Shown piece after piece: positions 1 through 64,000 of a DNA stretch of 64,000 bases. The position numbers were made by a program, and so were the translations under genes. The first letter of the stretch is position 1. Every line of letters starts with the position of its first letter. The notes beneath the pieces were generated by a model, which searched no databases, was not told the origin of the DNA, and saw nothing but the letters and a program-made list of their open reading frames with translations. The stretch comes from Desulfobacula sp. (GTDB lineage: Bacteria > Desulfobacterota > Desulfobacteria > Desulfobacterales > Desulfobacteraceae), in assembly GCF_030145145.1 (NCBI RefSeq), contig NZ_JAQYWD010000007.1, positions 1 to 64,000 of the forward strand, written 5' to 3'.

Positions 1-3
1 TTA

Positions 4-129
4 GTGTTTGAACGAAAACTCACCCATCTGCTGCGTTGCTGCAAAACTCTGAAATCCTCATGTACATTAGTACACTCCGGTTTCAGAGTTTCTTACGCCT
101 TGCATATGGGCAACTTTTCGTCCAAACAC
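4..129. repeat. large imperfect palindrome (REP/MITE-like)
   Basis: The outer arms GTGTTTGAACGAAAA and TTTTCGTCCAAACAC are near-perfect inverted copies. An inner pair, AACTCTGAAATCC and GGTTTCAGAGTT, flanks the central palindrome TGTACATTAGTACA. The whole 126-bp unit could fold into one long hairpin in DNA or RNA. Its size, symmetry and lack of coding content fit a non-autonomous palindromic repeat. No transposase is nearby. The small plus-strand open frame over it is a by-product of the symmetry. Confidence 0.7.
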
Positions 130-299
130 GGGTTTCCGTTCAGGCACTACTTAAAAGGTCATAAAAACATGACGGCAGAATATTGTTTTTTGTGCTGCCA
201 TTACCCCATCTATTTTACCACGGGCAGAAACACCAACTTCCCCAAAGCCACCAACAGGTAGACCGTTCCTTATTCCTTTCCAAAACGATGGCTATATAA
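130..299 (-). other. downstream spacer, possible gene remnant
   Basis: On the minus strand a frame stays open for 46 codons (291 down to the stop at 151-153). It includes a protein-like glycine-rich run, LPVGGFGEVGVSARGKIDG. It has no start codon with a ribosome site and lies just downstream of the site-2 protease gene. It may be the tail of a decayed gene or chance; nothing else is seen here. Confidence 0.15.
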
Positions 300-923
300 T
301 TAGGGTAACAACAGATTGATAAACGATAGAATCATCCATTGAAAAAAGTTAATTACAGGATTTAGAACACCAAAATAAAGCAGCCCGATAATAATAAAAA
401 ATCCATACCGTTCAAAACGGAAAAGATAGCTTTGAATGCTTGGAGATGCAAAACCCATAAGGATTTTAGACCCGTCGAGAGGTGGCAGTGGTATCAAATT
501 AAAAGCGGCCAGGATTATGTTGATTTTAGCAAAATAATAGAGAAGCAGTGTCAGCATACCTGACGGAGCAGGGGACAGCAAGCGATCTAAGAAAAGAGCA
601 CTAAATGCTAATAACATGTTGGCAATGATTCCCGCAGAAGAGACGGCTATCATTCCCTTGCGTTTGTCACGCAGTTGGTTGAAATTTACCGGAACCGGTT
701 TTGCCCAGCCAAACCCGAAAACAAAAAGCATGATGGTGCCCACAGGATCAAGGTGTTTGAGAGGATTGAGGCTTAAGCGACCAAGAGATTTGGCTGTAGA
801 ATCACCCATGCGATAGGCTACCCAACCATGTGCCAACTCATGAAAAATGATGGCGTACATCAATGGTATGGCAATGAGGATGAACGCAATCGGATCTTTA
901 AACAACAGATTGAGCAGGCCCAT
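300..923 (-). CDS. site-2 protease family (M50) membrane metalloprotease
   Basis: The product is 207 residues and almost entirely hydrophobic. The zinc motif HELAH sits near residue 28, and a second-half NLIPLPPLDG motif near residue 145 supplies the distal metal ligand Asp. Both are hallmarks of compact M50 rhomboid-like/site-2 proteases of the YwhC type, usually about 200-220 residues. These enzymes cut substrates within the membrane; the substrate here is unknown. The ATG at 923 follows an AAGGAG ribosome site in AAGGAGACTATCT, so the start is secure. It appears to be transcribed alone. Confidence 0.9.
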   Translation of the reverse strand: MGLLNLLFKDPIAFILIAIPLMYAIIFHELAHGWVAYRMGDSTAKSLGRLSLNPLKHLDPVGTIMLFVFGFGWAKPVPVNFNQLRDKRKGMIAVSSAGIIANMLLAFSALFLDRLLSPAPSGMLTLLLYYFAKINIILAAFNLIPLPPLDGSKILMGFASPSIQSYLFRFERYGFFIIIGLLYFGVLNPVINFFQWMILSFINLLLP

Positions 924-1749
924 AGATAGTCTCCTTGATAGCAGTTATCAAAAGTAGTTTCCGAACAATCACCTAAAACCCGCTGACGAGTATTTTCCTG
1001 CCGATAAATGGACCAGGCAGCAAGCTACCCAGCCCAAGTTTATCAGCATCATTAAGAACATCAGGATCAACAGCAGCAAGAAGGTCAATATTAACAACAC
1101 CAGTAGCAGCAAGAACATCAAATTCAGAAACAGCGATAGCAAGAACGGCAGACACAATAAATATTTGAAACAACAAGGTCAAGTAAAATGTTTTTAAATT
1201 TCGACTCTGGCCATTAACTTGCTATCTGCGAAAGTTATATTCCATTTCAAGAGTGAGACCTGTATCATCAAATTTATGCCATCTATTTGAATTAAAATTA
1301 ATATACCCTATAATTACAGTAATTTATATCCTTCTGGGCACAGGATAAATTACAATTAAGAACTAAAATTTCACTTTATTGGAATGTCCTTAGGGAGAAT
1401 TTATAAATATGATGTTTACTGTCGATTTCCTCGTGTTGATGGATAAAGAAAATTATTCGTTATTTTTTTATGGGAAAATGATGTCTGACAAATGTCATGG
1501 TCTATATAATGTAATTTGATCACCCCGGATTTACCCCCTTTGCCCCACAAGGTATTGGATAAGAATTCATATGAGAAATTATACAAAGAATTTCTTGACC
1601 CATCAATAAGTAGTTTGTATATTCTTAAAAACCAAAGCACACCCTGATTTGATATTGTAATCGCTTTAAATTATACACTCAACCTATTCTTTTATCCTTC
1701 CTACTTATCAAGTTCTGTAAACCGTCAATCTGACCCATGAGGAGATCAA
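924..1749. other. long AT-rich spacer with a doubtful small ORF
   Basis: Most of this stretch shows no gene. On the minus strand, 973-1182 is open for 69 codons from a TTG without a ribosome site. Its repetitive Ala/Val/Leu/Asp text uses gct, gtt, ctt and gat codons heavily, unlike the surrounding genes. It could be a small unknown protein, a decayed fragment or a purine-rich simple-sequence region. The part from 1183 to 1749 holds only the upstream region of the cyclase gene, with a GGAG ribosome site at 1741-1744. Confidence 0.3.
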
Positions 1750-3654
1750 ATGACCACAGAACAAGAAGTTATAAGAAAACTCAGTGCCATCCTTAGTGCC
1801 GATGTCAAAGGTTATAGTCGCCTTATGACAGAGGATGAATCTTCTACGATCAAGACATTGAAAAAGTACCGGAACATCATGGCAGAAATCATCAACCAAC
1901 ACTCCGGCCGTGTTGTTGATGCGCCTGGTGATAATTTGCTGGCAGAGTTTTCCAGTGTCGTACATGCTGTTCAATGTTCCGTGGAGATCCAGAACAAACT
2001 AAAAGAAATGAATGACGATTTACAGGATGATAAACGGCTATATTTCCGTATTGGGGTGAATATTGGTGATGTGGTCCAAGATGGCGAGAACCTTTACGGC
2101 GAAGGTGTCAATATTGCAGCCCGCATAGAAGGTTTAGCCGATCCTGGGGGGGTATGTATCTCAAGAGGTGCTTATGATCATGTTAGAAACAAACTCAAAT
2201 TTGGCTATGAATATATTGGTGAACATTCTGTAAAGAATATTAAGCAACCTGTAAGGATTTACAAAATTTTGATGGATTCCAAGGATGCCGGGAAATTAAT
2301 TGGTGATGATCCGAAGCCTCTATTACAACCGGGGGTATGGGCGACGGTTATTGTTGCAGCAATCGTTTTGATTTTAGTTGGATACCAAGTTTTTCATAAA
2401 GCGATGGCTCCGGAATTTGAAACAGCATCTGTAGAGAATATGGCAGTCCCATTACCTGATAAGCCGTCCATTGCGGTGTTGCCCTTTGACAACATGAGCG
2501 GCGACAAAGAACAAGAATATTTTAGTGATGGAATTACTGAAGACATTATTACAGCGCTTTCAAAAACGCCGAAAATGTTTGTGATTGCTCGTAATTCAAC
2601 ATTTACGTACAAAGGCAAGTCGGTCAAAGTGCAAGAGGTCGGTAGAGATTTAGGCGTTCTATATGTTCTTGAAGGAAGTGTCAGAAAAGTAGGTAATAAG
2701 GTGCGTATCAATGCTCAATTGATTGATGCAAAGACCGGACATCACTTGTGGTCGGAGAAATATGATCGGAATTTTGAAAATATCTTCGCCCTTCAAGATG
2801 AGATTACAAAAAAAATAATTACAGAATTGCATGTGGAACTGGATGAGGGGCAACAAGCCCGTATTGGCTCAAAAGGTACTGACAATTTAGAGGCCTATTT
2901 AAAGGCGCTACAAGCTCAATACTACTCTTATCTGGGGAGCAGGGAAAGTAATACAAAGGCGCAGCAACTTGCAAAGGAAGCTATTGCTATAGCACCTGAT
3001 TATGCATATGCCTATAGAATCTTGGGACGGACCCACATACTGGATGCGTATCTGGGAATGAGCAAGTCTCGAAAAGAATCTATTCAATTGGCCATGGAGT
3101 CCTATGAAAAAGCTGTTGCCCTGGATGAATCTTTAGCTTCAGCCTATGCTGGAATGGCTTATGTCCTCGTCATGATTCGCAAATATGATGAAGCCGTGCG
3201 CCTTGGAAAAAAGGCGGTTGACTTAGAGCCTAATTCACCTGACGTCATTATTATCTATGCTGCAATCCTGAACTTCGATGGAAGGTGGGAGGAAGCGATG
3301 CCTTTGTTCAAACTGGCTTTTCGCTTGAACCCTAAGCCACCAAACACATATTATCGTCACTTCGGTCATGCTCTGCGGTTATCCGGACAGCATGAAGAAG
3401 CCGTTGCATTGCTGAAAAAAGCAATAGGGCAAGAGCCCAACGATCTGCTTGCCCATTTGATGTTAGCTGTATCTGCAAGCATGGGTGGGTTTGATGAAGA
3501 GGCCCAGGCGGCAGCAAAGGAGATACTCAGAATCGACCCCCAATTCTCCGTTAAACGATTGACAGCGCCTTTTAAGGATAAGATTCATATGAAAAATGCT
3601 TGTGCTGCCCTTAACAAAGCAGGTTTAAGTTTAGACTGTGCTGCCTTAGAATGA
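1750..3654 (+). CDS. class III adenylate/guanylate cyclase with TolB-like and TPR domains
   Basis: The 634-residue protein starts with a class III nucleotidyl cyclase domain (about 8-180). The metal-binding aspartates are D18 (in ADVKGYSRLM) and D61 (in APGDNLLAEF). N121 and R125, in GEGVNIAARIEG, are the transition-state residues. One membrane segment (about 195-215) follows. Then comes a periplasmic-type TolB/FlgO-like domain beginning PSIAVLPFDNMSG (about 238-350), and several TPR repeats to the end. This order is common in proteobacterial CyaA-like cyclases; the C-terminal part probably senses or binds a partner. All catalytic residues are present, so it is likely active, but ATP versus GTP preference cannot be read safely. 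The start follows GGAG closely. Confidence 0.9.
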   Translation: MTTEQEVIRKLSAILSADVKGYSRLMTEDESSTIKTLKKYRNIMAEIINQHSGRVVDAPGDNLLAEFSSVVHAVQCSVEIQNKLKEMNDDLQDDKRLYFRIGVNIGDVVQDGENLYGEGVNIAARIEGLADPGGVCISRGAYDHVRNKLKFGYEYIGEHSVKNIKQPVRIYKILMDSKDAGKLIGDDPKPLLQPGVWATVIVAAIVLILVGYQVFHKAMAPEFETASVENMAVPLPDKPSIAVLPFDNMSGDKEQEYFSDGITEDIITALSKTPKMFVIARNSTFTYKGKSVKVQEVGRDLGVLYVLEGSVRKVGNKVRINAQLIDAKTGHHLWSEKYDRNFENIFALQDEITKKIITELHVELDEGQQARIGSKGTDNLEAYLKALQAQYYSYLGSRESNTKAQQLAKEAIAIAPDYAYAYRILGRTHILDAYLGMSKSRKESIQLAMESYEKAVALDESLASAYAGMAYVLVMIRKYDEAVRLGKKAVDLEPNSPDVIIIYAAILNFDGRWEEAMPLFKLAFRLNPKPPNTYYRHFGHALRLSGQHEEAVALLKKAIGQEPNDLLAHLMLAVSASMGGFDEEAQAAAKEILRIDPQFSVKRLTAPFKDKIHMKNACAALNKAGLSLDCAALE

Positions 3655-3819
3655 AGGGTAGAAATTTTAAAAAATTTATGATAGTGACCAAAGTCCCTTC
3701 TGGATCTCAAATTACTTGAAGCGTAATATTCAATTGACAATTAATCCTTGCATGGCATAGATTTGCCTTGATCATTTTTACGGATAGAATTTGTTGTTAA
3801 AAAAGGAGACCATTGAGGT

Positions 3820-4122
3820 ATGCAATTTATTGTGACAGGATATGACGGTAAAGATGACGGTGCATTGGACAGACGAATGGCTGCAAGGGACGCCCATTTA
3901 AAAGGGGCTGAAGAGATGGCAGACAATGGCAAATGGCTTTATGCTGCTGCGATACTCAATGAGAAAGAGCAAATGGCTGGTTCAGTCATTGTTTGTGAGT
4001 TTGATTCTGAAGAAAGTCTTAAAAAAGAATGGCTGGATATTGAACCCTATATCTTAGGGAAAGTTTGGGAAAAAGTAGAGATCACAAGGGCTCAAGTTCC
4101 GCCACTTTTTGATAAAAAATAA
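3820..4122 (+). CDS. YciI-like (YCII domain) protein
   Basis: The 100-residue protein has the dimeric alpha-beta barrel pattern of YCII-related proteins. It has an RRMAARDAHLKG segment near residue 20, an alternating hydrophobic strand with GSVIVCEFDSEE near 62, and a helix with an LDIEPYILGKVWEKVEI ending. Members are small single-domain proteins, some possibly enzymes, mostly of unknown role. An AAGGAG lies somewhat far upstream (about 3802) and GAGG is nearer the ATG. It stands alone between unrelated genes. Confidence 0.75.
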   Translation: MQFIVTGYDGKDDGALDRRMAARDAHLKGAEEMADNGKWLYAAAILNEKEQMAGSVIVCEFDSEESLKKEWLDIEPYILGKVWEKVEITRAQVPPLFDKK

Positions 4123-4297
4123 TCCGTCCCATCGCTTCTGAATAAAACTGTTGTGGAGTAACCGATTAATCAAAATCAGTATCCTCGGATTTCGGAAAAA
4201 TGTGATCTATATGGGGGATATAAACGCTGGTTAGCAAACGGCTGCTGCCGAAGGATGAAAGGATGCTTTAACCGCGCTTCTTGTTTCCTGACAAGTT

Positions 4298-5077
4298 TCA
4301 TGTCTTAGCGGAATACCGGGTGACCGGGCGTTCCTCCCAGTGACCCGCCGGGCATGCCAGTTCACAGGCCCGGCAGTAGCTTACTACTTCCACGGCCCTG
4401 CCGTCCTGTTTGTTTTGGTCAATTTTTTTCACGTTGGCGCGGTTTTCCTCCATCTGGAGTATGCAGTCCATCCGGCTGTAGGCTCCGGTATCGAAAGCCT
4501 TCTGAGGACAGGCCTTCCAGCAAAGGGACGGGCAGCCCTCGCAGGGAGAAAACCAGTCGATGGGGCCGGTGGGGACCAGTTCAAGGCTCAGAAAAAGAGC
4601 CCTTAACCGCACCCTCGGCCCGAGTTCCGGGGTGACCAGAAGGTTGTTCCTGCCGATAACACCCAGGCCAGCCAGCACTGCCGCGTCCTTTAAAAACACC
4701 CCTCCGTTTTCCACATGGTAGGGCAAGGGATCGGCCTTTGCGTGCAGCGTGCTCTCGAACCACTGGCGCATCTGTTCGGCAACCCTCATCAGAACGCGGT
4801 TTCCCTCGGTCCCCTTTCCATCCCACCAGTCCAACTCCGGCTCCCCCGAGGGATGGCCGTAGACCAGCACCAGAACAGATTTGGCGTCCTCAGGCCAGGG
4901 GATGGATTCATGGGTTTCGAACATGGCTCCGGTCTTCCATTCCACGGAAGACCTCGCGCGGTAAGAAGGCGCCTGTTTCAGGGTTTCGGCAGCCGCGATT
5001 CCGGCAAGAACACCTGGAAAGGATTGCGCTTTTTTGATGATACTGTTGGATGCCGATAGATTGGACCGAAAATCCAT
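4298..5077 (-). CDS. QueG-like 4Fe-4S protein (epoxyqueuosine reductase family)
   Basis: The protein is 259 residues. The middle contains GVFLKDAAVLAGLGVIGRNNLL, typical of the corrinoid-binding reductase family around QueG. It is followed by a double cluster region with CEGCPSLCWKACP (C-x2-C-x3-C-x3-C) and a second set in CRACELACPAGH. It lacks the C-terminal HEAT-like part of full-length QueG (about 350-380 residues), so it may act on another substrate. A GGAGGG precedes the ATG. Base composition is more GC-rich than the surroundings, as in the next gene upstream, which suggests joint acquisition. The substrate is not known. Confidence 0.7.
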   Translation of the reverse strand: MDFRSNLSASNSIIKKAQSFPGVLAGIAAAETLKQAPSYRARSSVEWKTGAMFETHESIPWPEDAKSVLVLVYGHPSGEPELDWWDGKGTEGNRVLMRVAEQMRQWFESTLHAKADPLPYHVENGGVFLKDAAVLAGLGVIGRNNLLVTPELGPRVRLRALFLSLELVPTGPIDWFSPCEGCPSLCWKACPQKAFDTGAYSRMDCILQMEENRANVKKIDQNKQDGRAVEVVSYCRACELACPAGHWEERPVTRYSAKT

Positions 5078-5139
5078 TCGATGTTGCCCTCCCTGTGCGG
5101 ATGATACACACCTTCATCGATTGATCCGGGCAGGGTCGC

Positions 5140-5763
5140 TCAGGCTTCGTAATACACTTTGAGCCCGCCCCTTACCTTTTCGAAATACACGGTCTCGCAG
5201 TCATCAGACGGCTCGACCGGCGGCTTGAAATAGTGGGATACCGGACGGATTCGAAAGGCCTGATCACCGATAAAGCCATCTATTCCAGCCTCCTGTTCAG
5301 CCTCGTCCGGAAGGCGGCAGGGTTCGTTTTTGATGCCAGCTATCTTTATCAGGACCACTTCCTGGACTCGGGACGCGGCATATGTTTTTTTCAAAACAGA
5401 TTCCAGCACCCATTTCCTGATCATATCCCGATCCAGTTTTTCCAGCACCCGGGCCATCTTTTCCACGGTCTCTAATATTTTGTCCGTGGTCTGATCAATG
5501 GCCCCAGGTCGTTCGGCCTCGTACCAGTCTTCCCACTCCTTGTAGCTTCTTCCGTCAAACCGATCGATCATTTCGGCGGTCTTGCCTATCACTTTTCTGC
5601 TGGTACCGTTGGCTTTGCGGTTGGCGAGCTGAATTAACTCACCCGTGAATTCAGGGAAATCAAAGACTTCCCCCATCTGTTTTCCCCTCAACTCTTCCCG
5701 TTTGATCCTGATCATAATCCAATCCCTAATGGTCTTTTCGCATTGATTTGAGATTTTGTCCAT
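5140..5763 (-). CDS. probable MjaI-family (CTAG) restriction endonuclease
   Basis: The roughly 207-residue protein resembles the MjaI restriction endonuclease family. Points of likeness are an N-terminal LIQLANRKANGTSRKVIG segment, an EWEDWYEAERPGAID motif, a charged helical middle, GIDGFIGDQAFRIRP near the C-terminus, and a closing YFEKVRGGLKVYYEA. MjaI enzymes cut CTAG. I recognise this from memory of the family pattern, not from a search. No DNA methyltransferase gene is visible on either side, so the enzyme is orphan, inactive or protected by a distant methylase. I chose the ATG at 5763; an in-frame TTG lies at 5781 and neither has a strong ribosome site. The gene is GC-rich relative to its neighbours. 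Confidence 0.55.
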   Translation of the reverse strand: MDKISNQCEKTIRDWIMIRIKREELRGKQMGEVFDFPEFTGELIQLANRKANGTSRKVIGKTAEMIDRFDGRSYKEWEDWYEAERPGAIDQTTDKILETVEKMARVLEKLDRDMIRKWVLESVLKKTYAASRVQEVVLIKIAGIKNEPCRLPDEAEQEAGIDGFIGDQAFRIRPVSHYFKPPVEPSDDCETVYFEKVRGGLKVYYEA

Positions 5764-5950
5764 CTCAAGTTTATCAACCAAGGCCGTTTAAGTCAACTTA
5801 TGACGTAGCAGCCCCAATGATAACTCTCTCCGAAAACCACCGGTGTCTGGATTTTATACAAGGGAGCCCGGGGCACACACTTTCATTTTTCTTGCATAAA
5901 AATAGCAAACATGAAACCATTTGGAACAACAATTTCAGCAAAGGAACACG

Positions 5951-6121
5951 ATGACAGAAGAAACCGTAAGCAATGAATGTTCAGATCCCACTCAAACGTT
6001 ATCCATTGAGTTAGCTTGTCAGCTTATGGATCGAATTGAAAGATATGCCAAAGAAAATGGAACGGATGTTACTGGAACGTTGATTGACGCGCTGGATGGT
6101 TTTTTGAAACAGTCGGGATGA
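5951..6121 (+). CDS. small helical protein, possible ribbon-helix-helix
   Basis: The 56-residue product starts at an ATG preceded by AAGGAA; a longer frame from a TTG at 5921 is less likely. The sequence has a short strand-like TQTLSIELACQL followed by two predicted helices (MDRIERYAKENG and VTGTLIDALDGFL). That resembles the CopG/Arc ribbon-helix-helix layout, but it lacks clear basic DNA-contact residues. It lies 15 bp upstream of the RlpA-like gene and is probably cotranscribed with it. Function is unknown. Confidence 0.55.
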   Translation: MTEETVSNECSDPTQTLSIELACQLMDRIERYAKENGTDVTGTLIDALDGFLKQSG

Positions 6122-6136
6122 TATTGCCGGTATCAA

Positions 6137-6793
6137 ATGAAAAATTTAAAAATACGAATTCTTTGTGCTCTGTTGGGAACAGGTTTAATTTCATGCGCCA
6201 CCTTGACTACGACGTATAACATCACAAAGGGCACTGTCGCTGCGACCTATGATACAGCCAAATTTGTTACAAAATTAGGGATCGGGACATTGAAAATGTC
6301 ATATAAAATGGGTACATTTACATTTAATGTTATTTCAGCACCATTGGAATGGCCTATGACATCAGATATTGAGAGTATTGATGGGTTATCTCCAAAGGAA
6401 GCCGTCAGGCAGGGCAGAGTGAAAAACTCTCCTTATGTGGTAAAAGGGAAACACTATGTGCCTATGTCTGTAGCAAAAGCTGCGACATATCAAGAAATTG
6501 GAACCGCTTCATGGTATGGCAACGAAACGTTACGTCAGAAAGATGGACATATGACGGCTAATGGTGAAGCGTTTGACCCCGGAAAACCAACAGCGGCACA
6601 CAAGCACCTGCCCCTGCCAATTCATGTTAAGGTCACAAATCTTGCGAATAATCGTTCCATAATCGTCAGGGTTAATGATCGTGGGCCTTTTTATGGCAAT
6701 CGAATAATCGATCTTAGTGCTGGTGCTGCAAAAAAACTTGGCTTTTACAGTCAAGGGACAGCCAGGGTGAAAGTCGAAACTGTAGAAATCTAA
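6137..6793 (+). CDS. rlpA: RlpA-like septal ring lipoprotein
   Basis: The 218-residue protein begins with a lipoprotein signal and lipobox LISC, with the lipidated cysteine at residue 20. The C-terminal half (about 120-215) is a double-psi beta-barrel of the RlpA family. It carries GTASWYGNE, MTANGEAFD, VKVTNLANNRSIIVRVNDRG and the active-site-like DRGPFYGNRIIDLS. RlpA proteins bind or cleave denuded peptidoglycan glycan strands at the septum. The SPOR domain found in many RlpA proteins is absent. The region 20-120 is unique and rich in Lys, Thr and Gly. Confidence 0.85.
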   Translation: MKNLKIRILCALLGTGLISCATLTTTYNITKGTVAATYDTAKFVTKLGIGTLKMSYKMGTFTFNVISAPLEWPMTSDIESIDGLSPKEAVRQGRVKNSPYVVKGKHYVPMSVAKAATYQEIGTASWYGNETLRQKDGHMTANGEAFDPGKPTAAHKHLPLPIHVKVTNLANNRSIIVRVNDRGPFYGNRIIDLSAGAAKKLGFYSQGTARVKVETVEI

Positions 6794-7174
6794 ATGCCGT
6801 ACAAAGGTCATAGATAGATCGTCAACTTTTTATAGGGACGGTATCGAATAATCCTTAACAAGGTTTGCCACGACCACTGCGATATAGATCATCCAGAAGA
6901 TCAATAAAACCGGGAGATTTCGGTCTGTTGAATCTGAAGAAAATAAAGGCCGACACAAACGGTCAATACACCTAACAAATAAACCCAAAAGGTTGAAAGG
7001 GGTTGACTGATAATGATCTATTTGGAAGCAGTTCTAAACGTCATGCATGGCTGTAATATACACCAGGTTTCAGATGTCAACTCAGGGTCATCATGCGGGA
7101 TCATTTTAACGCGACCGAAAACAGCACACCATACCTTTGAAATTTTTTTCACAGATAAGTCCATTGATCGTTCA
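6794..7174. other. intergenic spacer, possible decayed membrane-protein fragment
   Basis: No convincing gene is present. On the minus strand a frame ending at a stop at 6830-6832 stays open for roughly 55 codons. It contains a membrane-like segment (LLIFWMIYIAVVVANLV) but no start codon with a ribosome site. It may be a relic of a small membrane protein. The plus-strand frame at 7013-7195 lacks a ribosome site and coding character. Confidence 0.25.
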
Positions 7175-8317
7175 TTAGCGCCGAAATTGATCTAAATCTG
7201 AAATTGATGGTGGAATTAATACAAATTTTCCCACATGCTTTTTTTGAATAAATTCTTTCTGCGCATCAACAATTTGATTTAATGGATAGGTTTTTGCCAA
7301 TAAGGGGTTGATTTCATTGTTTTCAATATAGGAAACAAGATTGGGAAAAACCGGCTCATCCCATGCGGTGCAACCAATCAATGTCAGATCCTTTAAATAG
7401 AAATCCCGCATATCAAGTGCCACTAACGGGCCGGCAATTGCACCCGAGGATACGAACCGTCCGCCGCGTTTCAACACTTTTAGCATCCAGCCAAAGTTTT
7501 TCCCTGCGACGTTGTCCACAACCACATCTACTGATTTTTCCCCCAGAAATTTCACAATATTCCTGTCACGTGCAATGACGTTGTCGGCACCAATCGCCTG
7601 TACTTTTTCAAGCTTTGTCTCTCCGGCAATGGCAGTGACAAATGCCCCGCGCCGTTTTGCAAGCTGCACCGCTGCGGATCCGACCCCACCTGAAGCCCCG
7701 GCTATCAAGACATGCTCATCTTTTTTCACCTTTGCACGATGGAGCATGTTTTCAGCGGTACCATATGCACAGGGTATGGTTCCGAGCTCGGCATCGCTCC
7801 ACCCACAATCCACGGGAAAAACTTCGGTTGCAGGTACTTTTACAAATTGTGCAAACGCACCGTCAAAATCAGAAGCCATCCATATATTTTCCAGTGAAGT
7901 CCAGTCTATACTTCGAATACAAGCTCTTACAAGCACTCTTGAACCGATAATATTCTCATCTGTTCCTGGTGCGACTGCGATCACGCGGCCACAACAATCT
8001 GTTCCCTGAATAAACGGGAACGGTGTTGCCTCATTCCAGCCACCATCTCCCTGGACGCTTGCTTCCTGCATTTCTTTTTCTTTTGCTGTGAGCGCATCTG
8101 TACTCGTGGTGACTTTGGACGAGTACCATCCCAGACGGGTATTGATTTCCGTATTATTGATCCCGGCAGCGAGAACCTGCAGAAGAACCTCCCCGGTATT
8201 GAGCTTCGGTAAAGGGACATCCCGGTACTCAAGTTTTTCATATCCACCGTTACCGGTTGTGACAATCGCTTTCATGGTGACTTGATGATTTTTGATATCA
8301 AAACGATTTTTGTGTGA
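7175..8317 (-). CDS. MDR-family zinc-type alcohol dehydrogenase / quinone oxidoreductase
   Basis: This is a medium-chain dehydrogenase/reductase. It has a GroES-like N-terminal domain (MKAIVTTGNGGYEKLEYRD start, GTDCCGRVIAVAPGTD) and a Rossmann domain with GASGGVGSAAVQLAKRRGA. The C-terminal KFVLIP strand is typical. The cofactor is probably NADPH or NADH; the substrate is unknown. The usual structural zinc cysteine cluster is not evident, and an insertion of about 30 residues follows the first strand region. The start is uncertain. I prefer the ATG at 8317 (GGGAG 11 nt upstream); ATGs at 8359 and 8275 are alternatives. It stands alone. Confidence 0.8.
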   Translation of the reverse strand, partial: SHKNRFDIKNHQVTMKAIVTTGNGGYEKLEYRDVPLPKLNTGEVLLQVLAAGINNTEINTRLGWYSSKVTTSTDALTAKEKEMQEASVQGDGGWNEATPFPFIQGTDCCGRVIAVAPGTDENIIGSRVLVRACIRSIDWTSLENIWMASDFDGAFAQFVKVPATEVFPVDCGWSDAELGTIPCAYGTAENMLHRAKVKKDEHVLIAGASGGVGSAAVQLAKRRGAFVTAIAGETKLEKVQAIGADNVIARDRNIVKFLGEKSVDVVVDNVAGKNFGWMLKVLKRGGRFVSSGAIAGPLVALDMRDFYLKDLTLIGCTAWDEPVFPNLVSYIENNEINPLLAKTYPLNQIVDAQKEFIQKKHVGKFVLIPPSISDLDQFRR

Positions 8318-8383
8318 CATAGTTGAGTTTGCTCCCATCATTTTTTCATCTTTTGCCATTGATATCCCGGTCTTTATCGTTTC

Positions 8384-8710
8384 TTAGTCAGGTGTGATAT
8401 GATCCGACATATCCGACAGATTGATCTCCACTTGGCCCTGTTTTTCAATTTTCAAGGCTCGATTTCGAAAATCGCCTTCGTCAATTTTTCCCTTTACCCA
8501 CTGGTGCCAGGCGGCTTTGCGGGAAGCGATTATCGTATCGAATTTTTTGGACGGATCGAATTGGTCAAGAGCGTCATCCGTAATCCAGATACAATAATTA
8601 CATTTTTTCTCACCACTTTCGAGAATCTTAAAAAAATAGCGAAACGTTTTACTTCCAGGCTTCAGGCCTTCTTGGATCTCATGATTTTTATATGTCCATG
8701 TGTCTTTCAT
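8384..8710 (-). CDS. conserved hypothetical protein
   Basis: The 108-residue protein starts at an ATG with TTGGGGGAT just upstream. It is polar, rich in Lys, Asp and Trp, and has no membrane segment. It contains KKCNYCIWI with two cysteines three apart, and an RKAAWHQWVKGKIDEGDF helix. I do not recognise the family. It follows the neighbouring dehydrogenase in orientation but lies upstream of it, so the two could share a transcript. Codon use matches the local genes. Confidence 0.5.
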   Translation of the reverse strand: MKDTWTYKNHEIQEGLKPGSKTFRYFFKILESGEKKCNYCIWITDDALDQFDPSKKFDTIIASRKAAWHQWVKGKIDEGDFRNRALKIEKQGQVEINLSDMSDHITPD

Positions 8711-8872
8711 TTTATCCCCCAATTAAAAGTCAGTGTTTGTAAAGCTTTAATATATGAATTAAATTTTGATTTGCAACGTTACCGGGACCCGTATTTGTCC
8801 ACCCAGACAAAAACAAATGCGTATGACGTCTTTCCATGAGTTGACAGATCGTTGCCTGGATTGTATTCTTTC

Positions 8873-9030
8873 TTATAAACTCAACTTTCGGAGTTGGTCA
8901 TTTTTACATGGGGTCAGGCTTTCTTTATGGCACTTTTTACCCGTCTGGTTATGAAATAGTGATAAAAAGCACCATAAAAAAAGCCTGACCCCGGCGATTA
9001 AAGCTAACGTCCGAAAGTTGAATTATAAAC
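8873..9030. repeat. nested palindromic element (MITE/REP-like) upstream of cydA
   Basis: The outer arms are TTATAAACTCAACTTTCGGA (8873-8892) and its inverted copy TCCGAAAGTTGAATTATAAA (9010-9029), differing at one base. Inside lies a second inverted pair beginning GGGGTCAGGCTTT and ending AAAGCCTGACCCC, with TTTATGG and CCATAAA continuing the stem. The GGGGTCAGGC motif recalls repeats moved by REP-associated Y1 transposases, but no transposase is in view. The element ends about 30 bp before the cydA start, so it could affect cyd expression. The rest of the 8711-9062 gap is featureless. Confidence 0.7.
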
Positions 9031-9062
9031 TATCCGTAAAAAGATCAAGTAAAGGAAATAAA

Positions 9063-10469
9063 ATGATAATACACTTGGATCCAGTGATGTTGGCTAGACT
9101 TCAGTTCGCTTTTACCATATCATTTCACATCCTGTTTCCGTCTTTTACCATAGGGCTTGCAAGCTGGCTGGCTGTTGTTGAATGGCGATGGCTGAAAACC
9201 GGCAATGAGGTTTACAGGGACGTCTACCGGATGTGGGTGAAAATATTTGCGGTTACATTTGGTATGGGGGTTGTATCCGGGGTTGTGCTCTCCTATCAGT
9301 TTGGTACAAACTGGTCCGTCTTTGCCGATAAAGTCGGCAATGTGCTGGGTCCCCTTCTGGGGTTTGAGGTGCTGACCGCTTTTTTCCTGGAAGCTTCTTT
9401 TTTGGGTATTATGCTGTTTGGATGGAACCGTGTCAGTCCAAAAATGCATTTCACGGCCACGGTTGTTGTTGCATCAGGAACCCTGGTTTCTGCGTTCTGG
9501 ATTCTGGCCGCAAATTCCTGGATGCAGACGCCCCAGGGATTTTTTACGGGAGCAGACGGCCTGTATTATCCGACCAACTGGCTGGCCATTATTTTTAATC
9601 CGTCATTTCCCTTTCGCATCATTCATATGGTGACCGCTGCCTACCTGACAACGGCCTTTGTGGTGGGGGGGATCGGTGCTTTTTACCTGTTCCGCCGTCA
9701 GTTTACCCGTCATGCAACGGTCATGTTCGGCATGGCAATGCTTATGGCGGTATTTGTTGCGCCACTCCAACTTTTTTTTGGAGACCTTCATGGGTTAAAC
9801 ACGTTTCAGGAACAGCCGGTAAAGGTGGCTGCCATGGAAGGCCTTTGGGAGACGCAAAAGGGTGCGCCGTTGACCCTTTTTGGCTGGCCGGATGAACAGA
9901 TGGAAACCACACGGTTCGCCATTGAAATTCCGAAACTGTCCAGCCTTATTCTTACCCATCGCCTGGACGGGGAGGTCAAAGGACTGAAAGCGTGGCCAAA
10001 AGAGAAAAGACCCCCTGTGGCCCCTGTTTTCTGGTCGTTCAGGATCATGGTCGGTGTGGGCATGATGATGATTTTGACCGGTGTTTTAGCTGCCGTGTTG
10101 TATGGGAAAAAACGCCTGTTTGATTCACGGTGGTTTCAATGCTGGTGCATGCTGCTGACACCGGCCGGTTTTATCGCGGTGCTGTCAGGATGGTTTGTAA
10201 CGGAAATAGGCCGTCAGCCGTATCTGGTTTTCAATACATTGTTAACCTCTGAATCGATATCCCCGGTGGCGGGGATCCATGTCGCCCTTTCTCTGGCCGC
10301 ATTTATTATTATTTATTTGGGGATCTTTGGGGCAGGACTTTATTATATCATTCGTCTTGTCCTTAAAGGGCCGGGCGCAGAACCGGAAATACCTTACGGG
10401 GGGCATGGTGTGAAGCGTCCTCCCATTGTTTCGGATGTCGTAATGGAATCAGGAGGAGATCATGTTTAG
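9063..10469 (+). CDS. cydA: cytochrome bd-type quinol oxidase subunit I
   Basis: The 468-residue integral membrane protein carries the haem groups and quinol site of a bd oxidase, which reduces oxygen to water without pumping protons. The N-terminal LDPVMLARLQFAFTISFH contains the conserved histidine expected to bind haem. FRIIHMV holds a further His ligand candidate. The Q-loop motif QPVKVAAMEG and the GWFVTEIGRQP segment are clear; the latter is followed by Tyr where many relatives have Trp. The length fits the short Q-loop type. The ATG at 9063 has AAGGAA upstream; a longer frame starting at TTG 9018 lies inside a repeat and is rejected. In a sulfate reducer this enzyme most likely protects against oxygen. 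Confidence 0.95.
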   Translation: MIIHLDPVMLARLQFAFTISFHILFPSFTIGLASWLAVVEWRWLKTGNEVYRDVYRMWVKIFAVTFGMGVVSGVVLSYQFGTNWSVFADKVGNVLGPLLGFEVLTAFFLEASFLGIMLFGWNRVSPKMHFTATVVVASGTLVSAFWILAANSWMQTPQGFFTGADGLYYPTNWLAIIFNPSFPFRIIHMVTAAYLTTAFVVGGIGAFYLFRRQFTRHATVMFGMAMLMAVFVAPLQLFFGDLHGLNTFQEQPVKVAAMEGLWETQKGAPLTLFGWPDEQMETTRFAIEIPKLSSLILTHRLDGEVKGLKAWPKEKRPPVAPVFWSFRIMVGVGMMMILTGVLAAVLYGKKRLFDSRWFQCWCMLLTPAGFIAVLSGWFVTEIGRQPYLVFNTLLTSESISPVAGIHVALSLAAFIIIYLGIFGAGLYYIIRLVLKGPGAEPEIPYGGHGVKRPPIVSDVVMESGGDHV

Positions 10470-11481
10470 TTTTGCCGGGTTCATTGATTTGCCCCTTATC
10501 TGGTATGGCCTGATTGGTACGGCCATTTTTTTATATGTGCTGCTGGATGGATTTGATCTGGGTATCGGCATCCTGTTCCCCTTTGCCCCGTCTGAAAAAT
10601 GTCAGGATCGCATGATGGGCTCTATTGCTCCTTTCTGGGATGGTAATGAGACATGGCTTGTACTGGGCGGTGGCGGCCTTTTTGCTGCCTTTCCCCTTGC
10701 TTACGCCATCTTGATGCCGGCGTTTTATATACCGGTTATTCTGATGCTTCTTGGGTTGATATTAAGGGGGGTATCTTTTGAATTCAGGTTCAAGGCCAAA
10801 AAGCGATCAAAAAAGTATTGGGGTTATATTTTTCACTTGGGTTCACTTGTTGCGACCTTGACCCAGGGAATGATTCTTGGTGCATTTGTACAAGGGATTA
10901 GTGTTACCGGCAGAAGTTTTAGTGGCGGCCCCTTTGACTGGTTGAATGCGTTCAGTGTCATGACCGGCATTGCACTGGTGGCGGGTTATGCGCTTCTCGG
11001 GGCGACCTGGCTGATCATGAAAACTGAAGATGTGACCCAGAAATGGGCCCGGAAATGTACGGGTTACCTGTTTGGTCATGTTGCATTTTTCATGGGCCTG
11101 GTAAGTCTTTGCATGCCTTTGATGGATGCGCGCATAAAGGCGTTGTGGTTTAGTCTGCCCAATTTCATTTATCTCGGGATCATGCCGGTGGCGTGTGGCA
11201 TCATGCTTGTGATTCTGTGGCGGGATCTGCACAGAGATAACGAGTATCGGCCGTTTTTTCTTACCCAGGGAATTTTCCTGATGAATTACATCGGTATTGG
11301 TGTGAGCACATGGCCCTTGCTGGTGCCCAACAGCATCACCTTTCGGGAGGCCGCTGCAGCCCCTGAATCGCAGTCTCTCCTGCTGGTGGGGGCGGTGATC
11401 ATGCTGCCGGTTGTTCTTGCCTACACCGGTTATTGTTACTGGATATTCAGGGGTAAAAGTTCCAGTGAAACAAGCTACTGA
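10462..11481 (+). CDS. cydB: cytochrome bd-type quinol oxidase subunit II
   Basis: The 339-residue polytopic protein has the CydB signature LLDGFDLGIGILFPF, followed by DGNETWLVLGGGGLFAAFPLAYA, RGVSFEFRFK and LVAGYALLGATWLIMKTE. Length and motifs are those of a full subunit II, which stabilises subunit I. The start overlaps the cydA stop by 8 nt, with AGGAGG inside cydA, so translation is coupled. The C-terminus overlaps the short gene that follows. Confidence 0.95.
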   Translation: MFSFAGFIDLPLIWYGLIGTAIFLYVLLDGFDLGIGILFPFAPSEKCQDRMMGSIAPFWDGNETWLVLGGGGLFAAFPLAYAILMPAFYIPVILMLLGLILRGVSFEFRFKAKKRSKKYWGYIFHLGSLVATLTQGMILGAFVQGISVTGRSFSGGPFDWLNAFSVMTGIALVAGYALLGATWLIMKTEDVTQKWARKCTGYLFGHVAFFMGLVSLCMPLMDARIKALWFSLPNFIYLGIMPVACGIMLVILWRDLHRDNEYRPFFLTQGIFLMNYIGIGVSTWPLLVPNSITFREAAAAPESQSLLLVGAVIMLPVVLAYTGYCYWIFRGKSSSETSY

Positions 11482-11590
11482 TACGGTCAAACAATGGCTT
11501 TGGTTTGTGGCGCTCTGGTGCTGTGGTCTGCTGTCGGTTGCCCTGCTGGCAAAACTTATCCGCTGGATCATCCGGCTGGGTAATTCATAA
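11465..11590 (+). CDS. 41-residue DUF2474-like small membrane protein of the cyd operon
   Basis: A GTG at 11465 has AGGGG 11 nt upstream and opens a 41-codon frame overlapping the end of cydB. The product has one membrane helix beginning WLWFVALWCCGLLSVALLAKL, followed by an RWIIR basic end. Length, the Trp-rich start and its place right after cydB match the DUF2474 family of cyanide-insensitive/bd oxidase operons and play the part of CydX in other operons. I infer a structural or stabilising third subunit. The gene is too short for usual gene callers. Confidence 0.7.
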   Translation: MKQATDTVKQWLWFVALWCCGLLSVALLAKLIRWIIRLGNS

Positions 11591-11838
11591 GTTATAGGCG
11601 CGTTAAAGTAAGCCTTGGAAAGGGTTTTTAAAAAAAAATTGATTGGTGCTGGGGACGTTTCACAATAAATAATTCTTGAATTTTTTTGCTAAAAACTGTA
11701 AAAAGACAGGTTGAACCCAATAGCGGCGTTTGTTTTTTGTCAGTTACGATTGTGCCTGAATTGTGGTGTCAACGTCACTCATTTACAAACGGTTCCAACC
11801 AAAACTTTTTTTAATCACGGCAAAGTTAATATCAACTT

Positions 11839-13092
11839 ATGGATAAGATTCAAATCACCGGCGAAAGACAGCTTCATGGAGAAGTGATGATCAGCGGGGC
11901 TAAAAATGCAGCCCTTCCTTTGATTGCATCTAGTATTTTAGTGAAGGGGAAAACCTGTTTTACCAATGTCCCCAATTTGATGGATATCACAAGTATTCGG
12001 CTCCTTCTGGAGGACCTGGGTGCTGAGTGCAAGACATCAACGGGGTGTCTTGAAGTGGATGGGGCGCGCATCAACAAAATTGAAGCTGAATATGATCTGG
12101 TTCGAAAAATGCGTGCTTCCATTCTGGTACTGGGACCCCTTGTTGCCAGATTCGGTCATGCAAAAGTGTCATTGCCCGGGGGATGTGCCATTGGTGCTCG
12201 ACCGGTGAATATGCATCTGTCAGGCCTTGAAGCATTGGGTGCCAGTATCAGTATCGACCATGGCTATATTGAAGCCAAAGCAAGCCGGTTAGTGGGCAAT
12301 GAGATCTATTTTGATATGCCCACTGTAACCGGTACGGAAAACTTAATGATGGCGGCAACCCTGGCAAAAGGGACCACTGTATTGCGCAATGCGGCCCGGG
12401 AACCGGAGATTGTCTGCCTTGCCAATGCGTTGAATCAAATGGGGGCCCGGGTGAATGGGGCAGGGACGTCCATTATTAACATAGAAGGGGTGAAAGCGCT
12501 TTCTCCGGTCGATATCCGCATTATTCCGGACCGGATTGAAACCGGCACCTTCATGGTTGCCGCGGCAGCAACGGGTGGGGATATTCTTATCAAAGGGTGT
12601 AACCCCGATCACATTGGGGGGATCATCAACAAGCTCAAGGCCGCCGGCACCATCATTGAAACCTTTCCGGACAGCCTCCGGGTGAAGGGGACAGGGCCCA
12701 TTAAAAGCGTTGATATTAAAACACTGCCATACCCCGGATTTCCCACCGATATGCAGGCACAATTCATGACCTTGATGACCATTGCCAGCGGCAGCAGCAT
12801 GATCCATGAAGCCATCTTTGAGAATCGGTTTGTTCATGCCAATGAATTGCTTCGAATGGGGGCGGATATCTCCATATCAAACGGTAATCTTGCCATGGTC
12901 AGGGGAGTTAAAAAGCTTCAGGCTGCGCCGGTTATGGCATCAGATTTAAGGGCCAGCGCTTCCCTTGTTATTGCCGGTTTAGTGGCAGAGGGAACCACCG
13001 TTATTTCAAGGGTTTATCATATGGACCGAGGGTATGAAGCCATTGAGAAAAAATTCTCAATGCTGGGAGCGGACATCAAACGGATTCATTAA
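11839..13092 (+). CDS. murA: UDP-N-acetylglucosamine 1-carboxyvinyltransferase
   Basis: The 417-residue enzyme transfers enolpyruvate from PEP to UDP-GlcNAc, the first committed step of peptidoglycan synthesis. The N-terminal [11 protein letters not shown] loop, the catalytic cysteine C116 in [12 protein letters not shown], and [13 protein letters not shown] are all present. Length is normal. The upstream spacer 11591-11838 has no gene and no convincing terminator; it includes a stray GGGGACGTTTCA motif. It is followed by comEC after 26 bp. Confidence 0.95.
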
Positions 13093-13118
13093 AACCTAAA
13101 ATACCAGGGTGAGATAAT

Positions 13119-15560
13119 GTGACCGGATTTTTAAAATCTTTAAAACCGGCACTGTTTTTCGTTTTTCTTGCACTGATAGCGGGAATTCTAGCCGGAAACG
13201 GTTCCCTGGAACATAAAGGGGAAATTTTTCCGGTGGTTTTCCTGTTATCTGTCTTGACCTGCCTGGTGTTCTATTTCCATAACCGACTGGTGTTCCCTTG
13301 TCTTCTTGGTTTGATTTTCTGTTTGGGGTTTCTGTCCATTCAGATCCGGTTATTCCCGGATTTGCCTGCTCATCATATCTCCCATTTTCTGACATCAGAA
13401 AAAGTCAGTATAACCGGCCGAGTGGTTTCCTTTGCAACCCATTATGAAAAAAAATCCAGAATTACCCTTCTTTGTTGCACCCTGGAGACAAAAAATCATG
13501 GGCCCAAAAGGGTCACGGGCAAAATCAGTCTGAGCCTTTACGGAAACACTGAAAATGGTCCGGAATTTGGCGATATGATCCTGTTTAGATCCGCCATTCA
13601 TCCGGTTCGAAATTTTCAGAATCCCGGGGCATTTGATTATGAAAGATTTTTAAGACTGAAATCCATCTATGGTACCGGCTATACAAACCTGAAAAAAACA
13701 ATCATCCTGCCACGAACGGGTCAAACCGGCTTTTTTTCACACGTGATCCGGCAAATAGAACGTCTCAGAACCCAATATTATTATTTTATCATGACGCATA
13801 CCAACGGTTCAACCGCAGGTAACATCCTGGCCTCACTGATTACCGGAAAGAAAGAAGCCCTTTCCGGGGACATTCGGGATTTGTTTTCAAAGGCGGGCAT
13901 AAGCCATCTTTTCGCCATTTCAGGGCTTCATCTGTCCATTGTCGGCACCCTGTTCTTTTATTTTTTTTATCGACTGTTTTCCCTGCTGCCGGGGGTATTG
14001 ATTGCAGGACGAGCCAAAAAACTTGCAGGGATAGTCACCCTTGCTCCATTAATGGGGTATGCTGTTTTTTCTGGATTTTCACCCTCCACCCAGCGGGCCT
14101 TTTTAATGATGATGGTCCTGCTGTTTTCATTTGTTTCTGAACGAGAACGAGATATCCTTTCAAGCCTTTCTGCTGCAGGAACTCTCATATTAATCCTGGA
14201 TGCGCCAGCGCTTTTTTCCATCTCTTTTCAATTGTCATTTATTGCTGTTGTCTTTATTATTGGCGGGCTTTCCCTGGTAAAAAATACTTCCTTTATGGTT
14301 AAAAAAAAATTATTGGCCAGAATGGGGTTAATGGGATGCGTGACCTTTTTTGCCGGGTTGGGAACCTGCCCTTTGACCGCACACTATTTTAATATGGTAT
14401 CCACCATTTCACTGGTATCAAATTTTATATGTATCCCCATTATCGGATGTGTTGTATTGCCCCTGGGACTTCTTTCCCTGGTGTGTTTTTCCTGTCTTCC
14501 TTCCCTGGCCATCGGTATTATCCAGGGGTGCAGTCTGCTGATTTCATTCTCGATCCTGATGGCTGAAATGCTTGTGTCCATTCCCTGTTCATGGTCAAGA
14601 ACCTTTCCACTGCAATGGGGCGATATGGCCGTAATTTACCTGGTTTTTACCGCCGTCTATTTTATCTTAAAAGGGTATCGAAAACAACCGGCAGTCCTGC
14701 TGGCTTTAGCGGTTCTCTGGGGGATAGGGACGGTTTTCCATAACGGGTTTAACAAAATACCAGACCCCCATTTAACCATTACCGTCATTGATGTGGGGCA
14801 GGGCAACAGTGCCCTTATTCAAACCCCGGGCGGTAAAAACATGTTAGTGGATGGTGGCGGATTTTCCGATCTCTCCTCCTTTGATACGGGGCGATATATC
14901 ATTGCCCCTTTTTTATGGGGGAAAAAAATACAGGCCCTGGACTCTGTTATTTTAACCCATCCCGAGTCTGATCATTTAAACGGACTTGTTTTTATTTTAC
15001 AGAATTTTCAGGTGAAAACCTTGATCAAAAACTCAGACAAGCGAGATACAAAAAATTACGAGACCTTGATTCAAACCTGTAAAAATAAGAATATTAAGAT
15101 ATTCACGCCATTCACCCAGGGAAGATCCCTGGATTTGGGTGACACTCGGCTGATGTTTTTTGTGTTACCCGAAGAGACAAATTTAGTGGATTTTAACAAC
15201 CGGTCGCTTGTTTTCAAGCTAATTTACAATGGGTTCTCAATGTTGTTTCCCGGGGATATCTCATCTGCCCGGGAAACAAGTTTAAGTGCTGCCAGGCGGC
15301 TTGATCTTAATGCGGATATATTGTTGTCACCCCATCATGGCAGTGCCACGTCCAGCACGCAATTTTTTCTTGATAAAGTACAGCCTAAGAGTGTAATAAT
15401 ATCCTGCGGTTGGCGCAATCGATATGGATTCCCCCATGCAACGGTTTTGAAAAGATATACTGAAATGGGAATACATATTTTTCGAACGGATGAGGACGGG
15501 GCAATCTTCATATCAAGTGATGGTAAACAGTATGATATAAAAACCAATAAAGGTATTTGA
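13119..15560 (+). CDS. comEC: ComEC/Rec2 DNA internalization protein
   Basis: The 813-residue protein has N-terminal membrane helices and an OB-like soluble part. The central Competence domain includes LFAISGLHLSIVG and GFSPSTQRAFLMM. The C-terminal metallo-beta-lactamase-like domain has TVIDVGQGNSALIQTP, THPESDHLNGL and LSPHHGS. This is the full ComEC/Rec2 layout: the inner-membrane channel for transformed single-stranded DNA, with a putative nuclease domain. The start is GTG with AGGGTGAGA upstream. The HxxxDH metal motif is intact. No other competence genes are nearby. Confidence 0.92.
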   Translation: MTGFLKSLKPALFFVFLALIAGILAGNGSLEHKGEIFPVVFLLSVLTCLVFYFHNRLVFPCLLGLIFCLGFLSIQIRLFPDLPAHHISHFLTSEKVSITGRVVSFATHYEKKSRITLLCCTLETKNHGPKRVTGKISLSLYGNTENGPEFGDMILFRSAIHPVRNFQNPGAFDYERFLRLKSIYGTGYTNLKKTIILPRTGQTGFFSHVIRQIERLRTQYYYFIMTHTNGSTAGNILASLITGKKEALSGDIRDLFSKAGISHLFAISGLHLSIVGTLFFYFFYRLFSLLPGVLIAGRAKKLAGIVTLAPLMGYAVFSGFSPSTQRAFLMMMVLLFSFVSERERDILSSLSAAGTLILILDAPALFSISFQLSFIAVVFIIGGLSLVKNTSFMVKKKLLARMGLMGCVTFFAGLGTCPLTAHYFNMVSTISLVSNFICIPIIGCVVLPLGLLSLVCFSCLPSLAIGIIQGCSLLISFSILMAEMLVSIPCSWSRTFPLQWGDMAVIYLVFTAVYFILKGYRKQPAVLLALAVLWGIGTVFHNGFNKIPDPHLTITVIDVGQGNSALIQTPGGKNMLVDGGGFSDLSSFDTGRYIIAPFLWGKKIQALDSVILTHPESDHLNGLVFILQNFQVKTLIKNSDKRDTKNYETLIQTCKNKNIKIFTPFTQGRSLDLGDTRLMFFVLPEETNLVDFNNRSLVFKLIYNGFSMLFPGDISSARETSLSAARRLDLNADILLSPHHGSATSSTQFFLDKVQPKSVIISCGWRNRYGFPHATVLKRYTEMGIHIFRTDEDGAIFISSDGKQYDIKTNKGI

Positions 15561-15564
15561 TAAC

Positions 15565-16389
15565 GTGTATTATATATATTTTCCTTATGTGACACTCCTT
15601 GCTGCATTAATGCTCTATGACTGTTATCAACTAAAACAACCCCGATGGTGGGCCCTTGCAGTTTTGCTTGCCCCTGTCACAACCCCCTATTTTATTTTTA
15701 AATCCCGTAAAGAATCCGGTGTCAAATTTTTTATGTTTTTTATCGTCACTTTTTGTGCGGTGACAGGGGGGGAGCTTTTTTTGTATTCAAAGGGGGTGAA
15801 CAGGCATCACTATGCCCATCAGATGCCCGAGATACGACAAATGATCCATCTCAGTGATCAGTTAAAAACAACAACCATGAAACTGGATCATGAGTTGGGC
15901 ATACTGGAAAATTTAACGAAAATTGAATCCAGGGCCCATGAAATTAAATCGACATTTGAATTTGTCGAACACGTGATAAATCTCTTGAAGATCAATCAGG
16001 AAGCCATCAAACAAATGGTGACCTATTCATCGGATCATGAAACGTTTTTTATCGGAAGAAATCTTGAGTGGGTATTAACACTTCGAAACTTTTATACGAA
16101 CAGAAATGTTATCCAGCATTATAAAAGTCTGCAAAACTATCTGGATCGTTTTGCAGACGTATTGAAATATACCTATGTCAATTTTTATAATATTACCGAG
16201 TATAAAAGCCTGGAGCATCTTAAAAACTATGACGAATACTATTTGCGGTATCGCAGGGCAATAGACAGTCACAACCGGTTCAATACCAAACGAATCGATT
16301 TTCAAAACGTGTTTGCAGACACCTATCCGGACCTCAAATCCTTTCTTCCCGGGGAACGTCAGACAGATACTTTCAGGTTATGGGAATAG
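15565..16389 (+). CDS. hypothetical membrane-anchored helical protein
   Basis: The 274-residue protein begins with two or three hydrophobic segments (about 5-75), one containing a PYFIFKSRK turn as in small phospholipid- or quinone-region membrane proteins. A long mainly helical, Lys/His/Tyr-rich soluble part follows. It starts at a GTG four bases after the comEC stop, so it is probably cotranscribed and coupled. It converges on the activase gene and their 3' ends overlap by 31 bp. I do not recognise the family, and no catalytic motif is seen. Confidence 0.6.
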   Translation: MYYIYFPYVTLLAALMLYDCYQLKQPRWWALAVLLAPVTTPYFIFKSRKESGVKFFMFFIVTFCAVTGGELFLYSKGVNRHHYAHQMPEIRQMIHLSDQLKTTTMKLDHELGILENLTKIESRAHEIKSTFEFVEHVINLLKINQEAIKQMVTYSSDHETFFIGRNLEWVLTLRNFYTNRNVIQHYKSLQNYLDRFADVLKYTYVNFYNITEYKSLEHLKNYDEYYLRYRRAIDSHNRFNTKRIDFQNVFADTYPDLKSFLPGERQTDTFRLWE

Positions 16390-19300
16390 GGCTTTTTCCC
16401 TGAATTTTTGAGAAACGGGAGGATGACCTTGTTCTTATTCCCCCCGGAAACGTCGTAGGTGATGCTGACAATGGGGATGTTAATTTTGGATTCAATTTTC
16501 TGGGCCATGGCTTCGGTAATAAGTCCTGCACAACAGAAGGCCGGATTGGTTTGAACCAGCAAGTTTAAATCAGGATATTCATTGATGATATGGTGAATTT
16601 TTAAAATATTATCCATTGATTCGCCCGTATGTTCCCGAAGAATGCCGTATTCGGAAAGGATATGCTTCGGCGAAGCCTTTACTTCAAACGCAGATTTGCT
16701 CAAAATGGGTTCAAAATATTTATAATATTTTTTTTCCATGGCCTGCATGGCCACAAACAAAGATTTGTTTGAAATCAGGCTGAAGTATCTGCCTTCCGTA
16801 AACCATTTCTTAAAATAAGCATCTGCAATGATTTTGACATATTTGTAGTAGGGCGTGGTAATGACTTCCCCTCCATTGTCTTCAATATAGCGTACCAGAT
16901 CCTGATTCATTATGGGATTATCCCTGACATACAGGTCACCGAAAATGCCCACTTTAGGCCGTGACTCCGTTCTGGTTTCAATGTCTGAAAACAGTGCAAT
17001 GGCACTTTTTAATGCCGTCTCTTTGGATGTTCCTTTTTCAAAGGCAGTGCACAAAATGTTTAATGCGGTTTGAAGTGCCTGATCTGTTTTTCCCTTGTGA
17101 ATTTCATAGGGTCTGATTTTGCAGCCAATGCTTCTTAACAACCCGCCAAACATATAGGAAAAATATCCATTGACGGATGCGCGAAGAGAGATATCAGACA
17201 ATGACAGCTCGCCTTTCTGGATTTCAGAGGTTTCAAATCCATTCCCATTTTTTTCAAGAATTTTTTTGATGTGATAGGGATACATCTTAATATTGCAGGC
17301 AATTTCCGAATGATTTAAGCGTAACACACACTGGGACGGGTCAAGCTTGTTTTTTTCAACCGTGTGAATAAATCCGGCGGCCAGGGCATTTAGCGGAAGA
17401 CATTGACCCGTGTTGGTCAGTATGCTTTTTTTCAAGGTTTCCTGGGTCTCTTCCATTAAAATGGCATCAAATCCTTCATTCTTTAATACAGATACAAGCA
17501 GGCTGCCGGTATACGAATCCCAGTTTGGATAAATAATGGTTTTATTGTTGATTTTTGATGAAAATTTTGGATGGAGAGGCGACATATCACCAGAAATGAT
17601 GGTTGGTATGGATTTGTCATGATTTTTAAATGCGTTTACGGCCGCTTCAACTCGGGTCTCATACCCCACACTGGAATCATGTTCGTCCAGTTCTAATACA
17701 AGATAAGGCTTATTGTGCCTTTCCATTATTTGTTTGAAATACTCAATCCCGAAGGAATCGGGTGCACATTTAAATGAACTGATATAAACCGGATACAGAT
17801 GATCACACGTTGCTGCTATATACGCGGCCTTGAGAATCTGGGCGGTATTTTTCCAATGGATCTCTTTTAATAATGGATCGATTGCTGAAAAATCATGATT
17901 TTCCACATCAAGCATATCCTGGAAAGCCGTTTTTACCCCTAAATTTTCAAAAATTTCCGGGATATTGTTGTTCATGGTTCGGGTTAAAATCGTGTAGGGT
18001 CTTCCCAAAAAGACAACATTGATATCCTTGCCCCGGGATTGATATTGCTGATATATCGCTTTTTGGTTTAATTGTGTCTTTTCTTTAAAGTCCACAGCAC
18101 TATCATATGCAGTTGAAATGTCGAAAAATGAAAACAAAAAGTCAGAAGAAATGGTTTTTAAGGCTTTGTATAATTCCAGTTTGGTATGAAAATTGGTGTA
18201 CAGGTATTTGATGATCGGCGACAGGATTTTTTTTCTATCAATATCCGGCAGGCAGGCGATCACCGATGGACTGAACTGCGTATAGTAACACTGTTGTCGG
18301 CGGCGGTTTTTCCCTTTTGGTTTTTCTTCAAAATAGAAGGGCAGGAAAACATAATCTGCTTTATCCATCAGATACATCACATGACCATGCAAGGATACCA
18401 TGGGGGCGCAGAATTCAGCGGTTGCAAAATTTTTTCCGAATTTTACCGGATGCACCAGCGAAGAACTGGTGACGGTTTTAATGCCCAGTCTGGAGAAAAA
18501 ATGAACCCAGAAATCGGTGTCTTCAAACAGATGGAGTGCCTTGGGGATTCCCATGACAAACTGATGTTTTTTGATGATGGGGGAAGGGGTTTCTGGAAGG
18601 GCTTTTTTCCTTAATTTCAATAGATTATAGGTGTTTTCCTTTGCCATCATTTTTTTGGTCTCATAATCCCTGCCACATAAAAATCCATAGGCAACGGTTT
18701 CATCTCCCATTTCCGCAATGGTGAGTTTGCAGTGATTGGTGCACAGATGACAGGTTTCCTGGCGGATGGGGATCTCTTGTTTCCACAGTTTGAACCCTCT
18801 AAACTTCGAAACCCGGAGATGTTTTTCTTTTAATAGCAGGGCCACGCCAAGGGCACCTGTCAGATGACAGTACTTGGAGACATTAATGGGCTTTTTTAAC
18901 CGTTGTTCAAATGCTGCCACAAGGGCCTTGTTTTTGGCGGTTGCCCCCTGGAAAAGAATGCAATTGCCTATTTTGGCGATATTGGCGACTTTTGTCAGAT
19001 AATTGTCCCTCACAGAGTGTAAAACCGAGGCCAGGATTTCATTTTTCTGATATCCCTGGGCAAAATAATAATTAATATCCCTTTCCATGAAAACAGTACA
19101 CCTGTCACTGGCAACAGGCGATGCCACCCCTTCGGTGCGCTGGGAATACTCGGACAGCGGACACTCAAGTTTCAGGGCCTGCTCTTCGATAAAACTGCCC
19201 GTTCCTGCAGCACACACGGTATTCATGAAAGCGGAAGTGACCCGGCCGTCTTTGAGCAGGGTGAACTTGGCATCCTGTCCTCCGATTTCGATAATGGTGT

Positions 19301-20576
19301 CTACGGCCCCGTTTAAATTAACGGCTGCTGTGGCATGGGCAGTAATTTCATCGGGTTCAATATCCGCACCGATAATTTTACCACCGATTCTTCGACCGGA
19401 CCCTGTGGTTCCACACCCTTGAATGGTCATGTCAATCCCATATGTTTTTAGAAATTGATCATAGGCTTTAAAAATTTTTTGAATCGCCTTAACCGGTTGT
19501 GAGGCTGTTTTTGTATAAAATCCGGCAATGGGTATCCCATCCTGATTAATGAGGATGCTTTTGGTACTGGTGGATCCGACATCCAATCCCAGATATCCGT
19601 GTATGATCCGTATGTCTGCTGGATTTTGATAAATATCCATTTCCACACCGTCATCAACAGACGAGGAAAAGTAGATAAAATCAGGATATTCAGACAGTAA
19701 AAGTTCAAGTTTCGGAGATAAAAGGATGGGGTCTTTTTTTGAAAAAATAAAAAAGTCACCTATAGACCGGTATTTTTGTTTCATCATTTTTTTCTGGTTG
19801 ACCTGGTCATCCAAAAGGCAGAGTGCCGCACCAGTGGCACTATAATAAATGGCGTTTGCATCAATGGTAAATCCATGACCGGTAATGTCTTCCAGATGGG
19901 TTTTAACCGACAGGTTTTGAGAGACACCACCGCAAAAAAGAATTTTTTTGCCCACAGGTCTATCATTAAAAAGGGTGTTGGAAATGTTCTTTGCCAGGCC
20001 ATAACACAGGCCATCACAGATTTGTTCAACGTCATATCCTTCCTGTTGGGCATGGATAAGATCTGTCTTGGCAAACACGGCACACCGGGTGGCAATATCT
20101 GGAATTTTTTTTGTGTTTAAACGGGCTTTTTTGCTGAGTTCCCGGGAGCCGCCCAGCAGGTTTAACCTTCGCGCCTGTTGATCCAGGAAACTGCCTGTGC
20201 CGGCAGCACACGATGTGTTGTGTTTTGTCCCACTATACGTGTGATCCCCATCAAACCGACTCAATGAGAATCTTTCACCACCAATGTTTAAAATGGCATC
20301 AAAAGTTGGATGAAAGTAGTGGGCAGCCCGTATGAGGGTTAATTGTTCGTCATAAGACTGGGTGGCATTGACAAAAGAAGGCGTTGCGTCGGTAACGGCA
20401 ACATAGTGTATCTGTTGTATATCAATTTTTTCGATTAATTTTGAAAGGCATTGTTTTACTTCCCCATGATGTGAACACGTGTCAGTATGAACCAGAGTCC
20501 CTTTATCCGTTAGCACGACCATATGGATTGAGACGGAGCCGACATCAATGCCGAGGATATGAAATGAAGATGTCAT
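16359..20576 (-). CDS. giant acyl-CoA dehydratase activase-like protein (two BadF/HgdC ATPase domains)
   Basis: The 1405-residue protein holds two ASKHA-fold ATPase domains of the BadF/BadG/HgdC type. The first has GIDVGSVSIH, SCAAGTGSFLDQQA and a phosphate loop LFCGGVSQN. The second, from about residue 330, has GLDVGSTSTKS, EIGGQDAKF and CAAGTGSFIEEQA. A Cys-containing linker (CHLCTNHCKL) and a long DUF2229/HgdB-like C-terminal region follow. HgdC-type activators use ATP to push an electron into 2-hydroxyacyl-CoA dehydratases or benzoyl-CoA reductases. Fused giants of this type are widespread in anaerobes and their substrate is not established. It is preceded by a small DNA-binding-like gene two bases upstream. 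Confidence 0.85.
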   Translation of the reverse strand: MTSSFHILGIDVGSVSIHMVVLTDKGTLVHTDTCSHHGEVKQCLSKLIEKIDIQQIHYVAVTDATPSFVNATQSYDEQLTLIRAAHYFHPTFDAILNIGGERFSLSRFDGDHTYSGTKHNTSCAAGTGSFLDQQARRLNLLGGSRELSKKARLNTKKIPDIATRCAVFAKTDLIHAQQEGYDVEQICDGLCYGLAKNISNTLFNDRPVGKKILFCGGVSQNLSVKTHLEDITGHGFTIDANAIYYSATGAALCLLDDQVNQKKMMKQKYRSIGDFFIFSKKDPILLSPKLELLLSEYPDFIYFSSSVDDGVEMDIYQNPADIRIIHGYLGLDVGSTSTKSILINQDGIPIAGFYTKTASQPVKAIQKIFKAYDQFLKTYGIDMTIQGCGTTGSGRRIGGKIIGADIEPDEITAHATAAVNLNGAVDTIIEIGGQDAKFTLLKDGRVTSAFMNTVCAAGTGSFIEEQALKLECPLSEYSQRTEGVASPVASDRCTVFMERDINYYFAQGYQKNEILASVLHSVRDNYLTKVANIAKIGNCILFQGATAKNKALVAAFEQRLKKPINVSKYCHLTGALGVALLLKEKHLRVSKFRGFKLWKQEIPIRQETCHLCTNHCKLTIAEMGDETVAYGFLCGRDYETKKMMAKENTYNLLKLRKKALPETPSPIIKKHQFVMGIPKALHLFEDTDFWVHFFSRLGIKTVTSSSLVHPVKFGKNFATAEFCAPMVSLHGHVMYLMDKADYVFLPFYFEEKPKGKNRRRQQCYYTQFSPSVIACLPDIDRKKILSPIIKYLYTNFHTKLELYKALKTISSDFLFSFFDISTAYDSAVDFKEKTQLNQKAIYQQYQSRGKDINVVFLGRPYTILTRTMNNNIPEIFENLGVKTAFQDMLDVENHDFSAIDPLLKEIHWKNTAQILKAAYIAATCDHLYPVYISSFKCAPDSFGIEYFKQIMERHNKPYLVLELDEHDSSVGYETRVEAAVNAFKNHDKSIPTIISGDMSPLHPKFSSKINNKTIIYPNWDSYTGSLLVSVLKNEGFDAILMEETQETLKKSILTNTGQCLPLNALAAGFIHTVEKNKLDPSQCVLRLNHSEIACNIKMYPYHIKKILEKNGNGFETSEIQKGELSLSDISLRASVNGYFSYMFGGLLRSIGCKIRPYEIHKGKTDQALQTALNILCTAFEKGTSKETALKSAIALFSDIETRTESRPKVGIFGDLYVRDNPIMNQDLVRYIEDNGGEVITTPYYKYVKIIADAYFKKWFTEGRYFSLISNKSLFVAMQAMEKKYYKYFEPILSKSAFEVKASPKHILSEYGILREHTGESMDNILKIHHIINEYPDLNLLVQTNPAFCCAGLITEAMAQKIESKINIPIVSITYDVSGGNKNKVILPFLKNSGKKPYSHNLKVSV

Positions 20577-20578
20577 GA

Positions 20579-21052
20579 TTATAATTTTTCCTTTACCTGA
20601 TGCCAGAAGTCCAACACCCCTTTAAACCAGCCATCCATAAACATTTGCTCATGATCAACAGTTCCTGAGTCAGCATATTTTGCAAGATCGGTGGATTGAT
20701 AAATCTGTTCAAAGTATTGATTCATTTTAGGGTCGGAAATCAATTGATACGTACCATCGAACTTCAATACGTATAGAAGGTCTTTGTAATGGGCGGCCTT
20801 TGCCCAGCGAAACCCTTCGGCCTTTCCTTTTTTATGGAATTGCTTTTCCCAAATCAGCTTTTCCTGTTTCAGCCGTTTGACAATTTCATGGATATCAAAA
20901 TCTTCTGAGAATCGTTTTTGAAGTTCCTCTTTTCTCTGAATGGCATCTGTTACCGCCTCTTGAAACATTTTCGAAAAGTTAAAAGACGTTCTCCACGCTT
21001 TTAACTTTTCGTGAAGTAAATCAGGAACACTTAATGTGATTTTTTGAGTCAT
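20579..21052 (-). CDS. ribbon-helix-helix N-terminal protein, operon partner of activase
   Basis: The 157-residue protein opens with KITLSVPDLLHEKLKAW, the strand-helix pattern of MetJ/Arc (RHH) DNA-binding domains. A second helix (NFSKMFQEAVTDAIQRKEEL) and a mixed Trp/Tyr/Lys-rich C-terminal domain follow. It could repress its own operon through the repeats in the upstream region. The ATG has GCAGGTGAG nearby. The stop is two bases from the giant activase start, so the pair is one transcription unit. Its effector, if any, is unknown. Confidence 0.65.
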   Translation of the reverse strand: MTQKITLSVPDLLHEKLKAWRTSFNFSKMFQEAVTDAIQRKEELQKRFSEDFDIHEIVKRLKQEKLIWEKQFHKKGKAEGFRWAKAAHYKDLLYVLKFDGTYQLISDPKMNQYFEQIYQSTDLAKYADSGTVDHEQMFMDGWFKGVLDFWHQVKEKL

Positions 21053-21096
21053 GGCTCACCTGCCGATGTTTATATGAGTTTTTATTGTCTATTCTA

Positions 21097-21124
21097 TATA
21101 CGTATTGTTTTTCTGTATACGTGT
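21097..21124. promoter_or_regulatory. two TATACGTRT repeats, candidate RHH operator
   Basis: TATACGTAT (21097-21105) and TATACGTGT (21116-21124) are direct copies 19 bp apart, about two helical turns. Both contain or abut the self-complementary GTATAC/TACGTA core. They lie 45-72 bp upstream of the RHH gene start, where an autoregulatory operator of a MetJ/Arc-type repressor would be expected. The assignment is inference. Confidence 0.4.
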
Positions 21125-21225
21125 CAAGCTGAATTTTGAATTATATGATTTGGTGTTATAAAATAAATATCCCCAGAGGCAGGGTTCAACTTGAATTTTA
21201 AAAATTTACCAGATATATAAGCAGG

Positions 21226-22011
21226 ATGTTAATTAAACTCATTGAGACATTTGGCAAGACCATTATCCGATTAGTGAAATCCATGGGCAGGATCGTTCTT
21301 TTTTTCCTGACCGGCACAATCAATTGTTTTGTTCTGCCGTTTCAATTTTCCAAAATCATTGACCATACCTGGTTTATTGGGACGAAATCGATTTTTGTGA
21401 TTGTTTTGACAGGGCTTTTTACCGGGATGGTGTTAGGGCTTCAAGGATACTATTCACTGATCAAAGTCGGGTCTGAAGAGGCATTGGGCTATGCTGTGGC
21501 ATTGACCTTGATCCGGGAACTCGGGCCGGTATTTACCGCCATCATGATCACGGCACGGGCTGGGTCGGCCATGGCGGCAGAGATTGGTGTCATGCGGGTT
21601 TCAGAACAAATTGATGCCTTGAAAACCATGCATATCAACCCGGTCAGATTTATGTTTACCCCCCGGCTGATCGCTGCTGTTATCAGTTTTCCTCTATTGA
21701 CGGCACTCTTCAATGTTGTCGGTATTCTGGGGGGGTTTATTTCCGGTTCCATCATGCTGGGTATCAATCGATATGTTTATATGGACACGGTGATTCAAAG
21801 CGTTGATATAAACGATATCGCCGGTGGTTTTTACAAGTCCTTTGTTTTTTCAGTTGTTGTGACCACCATTTGCTGCTATAGAGGGTATTATACCCATTTG
21901 TTCAGTGGGTTTGGCGCCAGAGGCGTCAGTTTGACAACAACAAACGCTGTGGTTCAATCCTGTGTATTCATCCTTATTTTTGATTATATTATTACCTTCT
22001 TTCTGGTTTAA
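21226..22011 (+). CDS. mlaE: MlaE-family ABC transporter permease
   Basis: The 261-residue polytopic protein is the permease of an outer-membrane lipid asymmetry (Mla) type ABC system. The conserved core LIRELGPVFTAIMITARAGSAMAAEIG and the following MRVSEQIDALKTMHINPVRFM are diagnostic. Length is normal. TTGAAT (21191) and TATATA (21214), 17 bp apart, are a possible promoter, which would give a very short or absent leader. The ATPase gene starts four bases after the stop, giving the order mlaE-mlaF-mlaD. Confidence 0.92.
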   Translation: MLIKLIETFGKTIIRLVKSMGRIVLFFLTGTINCFVLPFQFSKIIDHTWFIGTKSIFVIVLTGLFTGMVLGLQGYYSLIKVGSEEALGYAVALTLIRELGPVFTAIMITARAGSAMAAEIGVMRVSEQIDALKTMHINPVRFMFTPRLIAAVISFPLLTALFNVVGILGGFISGSIMLGINRYVYMDTVIQSVDINDIAGGFYKSFVFSVVVTTICCYRGYYTHLFSGFGARGVSLTTTNAVVQSCVFILIFDYIITFFLV

Positions 22012-22015
22012 AAAA

Positions 22016-22771
22016 ATGACTGTCCCCCTCATACAATTTATAGATGTCGCAAAACGGTTTGGAACCCATGAGGTTTTAAAAGGCCTTAATTTATCCATTT
22101 ACACCGGTGAAATCATTGCTGTCATTGGAAAAAGCGGGACAGGTAAATCCGTATTGTTAAAACACATTATCGGTCTTGTCCATCAGGATTCAGGGCAGAT
22201 ATTGATCCAGGGCGAACCGCTGCATCAACTATCTGTGGAAAAAGTACGGTCTTTTCAAAACGAATTGAGCTATATGTTTCAGGATAATGCCTTGTTTGAT
22301 TTTTTAAACATATACGATAATATTGCCTTACCATTGGTTGAAAATTCAAAGTTTCCAAAAGCCCGGATCAAAGAAAAAGTGATGACCCGCATAAAACAAT
22401 TGGGTCTAATGGATGCTGAATATAAATTTCCTGCACAGCTTTCCGGTGGTATGCGCAAAAGGGTGGCCCTTGCAAGGGCGCTGGTGACGGATCCAAAGAT
22501 TGTTTTGTTTGATGAACCCACAAGCGGCCTGGATCCTGTAAGAAAAAAAAATGTCCATTCAATGATACAGGAATATCAGGAAAAATTTGGGTTTACAGCT
22601 GTTATTGTGAGCCATGATATACCGCAGATTTTTAATATTGCGCAACGGATTGCATTGCTGGACGACGGTGTTATAAAATTTGAGGGGTCTCAAAAAGATG
22701 TTCTTGAGTCACACAGCACCATTTTAAATGCCTTTGTCAGGGGGGATGATGTCCCGGATACATTCGATTAA
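22016..22771 (+). CDS. mlaF: MlaF-family ABC transporter ATP-binding protein
   Basis: The 251-residue ATPase powers phospholipid movement between inner membrane and periplasm with the neighbouring permease. Walker A is GKSGTGKSVLLKHI, the signature is LSGGMRKRVALARAL, and Walker B is IVLFDEPTSGLDP. The H-loop VSHD is present. I chose the ATG at 22016, which gives normal MlaF length; the frame extends upstream to 21962, but that part lies inside mlaE. The order is mlaE-mlaF-mlaD. Confidence 0.93.
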   Translation: MTVPLIQFIDVAKRFGTHEVLKGLNLSIYTGEIIAVIGKSGTGKSVLLKHIIGLVHQDSGQILIQGEPLHQLSVEKVRSFQNELSYMFQDNALFDFLNIYDNIALPLVENSKFPKARIKEKVMTRIKQLGLMDAEYKFPAQLSGGMRKRVALARALVTDPKIVLFDEPTSGLDPVRKKNVHSMIQEYQEKFGFTAVIVSHDIPQIFNIAQRIALLDDGVIKFEGSQKDVLESHSTILNAFVRGDDVPDTFD

Positions 22772-22794
22772 AGACATTACTAAAAAGGAAACAC

Positions 22795-23247
22795 ATGGAT
22801 AAAGGGAAAATAGAATTTTATGTAGGACTTTTTGTTGGCATTGGCTTATTGAGTACCGGATTGTTGTTTGCGGTTCTGGGTGAAATCCGCCTTCTTCCGG
22901 ACAACCGATATTCGGTCCATGCTTTTTTTACATCCGTCTCCGGTCTTAAAACAGGTGCCAGGGTTGAAATGGCCGGTGTGGAAATCGGTACTGTTGCAAG
23001 GATCAGTATTGATGCGGAACGGTTGATGGCCAAAGTCGAATTCAGTATCGATGAACATATCGAGCTTTCCGAAGATGTCATTGCATCCGTTAAGACCTCT
23101 GGCATCATCGGACAAAAATACATTAATTTTTCACCGGGCGGTTCTGATATCCTGCTTGAACCGGGAGAGGAAATATACAATACGGAGTCATCCCTTGATA
23201 TTGAATCTCTTGTCAGAAAAATGATTTTTGATAGAGATAATAAATAG
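22795..23247 (+). CDS. mlaD: MlaD-family substrate-binding protein
   Basis: The 150-residue protein has one N-terminal membrane anchor (about 9-29, FYVGLFVGIGLLSTGLLF). An MCE domain follows, with SGLKTGARVEMAGVEIGTV and SGIIGQKYINFSPGG. MlaD forms a hexameric ring that passes lipids. It sits 23 bp after mlaF with a ribosome site in AAAAGGAAACAC. No mlaC (periplasmic carrier) or mlaB (STAS) gene is visible in the window; they may be elsewhere or replaced. Confidence 0.92.
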   Translation: MDKGKIEFYVGLFVGIGLLSTGLLFAVLGEIRLLPDNRYSVHAFFTSVSGLKTGARVEMAGVEIGTVARISIDAERLMAKVEFSIDEHIELSEDVIASVKTSGIIGQKYINFSPGGSDILLEPGEEIYNTESSLDIESLVRKMIFDRDNK

Positions 23248-23325
23248 TTGATTTGCTCAACCCCCATGCCATTAACCCCTCATTTCATTTATGATGATCA
23301 ATGAGATATAAGGAAACTATTAACC

Positions 23326-24144
23326 ATGAAAAATATTCCCCCTTTTTTCGTTTTGGTCGTTGCGGTATTTGTGTTTATCCTAACCACTGATGGGTTTGCC
23401 CGGGACAGCACCGTCCCTGTTGTATCGGATGATTCAGTCCTTGTGGCCCAGAATACCCAATCCATGCCCCAGGAGGATGAACTGGAGGATGAACTGGCGG
23501 ATGAACTCTTTGAGGAGTATGATGATACAAGCGCCGCTCAATCCCTGGCAGATCCCCTTTATCTGTTTAATCACCTGATGTATTCCATAAACGATTTTCT
23601 ATATTTTGCAGCGATAAAACCTTTGGCCACAGGCTATAAAGCCATTACGCCCACGCCGTTGCGCAAGGGGGTGAAGAATTTTTTTCATAACCTTCTTTTT
23701 CCCGTTCGACTGGTCAATAATGTCTTACAGGGGAAAATGATAAAAGCGGGAACAGAAGTTGAAATTTTTTTAATCAATTCAACCGTGGGTATTCTGGGGT
23801 TTGGTCAGGTCGCTCAAAACAAATTTGACCTGCACACCTCGGATGAAGACCTGGGACAAACCCTCGGGTCCTATTCCATTGGCAACGGGTGCTATCTGGT
23901 CCTTCCCCTATTGGGCCCATCAACCTTGAGGGATGCCGTGGGACGGGTCGGCGATTATTTTTTAACCCCGGTGAATTATTTAGAACCATGGGAGCTGTCA
24001 ACCGGTGTTAAAGCCTATGATACCCTTAATACCGCCTCATTTCATCTGGGGGAATATGAGGACCTGAAGGCCGCTGCCATGGATCCGTATATCGCTATAA
24101 AGGATGCATATCTACAGCATCGGAACAAACGGATTAAAAATTAA
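23326..24144 (+). CDS. mlaA: MlaA/VacJ-family outer-membrane lipid transport protein
   Basis: The 272-residue protein has the MlaA core: DPLYLFNHLMYSIND, NFFHNLLFPVRLVNNVLQGK and LGQTLGSYSIGNGCYLVLPLLGPST. MlaA removes stray phospholipids from the outer leaflet. The N-terminus has a signal peptide ending near GFA without a cysteine, so it does not look like the usual lipoprotein. After it comes a very acidic run with repeated DEL units (about 46-56), encoded by tandem GATGAACT copies. It is the last gene of the mla set and overlaps the nitrilase 3' end by 11 bp. Confidence 0.9.
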   Translation: MKNIPPFFVLVVAVFVFILTTDGFARDSTVPVVSDDSVLVAQNTQSMPQEDELEDELADELFEEYDDTSAAQSLADPLYLFNHLMYSINDFLYFAAIKPLATGYKAITPTPLRKGVKNFFHNLLFPVRLVNNVLQGKMIKAGTEVEIFLINSTVGILGFGQVAQNKFDLHTSDEDLGQTLGSYSIGNGCYLVLPLLGPSTLRDAVGRVGDYFLTPVNYLEPWELSTGVKAYDTLNTASFHLGEYEDLKAAAMDPYIAIKDAYLQHRNKRIKN

Positions 24145-24943
24145 ACAGATCACTACGTCTGTTGGGTAAAAAATATTTCATTTTATGGGACCTGACCCTG
24201 TTCAACGTGGCTTTTTCCAATGTGATCATATGAAGGCCCTCATCATCATCGATGGATTTATAGAGGACATTCCCATCCGGTCCGATGACGATGCTGATCC
24301 CCGGGAAAGACAGGCCCTTTAAATTATCACCGGTTTGATTGCACGCGGCAATATATACGCCGTTGTCAAACGCCCTGGCCCGCAAATGTCGGATCCAGGA
24401 AGCATATTTCTCCTGGGAACTGCCCCGGGGTGAGGCATGGGGAATGAAAATAACATCGGTTTGTTTTAAGGCCATGGCCAGTGACAGTTCCGGGAAATGG
24501 GCATCATAACACAGCTGAACACCAAATGTGAACCCGTGTGATTCGAAAACGGGTATGGTATGTCCCGGGGTGAAAAATTTTTTTTCAGCAGGTGCGGTAT
24601 GTATTTTCCGATAGGCCTTAAATGATCCGCCAGGATCAAACACCAGGTGGGCCGCATATATTTCTTTTTGAGGTGTTTTTTCTGCCAGCCCCACCAGGAT
24701 GGTCATGTTTAAATTTTTAGCCTGGTTTGAAAACAGGTCTGTCCACTCTTTATGGATGGGTTTGCAAAGGGAAAGGATGTCAGGGCCTGCAACATAACCG
24801 GTCAGGTTCATCTCCGGAAAAACAATGATGTCGGCACCTTTTTGAGCTGCCGAGGAGATCGAGCAAAGGCTGGACTCAATATTTTTGTTAAAATTTCCGG
24901 CAATGCAATGTTGAACAATAAGAGCGACTTTAAGGGTGTTCAT
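24134..24943 (-). CDS. carbon-nitrogen hydrolase (nitrilase superfamily)
   Basis: The 269-residue protein has the full Glu-Lys-Cys triad: Glu in FPEMNLTGY (about 44), Lys in YRKIHTAPAEKKFF (about 113), and Cys in FGVQLCYDAHFPE (about 145). It therefore hydrolyses an amide or nitrile; the substrate is unknown. The nearest guess is an omega-amidase or N-carbamoyl-type member, not more. Its ATG overlaps the stop of the siroheme decarboxylase gene by 4 nt, so the two are cotranscribed and coupled. Confidence 0.85.
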   Translation of the reverse strand: MNTLKVALIVQHCIAGNFNKNIESSLCSISSAAQKGADIIVFPEMNLTGYVAGPDILSLCKPIHKEWTDLFSNQAKNLNMTILVGLAEKTPQKEIYAAHLVFDPGGSFKAYRKIHTAPAEKKFFTPGHTIPVFESHGFTFGVQLCYDAHFPELSLAMALKQTDVIFIPHASPRGSSQEKYASWIRHLRARAFDNGVYIAACNQTGDNLKGLSFPGISIVIGPDGNVLYKSIDDDEGLHMITLEKATLNRVRSHKMKYFLPNRRSDLFNF

Positions 24944-25395
24944 AATTTAAAATTGGCACTGATTTTAAACACTCGTGTTGCCGGCAGATTCAGTATGGTC
25001 TCCACGCCGGTTGCTTTGGATATTTGTTTTAAGCTGTCTTCGATGATGTCAACGGAAGCGGCAATAAATGTAAACCAGATGTTGAAATCATGATCTCGTT
25101 TATAATTGTGGGTTACCCCGGAATAGCTGTTGACGGTTGTTGTAAACAAGGTGAGTTTATCTTTCGGTACCCGGGCAGCACAAAGGGTGGAATGGTATCC
25201 GAGCCTGTCAGGACTGAAATTTCCGCCAATGCGCCGGATCAGCATCTCTTGTTTCATCTGGGTGATCCGTTGGATCAGCTCATCTTCTGAAAGGCCAAGT
25301 TTGTCTGCAATAATTTTATAGGGTCTGGAATGAATCGGAAAATCAACTTGAATCGTGTTAAGAATTTTTTTGTTCTGCTCATCAATTACCGGCAT
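24940..25395 (-). CDS. ahbA/ahbB: siroheme decarboxylase subunit (AhbA/AhbB, Lrp/AsnC fold)
   Basis: The 151-residue protein has an Lrp/AsnC-type helix-turn-helix half (DEQNKKILNTIQVDFPIHSR, IIADKLGLSEDELIQRI). The effector-like half has the hallmark SYSGVTHNYKRDHDFNIWFT and a C-terminal NLPATRVFKI. These mark AhbA/AhbB, which decarboxylate siroheme to didecarboxysiroheme in the alternative haem route of sulfate reducers. It is not a regulator despite the fold. Only one subunit gene is present here; the partner must be elsewhere. A clear AAGGAG precedes the ATG. Confidence 0.85.
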   Translation of the reverse strand: MPVIDEQNKKILNTIQVDFPIHSRPYKIIADKLGLSEDELIQRITQMKQEMLIRRIGGNFSPDRLGYHSTLCAARVPKDKLTLFTTTVNSYSGVTHNYKRDHDFNIWFTFIAASVDIIEDSLKQISKATGVETILNLPATRVFKISANFKL

Positions 25396-25421
25396 ATCTT
25401 AACTCCTTGAATAAAACCAAT

Positions 25422-25452
25422 AAAGGCCCTGCACCTGTTATGCAGAGCCTTT
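25422..25452 (-). terminator. stem-loop downstream of dsrC
   Basis: AAAGGCCCTGCA (25422-25433) pairs with TGCAGAGCCTTT (25441-25452) around a 7-nt loop, with one mismatch. It lies about 35 bp after the dsrC stop and before the siroheme decarboxylase start. It is probably a dsrC terminator, although the following T-run is short. Confidence 0.65.
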
Positions 25453-25486
25453 AAAAGCTAATCAAATATATCGAATGCTGGCTTTA

Positions 25487-25804
25487 CTATACACATCCGG
25501 TTGGTTTCGGAAGACCAGCCATTTTACATGCGCCTTTTCCAGGTCCTGAAGGGAAAAGTTCATAGATGTGTTTCAGTTTGAATTTGGTCAGTTTGGAAAG
25601 AACACGAACCATTGGGGCAATACCATTTTTTTCATAGTAGTCCTGGAGAACTTTGATTAGTGTCCAGTGCTCGTCTGTAAGCTCTTCAATACCTTCTTGA
25701 GTCTTGACATAACCGACCCATTCTTCACAATAGGTGTTATAATCAAGAAGAAATCCGTCTTCATCTATGTCGAAAGCCTTACCATTAAAATCAATTGTTG
25801 CCAT
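25487..25804 (-). CDS. dsrC: DsrC/TusE sulfur-carrier protein
   Basis: The 105-residue protein is a true DsrC. The swinging C-terminal arm ends GACKMAGLPKPTGCV, with both conserved cysteines (the penultimate one, and the other ten residues before it). DsrC is the substrate of dissimilatory sulfite reductase and carries a trisulfide that is then reduced by membrane or soluble complexes. Strong AGGAGG precedes the ATG. It follows the Flx/Hdr operon by about 125 bp and has its own promoter and terminator, as expected of a highly expressed stand-alone gene. Confidence 0.95.
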   Translation of the reverse strand: MATIDFNGKAFDIDEDGFLLDYNTYCEEWVGYVKTQEGIEELTDEHWTLIKVLQDYYEKNGIAPMVRVLSKLTKFKLKHIYELFPSGPGKGACKMAGLPKPTGCV

Positions 25805-25844
25805 TTAAATTTTCCTCCTGTAAAATGTTTTTTTTATATCACTT

Positions 25845-25911
25845 TAAGACATACCGTCTTAGCTTCGATAATTGAAGCCTAAACATATCTTAAGCAATGG
25901 TCTCTTGTCAA
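25845..25911 (-). promoter_or_regulatory. dsrC promoter and structured leader
   Basis: On the minus strand, TTGACA (25906-25911) and TATGTT (25882-25887) are 18 bp apart (ATATGT gives 17), a good housekeeping promoter. Between it and the gene are two small hairpins: one pairing AGCTTC (25861-25866) with GAAGCCT (25874-25880), and one pairing TAAGAC (25845-25850) with GTCTTA (25856-25861). They would compete for base 25861. They may stabilise the mRNA or regulate it. Confidence 0.5.
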
Positions 25912-25928
25912 TATAAAATAACCCCGAA

Positions 25929-26774
25929 TTAATATTCTTTCGGCGTTTGGTTAAGTTCTTCAAGAGTAAAGACTGGACCGTCTTTACAAACCAACTCCTT
26001 CCCGATATTGCAGCGACCGCACATGCCGATTCCACATTTCATCCTGTTTTCCAGAGACATGATAATCTGATGTTCTTTATACCCTAATGCTGTCAAGGAT
26101 GGCTGGGTAAATTTGATCATGATCGGTGGTCCACAGATAATGGCATAGGTCTCTTCATCCGCCTTTGGTGCATTCTGCTCAACAATCTGGGGAACAAATC
26201 CGGTATGGTATCCCCAGTTTGGATCATCGGTGCCATCAACCGTAATATGCATATTGATATCATCCCGTTTTTCCCATTCAAAGAGCTCCTCTCGATACAG
26301 GAGCATGCCCGGAGATCTGGCACCATAGACCACGTCAATATTTTTGAATTTGCCTCGGTTGGCAGGATCCAGCATATAAATAATAGAGGATCTTAAGGTG
26401 GTAAATGCAAATCCACCACCAATAATGACCACATTCTTATTTTCCAGTTTATCCCAGGGATACCAATTGCCTAATGGCCCCCTGATGCCCATAATATCAC
26501 CTTTTTTCATATTATGAAGATGGGAGGTGACAACGCCCGCCCGGAATACGGTAAATTTGACAAATCCTTTTTCAACAGGAGATGATGCAATGCCAATAGG
26601 GATTTCACCGACACCCGGAATAGACAGTTCAGCAAACTGTCCGGCCTGATAGGAGAAGTTCTTTTCATCTTCCTTGTTTAAGAAGATAAATTTAAAGGTT
26701 TTTAAGGATTTATCTTCAGTTGCAATTTCAATATCATCAATGCGAACTGGATACGGCATATAGGGGTTTTCCAT
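25929..26774 (-). CDS. flxA: FlxA-like FAD/NAD(P)H oxidoreductase subunit
   Basis: The 281-residue protein has a ferredoxin-reductase-like FAD domain (AGQFAELSIPGVGEIPIGIASSP) and an NAD-binding domain (VVIIGGGFAFTTLRSSI). A C-terminal cluster motif, CGIGMCGRCNIG plus a later Cys, is typical of PyrK-like [2Fe-2S] binding. It matches the FAD/NAD subunit of FlxABCD-HdrABC complexes, sulfhydrogenase gamma and sulfite reductase B. The ATG at 26774 has perfect AAGGAGG; a frame extending to 26828 is rejected. It is the last gene of the large operon, 17 bp after flxB. Confidence 0.88.
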   Translation of the reverse strand: MENPYMPYPVRIDDIEIATEDKSLKTFKFIFLNKEDEKNFSYQAGQFAELSIPGVGEIPIGIASSPVEKGFVKFTVFRAGVVTSHLHNMKKGDIMGIRGPLGNWYPWDKLENKNVVIIGGGFAFTTLRSSIIYMLDPANRGKFKNIDVVYGARSPGMLLYREELFEWEKRDDINMHITVDGTDDPNWGYHTGFVPQIVEQNAPKADEETYAIICGPPIMIKFTQPSLTALGYKEHQIIMSLENRMKCGIGMCGRCNIGKELVCKDGPVFTLEELNQTPKEY

Positions 26775-26791
26775 GTTTCCTCCTTTGTTCG

Positions 26792-27844
26792 CTAATCTTG
26801 TTTCTCGTACGAGTTCATGATGTTGCACACTTCACGGATGTCGATGTTAACCGGACAGCTTTTAACACATCTGCCGCATCCAACACACATGATCCCCTGG
26901 TCATATTTATCCAGAAAATATTTGAGCTTATGCATAAACCGCTGCCTGACTCTCTGGGTCTTGGTCCCCCTGGGATTATGTCCTGTGGAATGCATGGTGA
27001 ACAAGGGCGACATGCAGGTGTCCCAATTTCGGATCCTGTCAGATATGTTTTGCTTGGTCTCATCCTGAATGTCAAAACACCAGCACGTGGGACAGACGAA
27101 CGTACACGTGCCGCAATTAATACAGGAAAATGAAATATCTTCCCAGAACGGCGCTTCATACAGCTCCAGAATGGTTTTTTCTTTTAACCGGGTGGTGTCC
27201 ATATGGGACACAATATTTTTTTCAGCTTGTTTGCGCAAAATATCCAACAACATCTGGCTTTCCGTTTCATCGGCGGTTGTATAAAACCCGCAGGCGTCGA
27301 TAAAGGCATCTCCCTTATCTGTAAGGACTTTTGCCAGATATGTATCGTCCAGATCCGCCAGCAGAACATCCAGGCCGTCTTCACCAAATGGCCCGGAACC
27401 TGCCGAAGTGGAAAAATCAAAGGGTCCGGGGGTGTTTATGCCCAGCCCGATGAACGTTGTTGCATCATAAGCGTCGCACCAGTAAGGATCTCGATAATCA
27501 ACCGTATCAAAATTAAGCTTGACCAGTTCCATTGCCTTTGCATCATAGGGTCTGATTCCCACAACCGCCCGGGGGGTATAATCGGTTGCCGTTCTTTTCA
27601 TGATGTGGTGATCTTTTTGTGATTCATCCAGGCTGGTGAAGAGCATTTTTTCTGTTTGCGGGAACAGTACTGATTTCGCCGACATAACCGTATCAGGATA
27701 CGTCATGTCAGGCAGGGTGTCATTTTCAAGGGGCTTGATAAGACAGCCGTTTTTATCTTTAACAGGACCAAAGAGCCGATAGGTTTCCCTGGATTTCCCA
27801 ATCCCCTTGGCCCAGTTTTTTTTATCAATAGTTATAAATCTCAT
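26792..27844 (-). CDS. flxB: FlxB-like iron-sulfur subunit (AsrA/HydB family)
   Basis: The 350-residue protein has the N-terminal domain of sulfhydrogenase beta/AsrA proteins (RAVVGIRPYDAKAME). Two C-terminal 4Fe-4S motifs follow: CINCGTCTFVCPTCWCFD and CVGCGRCVKSCP. It should pass electrons between the FAD/NAD subunit and the other iron-sulfur subunits. An AAGGG lies before the ATG. It is between flxC and flxA with short spacers of about 16 bp on each side. Confidence 0.85.
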   Translation of the reverse strand: MRFITIDKKNWAKGIGKSRETYRLFGPVKDKNGCLIKPLENDTLPDMTYPDTVMSAKSVLFPQTEKMLFTSLDESQKDHHIMKRTATDYTPRAVVGIRPYDAKAMELVKLNFDTVDYRDPYWCDAYDATTFIGLGINTPGPFDFSTSAGSGPFGEDGLDVLLADLDDTYLAKVLTDKGDAFIDACGFYTTADETESQMLLDILRKQAEKNIVSHMDTTRLKEKTILELYEAPFWEDISFSCINCGTCTFVCPTCWCFDIQDETKQNISDRIRNWDTCMSPLFTMHSTGHNPRGTKTQRVRQRFMHKLKYFLDKYDQGIMCVGCGRCVKSCPVNIDIREVCNIMNSYEKQD

Positions 27845-27860
27845 TGTATACCCTTTTTAT

Positions 27861-28808
27861 TTATTTGATAAAATCGTCGGGATCATCCGGACTGTATGCG
27901 TCCAGAGGTGGCCGTTTGGTGATATCCAAGCCTGCTTCCCAGCCGAACAGGTCAAAGACGTCTTTATTCAGCTTTCTTGTAAAGTCCCTGACATTAATAT
28001 CCATGGGACAGGCTTCAACACAAGCACCACAGTCTGTGCAGCGGCCGGCACAATGAAATGCCCTTAAAAAATGAAAGGTGTTGACATCGGTTGTGTTCTG
28101 ACCCTTACCCACCCATTGGGGACCGGATTCATCAACAAAGCAGGTGGGACAATAGCATAAGGGGCAGGCATTTCTACAGGCATAACATCGGATACAGTTT
28201 TTTGTTAAGTCTTGAAAATGCTGCCATTTCGTATCCGGTGTCATTGCTTCTATTTTTTTAACATCGGGATAGGGGCTCTCAAGTGTCTGTTCCTCAACAA
28301 GGTCAGCGGCCAGTGCATCATAAATCACGGGATTTTTATGCAGACACAGACGGCAGTTTTGTCTTAAATAATCTGTTTTGTTGAGCGTTTCTTCCTTTAA
28401 GGCGGATTTAACCGTCAAGGCATTGCCGTCTTCTGAGAATTCGATGATATCATCCTCGAATAAGGATGCGATTTTGGTTTTATCGATCATTCCGTTACAG
28501 GGCACACCAATAATATACAATTGGTCTCTTTGAACCTGATTTTCAACAATATGGGTGACAATGTTCCTCGTGTCACATCCTTTGGCAATCACGGCTATTT
28601 TACCTTTATGCTGCCTGATATAATTGGCCAGATTAAGTCCACAGGTTGAATTGAAAACAAGGGTTTCAATGTCTTTTGTTGATGTGATGGCAATCGGGCT
28701 TGTTGCCATGGGAATCGTTCCATTTGCAAACCCAATAACTTTTTCAACTTCTCCTTTATCCAGAAGTTCAAAAGAAAGTTCCCTGATTTTATTGATACAG
28801 GTATTCAT
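27861..28808 (-). CDS. flxC: FlxC-like iron-sulfur subunit
   Basis: The 315-residue protein has an N-terminal F420-hydrogenase/dehydrogenase beta-like region with a CDTRNIV motif near residue 75 and a CGLNLANY segment. It then has the cysteine groups CRLCLHK, CIRCYACRNACPLCYCPTC and CTDCGACVEACPMDIN. This matches the FlxC position of Flx clusters, with two C-terminal 4Fe-4S centres and extra cysteines. AAAGGTAAG lies before the ATG. Its start is 10 bp after the stop of the selenocysteine MvhD/FlxD gene. Confidence 0.85.
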   Translation of the reverse strand: MNTCINKIRELSFELLDKGEVEKVIGFANGTIPMATSPIAITSTKDIETLVFNSTCGLNLANYIRQHKGKIAVIAKGCDTRNIVTHIVENQVQRDQLYIIGVPCNGMIDKTKIASLFEDDIIEFSEDGNALTVKSALKEETLNKTDYLRQNCRLCLHKNPVIYDALAADLVEEQTLESPYPDVKKIEAMTPDTKWQHFQDLTKNCIRCYACRNACPLCYCPTCFVDESGPQWVGKGQNTTDVNTFHFLRAFHCAGRCTDCGACVEACPMDINVRDFTRKLNKDVFDLFGWEAGLDITKRPPLDAYSPDDPDDFIK

Positions 28809-28818
28809 AAACTTACCT

Positions 28819-29244
28819 TTATTTAGTATAGTCCTTTACAAATTTCTCGTTTGGCCCAAGTGCCCTTACCCTGTCTGAGACCTCTTTCACCACATCCACA
28901 AATTTTGTTGCTTCTGCCGATGAGATCCATGAAAAATGGACCCTGTCTCGTTCAATCCCCATATGCTCCAAAAGATTTCCCATGAGTGCAAATTTTCTGC
29001 GTGCGTAATAATTACCTTCCAGGTAATGGCATTCACCCGGATGTCAGCCGGACACCCAGACAGCGTCTGCGCCTTCCCTCAGGGCTGACAAGATAAATTT
29101 GGGGCTCAGTCTTCCGGTACAGGGGATTCGTATTACCCGGATGTCAGCAGGATATTGCATTCGGCTTACACCTGCCAGATCTGCAGCACCATAACTGCAC
29201 CAGTTGCACAAAAAAGCAACAATCTTCGTATTGTTTTCAACCAT
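28819..29244 (-). CDS. flxD: MvhD/FlxD-family electron transfer selenoprotein with in-frame UGA
   Basis: From the ATG at 29244 (AAGGAGAG upstream) the frame runs 66 codons to TGA at 29044-29046, then stays open to TAA at 28819-28821, giving 141 residues. The TGA replaces the cysteine of the family motif GCHPGDCHY: here it reads [19 protein letters not shown], with U at residue 67. The N-terminal [19 protein letters not shown] and [12 protein letters not shown] supply the other cluster cysteines. MvhD passes electrons between HdrA and its partner. Sec at this place is known in some methanogen homologues. A stem-loop of SECIS type lies just after the UGA. Conventional callers split or truncate this gene. 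Confidence 0.88.
29011..29027 (-). promoter_or_regulatory. candidate bacterial SECIS hairpin (flxD)
   Basis: In the mRNA, AUUACC and GGUAAU pair around the 5-nt loop UGGAA. The apical loop begins 23 nt after the UGA, within the spacing of known bacterial SECIS elements, and contains the GG expected for SelB contact. The pairing is seen directly; the function is inferred. Confidence 0.6.
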
Positions 29245-29257
29245 TAGTGATCTCTCC

Positions 29258-32200
29258 TTATACTGCTTCATTCATCGCAAATATTTGTGCAAATATTTGA
29301 TTTGTATCAAACCCCTTAAGATGGATGGCACCGGATCTGCAGGAGGCAACGCACAAACCGCATCCTTTGCAAAGCACCGGATTGATTTCAGCCGTTCCTT
29401 CAAATCTGCCTTGAGTGGCAAAAGACGGCGCAGCATATGGACAGATGGAGACACAGACACCACAGGAACTACACACCATCGGGTCGATATTTGCCACATT
29501 GCCGCTGGTATGAATCGTTTCTTTTGCCAACAAGGTTACCGCCCGGGACGCTGCCGCCTGCCCATGGGCGATGGCTTCGTCAATGGGTTTGGGGTAGTGG
29601 GCAAGACCGCAAAGAAAAACACCATCGGTTGCAAACTCAGAAGGTCCTAATTTTGCATGTCTTTCCACAAAAAAGCCATCTTCATTCAGGGGGACTTTAA
29701 AGAAATTTGCCAGTCGTTCATCCTTGTTGGGGACAATGGCCGTGGCCAATGTTAACAGATCTGCCTCAATTTCCAGGGGCTGTCCCAGTACATGGTCCGT
29801 AACCGTTACCAAAACCTTGCCCTCTTTTAACTGAATATCGGGTTTATTCTCTAAAGCGTATCGGACAAAGATGATCCCGGCCTCCCGGGCCGCCTGGTAT
29901 TTGTACTCCCTTTCTCCATAGGTTCTGATATCCCTGTAGAGAATAAAGATTTCCATTTCCGGGTTGATTTTTTTAAGCGCCAGGGCATTGTCAATGGAAT
30001 GGGTACAGCAGACCCTTGAACAATAAGGACGATCCGGTTCCCTTGATCCGACACACTGGATAAATACGGCTGCGTTTAACGCTTTTAGTGATGGGTCTCT
30101 GTCAATGAATCGTTTGTCAAGGTCAAGGGTTGTCATGATTCTGTCATCCTTGCCATATTCGTATTCATTTGGAATATATGCTTTTGCACCCGTTGCAATA
30201 ACGGCGATGCCATGTTCAAGGGAGGACGGTTCTTTGTTGCACAATAATTCTGATTTAAAATTACCCACAAATCCTTCAACAGCTTCAAGGGTTGTGTTCA
30301 GATGGATGTGAATTTTTTCATTGTTTTCAACTTCCTGGACCAAGGATCCTAGCTCCTTGGCAATATCTTCGTCCTTGTAAGTATGAAAGAGATTGTTTGC
30401 CTGACCGCCAAGCCGTTGGTCCTTTTCAACCACATGAACATGGTACCCTTGCTGGGCAAGGGTTTTTGCCGCGGTAATGCCGGATATGCCACCACCAATG
30501 ACCATGGCCACCGGATTGACCTGCAGTTCTGCTTCCTCAAGGGGTTCCATCAGGGCCACCTTGGATACGGCCATGCGGACAAGATCCTTTGCCTTTTGAG
30601 TGGCCAGCTCCGGTGTGTCCTTGTGAACCCAGGAGGCATGATTCCGGATATTGGTCATTTCAAACAGGTATTTATTGAGGCCGGCATTTACCAGGGTTTC
30701 CTGAAACAGGGGCTCATGGGTTTTGGGGGTACAGGCGGCAACAACGATGCGGTTGAGGTTATTGGCCTTGATGATCTGGCTCATGCTCTCCTGGGTGTCC
30801 TGGGAACACGAGTAAAGATTATCAGAACAATATTCAACATAGGGCAGGGTGGCCGCATAATCCCGAACATTGGGTACGTTCACGACACTGGCAATGTTGG
30901 TGCCGCATTTACAGACAAAAACGCCGATTCTCGGACGATCGCCTATAATATTGGTTTCCGGGATGACCTCGGGGAGTTTTGTTTGGGTATTTCTGGCACT
31001 GGCCAGCATGGCACCGGCTTCACCGGCCGCTGCATTTGAATCCACCACTGACTGGGGGATATCCTTGGGGCCCTGGAAGGCGCCGGCCACAAAAATGCCT
31101 TTTTTGTTGGTTTCCACCGGTTTGAAAGTGGATGTTTTGGCAAAATTTCCATCGGTGAGTTCAATGCCCAGTTTTTTTGCCATGTCCACAATTTCAGGAG
31201 AAATTTCAAGACCAATGGACAGAACAATCATGTCAAAGATTTCATCAACTTTTTCGCCGCTCTCAGTCACATAAGTGACCTGCAGGTCATCTGAATCGTG
31301 AAGGGGATCAACGGTGTGAACCCGGCTTCTTAAAAATCGGATTCCCTGATCCTGGGCCCGGTTGTAATATCTCTCAAAATCCTTGCCATGGGTTCGCATA
31401 TCCATGTAAAAAATGGCGCAGTCAAGGTCATCTCCTGCATGTTCTTTGGCAATGACGGCCTCTTTCAGGGCATACATGCAGCAAACGGAAGAACAATATT
31501 TATTGTCGCATTTGTTCATGTCCCTTGACCCGACACACTGGAACCAGGCAATTTTTTTAGGTTCCTTATGATCGGACATTCTTGTCAGATGTCCGCTGGT
31601 GGGGCCGGAGGCGGAAAGAATCCGCTCAAATTCCATGGCGGTCATGACATTGGGATGATTGGCATACCCATAATTATCAAATTTAGAGGGATCAAAGGGG
31701 GTAAATCCCGGAGAGAGGACCACAGCACCTGCATCAATCTCTATGATTTCATCTTCCATGGTGTAATCAATGGCATCCATCTGGCAGATGTCTGAACAAA
31801 CCCCGCAACCGCCTGATTTAAAGTGCATGCACACCTCCCGGTCAATGGCCGGGGTATTGGGGACGGCCTGGGCATAGGGCACGTAAACCGGTTTTCTGCC
31901 TTTCAGGCCCATTTCATATTCCGATGGAATCATAAACGGGTGTTGTTTTGTGAACTCATTTTTGATTTTTTCAAGGGTGATATGACCTGTGGGGCAGACC
32001 GAGGCACAGGCACCACAGGCCATGCAAACGTCGGATTGAAGACCAAAGGGGGTATCAATCTTCATATCTGTTCCGCGGCCGGTGAGGCTGATGGCGCTGT
32101 TTCCCATTCTTTCACACATGCGTACGCAAAGTCCGCAAAGAATACAATCGTCATCCTGCTTAGGGAAACGGGGTTCTTTAATTTTGTACTCTTTTGCCAA

Positions 32201-32512
32201 CTTTTTTAAAAGCGGTACCTCCGGACATCTGGCATAAAGCATTTCAACAATGAGTTTTCTTCCCTGGTGCACAGCCGGGGTGTTGGTATTGATTTGCATG
32301 CCTTCCCATATGGGATAATTGCATGCCGTGACAAACTTTGTTCTTCTGCCGTCAAAGAGTTCAACTGTACAGATACGGCACATCCCTGCCGGTTCCAGTG
32401 CTTTGTGATGGCAAAGGGTGGGGATTTCCACACCGTATTTTTCGGCAACCTGAATGATATATTGCCCGTCTTCTCCTTGAACCTCTTTACCGTTAAGTTT
32501 AAAAGTTACCAT
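29258..32512 (-). CDS. NuoG-HdrA-HdrA fusion, iron-sulfur flavoprotein
   Basis: The 1084-residue protein starts with a NuoG/HydA-type [2Fe-2S] domain (C34, C45, C48, C64) and two 4Fe-4S motifs ([22 protein letters not shown]). Residues of about 203-510 follow the HdrA pattern but start in mid-protein, after the first FAD glycine motif: [33 protein letters not shown]. From about 525 a second HdrA unit has its own [12 protein letters not shown] (about 671-682), [17 protein letters not shown] and two closing 4Fe-4S motifs. It is probably the electron hub, linking NuoEF and MvhD. The first unit's missing FAD-binding start is encoded at the head of the operon. AAGGG lies before the ATG. Confidence 0.9.
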
Positions 32513-32542
32513 ATATCGTATCCCTTATAGTGTCCCTCATGT

Positions 32543-34456
32543 TTATTTGATAACGATGGCATTAAATTTACATGCATCGTAACAAATTCCACATTTAATG
32601 CATTTATCCTGTTCCAGAAGGTGGGGTTCTTTTTTTTCACCCGTGATGGCATTCTGGGGGCATTTTTTTGCACAGACGGTGCAGCCGGTGCAGGCGTTCT
32701 CATCAATCTCATAAAAGAACAGGTTCTTACAGACACCCGCTTTACATTTTTTGTCAATGATATGAGATTCATATTCTTCCCTGAAATATTTAATGGTGGT
32801 CAGAACAGGGTTGGGAGCAGAGGTGCCAAGGCCGCAAAGTGAAAATTTTTCAATCATTGACCCCAGTTCTTCAAGCAGTTCAATATCGCCCTCTTTTCCC
32901 TTACCTTCACAGATGGCCGTAAGGATATCCAGGGATTGTTTGATCCCTTCCCGGCAAGGGTTGCACTGACCGCAGGACTCTTCTTTCAAAAAATCAAGGA
33001 AATATCGGGCAACATCCACCAGGCAGGTGTCCTGATCCATGACAATCATACCACCGGATCCCATTATGGAACCGACCCGGGCCAGTTGCTGGTAATCCAC
33101 GGGCGTGTCCATCAGGCTTTCCGGAATGCATCCGCCGGAAGGCCCGCCGGTTTGAATGGCCTTGAATTTTTTTTTCCCGGGTACCCCTTGTCCCATATTA
33201 AAGACAATCTCCCGTAAAGATATGCCCATGGGAACCTCAATCAAGCCGGTGTTCTTTACCTTTCCCACAAGACTGAAGGCCTTGGTCCCTTTGCTGTTAT
33301 CCGTGCCGAATCCTGCGTACCAGCCCCCCCCTTTGAGGAGGATGGCCGGAACATTGGCATAGGTTTCAACATTATTAAGGTTAGACGGTTGATCCCGGAA
33401 TCCTTTTTCAACGGTATGCACATATTTGGCTCTGGGCCGACCGACTTTCCCTTCAAGAGATGCCATGAGGGCCGTGGATTCGCCACAGACAAATGCGCCC
33501 GCACCGGTGGAGATTTTTATTTTAAAGGAAAACGTGCTGCCGGCAATATTATCCCCCAGCAGACCGTAGGCCGTGGCCTGTTTTATGGCGGTCACAAGCC
33601 GTTTTACTGCCAGGGGATATTCATTTCTGACATACATAAATCCTTGAGAAGATCCAATGGCAAGGCCGGCGATGAGCATGCCCTCAATGACCGAATGGGG
33701 ATCCCCCTCCAGAATACTTCGATCCATGTAAGCGCCAGGATCTCCTTCATCCGCATTGCAGATAATGTATCGTTCTCCGCTGAACTTTGCACAGGTAGCC
33801 CATTTAATACCGGTGGGAAACCCCCCGCCACCTCGACCTCGCAGGCCTGATTCCTTAATAGTGGTGATGATATCCTGGGGCTTGTTTGTCTTAAGTGCCG
33901 TAAGAAAGGCGGTGTATCCTTGTTTTCCAAAGTACTCTTCAATGCTGTCCGGGTTAATATACCCACAGTTTCTCAGAGCGATCTTCACCTGGCCTTTGAA
34001 AAAAGGGGTTTCCTCAAGAAAGGGGATGCCTTCCACAGGGTCAATATTTTCCTGGGGGTTGTCCATATCATTTTCAAGAAGAGACCGCGGGTCTTTTACC
34101 TGTCCTAAAATATGCTTTCGGGTCTTTTTGTTGTTAAACGCATTGTGTCTATAATCGTTGATAATATCCACAATGTTATCTTTGGTTACATTTTTATACA
34201 TCATGCGGGGTTTGGTCCTGGAAAGAATTTCAACCAATGGCTCAACCTCACAATAACCGATGCATCCTGTCTGGCAGATGTCAATGCCGGTATCGTTTGA
34301 GAATTCGTGTTTTGCCGCATCAAAGGACGCTCTTGCACCGGCTGCAATACCACAGGAAGCCATTCCCACATTCACTTTGATGGTTTCAGGAAGGTTCAGC
34401 TTTAGCCGGTATTCCTCTTTTATTTGTTCCAGATCTGTTACAGACTGAATAGTCAT
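32543..34456 (-). CDS. nuoF: NuoF-like NADH-binding FMN subunit
   Basis: The 637-residue protein has an N-terminal thioredoxin-like [2Fe-2S] segment (CGIAAGARASF, CQTGCIGYCE). The NuoF core carries GRGGGGFPTGIKW and ICNADEGDPGAYMDR for FMN/NADH, then an SLBB segment. A 4Fe-4S site, CGQCNPCREG, and two C-terminal ferredoxin motifs (CTGCTVCAKKCP, CIKCGICYDACK) follow. This is the HndC/HydB layout of soluble bifurcating dehydrogenases rather than the respiratory complex I form. GAGGGATGAATC precedes the ATG. Confidence 0.92.
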   Translation of the reverse strand: MTIQSVTDLEQIKEEYRLKLNLPETIKVNVGMASCGIAAGARASFDAAKHEFSNDTGIDICQTGCIGYCEVEPLVEILSRTKPRMMYKNVTKDNIVDIINDYRHNAFNNKKTRKHILGQVKDPRSLLENDMDNPQENIDPVEGIPFLEETPFFKGQVKIALRNCGYINPDSIEEYFGKQGYTAFLTALKTNKPQDIITTIKESGLRGRGGGGFPTGIKWATCAKFSGERYIICNADEGDPGAYMDRSILEGDPHSVIEGMLIAGLAIGSSQGFMYVRNEYPLAVKRLVTAIKQATAYGLLGDNIAGSTFSFKIKISTGAGAFVCGESTALMASLEGKVGRPRAKYVHTVEKGFRDQPSNLNNVETYANVPAILLKGGGWYAGFGTDNSKGTKAFSLVGKVKNTGLIEVPMGISLREIVFNMGQGVPGKKKFKAIQTGGPSGGCIPESLMDTPVDYQQLARVGSIMGSGGMIVMDQDTCLVDVARYFLDFLKEESCGQCNPCREGIKQSLDILTAICEGKGKEGDIELLEELGSMIEKFSLCGLGTSAPNPVLTTIKYFREEYESHIIDKKCKAGVCKNLFFYEIDENACTGCTVCAKKCPQNAITGEKKEPHLLEQDKCIKCGICYDACKFNAIVIK

Positions 34457-34552
34457 GATTCATCCCTCTTGTGATTTGATATGAAAGAATTTTTAACCTG
34501 CATAAATGAATATCTTTCATGTTTTTTGTGACAGAGTGATCTGCCATGGCCG

Positions 34553-35050
34553 TTATTCGTATTGATGTAATACAGTGTCGATTTGATCAGGCGCAATGCG
34601 ACCATGCATATCTTCATTGATTTTAATGACCGGGCCTAGACTGCAACAGCCGATACAACGAACAGATTCAAGGGTATATCGCTTGTCTTCAGTTGTTTCA
34701 CCGTCTTTAATCTCAAGGGTCTTTTCAAGCTGTTCCCGGACGCGTTCCCCCCCCCTGACATGGCAGGCAGTTCCAAGGCATATGGAAACAATATTTCGAC
34801 CCCTTGGTTCGAGGCTGAAGGTACTATAAAACGTGCCGACTTCGTAAATTTTGCTGTAAGGGATGTCCAGTTTTTCTGATGCGTACAAAAGCGTTGCCTT
34901 GGGAAGGTAATTGTATCGACGTTGAATGGCCTGAAGGATCATAATCAGATTTTCCTTTTCACCGTCAAATTCTTTTTCAATGATCTGGTCCAACTCCAGA
35001 TAATCGATTTCTTCACCATCATTGCCAGGTTGAGTCGTCACTTTACTCAT
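34553..35050 (-). CDS. nuoE: NuoE-like [2Fe-2S] subunit
   Basis: The 165-residue thioredoxin-like ferredoxin has the four cluster cysteines in CLGTACHVRGG and RCIGCCSLGP. The helical N-terminus includes LIMILQAIQRRYNYLP. It forms the NADH-dehydrogenase module with NuoF. GAGGAGAATTACAG precedes the ATG. Its start is 46 bp after the stop of the HdrA N-terminal piece, and nuoF begins about 96 bp later. Confidence 0.92.
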   Translation of the reverse strand: MSKVTTQPGNDGEEIDYLELDQIIEKEFDGEKENLIMILQAIQRRYNYLPKATLLYASEKLDIPYSKIYEVGTFYSTFSLEPRGRNIVSICLGTACHVRGGERVREQLEKTLEIKDGETTEDKRYTLESVRCIGCCSLGPVIKINEDMHGRIAPDQIDTVLHQYE

Positions 35051-35096
35051 CTGTAATTCTCCTCGATAATGAACAGATTTTTAAAAGCGCTTTAAA

Positions 35097-35483
35097 TTAC
35101 ACGGCTACAATCTGTTGTGTCACAGGACAGTTTTCAACACACTCTCCGCATCCGGTACAGCGGTCTGTGTATATGCTTCGGGCCCGTTTTTTGATTTTGA
35201 CCTTGAAATTTCCAGCAGTGCCTTCAATGGATTCAATGTCAGCGTATGTGATTAATTCAATGTTTAGATGCCGGCCGACCTCGACCAGTGTGGGTGAAAT
35301 AATTCACATGGCACAATCATTTGTCGGAAATGTCTTATCCAGTTGAGACATGACACCGCCAATGGAGGGGCTTTTTTCCACCAGATAAACATAGAATCCG
35401 GAATTTGCAAGATCAAGGGCTGAGAGCATGCCGGAAATACCACCGCCAATAACCACTACAGATCCTGTTTGTTTGCTCCTCAT
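35097..35483 (-). CDS. split HdrA N-terminal selenoprotein with in-frame UGA
   Basis: The ATG at 35483 follows AAGGAG. The frame reads 59 codons to TGA at 35304-35306, then continues to TAA at 35097-35099, giving 128 residues. It contains the HdrA FAD glycine motif [17 protein letters not shown] and a second motif, [18 protein letters not shown]. The TGA falls where HdrA has CAMC: it reads [18 protein letters not shown], with U at residue 60. One 4Fe-4S motif follows (C109, C112, C115, C119). Full HdrA is about 650 residues, so this is a stand-alone N-terminal piece. Its missing continuation matches residues from about 203 of the NuoG-HdrA fusion downstream. HdrA with Sec at this motif is known in other anaerobes. 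Confidence 0.85.
35271..35288 (-). promoter_or_regulatory. candidate bacterial SECIS hairpin (split hdrA)
   Basis: In the mRNA, CUGGUC pairs throughout with GGCCGG (four Watson-Crick and two G-U pairs) around the loop GAGGUC. That loop resembles the AGGUCU loop of E. coli fdhF. The loop starts 22 nt after the UGA. This is strong local support for selenocysteine insertion. Confidence 0.65.
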
Positions 35484-35584
35484 AAGTAACACTCTCCTTT
35501 TTCTATTATATCACTTAAACATTTTGATAACATGAAACTGCTTATAATCTTAAAAACTTATATTTTTTTAAAAAAGAGTTTATG

Positions 35585-35613
35585 TTATAAATCGATCCAT
35601 CAAATGGTGTCAA
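35585..35613 (-). promoter_or_regulatory. promoter of the Hdr/Nuo/Flx operon
   Basis: On the minus strand, TTGACA (35608-35613) and TTATAA (35585-35590) are separated by 17 bp. It lies about 100 bp upstream of the first gene and diverges from miaA. No operator is evident. Confidence 0.55.
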
Positions 35614-35642
35614 CAATTATCGAACGAACATAAATATTTGCT

Positions 35643-36554
35643 ATGAAAAAACTGATTATTATTTGCGGGCCCACAGGAATCGGTAAAACCTCATTTGCCA
35701 TCTCAGTTGCCCAGCGGTTTAATGGAGAAATCATTGGTGCGGATTCTTTGCAGATCTACAAATACCTGAATATCGGAACGGCAAAACCGGAACCCGGGGA
35801 GGTGAAACAAGTCCGTCATCACCTGATTGATTTTGTTGATCCCAAAGATGATTTTGATGCCGGCTGCTATGTTGAGGCCGCCGATAAAGCCATTGAAGAT
35901 ATTACAGCCCGGGGTAAGCTTCCGATTGTGACCGGTGGGACAGGGCTTTATATCAGGGCCCTTTTGAACGGATTGTTTCGGTCAGCACCCCTGTGCAAAA
36001 AAACCATGTCGCAATTGACCAAAGAACTTGAGGACCAGGGCAGCCTGAAATTGTATCAAAAACTGGTACAATGTGATCCTGAAGCGGCCCGGAAAATTCA
36101 TCCAAACGATTCGTTCAGGGTCATCAGGGCATTGGAAGTTTACCAGGCAACCGGTCAAAGGATTTCCGATCGGCACAACAGGCATCGGTTTGATGAGGTG
36201 CGGTATACCAGCATGAAAATCGGACTCCATATGGACAGAGAAACGCTGTATGACCACATCAATAAACGGGTTGACATCATGCTGCATCAAGGCCTGCTCA
36301 ATGAAGTTGTCACCTTGCTTGAAAAAGGATATACGCTTGATCTAAAACCCCTGCAGTCCATTGGGTATAAACATATGGCCATGTTCATCAACCATGAAGT
36401 CGATTGGACAGAGGCTGTCCGGCTGTTTAAACGGGATACGCGAAGATATGCCAAACGGCAGTTTACATGGTTTCATAAGGATAAAGAGATTCATTGGTTG
36501 ATGCCGTCCCAGGTTGATCTGGCTGAACAGATGATAAAAGAATTTTTGACATAG
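35643..36554 (+). CDS. miaA: tRNA dimethylallyltransferase
   Basis: The 303-residue enzyme adds an isoprenyl group to A37 of tRNAs that read codons starting with U. It has the P-loop CGPTGIGKTSFAI, the ADSLQIYKYLNIGTAKP motif, DPKDDFDAG and GGTGLYIRALL. Length is normal. The spacer to the next gene carries a small hairpin (TGCCC/GGGCA at 36616-36629) and a larger palindrome. Confidence 0.95.
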   Translation: MKKLIIICGPTGIGKTSFAISVAQRFNGEIIGADSLQIYKYLNIGTAKPEPGEVKQVRHHLIDFVDPKDDFDAGCYVEAADKAIEDITARGKLPIVTGGTGLYIRALLNGLFRSAPLCKKTMSQLTKELEDQGSLKLYQKLVQCDPEAARKIHPNDSFRVIRALEVYQATGQRISDRHNRHRFDEVRYTSMKIGLHMDRETLYDHINKRVDIMLHQGLLNEVVTLLEKGYTLDLKPLQSIGYKHMAMFINHEVDWTEAVRLFKRDTRRYAKRQFTWFHKDKEIHWLMPSQVDLAEQMIKEFLT

Positions 36555-36640
36555 CCATTTATTTTCCATATAGTCCATGTCTGACATTATGATGACATAT
36601 TCCTGATAACCGCCATGCCCTGACGGGCACAACAAAGGAT

Positions 36641-36730
36641 GAAAGTAATGAGTCGTGAGTATTGGGTATTGAGAGAAGTGACATTGACAAGCTGGGTCTC
36701 ATTACTCAGAACTCATATCCCACTACTTTC
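36641..36730. repeat. 90-bp imperfect inverted repeat
   Basis: The left arm starts GAAAGTAATGAGTCGTGAGT and the right arm ends with its diverged inverted copy, ACTCATATCCCACTACTTTC. About two thirds of the bases in the 33-base arms pair. The GAGTATTGGGTATTGAG style is that of small palindromic interspersed elements. It lies between two plus-strand genes and may act as an mRNA stem-loop. Confidence 0.55.
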
Positions 36731-36768
36731 ATATAAACCAAAATAATGGAAAAATAAGCATTAAATAA

Positions 36769-38460
36769 ATGAAGCCAAAATATTCAAGTCTATTAATACT
36801 CTTTCTTTTTGTTATGATGATGGTCTGGTTGCCTGCGTGTGCCCAGCGCCATGTAAAACCGTCTGCTGAAAAAGAAAAGAGAATCAAACAGGTGCCTGTC
36901 CCTGGAGAAGAAAAAAGAGAAGCAGATCAATCAAAGATCTCCATTGTCGCCATTTTATCGGATGAAGCGGAAAAATTTATCCGGCAGAAAAATTACAAAG
37001 ATGCCTTGTTTGCCTATAATCAAGCCCTGGACCAGGCCAGTGAGGCGGAAAGATCACCCCTTATATCCCGTATTGAATCACTTCTTGCCAAAACACCAAC
37101 CGCAATCATCGCAGAAGTGATGGACAACGAAAATATTCATATTCCAAGACCCTTATTGCTATATTGGCTTGGGTTGAATTTTTCAATGGAAAACAATGCA
37201 GTTCGATCCAAAAACATACTTGAAAGTTTTTTGTCTGAATATCCTGACCATCCCTATGCGGCAGATGCCGCAGATCTTGTTGCCGTTATTAAAAAAATAG
37301 TTTTCAAAAGAGATACAATCGGGTGCCTTTTGCCCTTGACCGGGAAATACGCTATTTTTGGTCAACGGGCATTATCCGGAATACAATTGGCCATACAGGA
37401 GTTGTCAAAAAAGTATTCCCGGGAATTCAAGCTCATCATCAAAGACACCCAGGCAAACCCGGATATGGCCATTGAAGGCGTCCGGCAGCTCCATCAAAAA
37501 AACGTTGCCGGGATAATCGGACCTTTATTAACCGTCAATCCGGCTGGACAGGAAGCCCAAAAACTTGGGATGCCAATGATTGCTTTAACACAAAAAAACG
37601 ACTTCCCTTTTCAGGGAGATTATTTGTTTTCAAATTTTATCTCCCCCCAGATGCAGGTGCAAACCCTTGGTGCTTATTTGTTTTTGAAACTTGGGATAAA
37701 AAAAGTGGCCATTCTCTATCCCAACGAAAAATATGGCAAAAAATATATGGAACTTTTTTGGGACATCGTGGATGAGTATAATGGAGAAGTTGTGGGGGTT
37801 GAGTCATATGACGGTAAGAAAACGGATTTTACAGTGCCGATACAAAAGCTTACCGGCCAGTTCTTTCCGGTCCCTGAATTTCTAAAACCAGCGGTCATTG
37901 AATCTGAAAACAATCCGGGCGTTGACGCGGATGTAGAGATGGATTCCGAGCTAACTGAAACCGAACCCAGAAAAGAAAAAGTCCAGATTGATTTTCAAGC
38001 CTTGTTTATTCCTGATTCCCCTTCAAAGGTGGGGTTGATTCTTCCACAACTTGCCTTTAATGATGCCACCGGCATGTATCTGGTTGGAACGAATCTGTGG
38101 CATGACAACCGTTTATTGAAAAATGCAAAAGGGTATCATCACCATGCGATCATCACCGATGGTTTTTTCGACAACAGTCAAAAGTCTGCAACCACCCAGT
38201 TTACACAAAAATTTGAATCCCTTTTTAATACAAAACCCCAGTTTTTAGAGGCCATTTCCTATGATACCGCCTCCCTCCTTTTCCTAGCGGCCATGGATGA
38301 AACCATTGATTCAAGAGCCGCGTTAAAGGATGCCCTGAAAGGCAAGCGAATTTTTGAAGGGGTAACCGGTCATACTATTTTTGACCAGTTTGGTGCTGCG
38401 CATAGAGAGCTTTTCCTCATAACGATTAAAAAAGGAGAATTTGTTGAAATCAGTCGGTGA
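36769..38460 (+). CDS. LpoA-like lipoprotein, penicillin-binding protein activator family
   Basis: The 563-residue lipoprotein has the lipobox LPAC (C24). A helical TPR-like part (about 55-170) precedes a type 1 periplasmic binding fold (about 185-560), beginning CLLPLTGKYAIFGQRALSG with GIIGPLLTVNPAGQEA and ILYPNEKYGKKY. The order matches LpoA, which activates peptidoglycan synthase PBP1A, and also branched amino-acid binding proteins. The TPR domain and lack of transporter genes favour LpoA. A low-complexity acidic insert lies at about 380-405. Its 3' end overlaps the convergent phosphofructokinase by 11 bp. Confidence 0.75.
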   Translation: MKPKYSSLLILFLFVMMMVWLPACAQRHVKPSAEKEKRIKQVPVPGEEKREADQSKISIVAILSDEAEKFIRQKNYKDALFAYNQALDQASEAERSPLISRIESLLAKTPTAIIAEVMDNENIHIPRPLLLYWLGLNFSMENNAVRSKNILESFLSEYPDHPYAADAADLVAVIKKIVFKRDTIGCLLPLTGKYAIFGQRALSGIQLAIQELSKKYSREFKLIIKDTQANPDMAIEGVRQLHQKNVAGIIGPLLTVNPAGQEAQKLGMPMIALTQKNDFPFQGDYLFSNFISPQMQVQTLGAYLFLKLGIKKVAILYPNEKYGKKYMELFWDIVDEYNGEVVGVESYDGKKTDFTVPIQKLTGQFFPVPEFLKPAVIESENNPGVDADVEMDSELTETEPRKEKVQIDFQALFIPDSPSKVGLILPQLAFNDATGMYLVGTNLWHDNRLLKNAKGYHHHAIITDGFFDNSQKSATTQFTQKFESLFNTKPQFLEAISYDTASLLFLAAMDETIDSRAALKDALKGKRIFEGVTGHTIFDQFGAAHRELFLITIKKGEFVEISR

Positions 38461-39769
38461 AAAAGGCATCCTGGCCCGTTGCTTCCAGAACGGACTGCCA
38501 GAGTCTTCCGTGGGGGTCCATCCGTTTCCCCTTTCCTGCAGCGGCATCCATGGGCACATGAACGTAATGATTGTTCCAAAAGCTGACCAGTAATTTGGTT
38601 TTCCCTGCCATTCCTGCATGAACCGCGTCACGGCCAAGAAACCCGCAAAAAACACTGTCATTGGCATTGGCCGGAAGGCTTCTGATAATATAGCTCGGAT
38701 CAATATATTTCAGGGAAATGGGAATATTTTTTGCCTTAAACCATTGGGATATTTTATCTTTGAGGAAAAGGCCAATATCCTGGAGGATAACATTTCCCGA
38801 AGGGTCATAATGCTTTTCCTGATCTTCAAAAAAAGTTTGACCCGCACCTTCAGCCACAATAATAACCGCATGATTTCGATGACGGATGCGATTTTCCAGG
38901 GCCTGCAAAAATCCGGTTTTCCCATATAGAAAAATATCCACCTCAGGAATGAGAACAAAATTGGCATCTTGTTGTGCCAGAGCCGCAGTTGCAGCCAAAA
39001 ATCCGGAATGCCTGCCCATGAGCTTAATTAAACCGATGCCGTTGGGATAGGCGACAGCCTCGTTGTGTGCACCTTCGATGGCCAGTGTTGCCACATCAAC
39101 GGCAGTATCAAATCCAAAGGATCGGGAGACAAGAAAAATATCATTATCAATGGTTTTGGGAATCCCTATGATGGATATCTTTAACTCTCTTCGTTCAATT
39201 TCTTCTGCAATTTTTTTTGAGGCCATTAATGTTCCATCACCCCCCACCATGAACAGGATGCCAATGTTCATCCGTTCAAGACAATCAATAATCATGTCGA
39301 TATCCTGGGTCCCCCGGGAGGAGCCCAATATGGATCCACCTGTATTCTGAATGCCGGAGACAACATCCGGATTTAAATCCAATACATCATGTTCAAAATT
39401 AGGAATAAATCCTTGAAGCCCGTGCCTGATGCCATAAATCGTCTTCACATTGTACAGGTGATACAATGCCAAAACAATGGACCGGATAATATCGTTTAAA
39501 CCGGGGCATAACCCGCCACAGGTTGCAATGGCACATTTCAGTTTGCTCGGATCAAAATATATTTTTTCCCTTGGACCTGCCTGATCAAAACTGATGTTTT
39601 GGTTCAAATCAGCTTCCAGATGATTCATTTGAACATCCACAATGATCCTTGCATCATCTGAAACAAATTTTTTTTCAGGCTCGCCCGATTTGGTGTGCCG
39701 TTTAAGCGGCGACATAATTTTTGCTTCACCAAGGGTCATGATATCCGTACAAAAATTAAAGTCTTTCAT
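38450..39769 (-). CDS. pfkA: 6-phosphofructokinase family enzyme
   Basis: The 439-residue enzyme phosphorylates fructose 6-phosphate. The motifs are CGGLCPGLNDIIR, VGGDGTLMA and GIPKTIDNDIF, followed by LIKLMGRHSGFLAA. Gly in GGDGT with Lys in PKTIDND is the mixed pattern of ATP-dependent long PFKs in plants and some protists, while PPi-dependent forms usually have Asp in the first motif. ATP use is therefore the more likely reading. The ATG at 39769 has GGAGG and overlaps the kdsD stop by 14 bp; longer frames to 39856 are rejected. Confidence 0.85.
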   Translation of the reverse strand: MKDFNFCTDIMTLGEAKIMSPLKRHTKSGEPEKKFVSDDARIIVDVQMNHLEADLNQNISFDQAGPREKIYFDPSKLKCAIATCGGLCPGLNDIIRSIVLALYHLYNVKTIYGIRHGLQGFIPNFEHDVLDLNPDVVSGIQNTGGSILGSSRGTQDIDMIIDCLERMNIGILFMVGGDGTLMASKKIAEEIERRELKISIIGIPKTIDNDIFLVSRSFGFDTAVDVATLAIEGAHNEAVAYPNGIGLIKLMGRHSGFLAATAALAQQDANFVLIPEVDIFLYGKTGFLQALENRIRHRNHAVIIVAEGAGQTFFEDQEKHYDPSGNVILQDIGLFLKDKISQWFKAKNIPISLKYIDPSYIIRSLPANANDSVFCGFLGRDAVHAGMAGKTKLLVSFWNNHYVHVPMDAAAGKGKRMDPHGRLWQSVLEATGQDAFFTD

Positions 39770-40748
39770 GACCGCCTCCATTAAATTGAAAAGATCCTTT
39801 TCCAAGAATATCGTGTAAATGTAAAAGTCCATCAAGTCTATTTTGCGTGTCAACAATGGGCAGCACGGTGATTTGGTATTTTTCCATAAGGTTTAATGCA
39901 TCATATAAAAAAGCGTCTGCCGTTAACGAATGGGGATTTTTGCTCATGACCGTGTCAACCGCTTTGTCGGCTAAATCATATTGGGCGCTGGCCATGCAGT
40001 GACGGATATCTCCGTCTGTGATAATCCCCAGGAGCGTCTTCTGTTCGTCCAGAACCATGACAGCGCCTAATCTGAAATTGTCCATTTTTTCCATGGCAAT
40101 TCCCATGGAAGATCCCTTCAATACAGAGGGAGCAGTGGATGCTTCAAACATGATTTCACCCACCCGGCAGGAGAGACGCTGTCCCAAAATACCACCGGGA
40201 TGGGATTTCATGAAGTCACTCTTCTTGAATTTTTTCTGGGTAATCAACACAACGGCCAGGGCATCTCCCATGGCCAGTTGGGCAGTTGTGGAGGCCGTGG
40301 GTGCCATATTAAAGGGACAGGCTTCTTTTTCAACCCCTGTGTCAATGACGATATTACATAATCTGGCCATGCTGGAATCTTTTTTGCCTGTAAATCCAAT
40401 GAGTTTGCACCCAATTTCTTTGATCACAGGCAGCAGTTGGTTGAGCTCGCTGGTCTCGCCGCTGTTGGAGATCGCTATAAAAACGTCATCTTTGCTCACC
40501 ATTCCCAAATCTCCGTGAAGGGCCTCAACCGGATGTAGAAACAGTGAATTGGTTCCCGTGCTAATGAGGGTGGCCACAATCTTCTTGCCAATAAGGCCTG
40601 ACTTTCCAATGCCTGAGATGACCACCCGGCCGGTAGAACTGCAAATAATATTCACCATGTCTTCAAAATCGGCATTGATGTTTTGGGTTAATTTTAAAAT
40701 GCTGTCTGATTCTATTTTTAATACTTCTTTTGCTTTATCTATTATCAT
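39756..40748 (-). CDS. kdsD: arabinose-5-phosphate isomerase
   Basis: The 331-residue enzyme interconverts ribulose 5-phosphate and arabinose 5-phosphate, the first step towards Kdo for lipopolysaccharide. It has an N-terminal SIS domain (SGIGKSGLIGKKIVATLISTG, HGDLGMVSKDDV) and two C-terminal CBS domains with GIITDGDIRHCM. The length equals typical KdsD. The start is not decided by a ribosome site; the ATG at 40748 gives normal length, and a TTG lies at 40772. It is cotranscribed with the phosphofructokinase. Confidence 0.9.
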   Translation of the reverse strand: MIIDKAKEVLKIESDSILKLTQNINADFEDMVNIICSSTGRVVISGIGKSGLIGKKIVATLISTGTNSLFLHPVEALHGDLGMVSKDDVFIAISNSGETSELNQLLPVIKEIGCKLIGFTGKKDSSMARLCNIVIDTGVEKEACPFNMAPTASTTAQLAMGDALAVVLITQKKFKKSDFMKSHPGGILGQRLSCRVGEIMFEASTAPSVLKGSSMGIAMEKMDNFRLGAVMVLDEQKTLLGIITDGDIRHCMASAQYDLADKAVDTVMSKNPHSLTADAFLYDALNLMEKYQITVLPIVDTQNRLDGLLHLHDILGKGSFQFNGGGHERL

Positions 40749-40871
40749 GATTGAATACGATTTAATCCTCAAAGTAATGAAACAATGGCTAACTTGCTAT
40801 ATTGATTTTATATACAATACTCGACCTGTTTTGCATATATAAAAAAATTTTTCTGAAACCCTACTCGATTA

Positions 40872-40920
40872 TTGACAAGTTTTTGATGGTGTGATAGTCA
40901 ATTAGGGTTATAGTCCCTAA
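40872..40920. promoter_or_regulatory. upstream region of the PxxKW gene with TTAGGG-N7-CCCTAA
   Basis: A TTGACA (40872-40877) is followed 17 bp later by the weak TAGTCA (40895-40900). Just after it, TTAGGG (40902-40907) and CCCTAA (40915-40920) form a perfect inverted repeat near the expected transcript start. It could be an operator or a 5' hairpin. The gene starts at 40970. Confidence 0.35.
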
Positions 40921-40969
40921 GCGACTATTTGAAATTCAAACTACAGAATTAAGATACAGGATTATTATT

Positions 40970-41242
40970 ATGATTTGTACTACTATTAGAAACGGTGAAA
41001 ACTGCGTATTCATGACAGCAAAAGGCTGCGGCTATAATGAAGGCGCCTGCCTTCCCATCGTTGATGAATGCAACGGGTGCCAGAGGATTGGGGAATATGA
41101 AACCGGTTTATATTGCACTACAGCGCCAGATCCCTCATTGAAGTGGAAAAACGGCAATTGTAATTTTGCAACCCATATTAAAGCCGCTGAAGCAACCAAA
41201 AAGCAAAAGGTTAACCCGATCAAAGCATCCAAAAGAAGATAA
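40970..41242 (+). CDS. PxxKW family cysteine-rich protein
   Basis: The 90-residue protein carries eight cysteines: CTT at residue 3, CVF, CGYNEGACLP, CNGCQ, LYCTT and NCNF. It also has the name-giving PSLKW motif (about residue 64), followed by a Lys-rich tail. PxxKW proteins occur in Desulfobacterota and probably bind a metal or iron-sulfur cluster; the role is unknown. It is a monocistronic unit with its own upstream palindrome and a strong terminator. Confidence 0.8.
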   Translation: MICTTIRNGENCVFMTAKGCGYNEGACLPIVDECNGCQRIGEYETGLYCTTAPDPSLKWKNGNCNFATHIKAAEATKKQKVNPIKASKRR

Positions 41243-41265
41243 TTTTTCTATATCTGGTTTGTTTG

Positions 41266-41309
41266 AAACTCTGTGGTTTTCGTCCTGATAAAGCTACAGA
41301 GTTTTTTTT
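41266..41309 (+). terminator. rho-independent terminator
   Basis: AAACTCTGT pairs with ACAGAGTTT across a 21-nt loop, and the 3' arm runs into a T-tract of nine. It lies about 25 bp after the PxxKW stop. Confidence 0.8.
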
Positions 41310-41377
41310 AGGTTAAAATGCGGTATGAATTGTTATAACGTCTTTTTTATCCATTAATTATTTTAAAAGAATGAATT

Positions 41378-42688
41378 ATGAATCCTATTGCACAAGAACT
41401 GAATCAAACGATTAAAGGATCTAATCCCCATATTTTTGAAATGCTGTCTGATATGGGGAAAGCCCTGTTTTTTCCTAAAGGTATTTTGAGTCAGAGCGCG
41501 GAAGCCAAACTAAAAGCTGATAAAATTAACGCTACCATTGGGATCGCCAAAGAAGGGAATGCTGTACTGAGCCTTCCATCAATCACCCGGTATATAACGG
41601 GTATTGATCCGGATGATTATTTATCATATGCCCCCTCCTTTGGTATTGCTGAGCTTCGAAACAAGTGGAAGACGGATCTGTATAAAAAAAATCCCTCTCT
41701 CAAAAACAAAAAAGTCAGTCTTCCGGTTGTCACTTCCGGCATCACCCATGGGGTCAGCATCCTGTCGGATATGTGGATAGATACAAATGATGTGATTGTT
41801 ATGCCGGACATGATGTGGGGCAATTACAATATGACCTTTTGTGTCCGAAACAGTGGTCGCATTGTTCATTACAAAACGTTTGACGATGGTCTGACGCACT
41901 TTAATGTTGATTCTTTTGAACACGTGATTCGTCAGCAGGCAAAGGAAAACGATAAAATCGTTGTGGTTTTGAACTTTCCCCATAACCCCAGCGGATACAC
42001 GCTAAGTGAACGTGAAGCCGATAGGGTTGCCCATATTCTCATTGATATTGCCCACCAGGGTACCCATGTGGTTGCCGCATGTGACGATGCGTATTTCGGG
42101 TTGTTTTTTGAAGCTGAAACCAGCAAAGAATCCATATTTTCAAAACTATGCGGCGCAGACGAACGCCTTGTGGCCATAAAGCTGGATGGTGCAACAAAAG
42201 AAGATTATGTCTGGGGCTTTCGGACTGGGTTTATTACCTATGGTGTGTCCGGAGATGATGACACGCTTTTGGAAGCGCTGGAAAAGAAGACGGCAGGGTG
42301 TATCCGGGGAAATATTTCCAATTCATCCCACTTAAGTCAGACCATTCTATTGAAATCCATGGCTGACGAGAACTATGATGCCTATAAACAGGAAAAATTT
42401 GAACTTCTGAAGCGACGGGCATTAAAAATGAAATCCGTCCTGAAAAATCCGAAATTCAAAGATGCATTTGATGTGTATCCATTTAACTCAGGATATTTCA
42501 TGTGTATCCGGCTCAAGGATGTGAATGCAGAAGACTTGAGAGTCCATTTGCTTGAGAATTATGGTACGGGCTTGATTTCCATTGGAGACAAGAATATCCG
42601 GGTGGCATTTTCCTGTCTCGAGGAAAATGACGTGGAAACTTTATTTGATATCGTATTGAACGGCATTAATGACCTTAGAAAAGGTTAA
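41378..42688 (+). CDS. class I/II PLP-dependent aminotransferase
   Basis: The 436-residue enzyme has the fold-type I aminotransferase pattern: LSYAPSFGIAELR, VTSGITHGVSI, VVLNFPHNPSGYTLSE, ACDDAYFGLFFE and a catalytic lysine in KLDGATKED, followed by WGFRTGF. The substrate cannot be read from sequence. The stop codon shares its last base with the start of the next gene, so it is coupled with the ClC transporter. The functional link between the two is unknown. Confidence 0.85.
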   Translation: MNPIAQELNQTIKGSNPHIFEMLSDMGKALFFPKGILSQSAEAKLKADKINATIGIAKEGNAVLSLPSITRYITGIDPDDYLSYAPSFGIAELRNKWKTDLYKKNPSLKNKKVSLPVVTSGITHGVSILSDMWIDTNDVIVMPDMMWGNYNMTFCVRNSGRIVHYKTFDDGLTHFNVDSFEHVIRQQAKENDKIVVVLNFPHNPSGYTLSEREADRVAHILIDIAHQGTHVVAACDDAYFGLFFEAETSKESIFSKLCGADERLVAIKLDGATKEDYVWGFRTGFITYGVSGDDDTLLEALEKKTAGCIRGNISNSSHLSQTILLKSMADENYDAYKQEKFELLKRRALKMKSVLKNPKFKDAFDVYPFNSGYFMCIRLKDVNAEDLRVHLLENYGTGLISIGDKNIRVAFSCLEENDVETLFDIVLNGINDLRKG

Positions 42689-44478
42689 TGCCCATGGGCT
42701 TTAGAGAAAAGGTCGGTTCACAGCATATTGCCGTTGCCGGCAGGTGGCTTTTCTATTTTGTTTTGATTGGCATTATTGCCGGTTGCGGTGCCATTATTTT
42801 TCATTACCTGTGCGGACTTGGCATGCATTATTTCCTGGATATGATGGCAGGATACAGACCCGACGCTCCGGCAGGTGAACATCTTCTTTTGCCCCATACC
42901 CAAACCCCTTTTAATCGATGGATACTTTTATTTCTGCCGGCTCTGGGCGGCCTTGTCAGTGGGTGGATTGTCTACACATTTGCTCCGGAAGCCGAAGGCC
43001 ATGGAACCGATGCTGCCATTGATGCCTACCATCATAAAGGCGGGCTTATCCGTAGCAGGGTTCCCTTCATCAAAACCATTGCTTCCGCCATCACATTGAC
43101 CACAGGGGGATCCGGGGGCAGGGAAGGGCCCATCGCACAGATCGGTGCGGGCTTTGGATCTTTTTTGGCCACTAAATTCAAGCTTTCCGAAAGAGAGAGA
43201 AGAATTATGATGGCAGCAGGTATCGGTGCCGGAGTGGGTAGTATTTTTCGCGCACCCCTGGCTGGCGCACTTTTTGCTGCTGAGGTACTCTACCGTGACC
43301 CTGATTTTGAATCAGAGGTCATCATCCCCGCGGGTATTTCATCGGTTGTTGCCTATTGCCTGTTCTGTCTTGTCTTTGGGTGGGGCTCTTTATTTCATTC
43401 TCCGGATTTTATCTTTCGAAATCCATTGGAATTAGGACCGTATCTTGTTCTGGCTGTTATCCTGGTACTGACGGCCATTTTATACATCAAAGTATTTTAC
43501 GGGGTTACGGATCTGTTCAAGAAGTTCTCTTTTCCCAATCATTTTAAACCGGCAGTGGGAGGCCTGATCACAGGTATTATTGGATTTTTTCTGCCGTATA
43601 CGCTCGCCTTTGGGTATGGGATTACCCAGCAGGCCATTTTTAACCAGGTTGCCATCCCCACATTAATTGCACTGGCCCTGGGAAAAATATTTACCACATC
43701 TTTTTCCATTGGTTCCGGCGGCAGCGGCGGGGTATTTGGTCCCTCCATTGTCATCGGGGGTGCCATGGGAGGTGCGGTGGGGAAAATTTTCCATCTGCTG
43801 ATCCCTTCGGTTGTCACCAGCCCGGGATCCTTTGTTATTGTCGGTATGGCCGGGTTTTTTGCAGCGGCATCCAATACCCCGATCTCAACGATTATTTTTA
43901 TCAGTGAAATGACCAATTCATATCACTTGCTGTTACCCAGCCTGCTGGTCTGTTCCATCTGCTATTTGTTGTGCCAGCGATGGACAATTTTTGAAAACCA
44001 GGTCAAATCCAGAATTGATTCACCGGCCCATGCAGGGGAATTTATGATGGATATCCTTCAAACCATAAAGGTCAAAAATTTACGACACCTGATCAAAGAG
44101 GTGAGGTGCGTGAATGAAGATATGCCCTTCAGTGAATTTAAAAAAATTTTCTCAAGCACCAAACAGCATTATTTCCCCGTTATTGACCGAAATGGGTCTT
44201 TTTCAGGCATTTTTTCCTCTACGGATATCCGGGGGGTTATTTTTACCCTTCATATAGAACAATTGGTTGTCATGAAAGATATCATGGTGTCTGATCTGAT
44301 CTATACCACGCCTTCCGAAGATCTGAATACCGTCCTCCTGAAGCTGACCCAAAAAAATATTGATGCCTTACCGGTTGTGGATGAAGAGGATTCAGGGCAT
44401 CTGCTCGGTTTGATCTACAGGCGGGATATTATCTCACATTACAATGACCATGTTAGAAAAATAAAAGATCACGAATAA
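42688..44478 (+). CDS. ClC-family chloride channel/antiporter with CBS domains
   Basis: The 596-residue membrane protein has the ClC signatures GSGGREGPIAQIGAG (with the gating glutamate in GREGP), GIGAGVGSIFRAPLAGALFAAEVL and GSGGSGGVFGPSIVIGGA. Two CBS domains at the C-terminus (about 450-590, with GIFSSTDIRGV and GLIYRRDII) probably bind adenine nucleotides. Whether it exchanges protons is not clear from the motifs I can see. An alternative ATG lies at 42694. It overlaps the convergent truA by 10 bp. Confidence 0.92.
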   Translation: MPMGFREKVGSQHIAVAGRWLFYFVLIGIIAGCGAIIFHYLCGLGMHYFLDMMAGYRPDAPAGEHLLLPHTQTPFNRWILLFLPALGGLVSGWIVYTFAPEAEGHGTDAAIDAYHHKGGLIRSRVPFIKTIASAITLTTGGSGGREGPIAQIGAGFGSFLATKFKLSERERRIMMAAGIGAGVGSIFRAPLAGALFAAEVLYRDPDFESEVIIPAGISSVVAYCLFCLVFGWGSLFHSPDFIFRNPLELGPYLVLAVILVLTAILYIKVFYGVTDLFKKFSFPNHFKPAVGGLITGIIGFFLPYTLAFGYGITQQAIFNQVAIPTLIALALGKIFTTSFSIGSGGSGGVFGPSIVIGGAMGGAVGKIFHLLIPSVVTSPGSFVIVGMAGFFAAASNTPISTIIFISEMTNSYHLLLPSLLVCSICYLLCQRWTIFENQVKSRIDSPAHAGEFMMDILQTIKVKNLRHLIKEVRCVNEDMPFSEFKKIFSSTKQHYFPVIDRNGSFSGIFSSTDIRGVIFTLHIEQLVVMKDIMVSDLIYTTPSEDLNTVLLKLTQKNIDALPVVDEEDSGHLLGLIYRRDIISHYNDHVRKIKDHE

Positions 44479-45212
44479 TTGACCTGTTTTAAAAATAATC
44501 CGTGAGCCGGTGCCGTGGGACCGGCCTTTGTCCTGTCTTTTGCTTCAAATATAGCATTAAATTCTGTTAGGGTTATTTTTTTTAACCCGGCAAGGACAAT
44601 GGTCCCGATCAGGTTTCGTACCATATACTTTAAAAATCCTTTGCCGCAGATTTTAAATACCAGCCGGCTGTCCTCCAAAGGATGGATATGGGAAAAAAAA
44701 ACGTGTCGAACGGTAGACGTGCGAGGACTTCCTGAATTTTCAAAGGATTTAAAATCAAAAACCCCGGTAATGGACTGGCAGCATTGATTCATCATGTCAA
44801 TATCCAGGGGGTGTCGAATATGCCATTGATACAACCGGCCAATGGCACAAGGGTCTTCCCTGTTTAAAATCAGATAATGATATTCTTTGGAAACAGCATG
44901 ATACTGGGCGTGGAAAGTCGGTTCCACGATATGGCAGTCCCTGATCACAATGGGATCTTTGATAAGGCTGTTCACTCCCTTTTTAATATCCCGGGAGGAG
45001 ATCTGGGTATCTGCATGAAAATTAGCGACCTGGCCATAGGCATGGACACCTGCATCGGTTCGGCCTGATCCGAAAATTTTGATGTCCTGGTTCAGGATAA
45101 TGCTTAACGCTCGTTCGAGTTCACCCTGAATGGTTGTCCTGTCTTTTTGTCGTTGCCAGCCAAAAAAGGCTGTCCCGTCATATTCAACAATAATTTTAAA
45201 ATTTTTATTCAT
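44469..45212 (-). CDS. truA: tRNA pseudouridine synthase A
   Basis: The 247-residue enzyme converts U38-U40 of tRNA anticodon arms. The N-terminal VEYDGTAFFGWQRQ, the catalytic D53 in GSGRTDAGVHAYGQ, and FLKYMVRNLIGT near the end are all present. Length is normal. Its start overlaps the stop of the upstream MarR gene by 8 bp. Confidence 0.95.
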   Translation of the reverse strand: MNKNFKIIVEYDGTAFFGWQRQKDRTTIQGELERALSIILNQDIKIFGSGRTDAGVHAYGQVANFHADTQISSRDIKKGVNSLIKDPIVIRDCHIVEPTFHAQYHAVSKEYHYLILNREDPCAIGRLYQWHIRHPLDIDMMNQCCQSITGVFDFKSFENSGSPRTSTVRHVFFSHIHPLEDSRLVFKICGKGFLKYMVRNLIGTIVLAGLKKITLTEFNAIFEAKDRTKAGPTAPAHGLFLKQVNYS

Positions 45213-45651
45213 TCCGGTCTAAATAATCGGCTAATTTCTGATGGGTTTTAAGAATTGAAAAAGACAATTGATTGGCAATTTCGGCCCCGAGAATCTTCGT
45301 GTAAGTCAGGTATAATTTTTTATAGGCAATGGCAATGGGGACTTTTAATTCAAGCCCTTTTTTGCTGGGAGAGATAAAGGCAGACTTCCCTTTTGCCTTC
45401 CGCGTCACAAGGGCCTTTTTTTCCAAGGCATCCACAAACCGGGTGATGGTGGAAGGGGTCAAATGAAGTTTCTGGCTTAATTGCTTGGGGCTGATACCCG
45501 GATCATCATACACCCAAAGCAATAAAGACGCATGGGCCGGGGAGAGATTTAAATGTTTGAATTCTTTTTCAGCAAGTTTTAACAGATACCTTGACAAGGT
45601 ATTGGTATTAAAAAACAGACAGCTTTCAAGAAAATTTTCTTCGGTTTCCAT
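45205..45651 (-). CDS. MarR-family transcriptional regulator
   Basis: The 148-residue winged helix-turn-helix protein has HASLLLWVYDDPGISPKQLSQKLHLTPSTITRFVDALEKKALVTR in its centre (about 41-84), with helical dimer ends. The basic wing (RKAKGKSAFISPS) fits MarR. Its effector is unknown. It has a small palindrome just upstream that is a natural autoregulatory site, and is coupled to truA. Confidence 0.88.
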   Translation of the reverse strand: METEENFLESCLFFNTNTLSRYLLKLAEKEFKHLNLSPAHASLLLWVYDDPGISPKQLSQKLHLTPSTITRFVDALEKKALVTRKAKGKSAFISPSKKGLELKVPIAIAYKKLYLTYTKILGAEIANQLSFSILKTHQKLADYLDRNE

Positions 45652-45668
45652 GGCATCCTTAAAAAAAC

Positions 45669-45680
45669 ATACACTTGTAT
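45669..45680. promoter_or_regulatory. ATACA-CT-TGTAT palindrome, candidate MarR operator
   Basis: ATACACTTGTAT is a perfect 5-bp inverted repeat with a 2-bp centre, about 18-29 bp before the marR start codon. Position and size suit a MarR dimer; the assignment is inference. Confidence 0.4.
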
Positions 45681-45770
45681 ATGCAATTATAATGTTTGGC
45701 CCCAGATGTCAACCAAAGTTTGATTCAATCCGCCATGAAGTGTTACCGGGTTCAACGGATTAAATATGAA

Positions 45771-45813
45771 CACCCTCCGCAGCAGGCAACGATTGTGCCC
45801 GTGTCGGAGGGTG
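45771..45813. terminator. structured hairpin at the end of the double-receiver gene
   Basis: CACCCTCCG (45771-45779) pairs with CGGAGGGTG (45805-45813). An inner GGCA/TGCC stem extends the fold. It lies about 37 bp beyond the double-receiver stop and before marR. It lacks a U-tract, so it may be a weak terminator or an RNA stability element. Confidence 0.4.
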
Positions 45814-45849
45814 GTGACAATTTTAATGTGTTGCCGCATCGAAAAAAAT

Positions 45850-47181
45850 TTATACAGCTATGGCATAGGCTCTTTCAGCAACATTTCTCAATTCATCCGG
45901 GGTAAAGGGTTTGGGAAGATAATCCACTGCGCCGATTCTGGCAGATTCAATAGCGGTTTCTATGCTGGCATAGCCGGTTATGATGATCACCCTTGCAAAG
46001 GGCTGTGTCCTGGAAATCGTAGTGAGAAGTTCCAAGCCGGAGACACCCGGTATTCTTAAGTCCAGAAGAACAACTTTATAATTCAGTTGATTGATCTTTT
46101 CAATGGCCTCTTCTTTTGTCACTGCCTGATCCACTTGGAACCCATTTTTCCCAAGAATTTTTCGGATATTGTTGTTAACCGACACCTCGTCATCCACTAC
46201 CAGGATATTTTTCAACGAGGGCTCCCGGGTCGATTCAACAGCATCCTCTTTTGTTGTTTTGGCTGCAACAGGCGTGTTGTTTTTCAGTTCTTCATAGGGG
46301 AGGGAGGCGACACCGTCTCTGTCCATGTAGTGCGTATAGTCACTGCCTGCCACTGCTGCCACTTCATCATAATCAAAGGGCTGATCAACAGGACTGACCT
46401 TTTTGAGTTCTTCATAGGGAAGGAAGGCAAAGCCATCCCTGTTCATATTGTGAACATATTCAGGTCCTGTCACTGCCATCACTTCATCGTAATCAAAGGG
46501 CTGATCAATACCAATCATGGTTTTAGGATTAAATACAGATGCGGTTTTGGCTTTCTTTTTTTCTCTTGCTTTGATTTTGGGGCAATAATTTTTTTTAAGC
46601 CCTGTTTTACAGGTCGTTCCCAGTTTCTCCATCACGTCACAAACCATGTTGCCGACACTGCAATGAAATTCCGAAGTTTGGGAAACCGCTTCCAAAACAG
46701 GTTCCGTATCTGGCTTGACAAGGTTGCTCGCAGCATCCAGACCAAAGTCGATTTCAATATCCATCACCTCAATGGCATCTCTTTCTTCATCTGTGATGGT
46801 CATCTTTACCAATTCATCATCCAGTGCTTTGTTGACCGTTTTCCTCAACTCGTCCGGGGTAAACGGCTTGGCGATATAGTCCAGCGCTCCCAGGCGGATC
46901 GCTTTCACGGCCGTGTTGGTTGAGGCATATCCGGTCATCATAACGGTCTTCGTCTTTGGTACCTCTGCTGCAACATGTTTTAACAGCTCCAGACCGTTCA
47001 TTTCCGGCATAACAATATCGGAAATAAGAAGGGAAAAGAAATCATTTTTCATCATTTCAAGGGCTTTAACAGCACTTTGGGTATGAACTACAGTATAGTT
47101 ATTTTTTGTGAGAATTTTTTCCACATTTTTGCAAATGCCAAGTTCATCATCCACCACCATTATTTTTGTTTGATGTTCCAT
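45850..47181 (-). CDS. double-receiver response regulator with cysteine linker and tandem 40-residue repeats
   Basis: The 443-residue protein has an N-terminal receiver (phosphorylatable D55 in ISDIVMPEMNG) and a C-terminal receiver (D374 in LLDLRIPGVSG). There is no output domain. The linker has four cysteines (C174, C181, C191, C200), possibly a metal or redox site. Two adjacent 40-residue repeats follow (226-265 and 266-305), both starting DQPFDYDEV and ending YEELK plus five residues. AGGAGG precedes the ATG. A sigma-54 promoter and two enhancer-like palindromes lie upstream, and the NtrC-type activator gene is next door, so that activator probably drives this gene. It may act as a phosphate sink or scaffold. 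Confidence 0.85.
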   Translation of the reverse strand: MEHQTKIMVVDDELGICKNVEKILTKNNYTVVHTQSAVKALEMMKNDFFSLLISDIVMPEMNGLELLKHVAAEVPKTKTVMMTGYASTNTAVKAIRLGALDYIAKPFTPDELRKTVNKALDDELVKMTITDEERDAIEVMDIEIDFGLDAASNLVKPDTEPVLEAVSQTSEFHCSVGNMVCDVMEKLGTTCKTGLKKNYCPKIKAREKKKAKTASVFNPKTMIGIDQPFDYDEVMAVTGPEYVHNMNRDGFAFLPYEELKKVSPVDQPFDYDEVAAVAGSDYTHYMDRDGVASLPYEELKNNTPVAAKTTKEDAVESTREPSLKNILVVDDEVSVNNNIRKILGKNGFQVDQAVTKEEAIEKINQLNYKVVLLDLRIPGVSGLELLTTISRTQPFARVIIITGYASIETAIESARIGAVDYLPKPFTPDELRNVAERAYAIAV

Positions 47182-47245
47182 GATATACCTCCTGTTAATC
47201 GGGTTACGTCAATTTTGACTGGTATTTGTTCGTTGAATCAAATAC

Positions 47246-47261
47246 TGCAGATAGTGTGCCA
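47246..47261 (-). promoter_or_regulatory. sigma-54 promoter
   Basis: On the minus strand the sequence is TGGCACACTATCTGCA. It matches the -24/-12 consensus TGGCAC-N5-TTGCA except for one T, with GG and GC exactly 12 bp apart. It lies 65-80 bp upstream of the double-receiver gene. Confidence 0.75.
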
Positions 47262-47332
47262 TTTGGATGGTAATTCGTAACTATTTGATTTTAAAGTGTT
47301 TTGTTCTTTTATGGCTGTGCAGCCCTTGTTTA

Positions 47333-47355
47333 ACTGTATTTTTTTTTTATACAGT
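47333..47355. promoter_or_regulatory. enhancer-like palindrome 1
   Basis: ACTGTAT and ATACAGT are separated by nine bases, mostly T. The inverted match extends to TTAACTGTAT and ATACAGTTAA. The centre is about 108 bp upstream of the expected sigma-54 transcript start. Confidence 0.6.
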
Positions 47356-47402
47356 TAAGTGTAAGATAGCCTTGGTTCCTCAGGGGAGGGGCCGGATCGC
47401 TT

Positions 47403-47425
47403 ACTGTATTTAAATAATATACAGT
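47403..47425. promoter_or_regulatory. enhancer-like palindrome 2
   Basis: The same ACTGTAT-N9-ATACAGT arrangement recurs 70 bp (centre to centre) from the first copy, about 178 bp from the sigma-54 transcript start. Paired identical sites upstream of a -24/-12 promoter are typical for NtrC-type activators. The rest of the 47182-47509 spacer shows no gene. Confidence 0.6.
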
Positions 47426-47509
47426 GTATAGTGAAAGTATTTTTACAGCAGATGTTTATAATTTTACAACGGAATCTGCCGTATTGGCATCTAAAGGACA
47501 AGAAAAGGG

Positions 47510-48916
47510 TTAAGGACGGGATATGTTATGTTTTTTCATGAGGGATTGAAAATTTGTACGTTGTAGGCCAGTTTCTTTGGATGCCTGTGTTACGTTCCAT
47601 TCATTTCTTGCCAGGGCATTTAATATAAAATTTCTTTCAACTTTATTTACAGCCTTCTGCCGAATTTTCTTTTTCAAGGCTTTCAGGTCCTCATTTGTTT
47701 TGGGGATGCTTTCAATCATTTCATCAATTTCGCTTATTTCCCCTAACATTGGCAATTCTTTCAATGTAATTGTGCGGTGCTCGCATAGAATGACGGCACG
47801 TTCAACAACGTTTTTCAGCTGTCTGACATTTCCCGGCCAGTGATACTCGATTAACCGGCTTGCTGATTTTTCATCAAATTGGGTTATGTTTTTTCCTGTT
47901 TTTTTACTAAACTGGTTTAAAAAAAAATAGGCAATGGGTAAAATATCCATTTTCCGCTCATTCAGTGTGGGTATCACAATCGGATAAACAAAAATTCTGT
48001 AATAAAAATCTTCTCTGAACTGGCCTTTTTGCACCATTTCTTCAAGCTTTCTATTGGTTGCAAAGATCAAACGAACGTCAACTTTTATTGTTTTTGAACT
48101 GCCAACGGGCATAAATTCTCGTGTTTCAAGGAATCGCAGGAGCCGGCTTTGAATTTCTCTGCTCGTATTGCTGATTTCATCCAGGAAAACAGTTCCTTTA
48201 TGAGCCAGTTTAAAAATACCGGGTTTGTCCTTATCAGCACCGGTAAAGGCACCTTTAACATGTCCGAATAGTTCGGATGACAGCAGTTCTCCTGTCAGGG
48301 TGCCGCAATCAACAGCAAAAAAAACATTGTTTTTCCGGTTGCTGTTCGCATGAACTGCCCGGGCAATCAATTCTTTACCCGTGCCACTTTCACCATAAAC
48401 CAGAACATTGGCATCTGTGGTGGCGACCTTTTGAACCATCTGTATGACTTTTTTTATCCCTGGACTCTCCCCGATCAACTGATGAGAAATTTTTTTTATT
48501 GTTCGGGGATCAATAAGTCTGGCCTGCTGTTTTCTAAGCGCCATTCTGGCCACGGCTTGATGAACAACCGCCCTGAGTTCAAACGGGGTGAAGGGTTTGG
48601 GGAGATAATCAAACGCGCCCATTTTCATCACTTCAACTGCGGAGGATACATTGGCATATCCGGTCATCACAATAACAATCGTGTCGGGAAAAGACGTATT
48701 GATACGTGCAATGACCTCCATCCCTCCGAGGCGTTTCATGTTCAGGTCGGTAATCACAATATCGAAGTGTTTTGATGCCATCAATTTTAAAGCCGTCAAT
48801 CCGTCCAGGGCATATTCAACCGAATAATTGCGCCGGGTAAGAATTTTTAGACAATTCCGGCAAATCTGCAATTCATCATCAATCACAAGAAGGGAAACCG
48901 TCTTGTCAATAGTCAT
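47510..48916 (-). CDS. NtrC-family sigma-54 response regulator
   Basis: The 468-residue activator has a receiver domain (D57 in VITDLNMKRLGG). Its AAA+ domain has Walker A GESGTGKE (about 175-182), the sigma-54 contact loop GAFTGA (222-227) and Walker B TVFLDEIS. A Fis-type helix-turn-helix lies at the C-terminus (NVTQASKETGLQRTNFQSLM). It should be phosphorylated by the coupled histidine kinase and open sigma-54 promoters. Its start overlaps the kinase stop by 11 bp. Confidence 0.95.
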   Translation of the reverse strand: MTIDKTVSLLVIDDELQICRNCLKILTRRNYSVEYALDGLTALKLMASKHFDIVITDLNMKRLGGMEVIARINTSFPDTIVIVMTGYANVSSAVEVMKMGAFDYLPKPFTPFELRAVVHQAVARMALRKQQARLIDPRTIKKISHQLIGESPGIKKVIQMVQKVATTDANVLVYGESGTGKELIARAVHANSNRKNNVFFAVDCGTLTGELLSSELFGHVKGAFTGADKDKPGIFKLAHKGTVFLDEISNTSREIQSRLLRFLETREFMPVGSSKTIKVDVRLIFATNRKLEEMVQKGQFREDFYYRIFVYPIVIPTLNERKMDILPIAYFFLNQFSKKTGKNITQFDEKSASRLIEYHWPGNVRQLKNVVERAVILCEHRTITLKELPMLGEISEIDEMIESIPKTNEDLKALKKKIRQKAVNKVERNFILNALARNEWNVTQASKETGLQRTNFQSLMKKHNISRP

Positions 48917-50345
48917 GGTCAGAGCCTTCGAATTCCGGGAGGGAGATATGAAAATTTGTTCCTTTCCCCAGGGCGCTTTTTACCACAATGGTCCCGCCGT
49001 GCTGTTCAATAATACCATGGGTAATGGTAAGACCAAGGCCGGTGCCACTTTTTTTTGTTGTAAAAAAGGGATCAAAAATTTTATTCAGATCTTCAGCATG
49101 AATGCCTTCACCCGTATCACTCACGATAATTTCAATGGTCTTTTTTTTTTCAAGATACTGGGAGGACACGTTGATTTGACCCCCTGGCGGGGTTGCTTCA
49201 ATGGCATTTAACGTCAGATTGATAATGGTTTGCTGGATTTGATCCCTGTCAATGGCAACCATGGGTAAGTTGTCTGCCAAACTGGCATTGAGAGAAACAT
49301 CTTTAAAGTTAGCCTGTTTTCGTGTCAGGACCACACTCTCCTGGATCACTTCATTTATATTATCCGGTTTTTTAATGGCTTTGCTCTGCCGGGCGAAATC
49401 CAGTAAGCTTTTCACAATTTTGCGGCATCGTAACGCTTCTTTACTGATAATGGTCAGTTCTTCATACATTTCCGTCCCTTTTTCCAAATCTTCCTGTATC
49501 AGCATGGACGAGGTCAAAATGGTGGTAAGGGGGTTGTTGATTTCATGGGCAACCCCGGCTGAAAGCCGGCCGATGGAAACCAATTTTTCCTGTTGCATCA
49601 TTTGTTTTTCAAATTCTATTTCACGGGTAATATCTTTGGACAGTTCAATAATACCTTTTAGTTCATTTTTTTCAACAAGGGGGTAACAGGAGATGGAAAC
49701 ATAATGTTTTTTGCCGTTTGTATCCAGGTGAACGTGGGTTGTCTTTGAAGATTGTCCTGTTTTTTTGACATTTGCAAGGGGACAGGGATGCTCGTTGCCC
49801 GAACACGGGACAGACCGATGATGAGTGATTTCATAACAATAATGCCCGATAACCTCGTCCCGGGTCAATCCAAGTTTTTTGAGAAATGTTTCATTGATAT
49901 CAAGGATTTTATAATCCAGGTCAATGACAGTGACATCTTCTAAAATCAGTTCGTTAATCATGGCATCATATAATGCCTGGGTTTCAGAAAGTTCCTGGTT
50001 TGTCTTGCTGTACATTTGAGCGGCCTTGTCGATTTCCCAGAAAAGACGTGCCGTGGTATGGGCAATGGTCCGAACTTTGCTGCTTTTCTTGGATAGGATA
50101 TCATTATAAATATCCAGGTTGCCGGTTAATTCTACAATGAGATCTATATTATCACATGTAAAAAAGTCATTGTAATCATTGGAAACAAAAAGCCCTTTTT
50201 CCCTGGCCCTTACAAGCCCGACAGCATCATTCTTAATATCGGCTACAGCAACGATGACAGGAGAAATAACTTTAAATTCATATTTATCAATAATGTCTAT
50301 CAGGTATAAACACCTGCTTCCTGCTCCAACCACAGCTATTCTCAT
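48906..50345 (-). CDS. sensor histidine kinase with N-terminal Rossmann-like domain and PAS
   Basis: The 479-residue soluble kinase begins MRIAVVGAGSRCLYLIDII, a glycine-rich Rossmann start like NAD-binding dehydrogenases, extending to about residue 105 (LIVELTGN, TIAHTTARLFWEID). A PAS domain follows with a cysteine triad in CYEITHHRSVPCSGNEHPCPL. Then come HisKA (VAHEINNPLTTI, phosphorylated His in HEINNP) and HATPase (NLTLNAIEAT, DTGEGI, GTGLGLTI). No membrane segment is seen. It likely senses an intracellular redox or nucleotide signal. AAAGGAT precedes the ATG. Confidence 0.9.
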   Translation of the reverse strand: MRIAVVGAGSRCLYLIDIIDKYEFKVISPVIVAVADIKNDAVGLVRAREKGLFVSNDYNDFFTCDNIDLIVELTGNLDIYNDILSKKSSKVRTIAHTTARLFWEIDKAAQMYSKTNQELSETQALYDAMINELILEDVTVIDLDYKILDINETFLKKLGLTRDEVIGHYCYEITHHRSVPCSGNEHPCPLANVKKTGQSSKTTHVHLDTNGKKHYVSISCYPLVEKNELKGIIELSKDITREIEFEKQMMQQEKLVSIGRLSAGVAHEINNPLTTILTSSMLIQEDLEKGTEMYEELTIISKEALRCRKIVKSLLDFARQSKAIKKPDNINEVIQESVVLTRKQANFKDVSLNASLADNLPMVAIDRDQIQQTIINLTLNAIEATPPGGQINVSSQYLEKKKTIEIIVSDTGEGIHAEDLNKIFDPFFTTKKSGTGLGLTITHGIIEQHGGTIVVKSALGKGTNFHISLPEFEGSDHDY

Positions 50346-50618
50346 GAAAAATATCCTTTCTTGATTGCTCTAATTTATAGTCCGATTTAACCGCACCCAA
50401 TAGCCCAACCCATTTCTGTCCGTGCATCACCCGGGGAATGAACGTCTTTTCAGGAAACAGAGACTGGGTTGAAAAGCGATCAAAATAATACGGTTACATG
50501 ATCTTCACAGTTTGATGTTTTCTTCCTACAAGGCTATCAAATAGGAGTACCCGATAAAAGTCAACCCATTTTTAGCGATGGAATTTCAACAGTATTGGCT
50601 GTTTTCGATCTTAAATCA

Positions 50619-50647
50619 TTTACACAAACCCATGGGCAACGTATAAT
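50619..50647 (+). promoter_or_regulatory. promoter of argJ
   Basis: TTTACA (50619-50624) and TATAAT (50642-50647) are exactly 17 bp apart, with a perfect -10 box, about 45 bp before the argJ start. The remainder of the 50346-50690 gap shows no gene. Confidence 0.7.
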
Positions 50648-50690
50648 GTATTTTTATCTTTTGTTGTCAGTATTTTCAGGAGTAAGGTTT

Positions 50691-51860
50691 ATGAAGGGCT
50701 TTAAATTTTCCGGTATTCATGCCGGGATCAAAAAAAATGATCAAAAAGATATGGGGCTCATATATTGTGAAAAACCGGCTGTTGCCGCAGCCCTGTTTAC
50801 ACGCAATAAAGTGGCGGCCGCACCGGTTATACTTGGAAAAGAAAAAATAAAAGCCGGCTTATGCCAGGCGGTTCTTGTCAACAGCGGCAATGCCAACTGC
50901 TTTACAGGGAAAAAGGGTATTGAAGATGCCATGGCCTGTTCTCAAATGGTTGGCAATTCTTTTGGGATTTCCGAGGACCTTGTTTTGGTGGCCTCCACAG
51001 GTGTGATTGGCGCAAACCTTCCCATGGATAAATTTAAAACTGGGATTCCAGCAACGGTTTTACATCTTTCTGAAAACCATTTGGAGGATTTTGCCACTGC
51101 CATTCTTACAACAGATACACATATTAAAGTGATAACCGAACATGGGGTGATGGGTAATAAAAAATTTTCAATTATGGGTATTGCAAAAGGGTCCGGCATG
51201 ATTCGTCCGGATATGGCAACCATGCTGGCATTTGTTTGTACGGACATTAACATCTCTGCCCAGGATTTGAAAACAGCGTTAACCGCTGCCAATGAAAAAT
51301 CCTTTAACCGGATTACCGTTGATGGCGATACCAGTACCAATGACACCCTTTTAGCAATGGCAAACGGTGCTTCAGGCCTGGAAATTGCCGCTGAAGAATC
51401 TAAAGAAAAGTTTCAAACCGTGCTGGATAAAGTTTGCTTTGATCTTGCCAAAATGATTGTCAAAGACGGGGAGGGCGCCACCAAGCTGGTGCAGATAATT
51501 GTAAAGGGGGCCCAAACAAAACAGGATGCATTCAAGGCGGCTGAAGCCATTGCCCATTCCAATCTGGTGAAGACCGCTCTTTATGGTGAAGACCCCAATT
51601 GGGGAAGGATTACTGCTGCCGCCGGGCGATCCGGTGCCCATGTGGTTCCGGAACGAATGGATCTTTTTTTTGAGGATCAGCCCCTGGTTTTAAACGGCAG
51701 GTGGCAGGGAGCCCAAGCAGAACAAAAGACCGCCCAAATCATGAAAAGAAGTGAGATTATCATTACCCTGGATTTGAATCTTGGCCAAGAGGCCGATGGG
51801 TTCCTTTTTTGCGATTTCAGTGAGGCGTATGTGAAAATTAATGCCGATTACAGGTCTTGA
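50691..51860 (+). CDS. argJ: bifunctional ornithine acetyltransferase / N-acetylglutamate synthase
   Basis: The 389-residue enzyme recycles acetyl groups in arginine synthesis. MKGFKFSGIHAGIK is the normal N-terminus. The self-cleavage threonine is in DGEGATKLVQ, and NSGNANCFTG and FNRITVDGDTSTNDT are conserved. It has the ribosome site AGGAGTAAGG before the ATG at 50691; an upstream frame to 50595 is rejected because it lacks family sequence. The pseudouridine synthase follows after 2 bp. Confidence 0.94.
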   Translation: MKGFKFSGIHAGIKKNDQKDMGLIYCEKPAVAAALFTRNKVAAAPVILGKEKIKAGLCQAVLVNSGNANCFTGKKGIEDAMACSQMVGNSFGISEDLVLVASTGVIGANLPMDKFKTGIPATVLHLSENHLEDFATAILTTDTHIKVITEHGVMGNKKFSIMGIAKGSGMIRPDMATMLAFVCTDINISAQDLKTALTAANEKSFNRITVDGDTSTNDTLLAMANGASGLEIAAEESKEKFQTVLDKVCFDLAKMIVKDGEGATKLVQIIVKGAQTKQDAFKAAEAIAHSNLVKTALYGEDPNWGRITAAAGRSGAHVVPERMDLFFEDQPLVLNGRWQGAQAEQKTAQIMKRSEIIITLDLNLGQEADGFLFCDFSEAYVKINADYRS

Positions 51861-51862
51861 CC

Positions 51863-52555
51863 ATGCGCCTTCAAAAATACCTGGCCCATGCCGGGCTTTG
51901 TTCCAGAAGGAAGGCAGAAACCTATATATTGGCGGGGCGTGTCACCATAAATCAGACAGTGGTCACGGAACTGGGTACAAAAATAAATCCTGAAACCGAC
52001 CGGGTATGGTTTGATAATAAACCGGTGATATTAAAACGAGAATCGCCCAAACTATATATTGCCGTTAACAAACCCAAAGGGGTTGTCACTTCCTGTTCCC
52101 AGCAAAAAGAAACCATTATTCTTGAACTGATCGATATGGATGAGCGGGTCTATCCTGTGGGTCGCCTGGATAAAGAGTCCCAGGGACTGGTACTGCTGAC
52201 CAATGACGGAGACCTGCATAATAAATTGTCCCATCCATCGTTTAATCATGAAAAAGAGTATGTGGTCACAACGGTTCACCCCATATCTGACGTTTCGTTA
52301 ACCCATATGGCCCATGGAATGGTGATTGAAAAGGTTAGGACCCGGCGGGCCAGGGTTCACCGGCTTTCAAAAAACAAGTTCCGGATTATTTTAAAACAGG
52401 GACGAAACCGCCAGATTAGAAAAATGGTGGCCAAAACCGGGAACAAGGTTGATATGTTAAAACGAATCCGGATGGCAAATATCAACCTTGGAGATTTAAA
52501 AGAAGGCGAATGGCGCTATCTGACCCTCAAAGAGATCAAACAACTAACCCAGTGA
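51863..52555 (+). CDS. RsuA/RluB-family pseudouridine synthase
   Basis: The 230-residue enzyme has an N-terminal S4 RNA-binding domain (RLQKYLAHAGLCSRRKAE) and the catalytic GRLDKESQGLVLLTNDG with its aspartate. It also has GRNRQIRKM near the end. It modifies rRNA, by analogy 23S U2605 or 16S U516; the exact site is not decided. The start at ATG 51863 is preferred over the TTG at 51857. Its end overlaps the convergent trpS by 12 bp. Confidence 0.9.
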   Translation: MRLQKYLAHAGLCSRRKAETYILAGRVTINQTVVTELGTKINPETDRVWFDNKPVILKRESPKLYIAVNKPKGVVTSCSQQKETIILELIDMDERVYPVGRLDKESQGLVLLTNDGDLHNKLSHPSFNHEKEYVVTTVHPISDVSLTHMAHGMVIEKVRTRRARVHRLSKNKFRIILKQGRNRQIRKMVAKTGNKVDMLKRIRMANINLGDLKEGEWRYLTLKEIKQLTQ

Positions 52556-53554
52556 GTGAATCCCGACAGCGGTTCTTATTTTATCAAGAAAGGGGACGGA
52601 AAATTCCCTGGCTTTCATGGCTCCCTTCTGGAGGATGCCATCAATATCAGATGGATTTTTCATCAGTTCTTCATACTGTTTTCTAGGTTCTTCCAGGATG
52701 TCATTAATATATTCAAAAAGTTCCTGTTTCATGGTTCCCCAGGCAATTCCCCGGCGGTATCGTTCGGCCATTTCCCGGGTCTCGGATTCAGAGGCAAACG
52801 CCTTGTATATGGAAAACAGGGTACAGGTGTTCGGATCCTTTGGCTCATCCGGTCCCAGGGAATTGGTTTGGATTTTCATGATCAGTTTTCTGAGCCGTTT
52901 CTGGGTATCAAACAGCGGAATATAATTGTTATAGCTTTTACTCATTTTGCGGCCGTCAAGACCTGAGAGAACCGCAGTTGTTTCATCCACAACCACTTGA
53001 GGAAGCACAAACAACTTTTGATAGAGATGATTAAATCGGGCAGCAATATCTCTGGTCATTTCAAGGTGCTGGACCTGATCTTTTCCAACGGGTACTTTTG
53101 CTGCATTAAACATCAGGATATCTGCAGCCATGAGAATCGGATATGAAAAAAGTCCCATGGTGATCCCCTTATCCGGGTCTTTATCACCTTGTTTTTCGTT
53201 TTCTGCAACCGAAGCCTTATATGCATGGGCCCTGTTCATTAATCCCTTGGCGGTCATACAGGTGAGAATCCAGGTCAATTCCGGTATTTCAGGAATGTCG
53301 GATTGGCGGTAGAACACGCAATTATCATAATCCAGCCCTAAAGCGATCCATGCTGCTGAAATTTCCAGTGCAGATTGTTTTCTTAAGCCGGGGTCATGAT
53401 TCTTGATTAAAGAATGATAATCCGCAAGAAAATAGTAGGATACAAGGTCTTTGTTTTTGCTGGTTTCCACTGCCGGTCGGATGGCACCGACATAGTTCCC
53501 AAGATGGGGGGTGCCACTGGTTGTAATTCCAGTTAAAAAATCTGCATTTTTCAT
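52544..53554 (-). CDS. trpS: tryptophanyl-tRNA synthetase
   Basis: The 336-residue class I synthetase has the HIGH-type motif PHLGN (in TTSGTPHLGNYVG) and the KMSKS motif in GRKMSKSYNN. MAADILMFNAAKVPVGKDQVQHLE is typical of bacterial TrpS. I use the ATG at 53554 (GGA upstream); a TTG lies at 53563. Confidence 0.96.
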   Translation of the reverse strand: MKNADFLTGITTSGTPHLGNYVGAIRPAVETSKNKDLVSYYFLADYHSLIKNHDPGLRKQSALEISAAWIALGLDYDNCVFYRQSDIPEIPELTWILTCMTAKGLMNRAHAYKASVAENEKQGDKDPDKGITMGLFSYPILMAADILMFNAAKVPVGKDQVQHLEMTRDIAARFNHLYQKLFVLPQVVVDETTAVLSGLDGRKMSKSYNNYIPLFDTQKRLRKLIMKIQTNSLGPDEPKDPNTCTLFSIYKAFASESETREMAERYRRGIAWGTMKQELFEYINDILEEPRKQYEELMKNPSDIDGILQKGAMKAREFSVPFLDKIRTAVGIHSLG

Positions 53555-53618
53555 GTTCAACAATTCCTGAAATAAATTATATTATATTGAATATAGGGGA
53601 GTAACAAAAAGTCATGAT

Positions 53619-56294
53619 TTAATCAATCAGTTTGTTTTTCTTAGCCATGGCTGTGGCAAACTGAATTTCTTCTTTTTTTGTTTTTAATTGTCCGTCCAGT
53701 TTGGCATCTAATACCTGGTTAAGAATGGTCGTAAAAACAGGACCGGGTTTTATACCGATCTTTAATAAATCTTTTCCCGTTATAGATGCTTTTATGTTTC
53801 TTTGATGCGTATAAAAATTTGAGATGTCTTTCCTGATATCTTCTGTTTTGGCCAGCGCCATCATATACAAAATGTATTCTGTCTTAAAATGAATGAGCGC
53901 CCAGTAAAGATCCTGTTTCGTGTATGCGGGCGAGTTTTCAATCACAGTGAGTTTTTTTTCAGCCTTATATCTATTTTCCAGAAGAATGCTGCGCTCTTTT
54001 AACGGTACGTTGAGCCGGATACAGATTTGTTCACAGACCTTATATGAACACCGGTTCAAAAGTGCCATAAAATAAACCGCCCACCTTGGATAGGGTTCAT
54101 CCATATACAGCAGATCATGCCAGGCGAGTATTTTATTGACCGACTCGAGCAGTTGATATGTGTTGGGGATAATGATCAGGTCTTTATGAATCATTTTTTC
54201 AAGACCATAGGTTTGCATTGTTCGAATGGCGGGGATTGGGTTTTCTTCTTTGAAAATCTGCTTTAGTTCGGACAAGACCCGAAGACCGCTTAAATTTTTA
54301 AAGCAGTCAATGGTAATGGCATTTTGAATTAAATTGGAGGTGACTTTCCCAATCTTGAACCCAAACCGGTTTGAAAATTTAATGGCCCTGAAAATACGTG
54401 TGGGGTCTTCAACAAAACTCAGATTATGTATGATCCTGATGGTCTTATCTTTCAGGTCTCTGTTGGCGCCAAAATAGTCTATCATCATTCCAAAATTATC
54501 CGGATTCAGACTGATGGCCAGGGTATTGATGGTAAAATCCCTTCGAGCAAGATCCAGTTTGATGGAGCTTTTTTCAACAATGGGCAGTGCTGCCGGCGTT
54601 TTGTAATATTCTAATCTGGCAGATGCCACGTCAATTTTAAAATTATCCGGATATATAATGACAGCAGTGCCGAATTTTTTGTAGGTATTGATTCGGCACC
54701 CTTCTTTTTTTGCATAAACTTTAGCAAATTCAATGCCATCGCCTTCCACCACAATATCGATATCCTCAATCGGTCTGCTCAGCAACAGGTCCCGGACAAA
54801 TCCACCGACAACAAACATATTAAACCCCAGTTCATTGCCTGTTTTGCCGATGTTTTGAAGCAGGTGTTTTATCCGGTTATCCAGTCGCTGGTAAAGGATG
54901 TTTTCAATTTGTCTTTTTTTTGCATTCCGCTTGATCCCCAGTTCGGTTTCATTGCTTTTGAGCGCTTTGTTATGGGCAACCAGATAATTTAACAGGTCCG
55001 TGCGGGTTATGACGCCTTTAATCCATCCATCATCAATAACCGGCAGAATTCTGTGCTTGCCTTCAACAATAATATTTTCAATCTGGGCGACATCAGCGTC
55101 GGAAGAAATAGAACTGACCTCGGAATTCATGTATTCTTTCACCGGCAGATGGGCTAGTTTGTGGTATAATATTTTTTCGATGATTTGTCGGGTGATATAC
55201 CCTTTATACGTGTTTTCTTTTTTATCCACCACCAGCAGGGTGTTGATATTATATCGTGTCATCAGATTTCCGGCTGTTTTACAGGTAACCAGCGGCTCAA
55301 TGGTGATGGCAGGGGAGGTCATCAGGTTTTTTGCAATTTGAATGCTTTTGACCTCTTTTTGAAGCCGTTCTAAAAGCCTCATTTCAACTTGTGCCAGGGT
55401 TTGATTATCCACTTTTGCCGAAGCCGCATAAGAATGGCCGCCACCGCCAAATCCTGAAAGTATCTTGCCGACATCAACTTCCGGAATTCTATTCCTTGCA
55501 ATAATATTGACTTTATTGCCCATCAAAACAATGGCGAAAAAAATGTCAAGGTTCTCCATTCTCACAACTTTTTGTACCAGTGTCGCCAGATCCGTGATGT
55601 AAGTAGGAGAGGAAATAACAGAGATGTGGATATCAACGCCATTTATTTTATGGTGGGTCATTTCATTTAACAATTCATTTAACCACGTGACCTGTTCAGA
55701 TTTGATTTCCTTGACCACAAAACTGACAATGGTACTGAGACTGGCACCACAGGACAAGAGAAAGGCCGCTTGTTCAAGGTCTTCACGGGTGGTTGAATCG
55801 TAAGTAAACAACCCCGTGTCCTCATATATCCCCAAGGCCATAATCGTTGCTTCTTCAGGGTTGGGCAACAGGTTCTTCTCCTGTAACAAGGTGCTTAAAA
55901 TAGTGGTGGTTGCACCGGTTTGCCGGGTAATTTCAACCGCGCCGGTTAAATCGCCCTTCATGGCAGGATGATGGTCATAAATGTCTATGATAATATCTGT
56001 TCGACTGAGCAACTCGGAGACCTGGGTCAATCTGCTCTTTTGCCGTGTGTCAACAATCACCAGCCGTGATGTTTGAGAAAAGTCGATGGAACCCGGGTCT
56101 GCCATGTTAAACAGGTAACTTGTGGAACGGATAAAAAAGTCCCGTAAATTCTTTTCCTGGGAGCCTGGAAAGATAATAACCGAATCCGGATATAATTTTT
56201 GAGCGGCCAGCATTGAGCCGATGGCATCAAAATCTGCATTGATATGGCTGGTAATAATCGTCTCGGCTGTAATCGTTTTCTTTTTCTTACTCAA
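53619..56294 (-). CDS. DHH-CBS-tRNA nucleotidyltransferase fusion
   Basis: The 891-residue protein starts with a DHH phosphoesterase-like domain (SHINADFDAIGSM, IYDHHPAMKGD, GGGGHSYAASAKV; about 12-310). Two CBS domains follow (about 325-455, with GVITRTDLLNYL). A class II polyA polymerase/CCA domain follows from about 490 (FVVGGFVRDLLLSRPIEDIDIVVEGDG, with the Asp-x-Asp metal pair, and RRDFTINTLAISL). This layout is seen for A-adding or CC-adding enzymes in Desulfobacterota, where the CBS part probably senses adenylates. Which nucleotide is added is not decided here. It stands alone. Confidence 0.9.
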   Translation of the reverse strand: MSKKKKTITAETIITSHINADFDAIGSMLAAQKLYPDSVIIFPGSQEKNLRDFFIRSTSYLFNMADPGSIDFSQTSRLVIVDTRQKSRLTQVSELLSRTDIIIDIYDHHPAMKGDLTGAVEITRQTGATTTILSTLLQEKNLLPNPEEATIMALGIYEDTGLFTYDSTTREDLEQAAFLLSCGASLSTIVSFVVKEIKSEQVTWLNELLNEMTHHKINGVDIHISVISSPTYITDLATLVQKVVRMENLDIFFAIVLMGNKVNIIARNRIPEVDVGKILSGFGGGGHSYAASAKVDNQTLAQVEMRLLERLQKEVKSIQIAKNLMTSPAITIEPLVTCKTAGNLMTRYNINTLLVVDKKENTYKGYITRQIIEKILYHKLAHLPVKEYMNSEVSSISSDADVAQIENIIVEGKHRILPVIDDGWIKGVITRTDLLNYLVAHNKALKSNETELGIKRNAKKRQIENILYQRLDNRIKHLLQNIGKTGNELGFNMFVVGGFVRDLLLSRPIEDIDIVVEGDGIEFAKVYAKKEGCRINTYKKFGTAVIIYPDNFKIDVASARLEYYKTPAALPIVEKSSIKLDLARRDFTINTLAISLNPDNFGMMIDYFGANRDLKDKTIRIIHNLSFVEDPTRIFRAIKFSNRFGFKIGKVTSNLIQNAITIDCFKNLSGLRVLSELKQIFKEENPIPAIRTMQTYGLEKMIHKDLIIIPNTYQLLESVNKILAWHDLLYMDEPYPRWAVYFMALLNRCSYKVCEQICIRLNVPLKERSILLENRYKAEKKLTVIENSPAYTKQDLYWALIHFKTEYILYMMALAKTEDIRKDISNFYTHQRNIKASITGKDLLKIGIKPGPVFTTILNQVLDAKLDGQLKTKKEEIQFATAMAKKNKLID

Positions 56295-56429
56295 AAAATA
56301 ACTCCTGTTGTAATCGATTGATAAAATTTATATAGTCTATTTGTTTGGATTTTACAAATGATCTGACTTTGGTAAGTTTAAATTTTATCAAGGTCATCCT
56401 GGTTTGAAAACTGTTGAAAAGGATTGAAA

Positions 56430-57641
56430 ATGCCCACGATTTATGAATGGAAGGGAAAAAATCCCAAAGGAAGAAAAGTTAAGGGAGAAATGGAGGCAGA
56501 GACGAATGAACAGGTAAAACAAAATCTGAAAAGACGGAAAATTACACCTGTCAGAGTCAAAAAAAAACCCAAAGATCTTTTTGAGAACATAAAATTTCTT
56601 CAGCCGAAAGTCAAAGAAAGTGATGTTATTATATTTGCCAGACAATTTTCCACAATGATTGATGCCGGTTTACCGCTTCTTCAATGCCTTGATATCCTTC
56701 AGTCCCAGCAGGAGAATCCAACATTTAAAAAAAATTTGAAAAAAATTAAAGAATCTGTTGAATCTGGAGAAACTTTTGCGGATGCACTGAAAAAATTTCC
56801 AAAGGTGTTTAACGAACTATTCATCAATATGGTAGCCGCCGGAGAGTCCGGTGGAATTCTGGATGTTATCTTGAACCGGTTGTCGGCTTATATGGAAAAA
56901 ATGGCCAAATTGAAGCGACAGGTCAAGGGTGCCATGACCTATCCGATTATTACCCTTAGTGTTGCGGTCATTGTTGTTGCCATTATCCTGGTTTTTGTCA
57001 TCCCTGTTTTTTCAGAAATGTTTGCCGACTTTGGGGCCACATTACCCGGACCGACGTTATTGGTCATGAAGCTCAGCGAACTTGCCATTAGTAATATCGG
57101 GTATATCATTGGAGGGATATTCGCCTTTTCGTTTATTATCAAACGGTTCTATGCCACCGCAAAAGGTCGCGTTCTGATGGACGACATGTTTTTAAGACTA
57201 CCGGTTATCGGTCTTTTGATCAGAAAAGTCGCTGTGGCCAAATTTACACGGACAACCAGTACAATGCTGTCAAGTGGGGTATCCATTCTTGAGGTCCTTG
57301 ATATTGTGGCAAAAACATCTGGAAATAAGATTATTGAGTTTGCCATCTACGATGTCAAAACCGGTATTGCCGAAGGACGATCAATGGCGGATCCATTGCT
57401 TGAGAGCGGTGTTTTCCCTTCCATGGTCTGTTCAATGATAGCGGTGGGTGAATCAACAGGTGCTTTGGATAATATGATGGAAAAAATAGCCGATTTTTAT
57501 GATGATGAAGTGGACCAGGCAGTTAAAAATTTGACAGATATGATAGAGCCCTTTATGCTTGTTTTTCTTGGGGTGGTTGTCGGCGGGTTGGTTATTTCCA
57601 TGTATTTGCCGATTTTCAGCATGGCCGGTGCCATCTCCTAG
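56430..57641 (+). CDS. pilC: type IV pilus / type II secretion inner-membrane protein PilC
   Basis: The 403-residue protein has a cytoplasmic N-terminus (PTIYEWKGKNPKGRKVKGEME) and two T2SSF domains, each with a GES motif (AAGESGGILD, AVGESTGALD) and three membrane segments. It is the platform protein of the pilus machine. The start at ATG 56430 has AAAGG; a TTG at 56424 is rejected. Only the kinase gene follows, so other pil genes are elsewhere. Confidence 0.9.
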   Translation: MPTIYEWKGKNPKGRKVKGEMEAETNEQVKQNLKRRKITPVRVKKKPKDLFENIKFLQPKVKESDVIIFARQFSTMIDAGLPLLQCLDILQSQQENPTFKKNLKKIKESVESGETFADALKKFPKVFNELFINMVAAGESGGILDVILNRLSAYMEKMAKLKRQVKGAMTYPIITLSVAVIVVAIILVFVIPVFSEMFADFGATLPGPTLLVMKLSELAISNIGYIIGGIFAFSFIIKRFYATAKGRVLMDDMFLRLPVIGLLIRKVAVAKFTRTTSTMLSSGVSILEVLDIVAKTSGNKIIEFAIYDVKTGIAEGRSMADPLLESGVFPSMVCSMIAVGESTGALDNMMEKIADFYDDEVDQAVKNLTDMIEPFMLVFLGVVVGGLVISMYLPIFSMAGAIS

Positions 57642-57645
57642 CCCC

Positions 57646-58947
57646 ATGAAAGCGACTCATTCTCGAGAAAAAGACGATTCCTTTGTTCAAATCAAATGGA
57701 TTATTCTGTCACGGATTGTTTTTGCCATTATTTTGATTGTATCCTGCCTTGTTTTTTCATCAGGGGAAAATTTATCCTTTTTCTTACAACCATTTTTGTC
57801 CTTGTATAATATTGCAGCGGGTATTTTAATACTTTCAATCCTCTATCTTGTCTGGTTGAATAAATTTAAAAAGCATCTGATGCTGGCATATTTCCAGACG
57901 ATTGCCGATACCTTTATTGTCACGGCCATTATTTTTGTTACCGGCAGTTACGACAGTATTTTTACCTTTCTTTATCTGGTGGTCATTATTTATACGTCCA
58001 TGGTGTTACTTCACAAAGGCAGCTTAATGATTGCCACGATTTCATGCCTCCAATATGGTATTTTGATTGAACTGGAATACTATAAAGTCATTACGCCCTT
58101 TTTTGGTCAGGTATATTTTTCCAGTGCAATAAATGAAAGTCACATTATTTACCGAATTATTATTTTCATCCTGGCTTGTTTTGCCGTGGCCATTTTAAGT
58201 GGTCTGCTGGCACTTCAGTTAAAGGGTGCCAAGCAGGATTTGAAAATGGTCCAGGAACACTTGAAACGGGTTGAAAAAATGGCCGCCATGGATGAAATGA
58301 TTTCCGGCATTGCCCATGAGATAAAAAATCCATTAGCGTCTTTATCAGGGTCTATTCAATTGCTTCAGGATGATACCCGTCCCGGCTCTTATGAAGACAA
58401 GCTGATGCAGATTATTTTACGGGAAACCGACCGTCTCAAAACCATTGTTAATGATATCCATTTGTTTGCAAAACCCCGCACAGATAATGCGCGTGAAATA
58501 AAAATAGCCACTGTAATTGAGGAGACGGTGTCGCTTTTTTTAAATGACCCTGAACAGAATAAAAAAATTGACCTTAATATGAATTTAGATCAAGACGGTT
58601 ATGTGTTTATGGATCCATCCCATTTGAGTCAAATTTTATGGAATTTATTAAAAAATGCAGCCCAGGCCATAAACGGGTATGGCCAGATCAACATTCAGCT
58701 CAAATCATCCAGAAATAACCGGGTGTATTTAATCATTGAAGATACCGGTATTGGAATCGGTCAGAAAGATGCCAGCCATGTTTTTGATCCTTTTTTTACG
58801 ACCAAACCCGCTGGAACCGGTTTGGGCCTCTCTATTATTCACCGGTTGATTGATACCTATAACGGGGTGATTGATTTTGAATCAACGCCTGGAAAGGGTA
58901 CGGTGTTTAATGTCTTTTTTAATGGTGCGTCCTCAGGAGGCAAATAA
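57646..58947 (+). CDS. PilS-like membrane histidine kinase
   Basis: The 433-residue kinase begins with five or six membrane segments (about 15-185) as in PilS. A short coiled coil follows. Then come HisKA (GIAHEIKNPLASL, His in HEIKNP) and HATPase (LWNLLKNAAQAI, DTGIGIGQ, GTGLGLSI). It starts four bases after pilC, so coupling with pilus assembly is likely. The PilR response regulator that usually follows is absent here. A frame extending to 57559 lies within pilC and is rejected. Confidence 0.85.
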   Translation: MKATHSREKDDSFVQIKWIILSRIVFAIILIVSCLVFSSGENLSFFLQPFLSLYNIAAGILILSILYLVWLNKFKKHLMLAYFQTIADTFIVTAIIFVTGSYDSIFTFLYLVVIIYTSMVLLHKGSLMIATISCLQYGILIELEYYKVITPFFGQVYFSSAINESHIIYRIIIFILACFAVAILSGLLALQLKGAKQDLKMVQEHLKRVEKMAAMDEMISGIAHEIKNPLASLSGSIQLLQDDTRPGSYEDKLMQIILRETDRLKTIVNDIHLFAKPRTDNAREIKIATVIEETVSLFLNDPEQNKKIDLNMNLDQDGYVFMDPSHLSQILWNLLKNAAQAINGYGQINIQLKSSRNNRVYLIIEDTGIGIGQKDASHVFDPFFTTKPAGTGLGLSIIHRLIDTYNGVIDFESTPGKGTVFNVFFNGASSGGK

Positions 58948-58954
58948 CAAAATC

Positions 58955-58984
58955 TTGACAATTTTATGCAAACTAGGCTATTTA
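58955..58984 (+). promoter_or_regulatory. promoter of the lysS-lol operon
   Basis: TTGACA (58955-58960) and TATTTA (58979-58984) are 18 bp apart, about 70 bp upstream of lysS. Confidence 0.5.
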
Positions 58985-59052
58985 TTCTTTCTTTATCAAA
59001 ACGCAAATTAAACGACCTGCAAACAGCAGTAAACATATGAAAGTAATTATTT

Positions 59053-60531
59053 ATGGATAAACAAAGCAAGCTGATACAACTTCGAAAAGAAAAAATAAAT
59101 GATTTGAAAGAAGGTGGAGTTAACCTGTATCCAAATGATTTCAAACCTTCCTGTTCCGTTAAATCACTGAAAGAAATTATTGAAACGTCCCCTGATACAT
59201 TAGGTGAAACAGGGGATCAATTTTATATGGCAGGAAGAATGATGGCCATCAATAAGATGGGGAAATCATCTTTTGTCCGGTTCAAAGACGGTTCTGAGCA
59301 ACTGCAGGTTTATTTGCAGAAAGACAGGGTGGGGGATACGTCCTATTCTCTGTTTAAAAAACTTGATATCGGAGATTTTATTGGTGTTAAGGGCCCTTTA
59401 TTTCAAACAAAAACCGGTGAGTGGACACTTCTGGCAAATGAGTTCAGGTTGTTATCCAAGGCGGTAAGACCGCTTCCGGAAAAATTTCACGGGATAAAAG
59501 ATCCTGAAAAAAGATACCGGCAGCGGTATCTTGATCTTGTAATGAACGAAGATACCCGACAAATTTTTATAAAAAGAAGCAAGATTGTCGCTGCCATGCG
59601 ACAATTTTTTGAAGAAAAGGGATTCATGGAAGTTGAAACCCCCATGATGCAGCCGGTGGCGGGTGGCGCTGAAGCAACGCCATTTAAAACCTGGCATAAT
59701 GCCCTGGGAATGGAGCTGTTTTTGAGGATCGCTCCGGAATTATACCTGAAAAGACTGGTTGTCGGCGGGTTCGAACGTGTATTTGAAATTAACCGGAATT
59801 TCAGAAACGAGGGGGTTTCAACGCGACATAACCCTGAATTCACCATGGTTGAGTTTTATCAGGCATATGCGGATTATGAAATGTTAATGGATTTAACCGA
59901 AGAAATGTTTGAATCCATTGCAAAACAGGTATCAGGATCAACAACCATAGACTACCAGGGACAGGCCATTGATTTTAAACGCGGATGGCAGCGCATCTCA
60001 ATGATTGAATCCCTTACCACCATCGGTGGAATTGATCCTGGAATGATAGACAATACTGACGCTCTGCTGAATTTTGCCATGGAAAACAAGATACAAATTA
60101 CAAAAAAAGACCGTCATGGCAAAATTTTAACCAAATTGTTTGATGTTCTGGTTGAACCCAAGTTAATCCAGCCCACCTTTATCACGGGCTATCCTGTGGA
60201 AGTTTCTCCCTTGTCCAGAAAAAGCGATAACAATCCGGAATTGACAGATCGGTTTGAATTGTTTATTGCCGGCAGGGAAATTGCCAATGGATTTTCTGAA
60301 ATCAATGATCCTGAAGATCAGCATAATCGGTTTTTAATGCAGGTCAGACAACGGGATGAAGGGAATTCAGAAGCCCATATCATGGATTCGGAATATGTGG
60401 AGGCGCTTGAGTATGGTATGCCGCCCACGGCAGGAGAAGGTATCGGTATTGACAGGCTTGTGATGCTGCTGACCAATTCTGCCTCCATTCGGGAAGTCAT
60501 CCTTTTTCCCCATATGAAAAAAAATGTCTGA
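59053..60531 (+). CDS. lysS: class II lysyl-tRNA synthetase
   Basis: The 492-residue enzyme has an N-terminal OB fold (FYMAGRMMAINKMGKSSFVRF). Motif 2 is FRNEGVSTRHNPEFTMVEFY, and motif 3 is GEGIGIDRLVMLLT at the C-terminus. The order and length are standard for bacterial LysS. The Lol permease gene starts three bases later, a common arrangement. Confidence 0.96.
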   Translation: MDKQSKLIQLRKEKINDLKEGGVNLYPNDFKPSCSVKSLKEIIETSPDTLGETGDQFYMAGRMMAINKMGKSSFVRFKDGSEQLQVYLQKDRVGDTSYSLFKKLDIGDFIGVKGPLFQTKTGEWTLLANEFRLLSKAVRPLPEKFHGIKDPEKRYRQRYLDLVMNEDTRQIFIKRSKIVAAMRQFFEEKGFMEVETPMMQPVAGGAEATPFKTWHNALGMELFLRIAPELYLKRLVVGGFERVFEINRNFRNEGVSTRHNPEFTMVEFYQAYADYEMLMDLTEEMFESIAKQVSGSTTIDYQGQAIDFKRGWQRISMIESLTTIGGIDPGMIDNTDALLNFAMENKIQITKKDRHGKILTKLFDVLVEPKLIQPTFITGYPVEVSPLSRKSDNNPELTDRFELFIAGREIANGFSEINDPEDQHNRFLMQVRQRDEGNSEAHIMDSEYVEALEYGMPPTAGEGIGIDRLVMLLTNSASIREVILFPHMKKNV

Positions 60532-60534
60532 TAA

Positions 60535-61758
60535 ATGACCTTTGAATCATTTATAGCCGTTAAATACCTTAAGGCAAAAAGAAAAGAAGGGTTTATTTCC
60601 CTGATCACGTTTCTTTCCGTGGCCGGCGTCACGGTGGGCGTCATGGCCCTGGTTATTGTTATTGCAGTGATGAGCGGCGCTGAAACGGATTTTCGAAAAC
60701 GGATTTTAGGGCTTGAACCCCATATTCTTGTGATGAATTACGCCGGTAAATTTGATACCTATTCCTCGATTTTAGAAAAACTTAAACAAAAAAAACTCAT
60801 CAAGGGTGCTGCACCGATTTTATTTGCCCAGGCAATGATCCGGTCAAACCATTCGTTTTCCGGTGTGATGGTTCGAGGAATTGATCCTGAAAAGGGATTT
60901 AGCCTTATTAAAGGGTTGGGTCCTGAACAATTGAACGAACGATTGGGTAAAGAACAGAAAAAAGGAGGCCTGCCTGGTATTATTTTAGGTCAGGAACTCG
61001 CCAACCTGGTGGGCGTGATAAAAGGTGACAAGGTGATTCTTATGTCCGCGAATGGATTTGTTTCTCCCATCGGCCATATTCCCTCAATGAAACGGTTTGT
61101 TGTCACGGACACATTTGATTCAGGCATGTACGAATATGACAGCGCTTTGGCCTATGTCCATTTAAAAGAAGCGCAACAGCTTTCCGGTGTTAAAAACAAA
61201 ATTTCAGCTATCGGTATCTGGATTGACGATGTGTTTAATGTCAAGTCGGTTAAAGACAGTCTGGCAGATACCCTGGGTTACCCTTTTTTTCTGCGGGACT
61301 GGATGGAAATCAATAAAAGTCTTTTTTCAGCTTTAAAACTTGAAAAAACGGCCATGTTTATTATTTTAACGCTGATCATACTGGTTGCCGCGTTTAATAT
61401 TGCCAGTGCCCTGATTATGATGGTGATGGAAAAAACCAAGGATATTGCCGTGTTAAAAGCCATGGGGGCAACGAACAAGACCATCAGAAGAATATTTATG
61501 CTTCAAGGGATGATCATTGGTTTTCTGGGGACATGTATTGGTACGATTTCAGGTGTTGCCAGTTGTTTTGTCCTGAAAAGATATGACTTTATCCAATTAC
61601 CGGATGCATATCCATTTTCTACCCTTCCTGTTCAACTTGAATATCTTGATGTTTTGGTTATTGCGGGGAGTGCTATTGTTATTTGTTTTTTTTCGACCCT
61701 GTACCCCGCTTATAAAGCATCAAAAATGGATCCGGTTGAGGCATTAAGATATGGATAG
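60535..61758 (+). CDS. lolC: lipoprotein-releasing ABC permease
   Basis: The 407-residue protein has a membrane segment near the start (VTVGVMALVIVIAVMSG). A large periplasmic loop (about 65-270) follows, then three C-terminal membrane segments. The FtsX-type TKDIAVLKAMGATNKTIRRIF and PAYKASKMDPVEALRYG are diagnostic of LolC/LolE. A single permease gene suggests the LolF-type homodimer or a second copy elsewhere. It overlaps lolD by 8 bp. Confidence 0.9.
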   Translation: MTFESFIAVKYLKAKRKEGFISLITFLSVAGVTVGVMALVIVIAVMSGAETDFRKRILGLEPHILVMNYAGKFDTYSSILEKLKQKKLIKGAAPILFAQAMIRSNHSFSGVMVRGIDPEKGFSLIKGLGPEQLNERLGKEQKKGGLPGIILGQELANLVGVIKGDKVILMSANGFVSPIGHIPSMKRFVVTDTFDSGMYEYDSALAYVHLKEAQQLSGVKNKISAIGIWIDDVFNVKSVKDSLADTLGYPFFLRDWMEINKSLFSALKLEKTAMFIILTLIILVAAFNIASALIMMVMEKTKDIAVLKAMGATNKTIRRIFMLQGMIIGFLGTCIGTISGVASCFVLKRYDFIQLPDAYPFSTLPVQLEYLDVLVIAGSAIVICFFSTLYPAYKASKMDPVEALRYG

Positions 61759-62440
61759 TTCAGTAACACCATTGATGTCACTTCAATCTGTTTCAAAAAG
61801 TTTTTATTCAAAAACAGCAAAAATTGAAATCTTGAACACGGCATCCTTTAATCTTTATAAAGGAGAGACCATCGCTATTATCGGTTCATCCGGCATTGGT
61901 AAATCTACTTTATTAAACATTATCGGTACACTGGATAAACCGGATACCGGCAAAATTTTTTTTCAGGACAAGGACTTGCTCGTATCCGGAGATGAAAAAA
62001 TTGCCAGTTTTAGAAATACAAAAATTGGCTTTGTGTTTCAATTCCATTATTTGCTTCAAGGGTTTTCAGCATTGGAAAACGTGATGATGCCAGGGTTAAT
62101 TGCCCATGAAAATAAAAAAACTATTGAAAACAGTGCGTTAAATATGCTTGAAAGAGTAGGGCTTTCATTAAGGATTTCCCATCGGGTTGAGGACCTTTCC
62201 GGCGGTGAACAGCAACGGGTGGCCCTGGCAAGGGCTTTGGTGATGAAACCGGAAATATTGTTGGCGGATGAACCCACTGGAAACCTTGATCAGAAAAACA
62301 GCAACAGTGTTCATGCACTAATTGATGAGTTGAACAAAGAAATCGGTATGACCGTTATTGTGGTAACCCATAATAATGAATTCGCCCGGATGATGAAAAG
62401 AACTGTTACCATACTGGATGGAAAAATAATTCCTGTTTAA
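61751..62440 (+). CDS. lolD: lipoprotein-releasing ABC ATPase
   Basis: The 229-residue ATPase has Walker A GSSGIGKSTLLNI, the signature LSGGEQQRVALARAL, Walker B ILLADEPTGNLD and a VTHN switch. It drives release of lipoproteins from the inner membrane towards the outer membrane. It is coupled with lolC and followed 27 bp later by bamA, which joins lipoprotein and outer-membrane protein export in one operon. Confidence 0.94.
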   Translation: MDSSVTPLMSLQSVSKSFYSKTAKIEILNTASFNLYKGETIAIIGSSGIGKSTLLNIIGTLDKPDTGKIFFQDKDLLVSGDEKIASFRNTKIGFVFQFHYLLQGFSALENVMMPGLIAHENKKTIENSALNMLERVGLSLRISHRVEDLSGGEQQRVALARALVMKPEILLADEPTGNLDQKNSNSVHALIDELNKEIGMTVIVVTHNNEFARMMKRTVTILDGKIIPV

Positions 62441-62467
62441 TGAGATAAAAGAGTTAGGGATAAAATC

Positions 62468-64000
62468 ATGAATACCTCTATTTTAAGAAAGGCGGCCATC
62501 GTTACTATTTTCTTTTGTTTATGGGTCTGTGGTGATTTGTTTGCTGAAACAGATATTAAAGTAGCGATCCTTCCTTTTTCCCTTGATGCCAAACACCCCA
62601 ATGAGGGACTTAAAACCAAGATTCCGTTAATGATTTCTGAAAAGCTTGAGCAGGAAGGCGCCATGGTGATATTTTCAGAAACCAAACAAGATATGCATCA
62701 GTGGGATTTTCAGCAGTTCAGAACGTATGGGATTGAACTGGGGGTTGACTATATTTTGACCGGCTCTGTATTTATGGCCGGGGAAAGTATCAGTATTGAC
62801 GCACGGCTGATTAATATCTATGAACGTGACGGTTCTCTTCCCCTGTATGCGGGGGCAGAGAACCTTGAACATCTGCTTGGTGCAATTTCTCAACTCAGCA
62901 AAGAAATCACTGGAGAACTCTATCACAAAAAAATCATAACGGATCTTACCGTTACCGGAAATAAACGGGTTGAAACCGATGCCATCTTGAGAATTATTGA
63001 TACCCAGGTCGGTGATATCATTAAACTGGATAACATATCTACAGATCTTAGAAAGATTTATGAGATGGGCTACTTTGATGATGTCCTTGTTAAAAAAGAA
63101 TCCCTTGATACTGGCGTTAAAGTGATTTTTGAAATCACTGAAAAACCCACGGTCCGAAAACTCAAATTTAATAAAAATTCGATTTATGAAGACCAGGAAC
63201 TTGCAGATAGTGTCAGCACAAAAACCGGTTCAATTTTAAATATTCACAAACTCAATTCTGATGTCAGTCGGATGCGGTTAATGTATACTGAAAAAAACTA
63301 TCATAATTGTTCGATCACCTATGAGATCCTTCCCCTTGAATATTCCCAGGCAGATATAGCGTTTACTATTCATGAAGGCGCAAAAATAAAGGTTGAAAAA
63401 ATTAGTTTTGAAGGCAATACATACTTTCCCGATAAAAAAATCAAAAAAGCCATGCAAACATCTGAAAAAGGCTTTTTCTCTTTTTTTACAACCTCGGGGG
63501 ACCTTAATGAAACCGAGGTTAAAAACGATGTCATCAGAATTGAATCTTTATATAAAAACAATGGCTTTATTGATGCAAAAGTATCTGATCCGATCATTGA
63601 TATTGGTGAAAAATTAATTTCCATTCATTTTAAGATTGATGAAGGTGCCCAGTACAAGATTGAAAAAATTGATATTACCGGTGACCTGATCGTGACCAAG
63701 GAACAACTTTTAGAAAAAATTGAATCCAAGGAAGACCTGTTGTACAATAGAGAAACCATTCGAAAAGACATCCTGACGATTTCTGATGTTTATTCGAACA
63801 AAGGGTTTGCAAATGTCCATATTTCTCCCTTAATTAAAAAAGTCGATCAAGAAAAAATGATGCATATCACCTATTTAATCGACAAAGGCGAGCCTGTTTT
63901 TTTTAAACGGGTGAATATCAGCGGCAATTTAAAAACCCGGGATAAAGTCATTAGAAGAGAAATAAAAATCATTGAGCAGGATCTTTACAGTAAGGAAAAT
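62468..64000 (+). CDS. bamA: BamA outer-membrane protein assembly factor, truncated by window end
   Basis: From the ATG at 62468 the frame stays open to the window end (511 codons). After a signal peptide ending near LFA, there is an unusual N-terminal domain (about 25-155) with DIKVAILPFSLDA and YILTGSVFMAGE that resembles the TolB N-terminal/FlgO fold. POTRA repeats follow (from about 157), each with GN(K/T/L) turns such as VTGNKRVETDAIL, FEGNTYFPDKKI, ITGDLIVTKEQL and ISGNLKTRDKVIRREI. The beta-barrel lies beyond the window. Confidence 0.9.
   Translation, partial: MNTSILRKAAIVTIFFCLWVCGDLFAETDIKVAILPFSLDAKHPNEGLKTKIPLMISEKLEQEGAMVIFSETKQDMHQWDFQQFRTYGIELGVDYILTGSVFMAGESISIDARLINIYERDGSLPLYAGAENLEHLLGAISQLSKEITGELYHKKIITDLTVTGNKRVETDAILRIIDTQVGDIIKLDNISTDLRKIYEMGYFDDVLVKKESLDTGVKVIFEITEKPTVRKLKFNKNSIYEDQELADSVSTKTGSILNIHKLNSDVSRMRLMYTEKNYHNCSITYEILPLEYSQADIAFTIHEGAKIKVEKISFEGNTYFPDKKIKKAMQTSEKGFFSFFTTSGDLNETEVKNDVIRIESLYKNNGFIDAKVSDPIIDIGEKLISIHFKIDEGAQYKIEKIDITGDLIVTKEQLLEKIESKEDLLYNRETIRKDILTISDVYSNKGFANVHISPLIKKVDQEKMMHITYLIDKGEPVFFKRVNISGNLKTRDKVIRREIKIIEQDLYSKEN

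Follow-up and report, generated by a model that had tools for sequence, protein, structure and literature searches.

The window, the whole stretch of 64,000 nucleotides from Desulfobacula sp. that was analysed, harbours on its minus strand a small gene for the N-terminal part of HdrA (HdrAn) together with genes for NuoE-, NuoF-, NuoG/HdrA- and MvhD-type proteins and further redox proteins. The following features were assigned, with the basis of each assignment in brackets:

35492–35497, minus strand: GGAGAG, resembling a ribosome site, before the ATG (read from the sequence)
35097–35483, minus strand: HdrAn, 128 aa with Sec60 (translation with TGA = U, 5odc alignment, conserved residues)
35304–35306, minus strand: UGA codon for U60, within NDCAMU (translation; SECIS comparison; selB and tRNA-Sec)
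35271–35288, minus strand: SECIS stem-loop core with a 7-bp stem and a 4-nt loop (fold and comparison)
34553–35050, minus strand: NuoE/BfuC-type [2Fe-2S] subunit, 165 aa (domain and structure matches)
32543–34456, minus strand: NuoF/BfuB-type subunit with a C-terminal 2[4Fe-4S] domain, 637 aa (domain and structure matches)
29258–32512, minus strand: 1084-aa fusion of a NuoG-type domain, HdrAc and a second HdrA unit (domain matches, 5odc alignment)
31958–32512, minus strand: NuoG/BfuA-type domain of the fusion, approximately residues 1–185 (domain match, 5odc alignment)
30983–31942, minus strand: HdrAc, fusion residues 191–510 (5odc alignment, conserved residues)
29261–30940, minus strand: second HdrA unit, fusion residues 525–1084 (5odc alignment, conserved residues)
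28819–29244, minus strand: MvhD-type subunit, start codon assumed (domain and structure matches)
27861–28808, minus strand: ferredoxin-like Fe-S protein of a conserved downstream module (domain match, locus comparison)
26792–27844, minus strand: sulfhydrogenase-beta-like Fe-S protein (matches, locus comparison)
25929–26828, minus strand: sulfhydrogenase-gamma-like FAD/NAD-binding protein (matches, locus comparison)
25487–25804, minus strand: DsrC/TusE-family protein, closing the module (matches, locus comparison)

The proteins encoded at 27861–28808, 26792–27844 and 25929–26828 are labelled here FlxC-like, FlxB-like and FlxA-like, respectively.

The frame of HdrAn ends with a TAA stop codon and contains a single in-frame UGA. 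Translation with TGA = U yielded a protein with the motifs GGGISG (the GGG motif for FAD) and NDCAMU and a stretch of 13 residues representing the first ferredoxin motif (C109, C112, C115 and C119); its C-terminus lies nine residues past the final cysteine of this motif. The product aligned with residues 145–258 of HdrA from the methanogen complex 5odc and with four other solved HdrA sequences, which confirms an earlier note on this DNA describing the gene, read through its UGA, as the first part of HdrA with an FAD motif, NDCAM-U and one 4Fe-4S site. The thioredoxin-reductase-type FAD-binding domain of HdrA, with GGG and NDC(S/A)x(C/U), was thus found in the small chain. The ribosome site noted earlier was located as the GGAGAG-like stretch, and a bare TATAAT is present at 35505–35510. 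The promoter claimed at the same time was not supported: a consensus scan of 35000–35700 gave 2 promoter-like sites versus 2.1 expected, one on the plus strand and the other on the minus strand at 35687–35658, about 175 bases upstream of HdrAn and within the divergent neighbour gene.

Sec60 aligned without gaps with Cys197 of 5odc HdrA. The genome encodes SelB (346.7 bits, over the family cut-off; C41) and tRNA-Sec (76.5 bits, over the gathering score; C20); the absence of selB and selC, named previously as an argument against the split-HdrA reading, was not observed. Counted from the first base of the UGA, the SECIS core starts at a distance of 18 nt. The SECIS-like hairpin, already proposed from the letters, was unremarkable as a 60-nt fold alone (z = −1.55) but strongly supported by comparison: the 18-nt core was identical in 71 of 73 distinct Sec sequences of split HdrA, with one change in the other two, and sites flanking it vary synonymously. 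Furthermore, 64 of 70 Sec sequences from unsplit HdrA share the identical core, but none of the seven split and 13 unsplit Cys sequences does (15 unsplit ones minus L290, which was misplaced, and L267, which is the same gene as L237). Among 86 HdrAn proteins, 79 have Sec and 7 have Cys at this position. With a UGA aligned with the cysteine of relatives, a SECIS element, selB and tRNA-Sec, HdrAn is predicted to be a bacterial selenoprotein, of which gene calling without Sec would give a 59-codon stub. The MvhD-type gene also contains an in-frame UGA (29044–29046, VSGUHPGECHY), probably a Sec codon; hence, the gene cluster probably makes two selenoproteins.

The continuation of HdrA had been placed in the 1084-residue fusion three genes downstream, with a NuoG-type domain in front, and the alignment bears this out: residues 191–400 of the fusion matched 5odc HdrA residues 256–459. 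Since HdrAn ends at 258 and the fusion resumes at 256, the two parts abut. Fusion residues 525–757 aligned with 5odc residues 2–235, and residues 897–1080 with 466–649; from this three-piece alignment, the fusion consists of the remainder of the first HdrA unit (HdrAc) and a second unit. Within the inserted 2[4Fe-4S] ferredoxin domain, the break point falls after the first cysteine motif and before the second. This domain with both cluster motifs is provided by the pair only, and the single polypeptide of HdrA is replaced here by two genes, three apart. HdrAc carries C228/C236/C239/C243, C326/C340/C344/C345, E296 and K350, and the last two correspond to E356 and K409 of 5odc, given in the available part of PMC12054007 as residues for the bifurcating FAD. 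The second HdrA unit has an N-terminal cluster domain (C534/C536/C569/C594) and a C-terminal ferredoxin domain, and has no NDC motif.

The distribution of the fusion was analyzed by means of its NuoG-type/HdrA junction, which was present at ≥84% identity in 10 of 86 genomes of the family, including that of the window, and at an E-value of 1e-50 or better in 108 of 389 genomes sampled from the class. Including named loci, 125 fusion loci were collected, the majority from metagenome assemblies, and 113 remained after duplicates had been dropped by nucleotide identity. At least 3320 nt of upstream sequence was available for 91 of them. In 84 of the 91, HdrAn precedes the fusion in the same orientation; it is a gene of its own in 83 and part of the fusion chain in L237. 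L097 and L196, with shorter upstream sequence, also show HdrAn. The stop codon lies 7 to 20 residues past the fourth cysteine in 83 loci (L237, L255 and L261 excluded). Comparison of homologous loci, suggested in the earlier note, thus revealed that the short gene and its place are kept. Selection on HdrAn was estimated according to Nei and Gojobori; dN/dS had a median of 0.067 and a maximum of 0.108 (50 finite values from 55 pairs of 11 loci), values which are rough because dS is high.

These results bear on the possibility that HdrAn is a pseudogene, namely a truncated hdrA remnant in which the UGA is an ordinary stop. Full-length HdrA paralogues do exist in the genome of the window, and unsplit HdrA heads homologous operons elsewhere. 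However, a dN/dS of about 0.07, the conserved position and end point of a gene kept separate in 83 of 91 loci, the invariance of the SECIS core across almost all Sec genes and its alteration in the Cys ones, and the presence of selB and tRNA-Sec make decay, against which the earlier note had also argued, extremely improbable.

In the split HdrAn proteins, C57, Sec/Cys60 and the four cysteines of the first ferredoxin motif (C109–C119) were invariant in 82 of 82 sequences, counted without L196, L237, L255 and L261. The second motif (C228, C236, C239 and C243), E296 and K350, and also the four cysteines in the N-terminal domain of the second unit, were kept in 98 of 98 fusions, counted without L237 and proteins of 900 aa or less. 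An NDC motif occurred in the second unit in 0 of 99 proteins. The equivalent of K409 in the second unit, positioned five residues past its CC pair, is mixed: D in 37, E in 35 and K in 22 of 98 proteins. Therefore, the bifurcating flavin is most likely bound in the split unit with its invariant E296/K350; as the 22 proteins with K indicate, its confinement to this unit is not certain.

Seven of the 91 loci (L247, L250, L252 and L256–L259) have no neighbouring HdrAn. A whole-genome search of these seven genomes and of G330 revealed that in six of the seven cases the genome encodes a free HdrAn elsewhere, which still adjoins NuoE although it is away from the fusion; the pairs are L247 with L309, L250 with L310, L252 with L311, L256 with L306, L257 with L305 and L258 with L307, and the distance is about 3 Mb along the contig for L311 and about 10 kb for L305. 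For L259 (G277, 81% complete), the whole-genome search found no free HdrAn despite the fusion. Among the 389 class genomes, 87 contain both parts, 21 only the fusion, 6 only a free HdrAn and 275 neither, counts which ignore shared ancestry; HdrAn was scored as free by a cut of 220 aa, and G126 was assigned by hand because an upstream run of N inflates its frame (130 aa in L315). On reading the loci of the fusion-only genomes, nine (G051, G162, G218, G235, G330, G342, G375, G380 and G390) turned out to carry a truncated, diverged or lower-scoring HdrAn; in ten others the contig end was hit first, in G329 the match starts at contig base 1, and G277 showed none. Five of the six HdrAn-only genomes have lost the following genes to a contig end (L297, L298 and L302–L304). 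The sixth, G212, owes its place in this group to a Cys-type copy; it additionally contains a Sec-type copy that is truncated and sits at a contig end. An unlinked coincidence of the two genes was rejected, since both parts are conserved across many genomes.

In genome G284 (L237), HdrAn, the NuoG-type domain, HdrAc and the second unit are encoded by a single frame of 1259 residues with Cys in place of Sec. The junction was detected in 21 of 395 genomes from the phylum, and 14 of the 21 lie outside the class. Of 16 loci read from these 14 genomes, 15 show HdrAn (L334 is cut off), which is fused in frame to NuoE in 13 and free in two (L325 and L326). A tree of HdrAn united the split forms and L237 in one clade with 98% SH-aLRT support (118 columns, quick method); L237 hence looks like a re-fusion because its HdrAn sits inside the split clade. 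L255 and L261 fall outside this clade. Both have Cys, HdrAn is found about 2.9 kb upstream of the fusion and preceded by a match to the HdrA N-terminal domain, and they represent a separate lineage. In the HdrAc tree (FastTree), 102 fused forms and L267 formed one clade (97%). Addition of NuoE-fused forms (10 of 13 loci) to the HdrAn tree gave no resolution; with HdrAc, a single origin of all fused forms was not rejected (p-AU 0.40; the sample comprised 9 of the 16 outside loci, 40 of the 102 fusions in the class and 40 of the 76 unsplit sequences).

HdrAn might also work on its own as a free flavo/Fe-S or redox-Sec protein outside the first HdrA unit, as the earlier note had considered under the name of an independent carrier. 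It is a separate gene, and a Cys-type free HdrAn occurs beside MvhD without its own adjacent HdrAc (see below). The protein comprises only half of an FAD domain and one of two ferredoxin motifs, however, and the fusion is without exactly this part. Moreover, HdrAn tracks the fusion in the genomes, adjoins NuoE even away from it, and is naturally joined to NuoE (13 of 15 loci) or to NuoG::HdrAc (L237), so that an independent function appears very unlikely. The split-flavoprotein reading put forward earlier is supported by the abutting homology, the conservation, the natural joins and the co-occurrence; HdrA in many sulfate reducers seems to consist of two proteins, a tiny Sec-containing piece and a partner without exactly that piece.

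The genes behind the split HdrA were compared with those of related operons. Behind split HdrA, 17 of 20 named loci with >4200 nt downstream contain MvhD and the three Flx-like genes; the same holds for 8 of the 9 HdrL loci that extend far enough and for 21 of 24 with unsplit HdrA. All of these loci are nearest relatives because they were found using the fusion of the window as query. The common module fits insertion of a nuoEFG cassette into the hdrA gene of an existing operon. It further follows that full-length HdrA occurs in homologous operons; these differ from the locus in the window by the whole cassette, and a full-length frame with a frameshift here, which had been named as evidence against a split, was not found. 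We infer that an hdrA-mvhD-flxCBA-like operon already existed when a nuoE-nuoF-nuoG(N) cassette was inserted into its hdrA gene, at a point separating both cluster motifs of the inserted ferredoxin domain. The 5′ portion of hdrA would thereby have been left as a free gene, or as the front end of NuoE in genomes outside the class, and the 3′ portion would have been joined to the end of NuoG. The DsrC/TusE-family gene is present in 13 of 20 named split loci with room. This recurrence and its position at the end of the cluster suggest a link to the sulfur carrier DsrC, which may be a thiol partner of the predicted complex.

The cassette resembles the core of the Bfu family. The NuoF-type protein has an extra C-terminal 2[4Fe-4S] domain (Fer4 domains at 583–636) and is accompanied by a NuoE-type subunit; its solved relatives include the bifurcating HydB, with a match reaching residue 634, and its N-terminal [2Fe-2S] domain was matched below the curated cut-off only. 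The Bfu family including Bam-Bfu likewise combines NuoE, NuoF with C-terminal 2[4Fe-4S] and a NuoG-type subunit, and Bam-Bfu also carries HdrA; however, the available part of PMC9304861 describes no BfuA-HdrA fusion and no split HdrA. Methanogen HdrA (5odc, HdrABC-MvhAGD) shows the same fold segments, cluster cysteines, NDC with Cys197 and E356/K409 equivalents in one chain, whereas here the ferredoxin domain is cut between two chains and the second bears a NuoG-type domain. HdrL, or type III HdrA with a GltD- or NfnB-like insert, likewise has a foreign electron-input module in the inserted ferredoxin domain according to partial published accounts, but the insert lies within one chain and further on, past an AQAVP stretch; here, NuoEFG are encoded by separate genes, the chain is broken, and a NuoG-type domain is found instead of a GltD-type domain. 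FlxABCD-HdrABC contains HdrB with CCG domains, and a CCG domain was found in none of the eight cluster proteins scanned.

Fused double HdrA proteins (type II in PMC12054007, HdrA3/4 in PMC9012536, as far as the available text goes) similarly combine an N-terminal cluster domain in one unit with Cys/Sec197 in the other, but in our case the first unit is divided over two genes, and Sec is encoded by the small one. An 'hdrA_N-unknown-hdrA_C' arrangement in Deltaproteobacteria, with HdrA N- and C-parts around something of unknown function, is mentioned in PMC1794560; in the portion available, this is one clause on hydrogenase operons that, unlike the present analysis, includes no nuoEFG, free Sec subunit or mechanism. 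Published excerpts report nuoEFG-mvhD units and other units with hdrA, mvhD and nuoEFG for Desulfotignum phosphitoxidans, and describe HdrL of Desulfobacterium autotrophicum as a heterodisulfide reductase/glutamate synthase fusion. No account of a split HdrA with nuoEFG in between was found in searches of an open-licence literature library. The predicted two-chain HdrA joined with nuoEFG is a new form of the HdrA/Bfu bifurcating enzymes.

In the 2[4Fe-4S] ferredoxin fold, each cluster takes three cysteines from one motif and the fourth from the other. As the break lies inside the inserted ferredoxin domain, Fe-S clusters and flavin would be shared between the chains: after translation, two chains would rebuild one HdrA fold, in which each [4Fe-4S] cluster of the inserted domain may be held by three cysteines of one chain and a single cysteine of the other. 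Four of the eight ferredoxin cysteines would come from the small chain, which, with its GGG dinucleotide-binding motif, would also provide half of the FAD site; the large chain would supply E296 and K350, the equivalents of residues reported to tune the bifurcating FAD. In the solved complex, according to the available part of PMC9012536, one HdrA contributes Cys197 to complete the N-terminal cluster of its partner, the inserted ferredoxin domain hands electrons towards ferredoxin, and fused or tandem HdrA proteins retain the Cys197 and N-terminal cluster features complementarily. Since the second HdrA unit has the N-terminal domain but no NDC, and the small protein has Sec/Cys60 in 82 of 82 cases, Sec60 would complete this cluster as a ligand. 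Three clusters and the bifurcating FAD would thus be placed at the chain interface, and the complex may exchange electrons among NADH (via NuoEF, the Bfu-type core), ferredoxin and the MvhD/Flx-like module.

Structure predictions neither favoured nor contradicted this shared-cluster scheme. AlphaFold2 modelled the small chain alone with moderate confidence (pLDDT 68.2, pTM 0.57) and a poor global match to HdrA (TM 0.55, rmsd ~7.5 Å); for the fusion, confidence was below 50 at residues 120–172 and 183–223, and the joint is therefore shown by no model. An assembly or docking factor that delivers FAD or clusters, or bridges NuoE to HdrA, while staying outside the electron path would be in line with HdrAn neighbouring or being fused to NuoE in the loci read. 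The retention of cluster-motif residues in 82 of 82 small chains, including Sec/Cys at a ligand position, and of the complementary residues in 98 of 98 fusions argues against such a role, to which we assign little probability.

Judged from sequence comparison, the two chains very probably form one unit again, built around common metal clusters and a single flavin. We consider it likely, with good confidence, that the 128-residue protein serves as the obligate small subunit in a split HdrA, that it arose from insertion of the nuoEFG cassette, and that the chains share clusters and FAD. If so, two chains that are translated separately, and of which one is a selenoprotein, would together build a bifurcating flavin site and three [4Fe-4S] clusters, and nature would have provided a test of how much division the core of an electron-bifurcating enzyme tolerates. 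It would also tie the Bfu and HdrA families into one assembly and suggest how sulfate reducers plug NADH into an HdrA-MvhD-Flx-like system.

A more far-reaching idea, which we regard as rather doubtful, is that the Sec small chain acts as a detachable selenium-dependent gate and the HdrA ferredoxin domain as a general socket for electron-input modules. With selenium, the UGA would be read and the small chain produced, the shared clusters and FAD would form, and NADH oxidation would be coupled to ferredoxin; without selenium, translation would end after residue 59, the ferredoxin branch would be omitted and NuoEF would operate uncoupled. In the course of evolution, GltD, NuoEFG and an Fe-S module of NaphS2 would each have been plugged into the ferredoxin domain, sometimes cutting the chain.

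In NaphS2 (L146:1007–5131), another module interrupts HdrA within the same ferredoxin domain. One half is a 320-aa Sec protein that combines HdrAn with Fe-S domains. The other is a protein of 1034 aa containing HdrAc and a second unit; its front end appears FrhB-like by eye, with no Pfam match there. The same MvhD-Flx-like genes come next. Another type of free HdrAn of about 128 aa, with Cys and not Sec, was observed at L312:8333–9196, L300:4488–5347, L301:2605–3470 and L299:5176–5568, directly after MvhD in three of the four loci; NuoE was not found there. No HdrAc was found in the 14 kb read of L312, where activator-like and dehydratase-type-like genes follow. A free HdrAn beside MvhD without an adjacent HdrAc implies that not every free HdrAn has to be complemented by a protein encoded next to it. 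In the window itself, a minus-strand frame of 1405 aa at 16359–20576 resembles a CoA-substrate activator/dehydratase-type protein.
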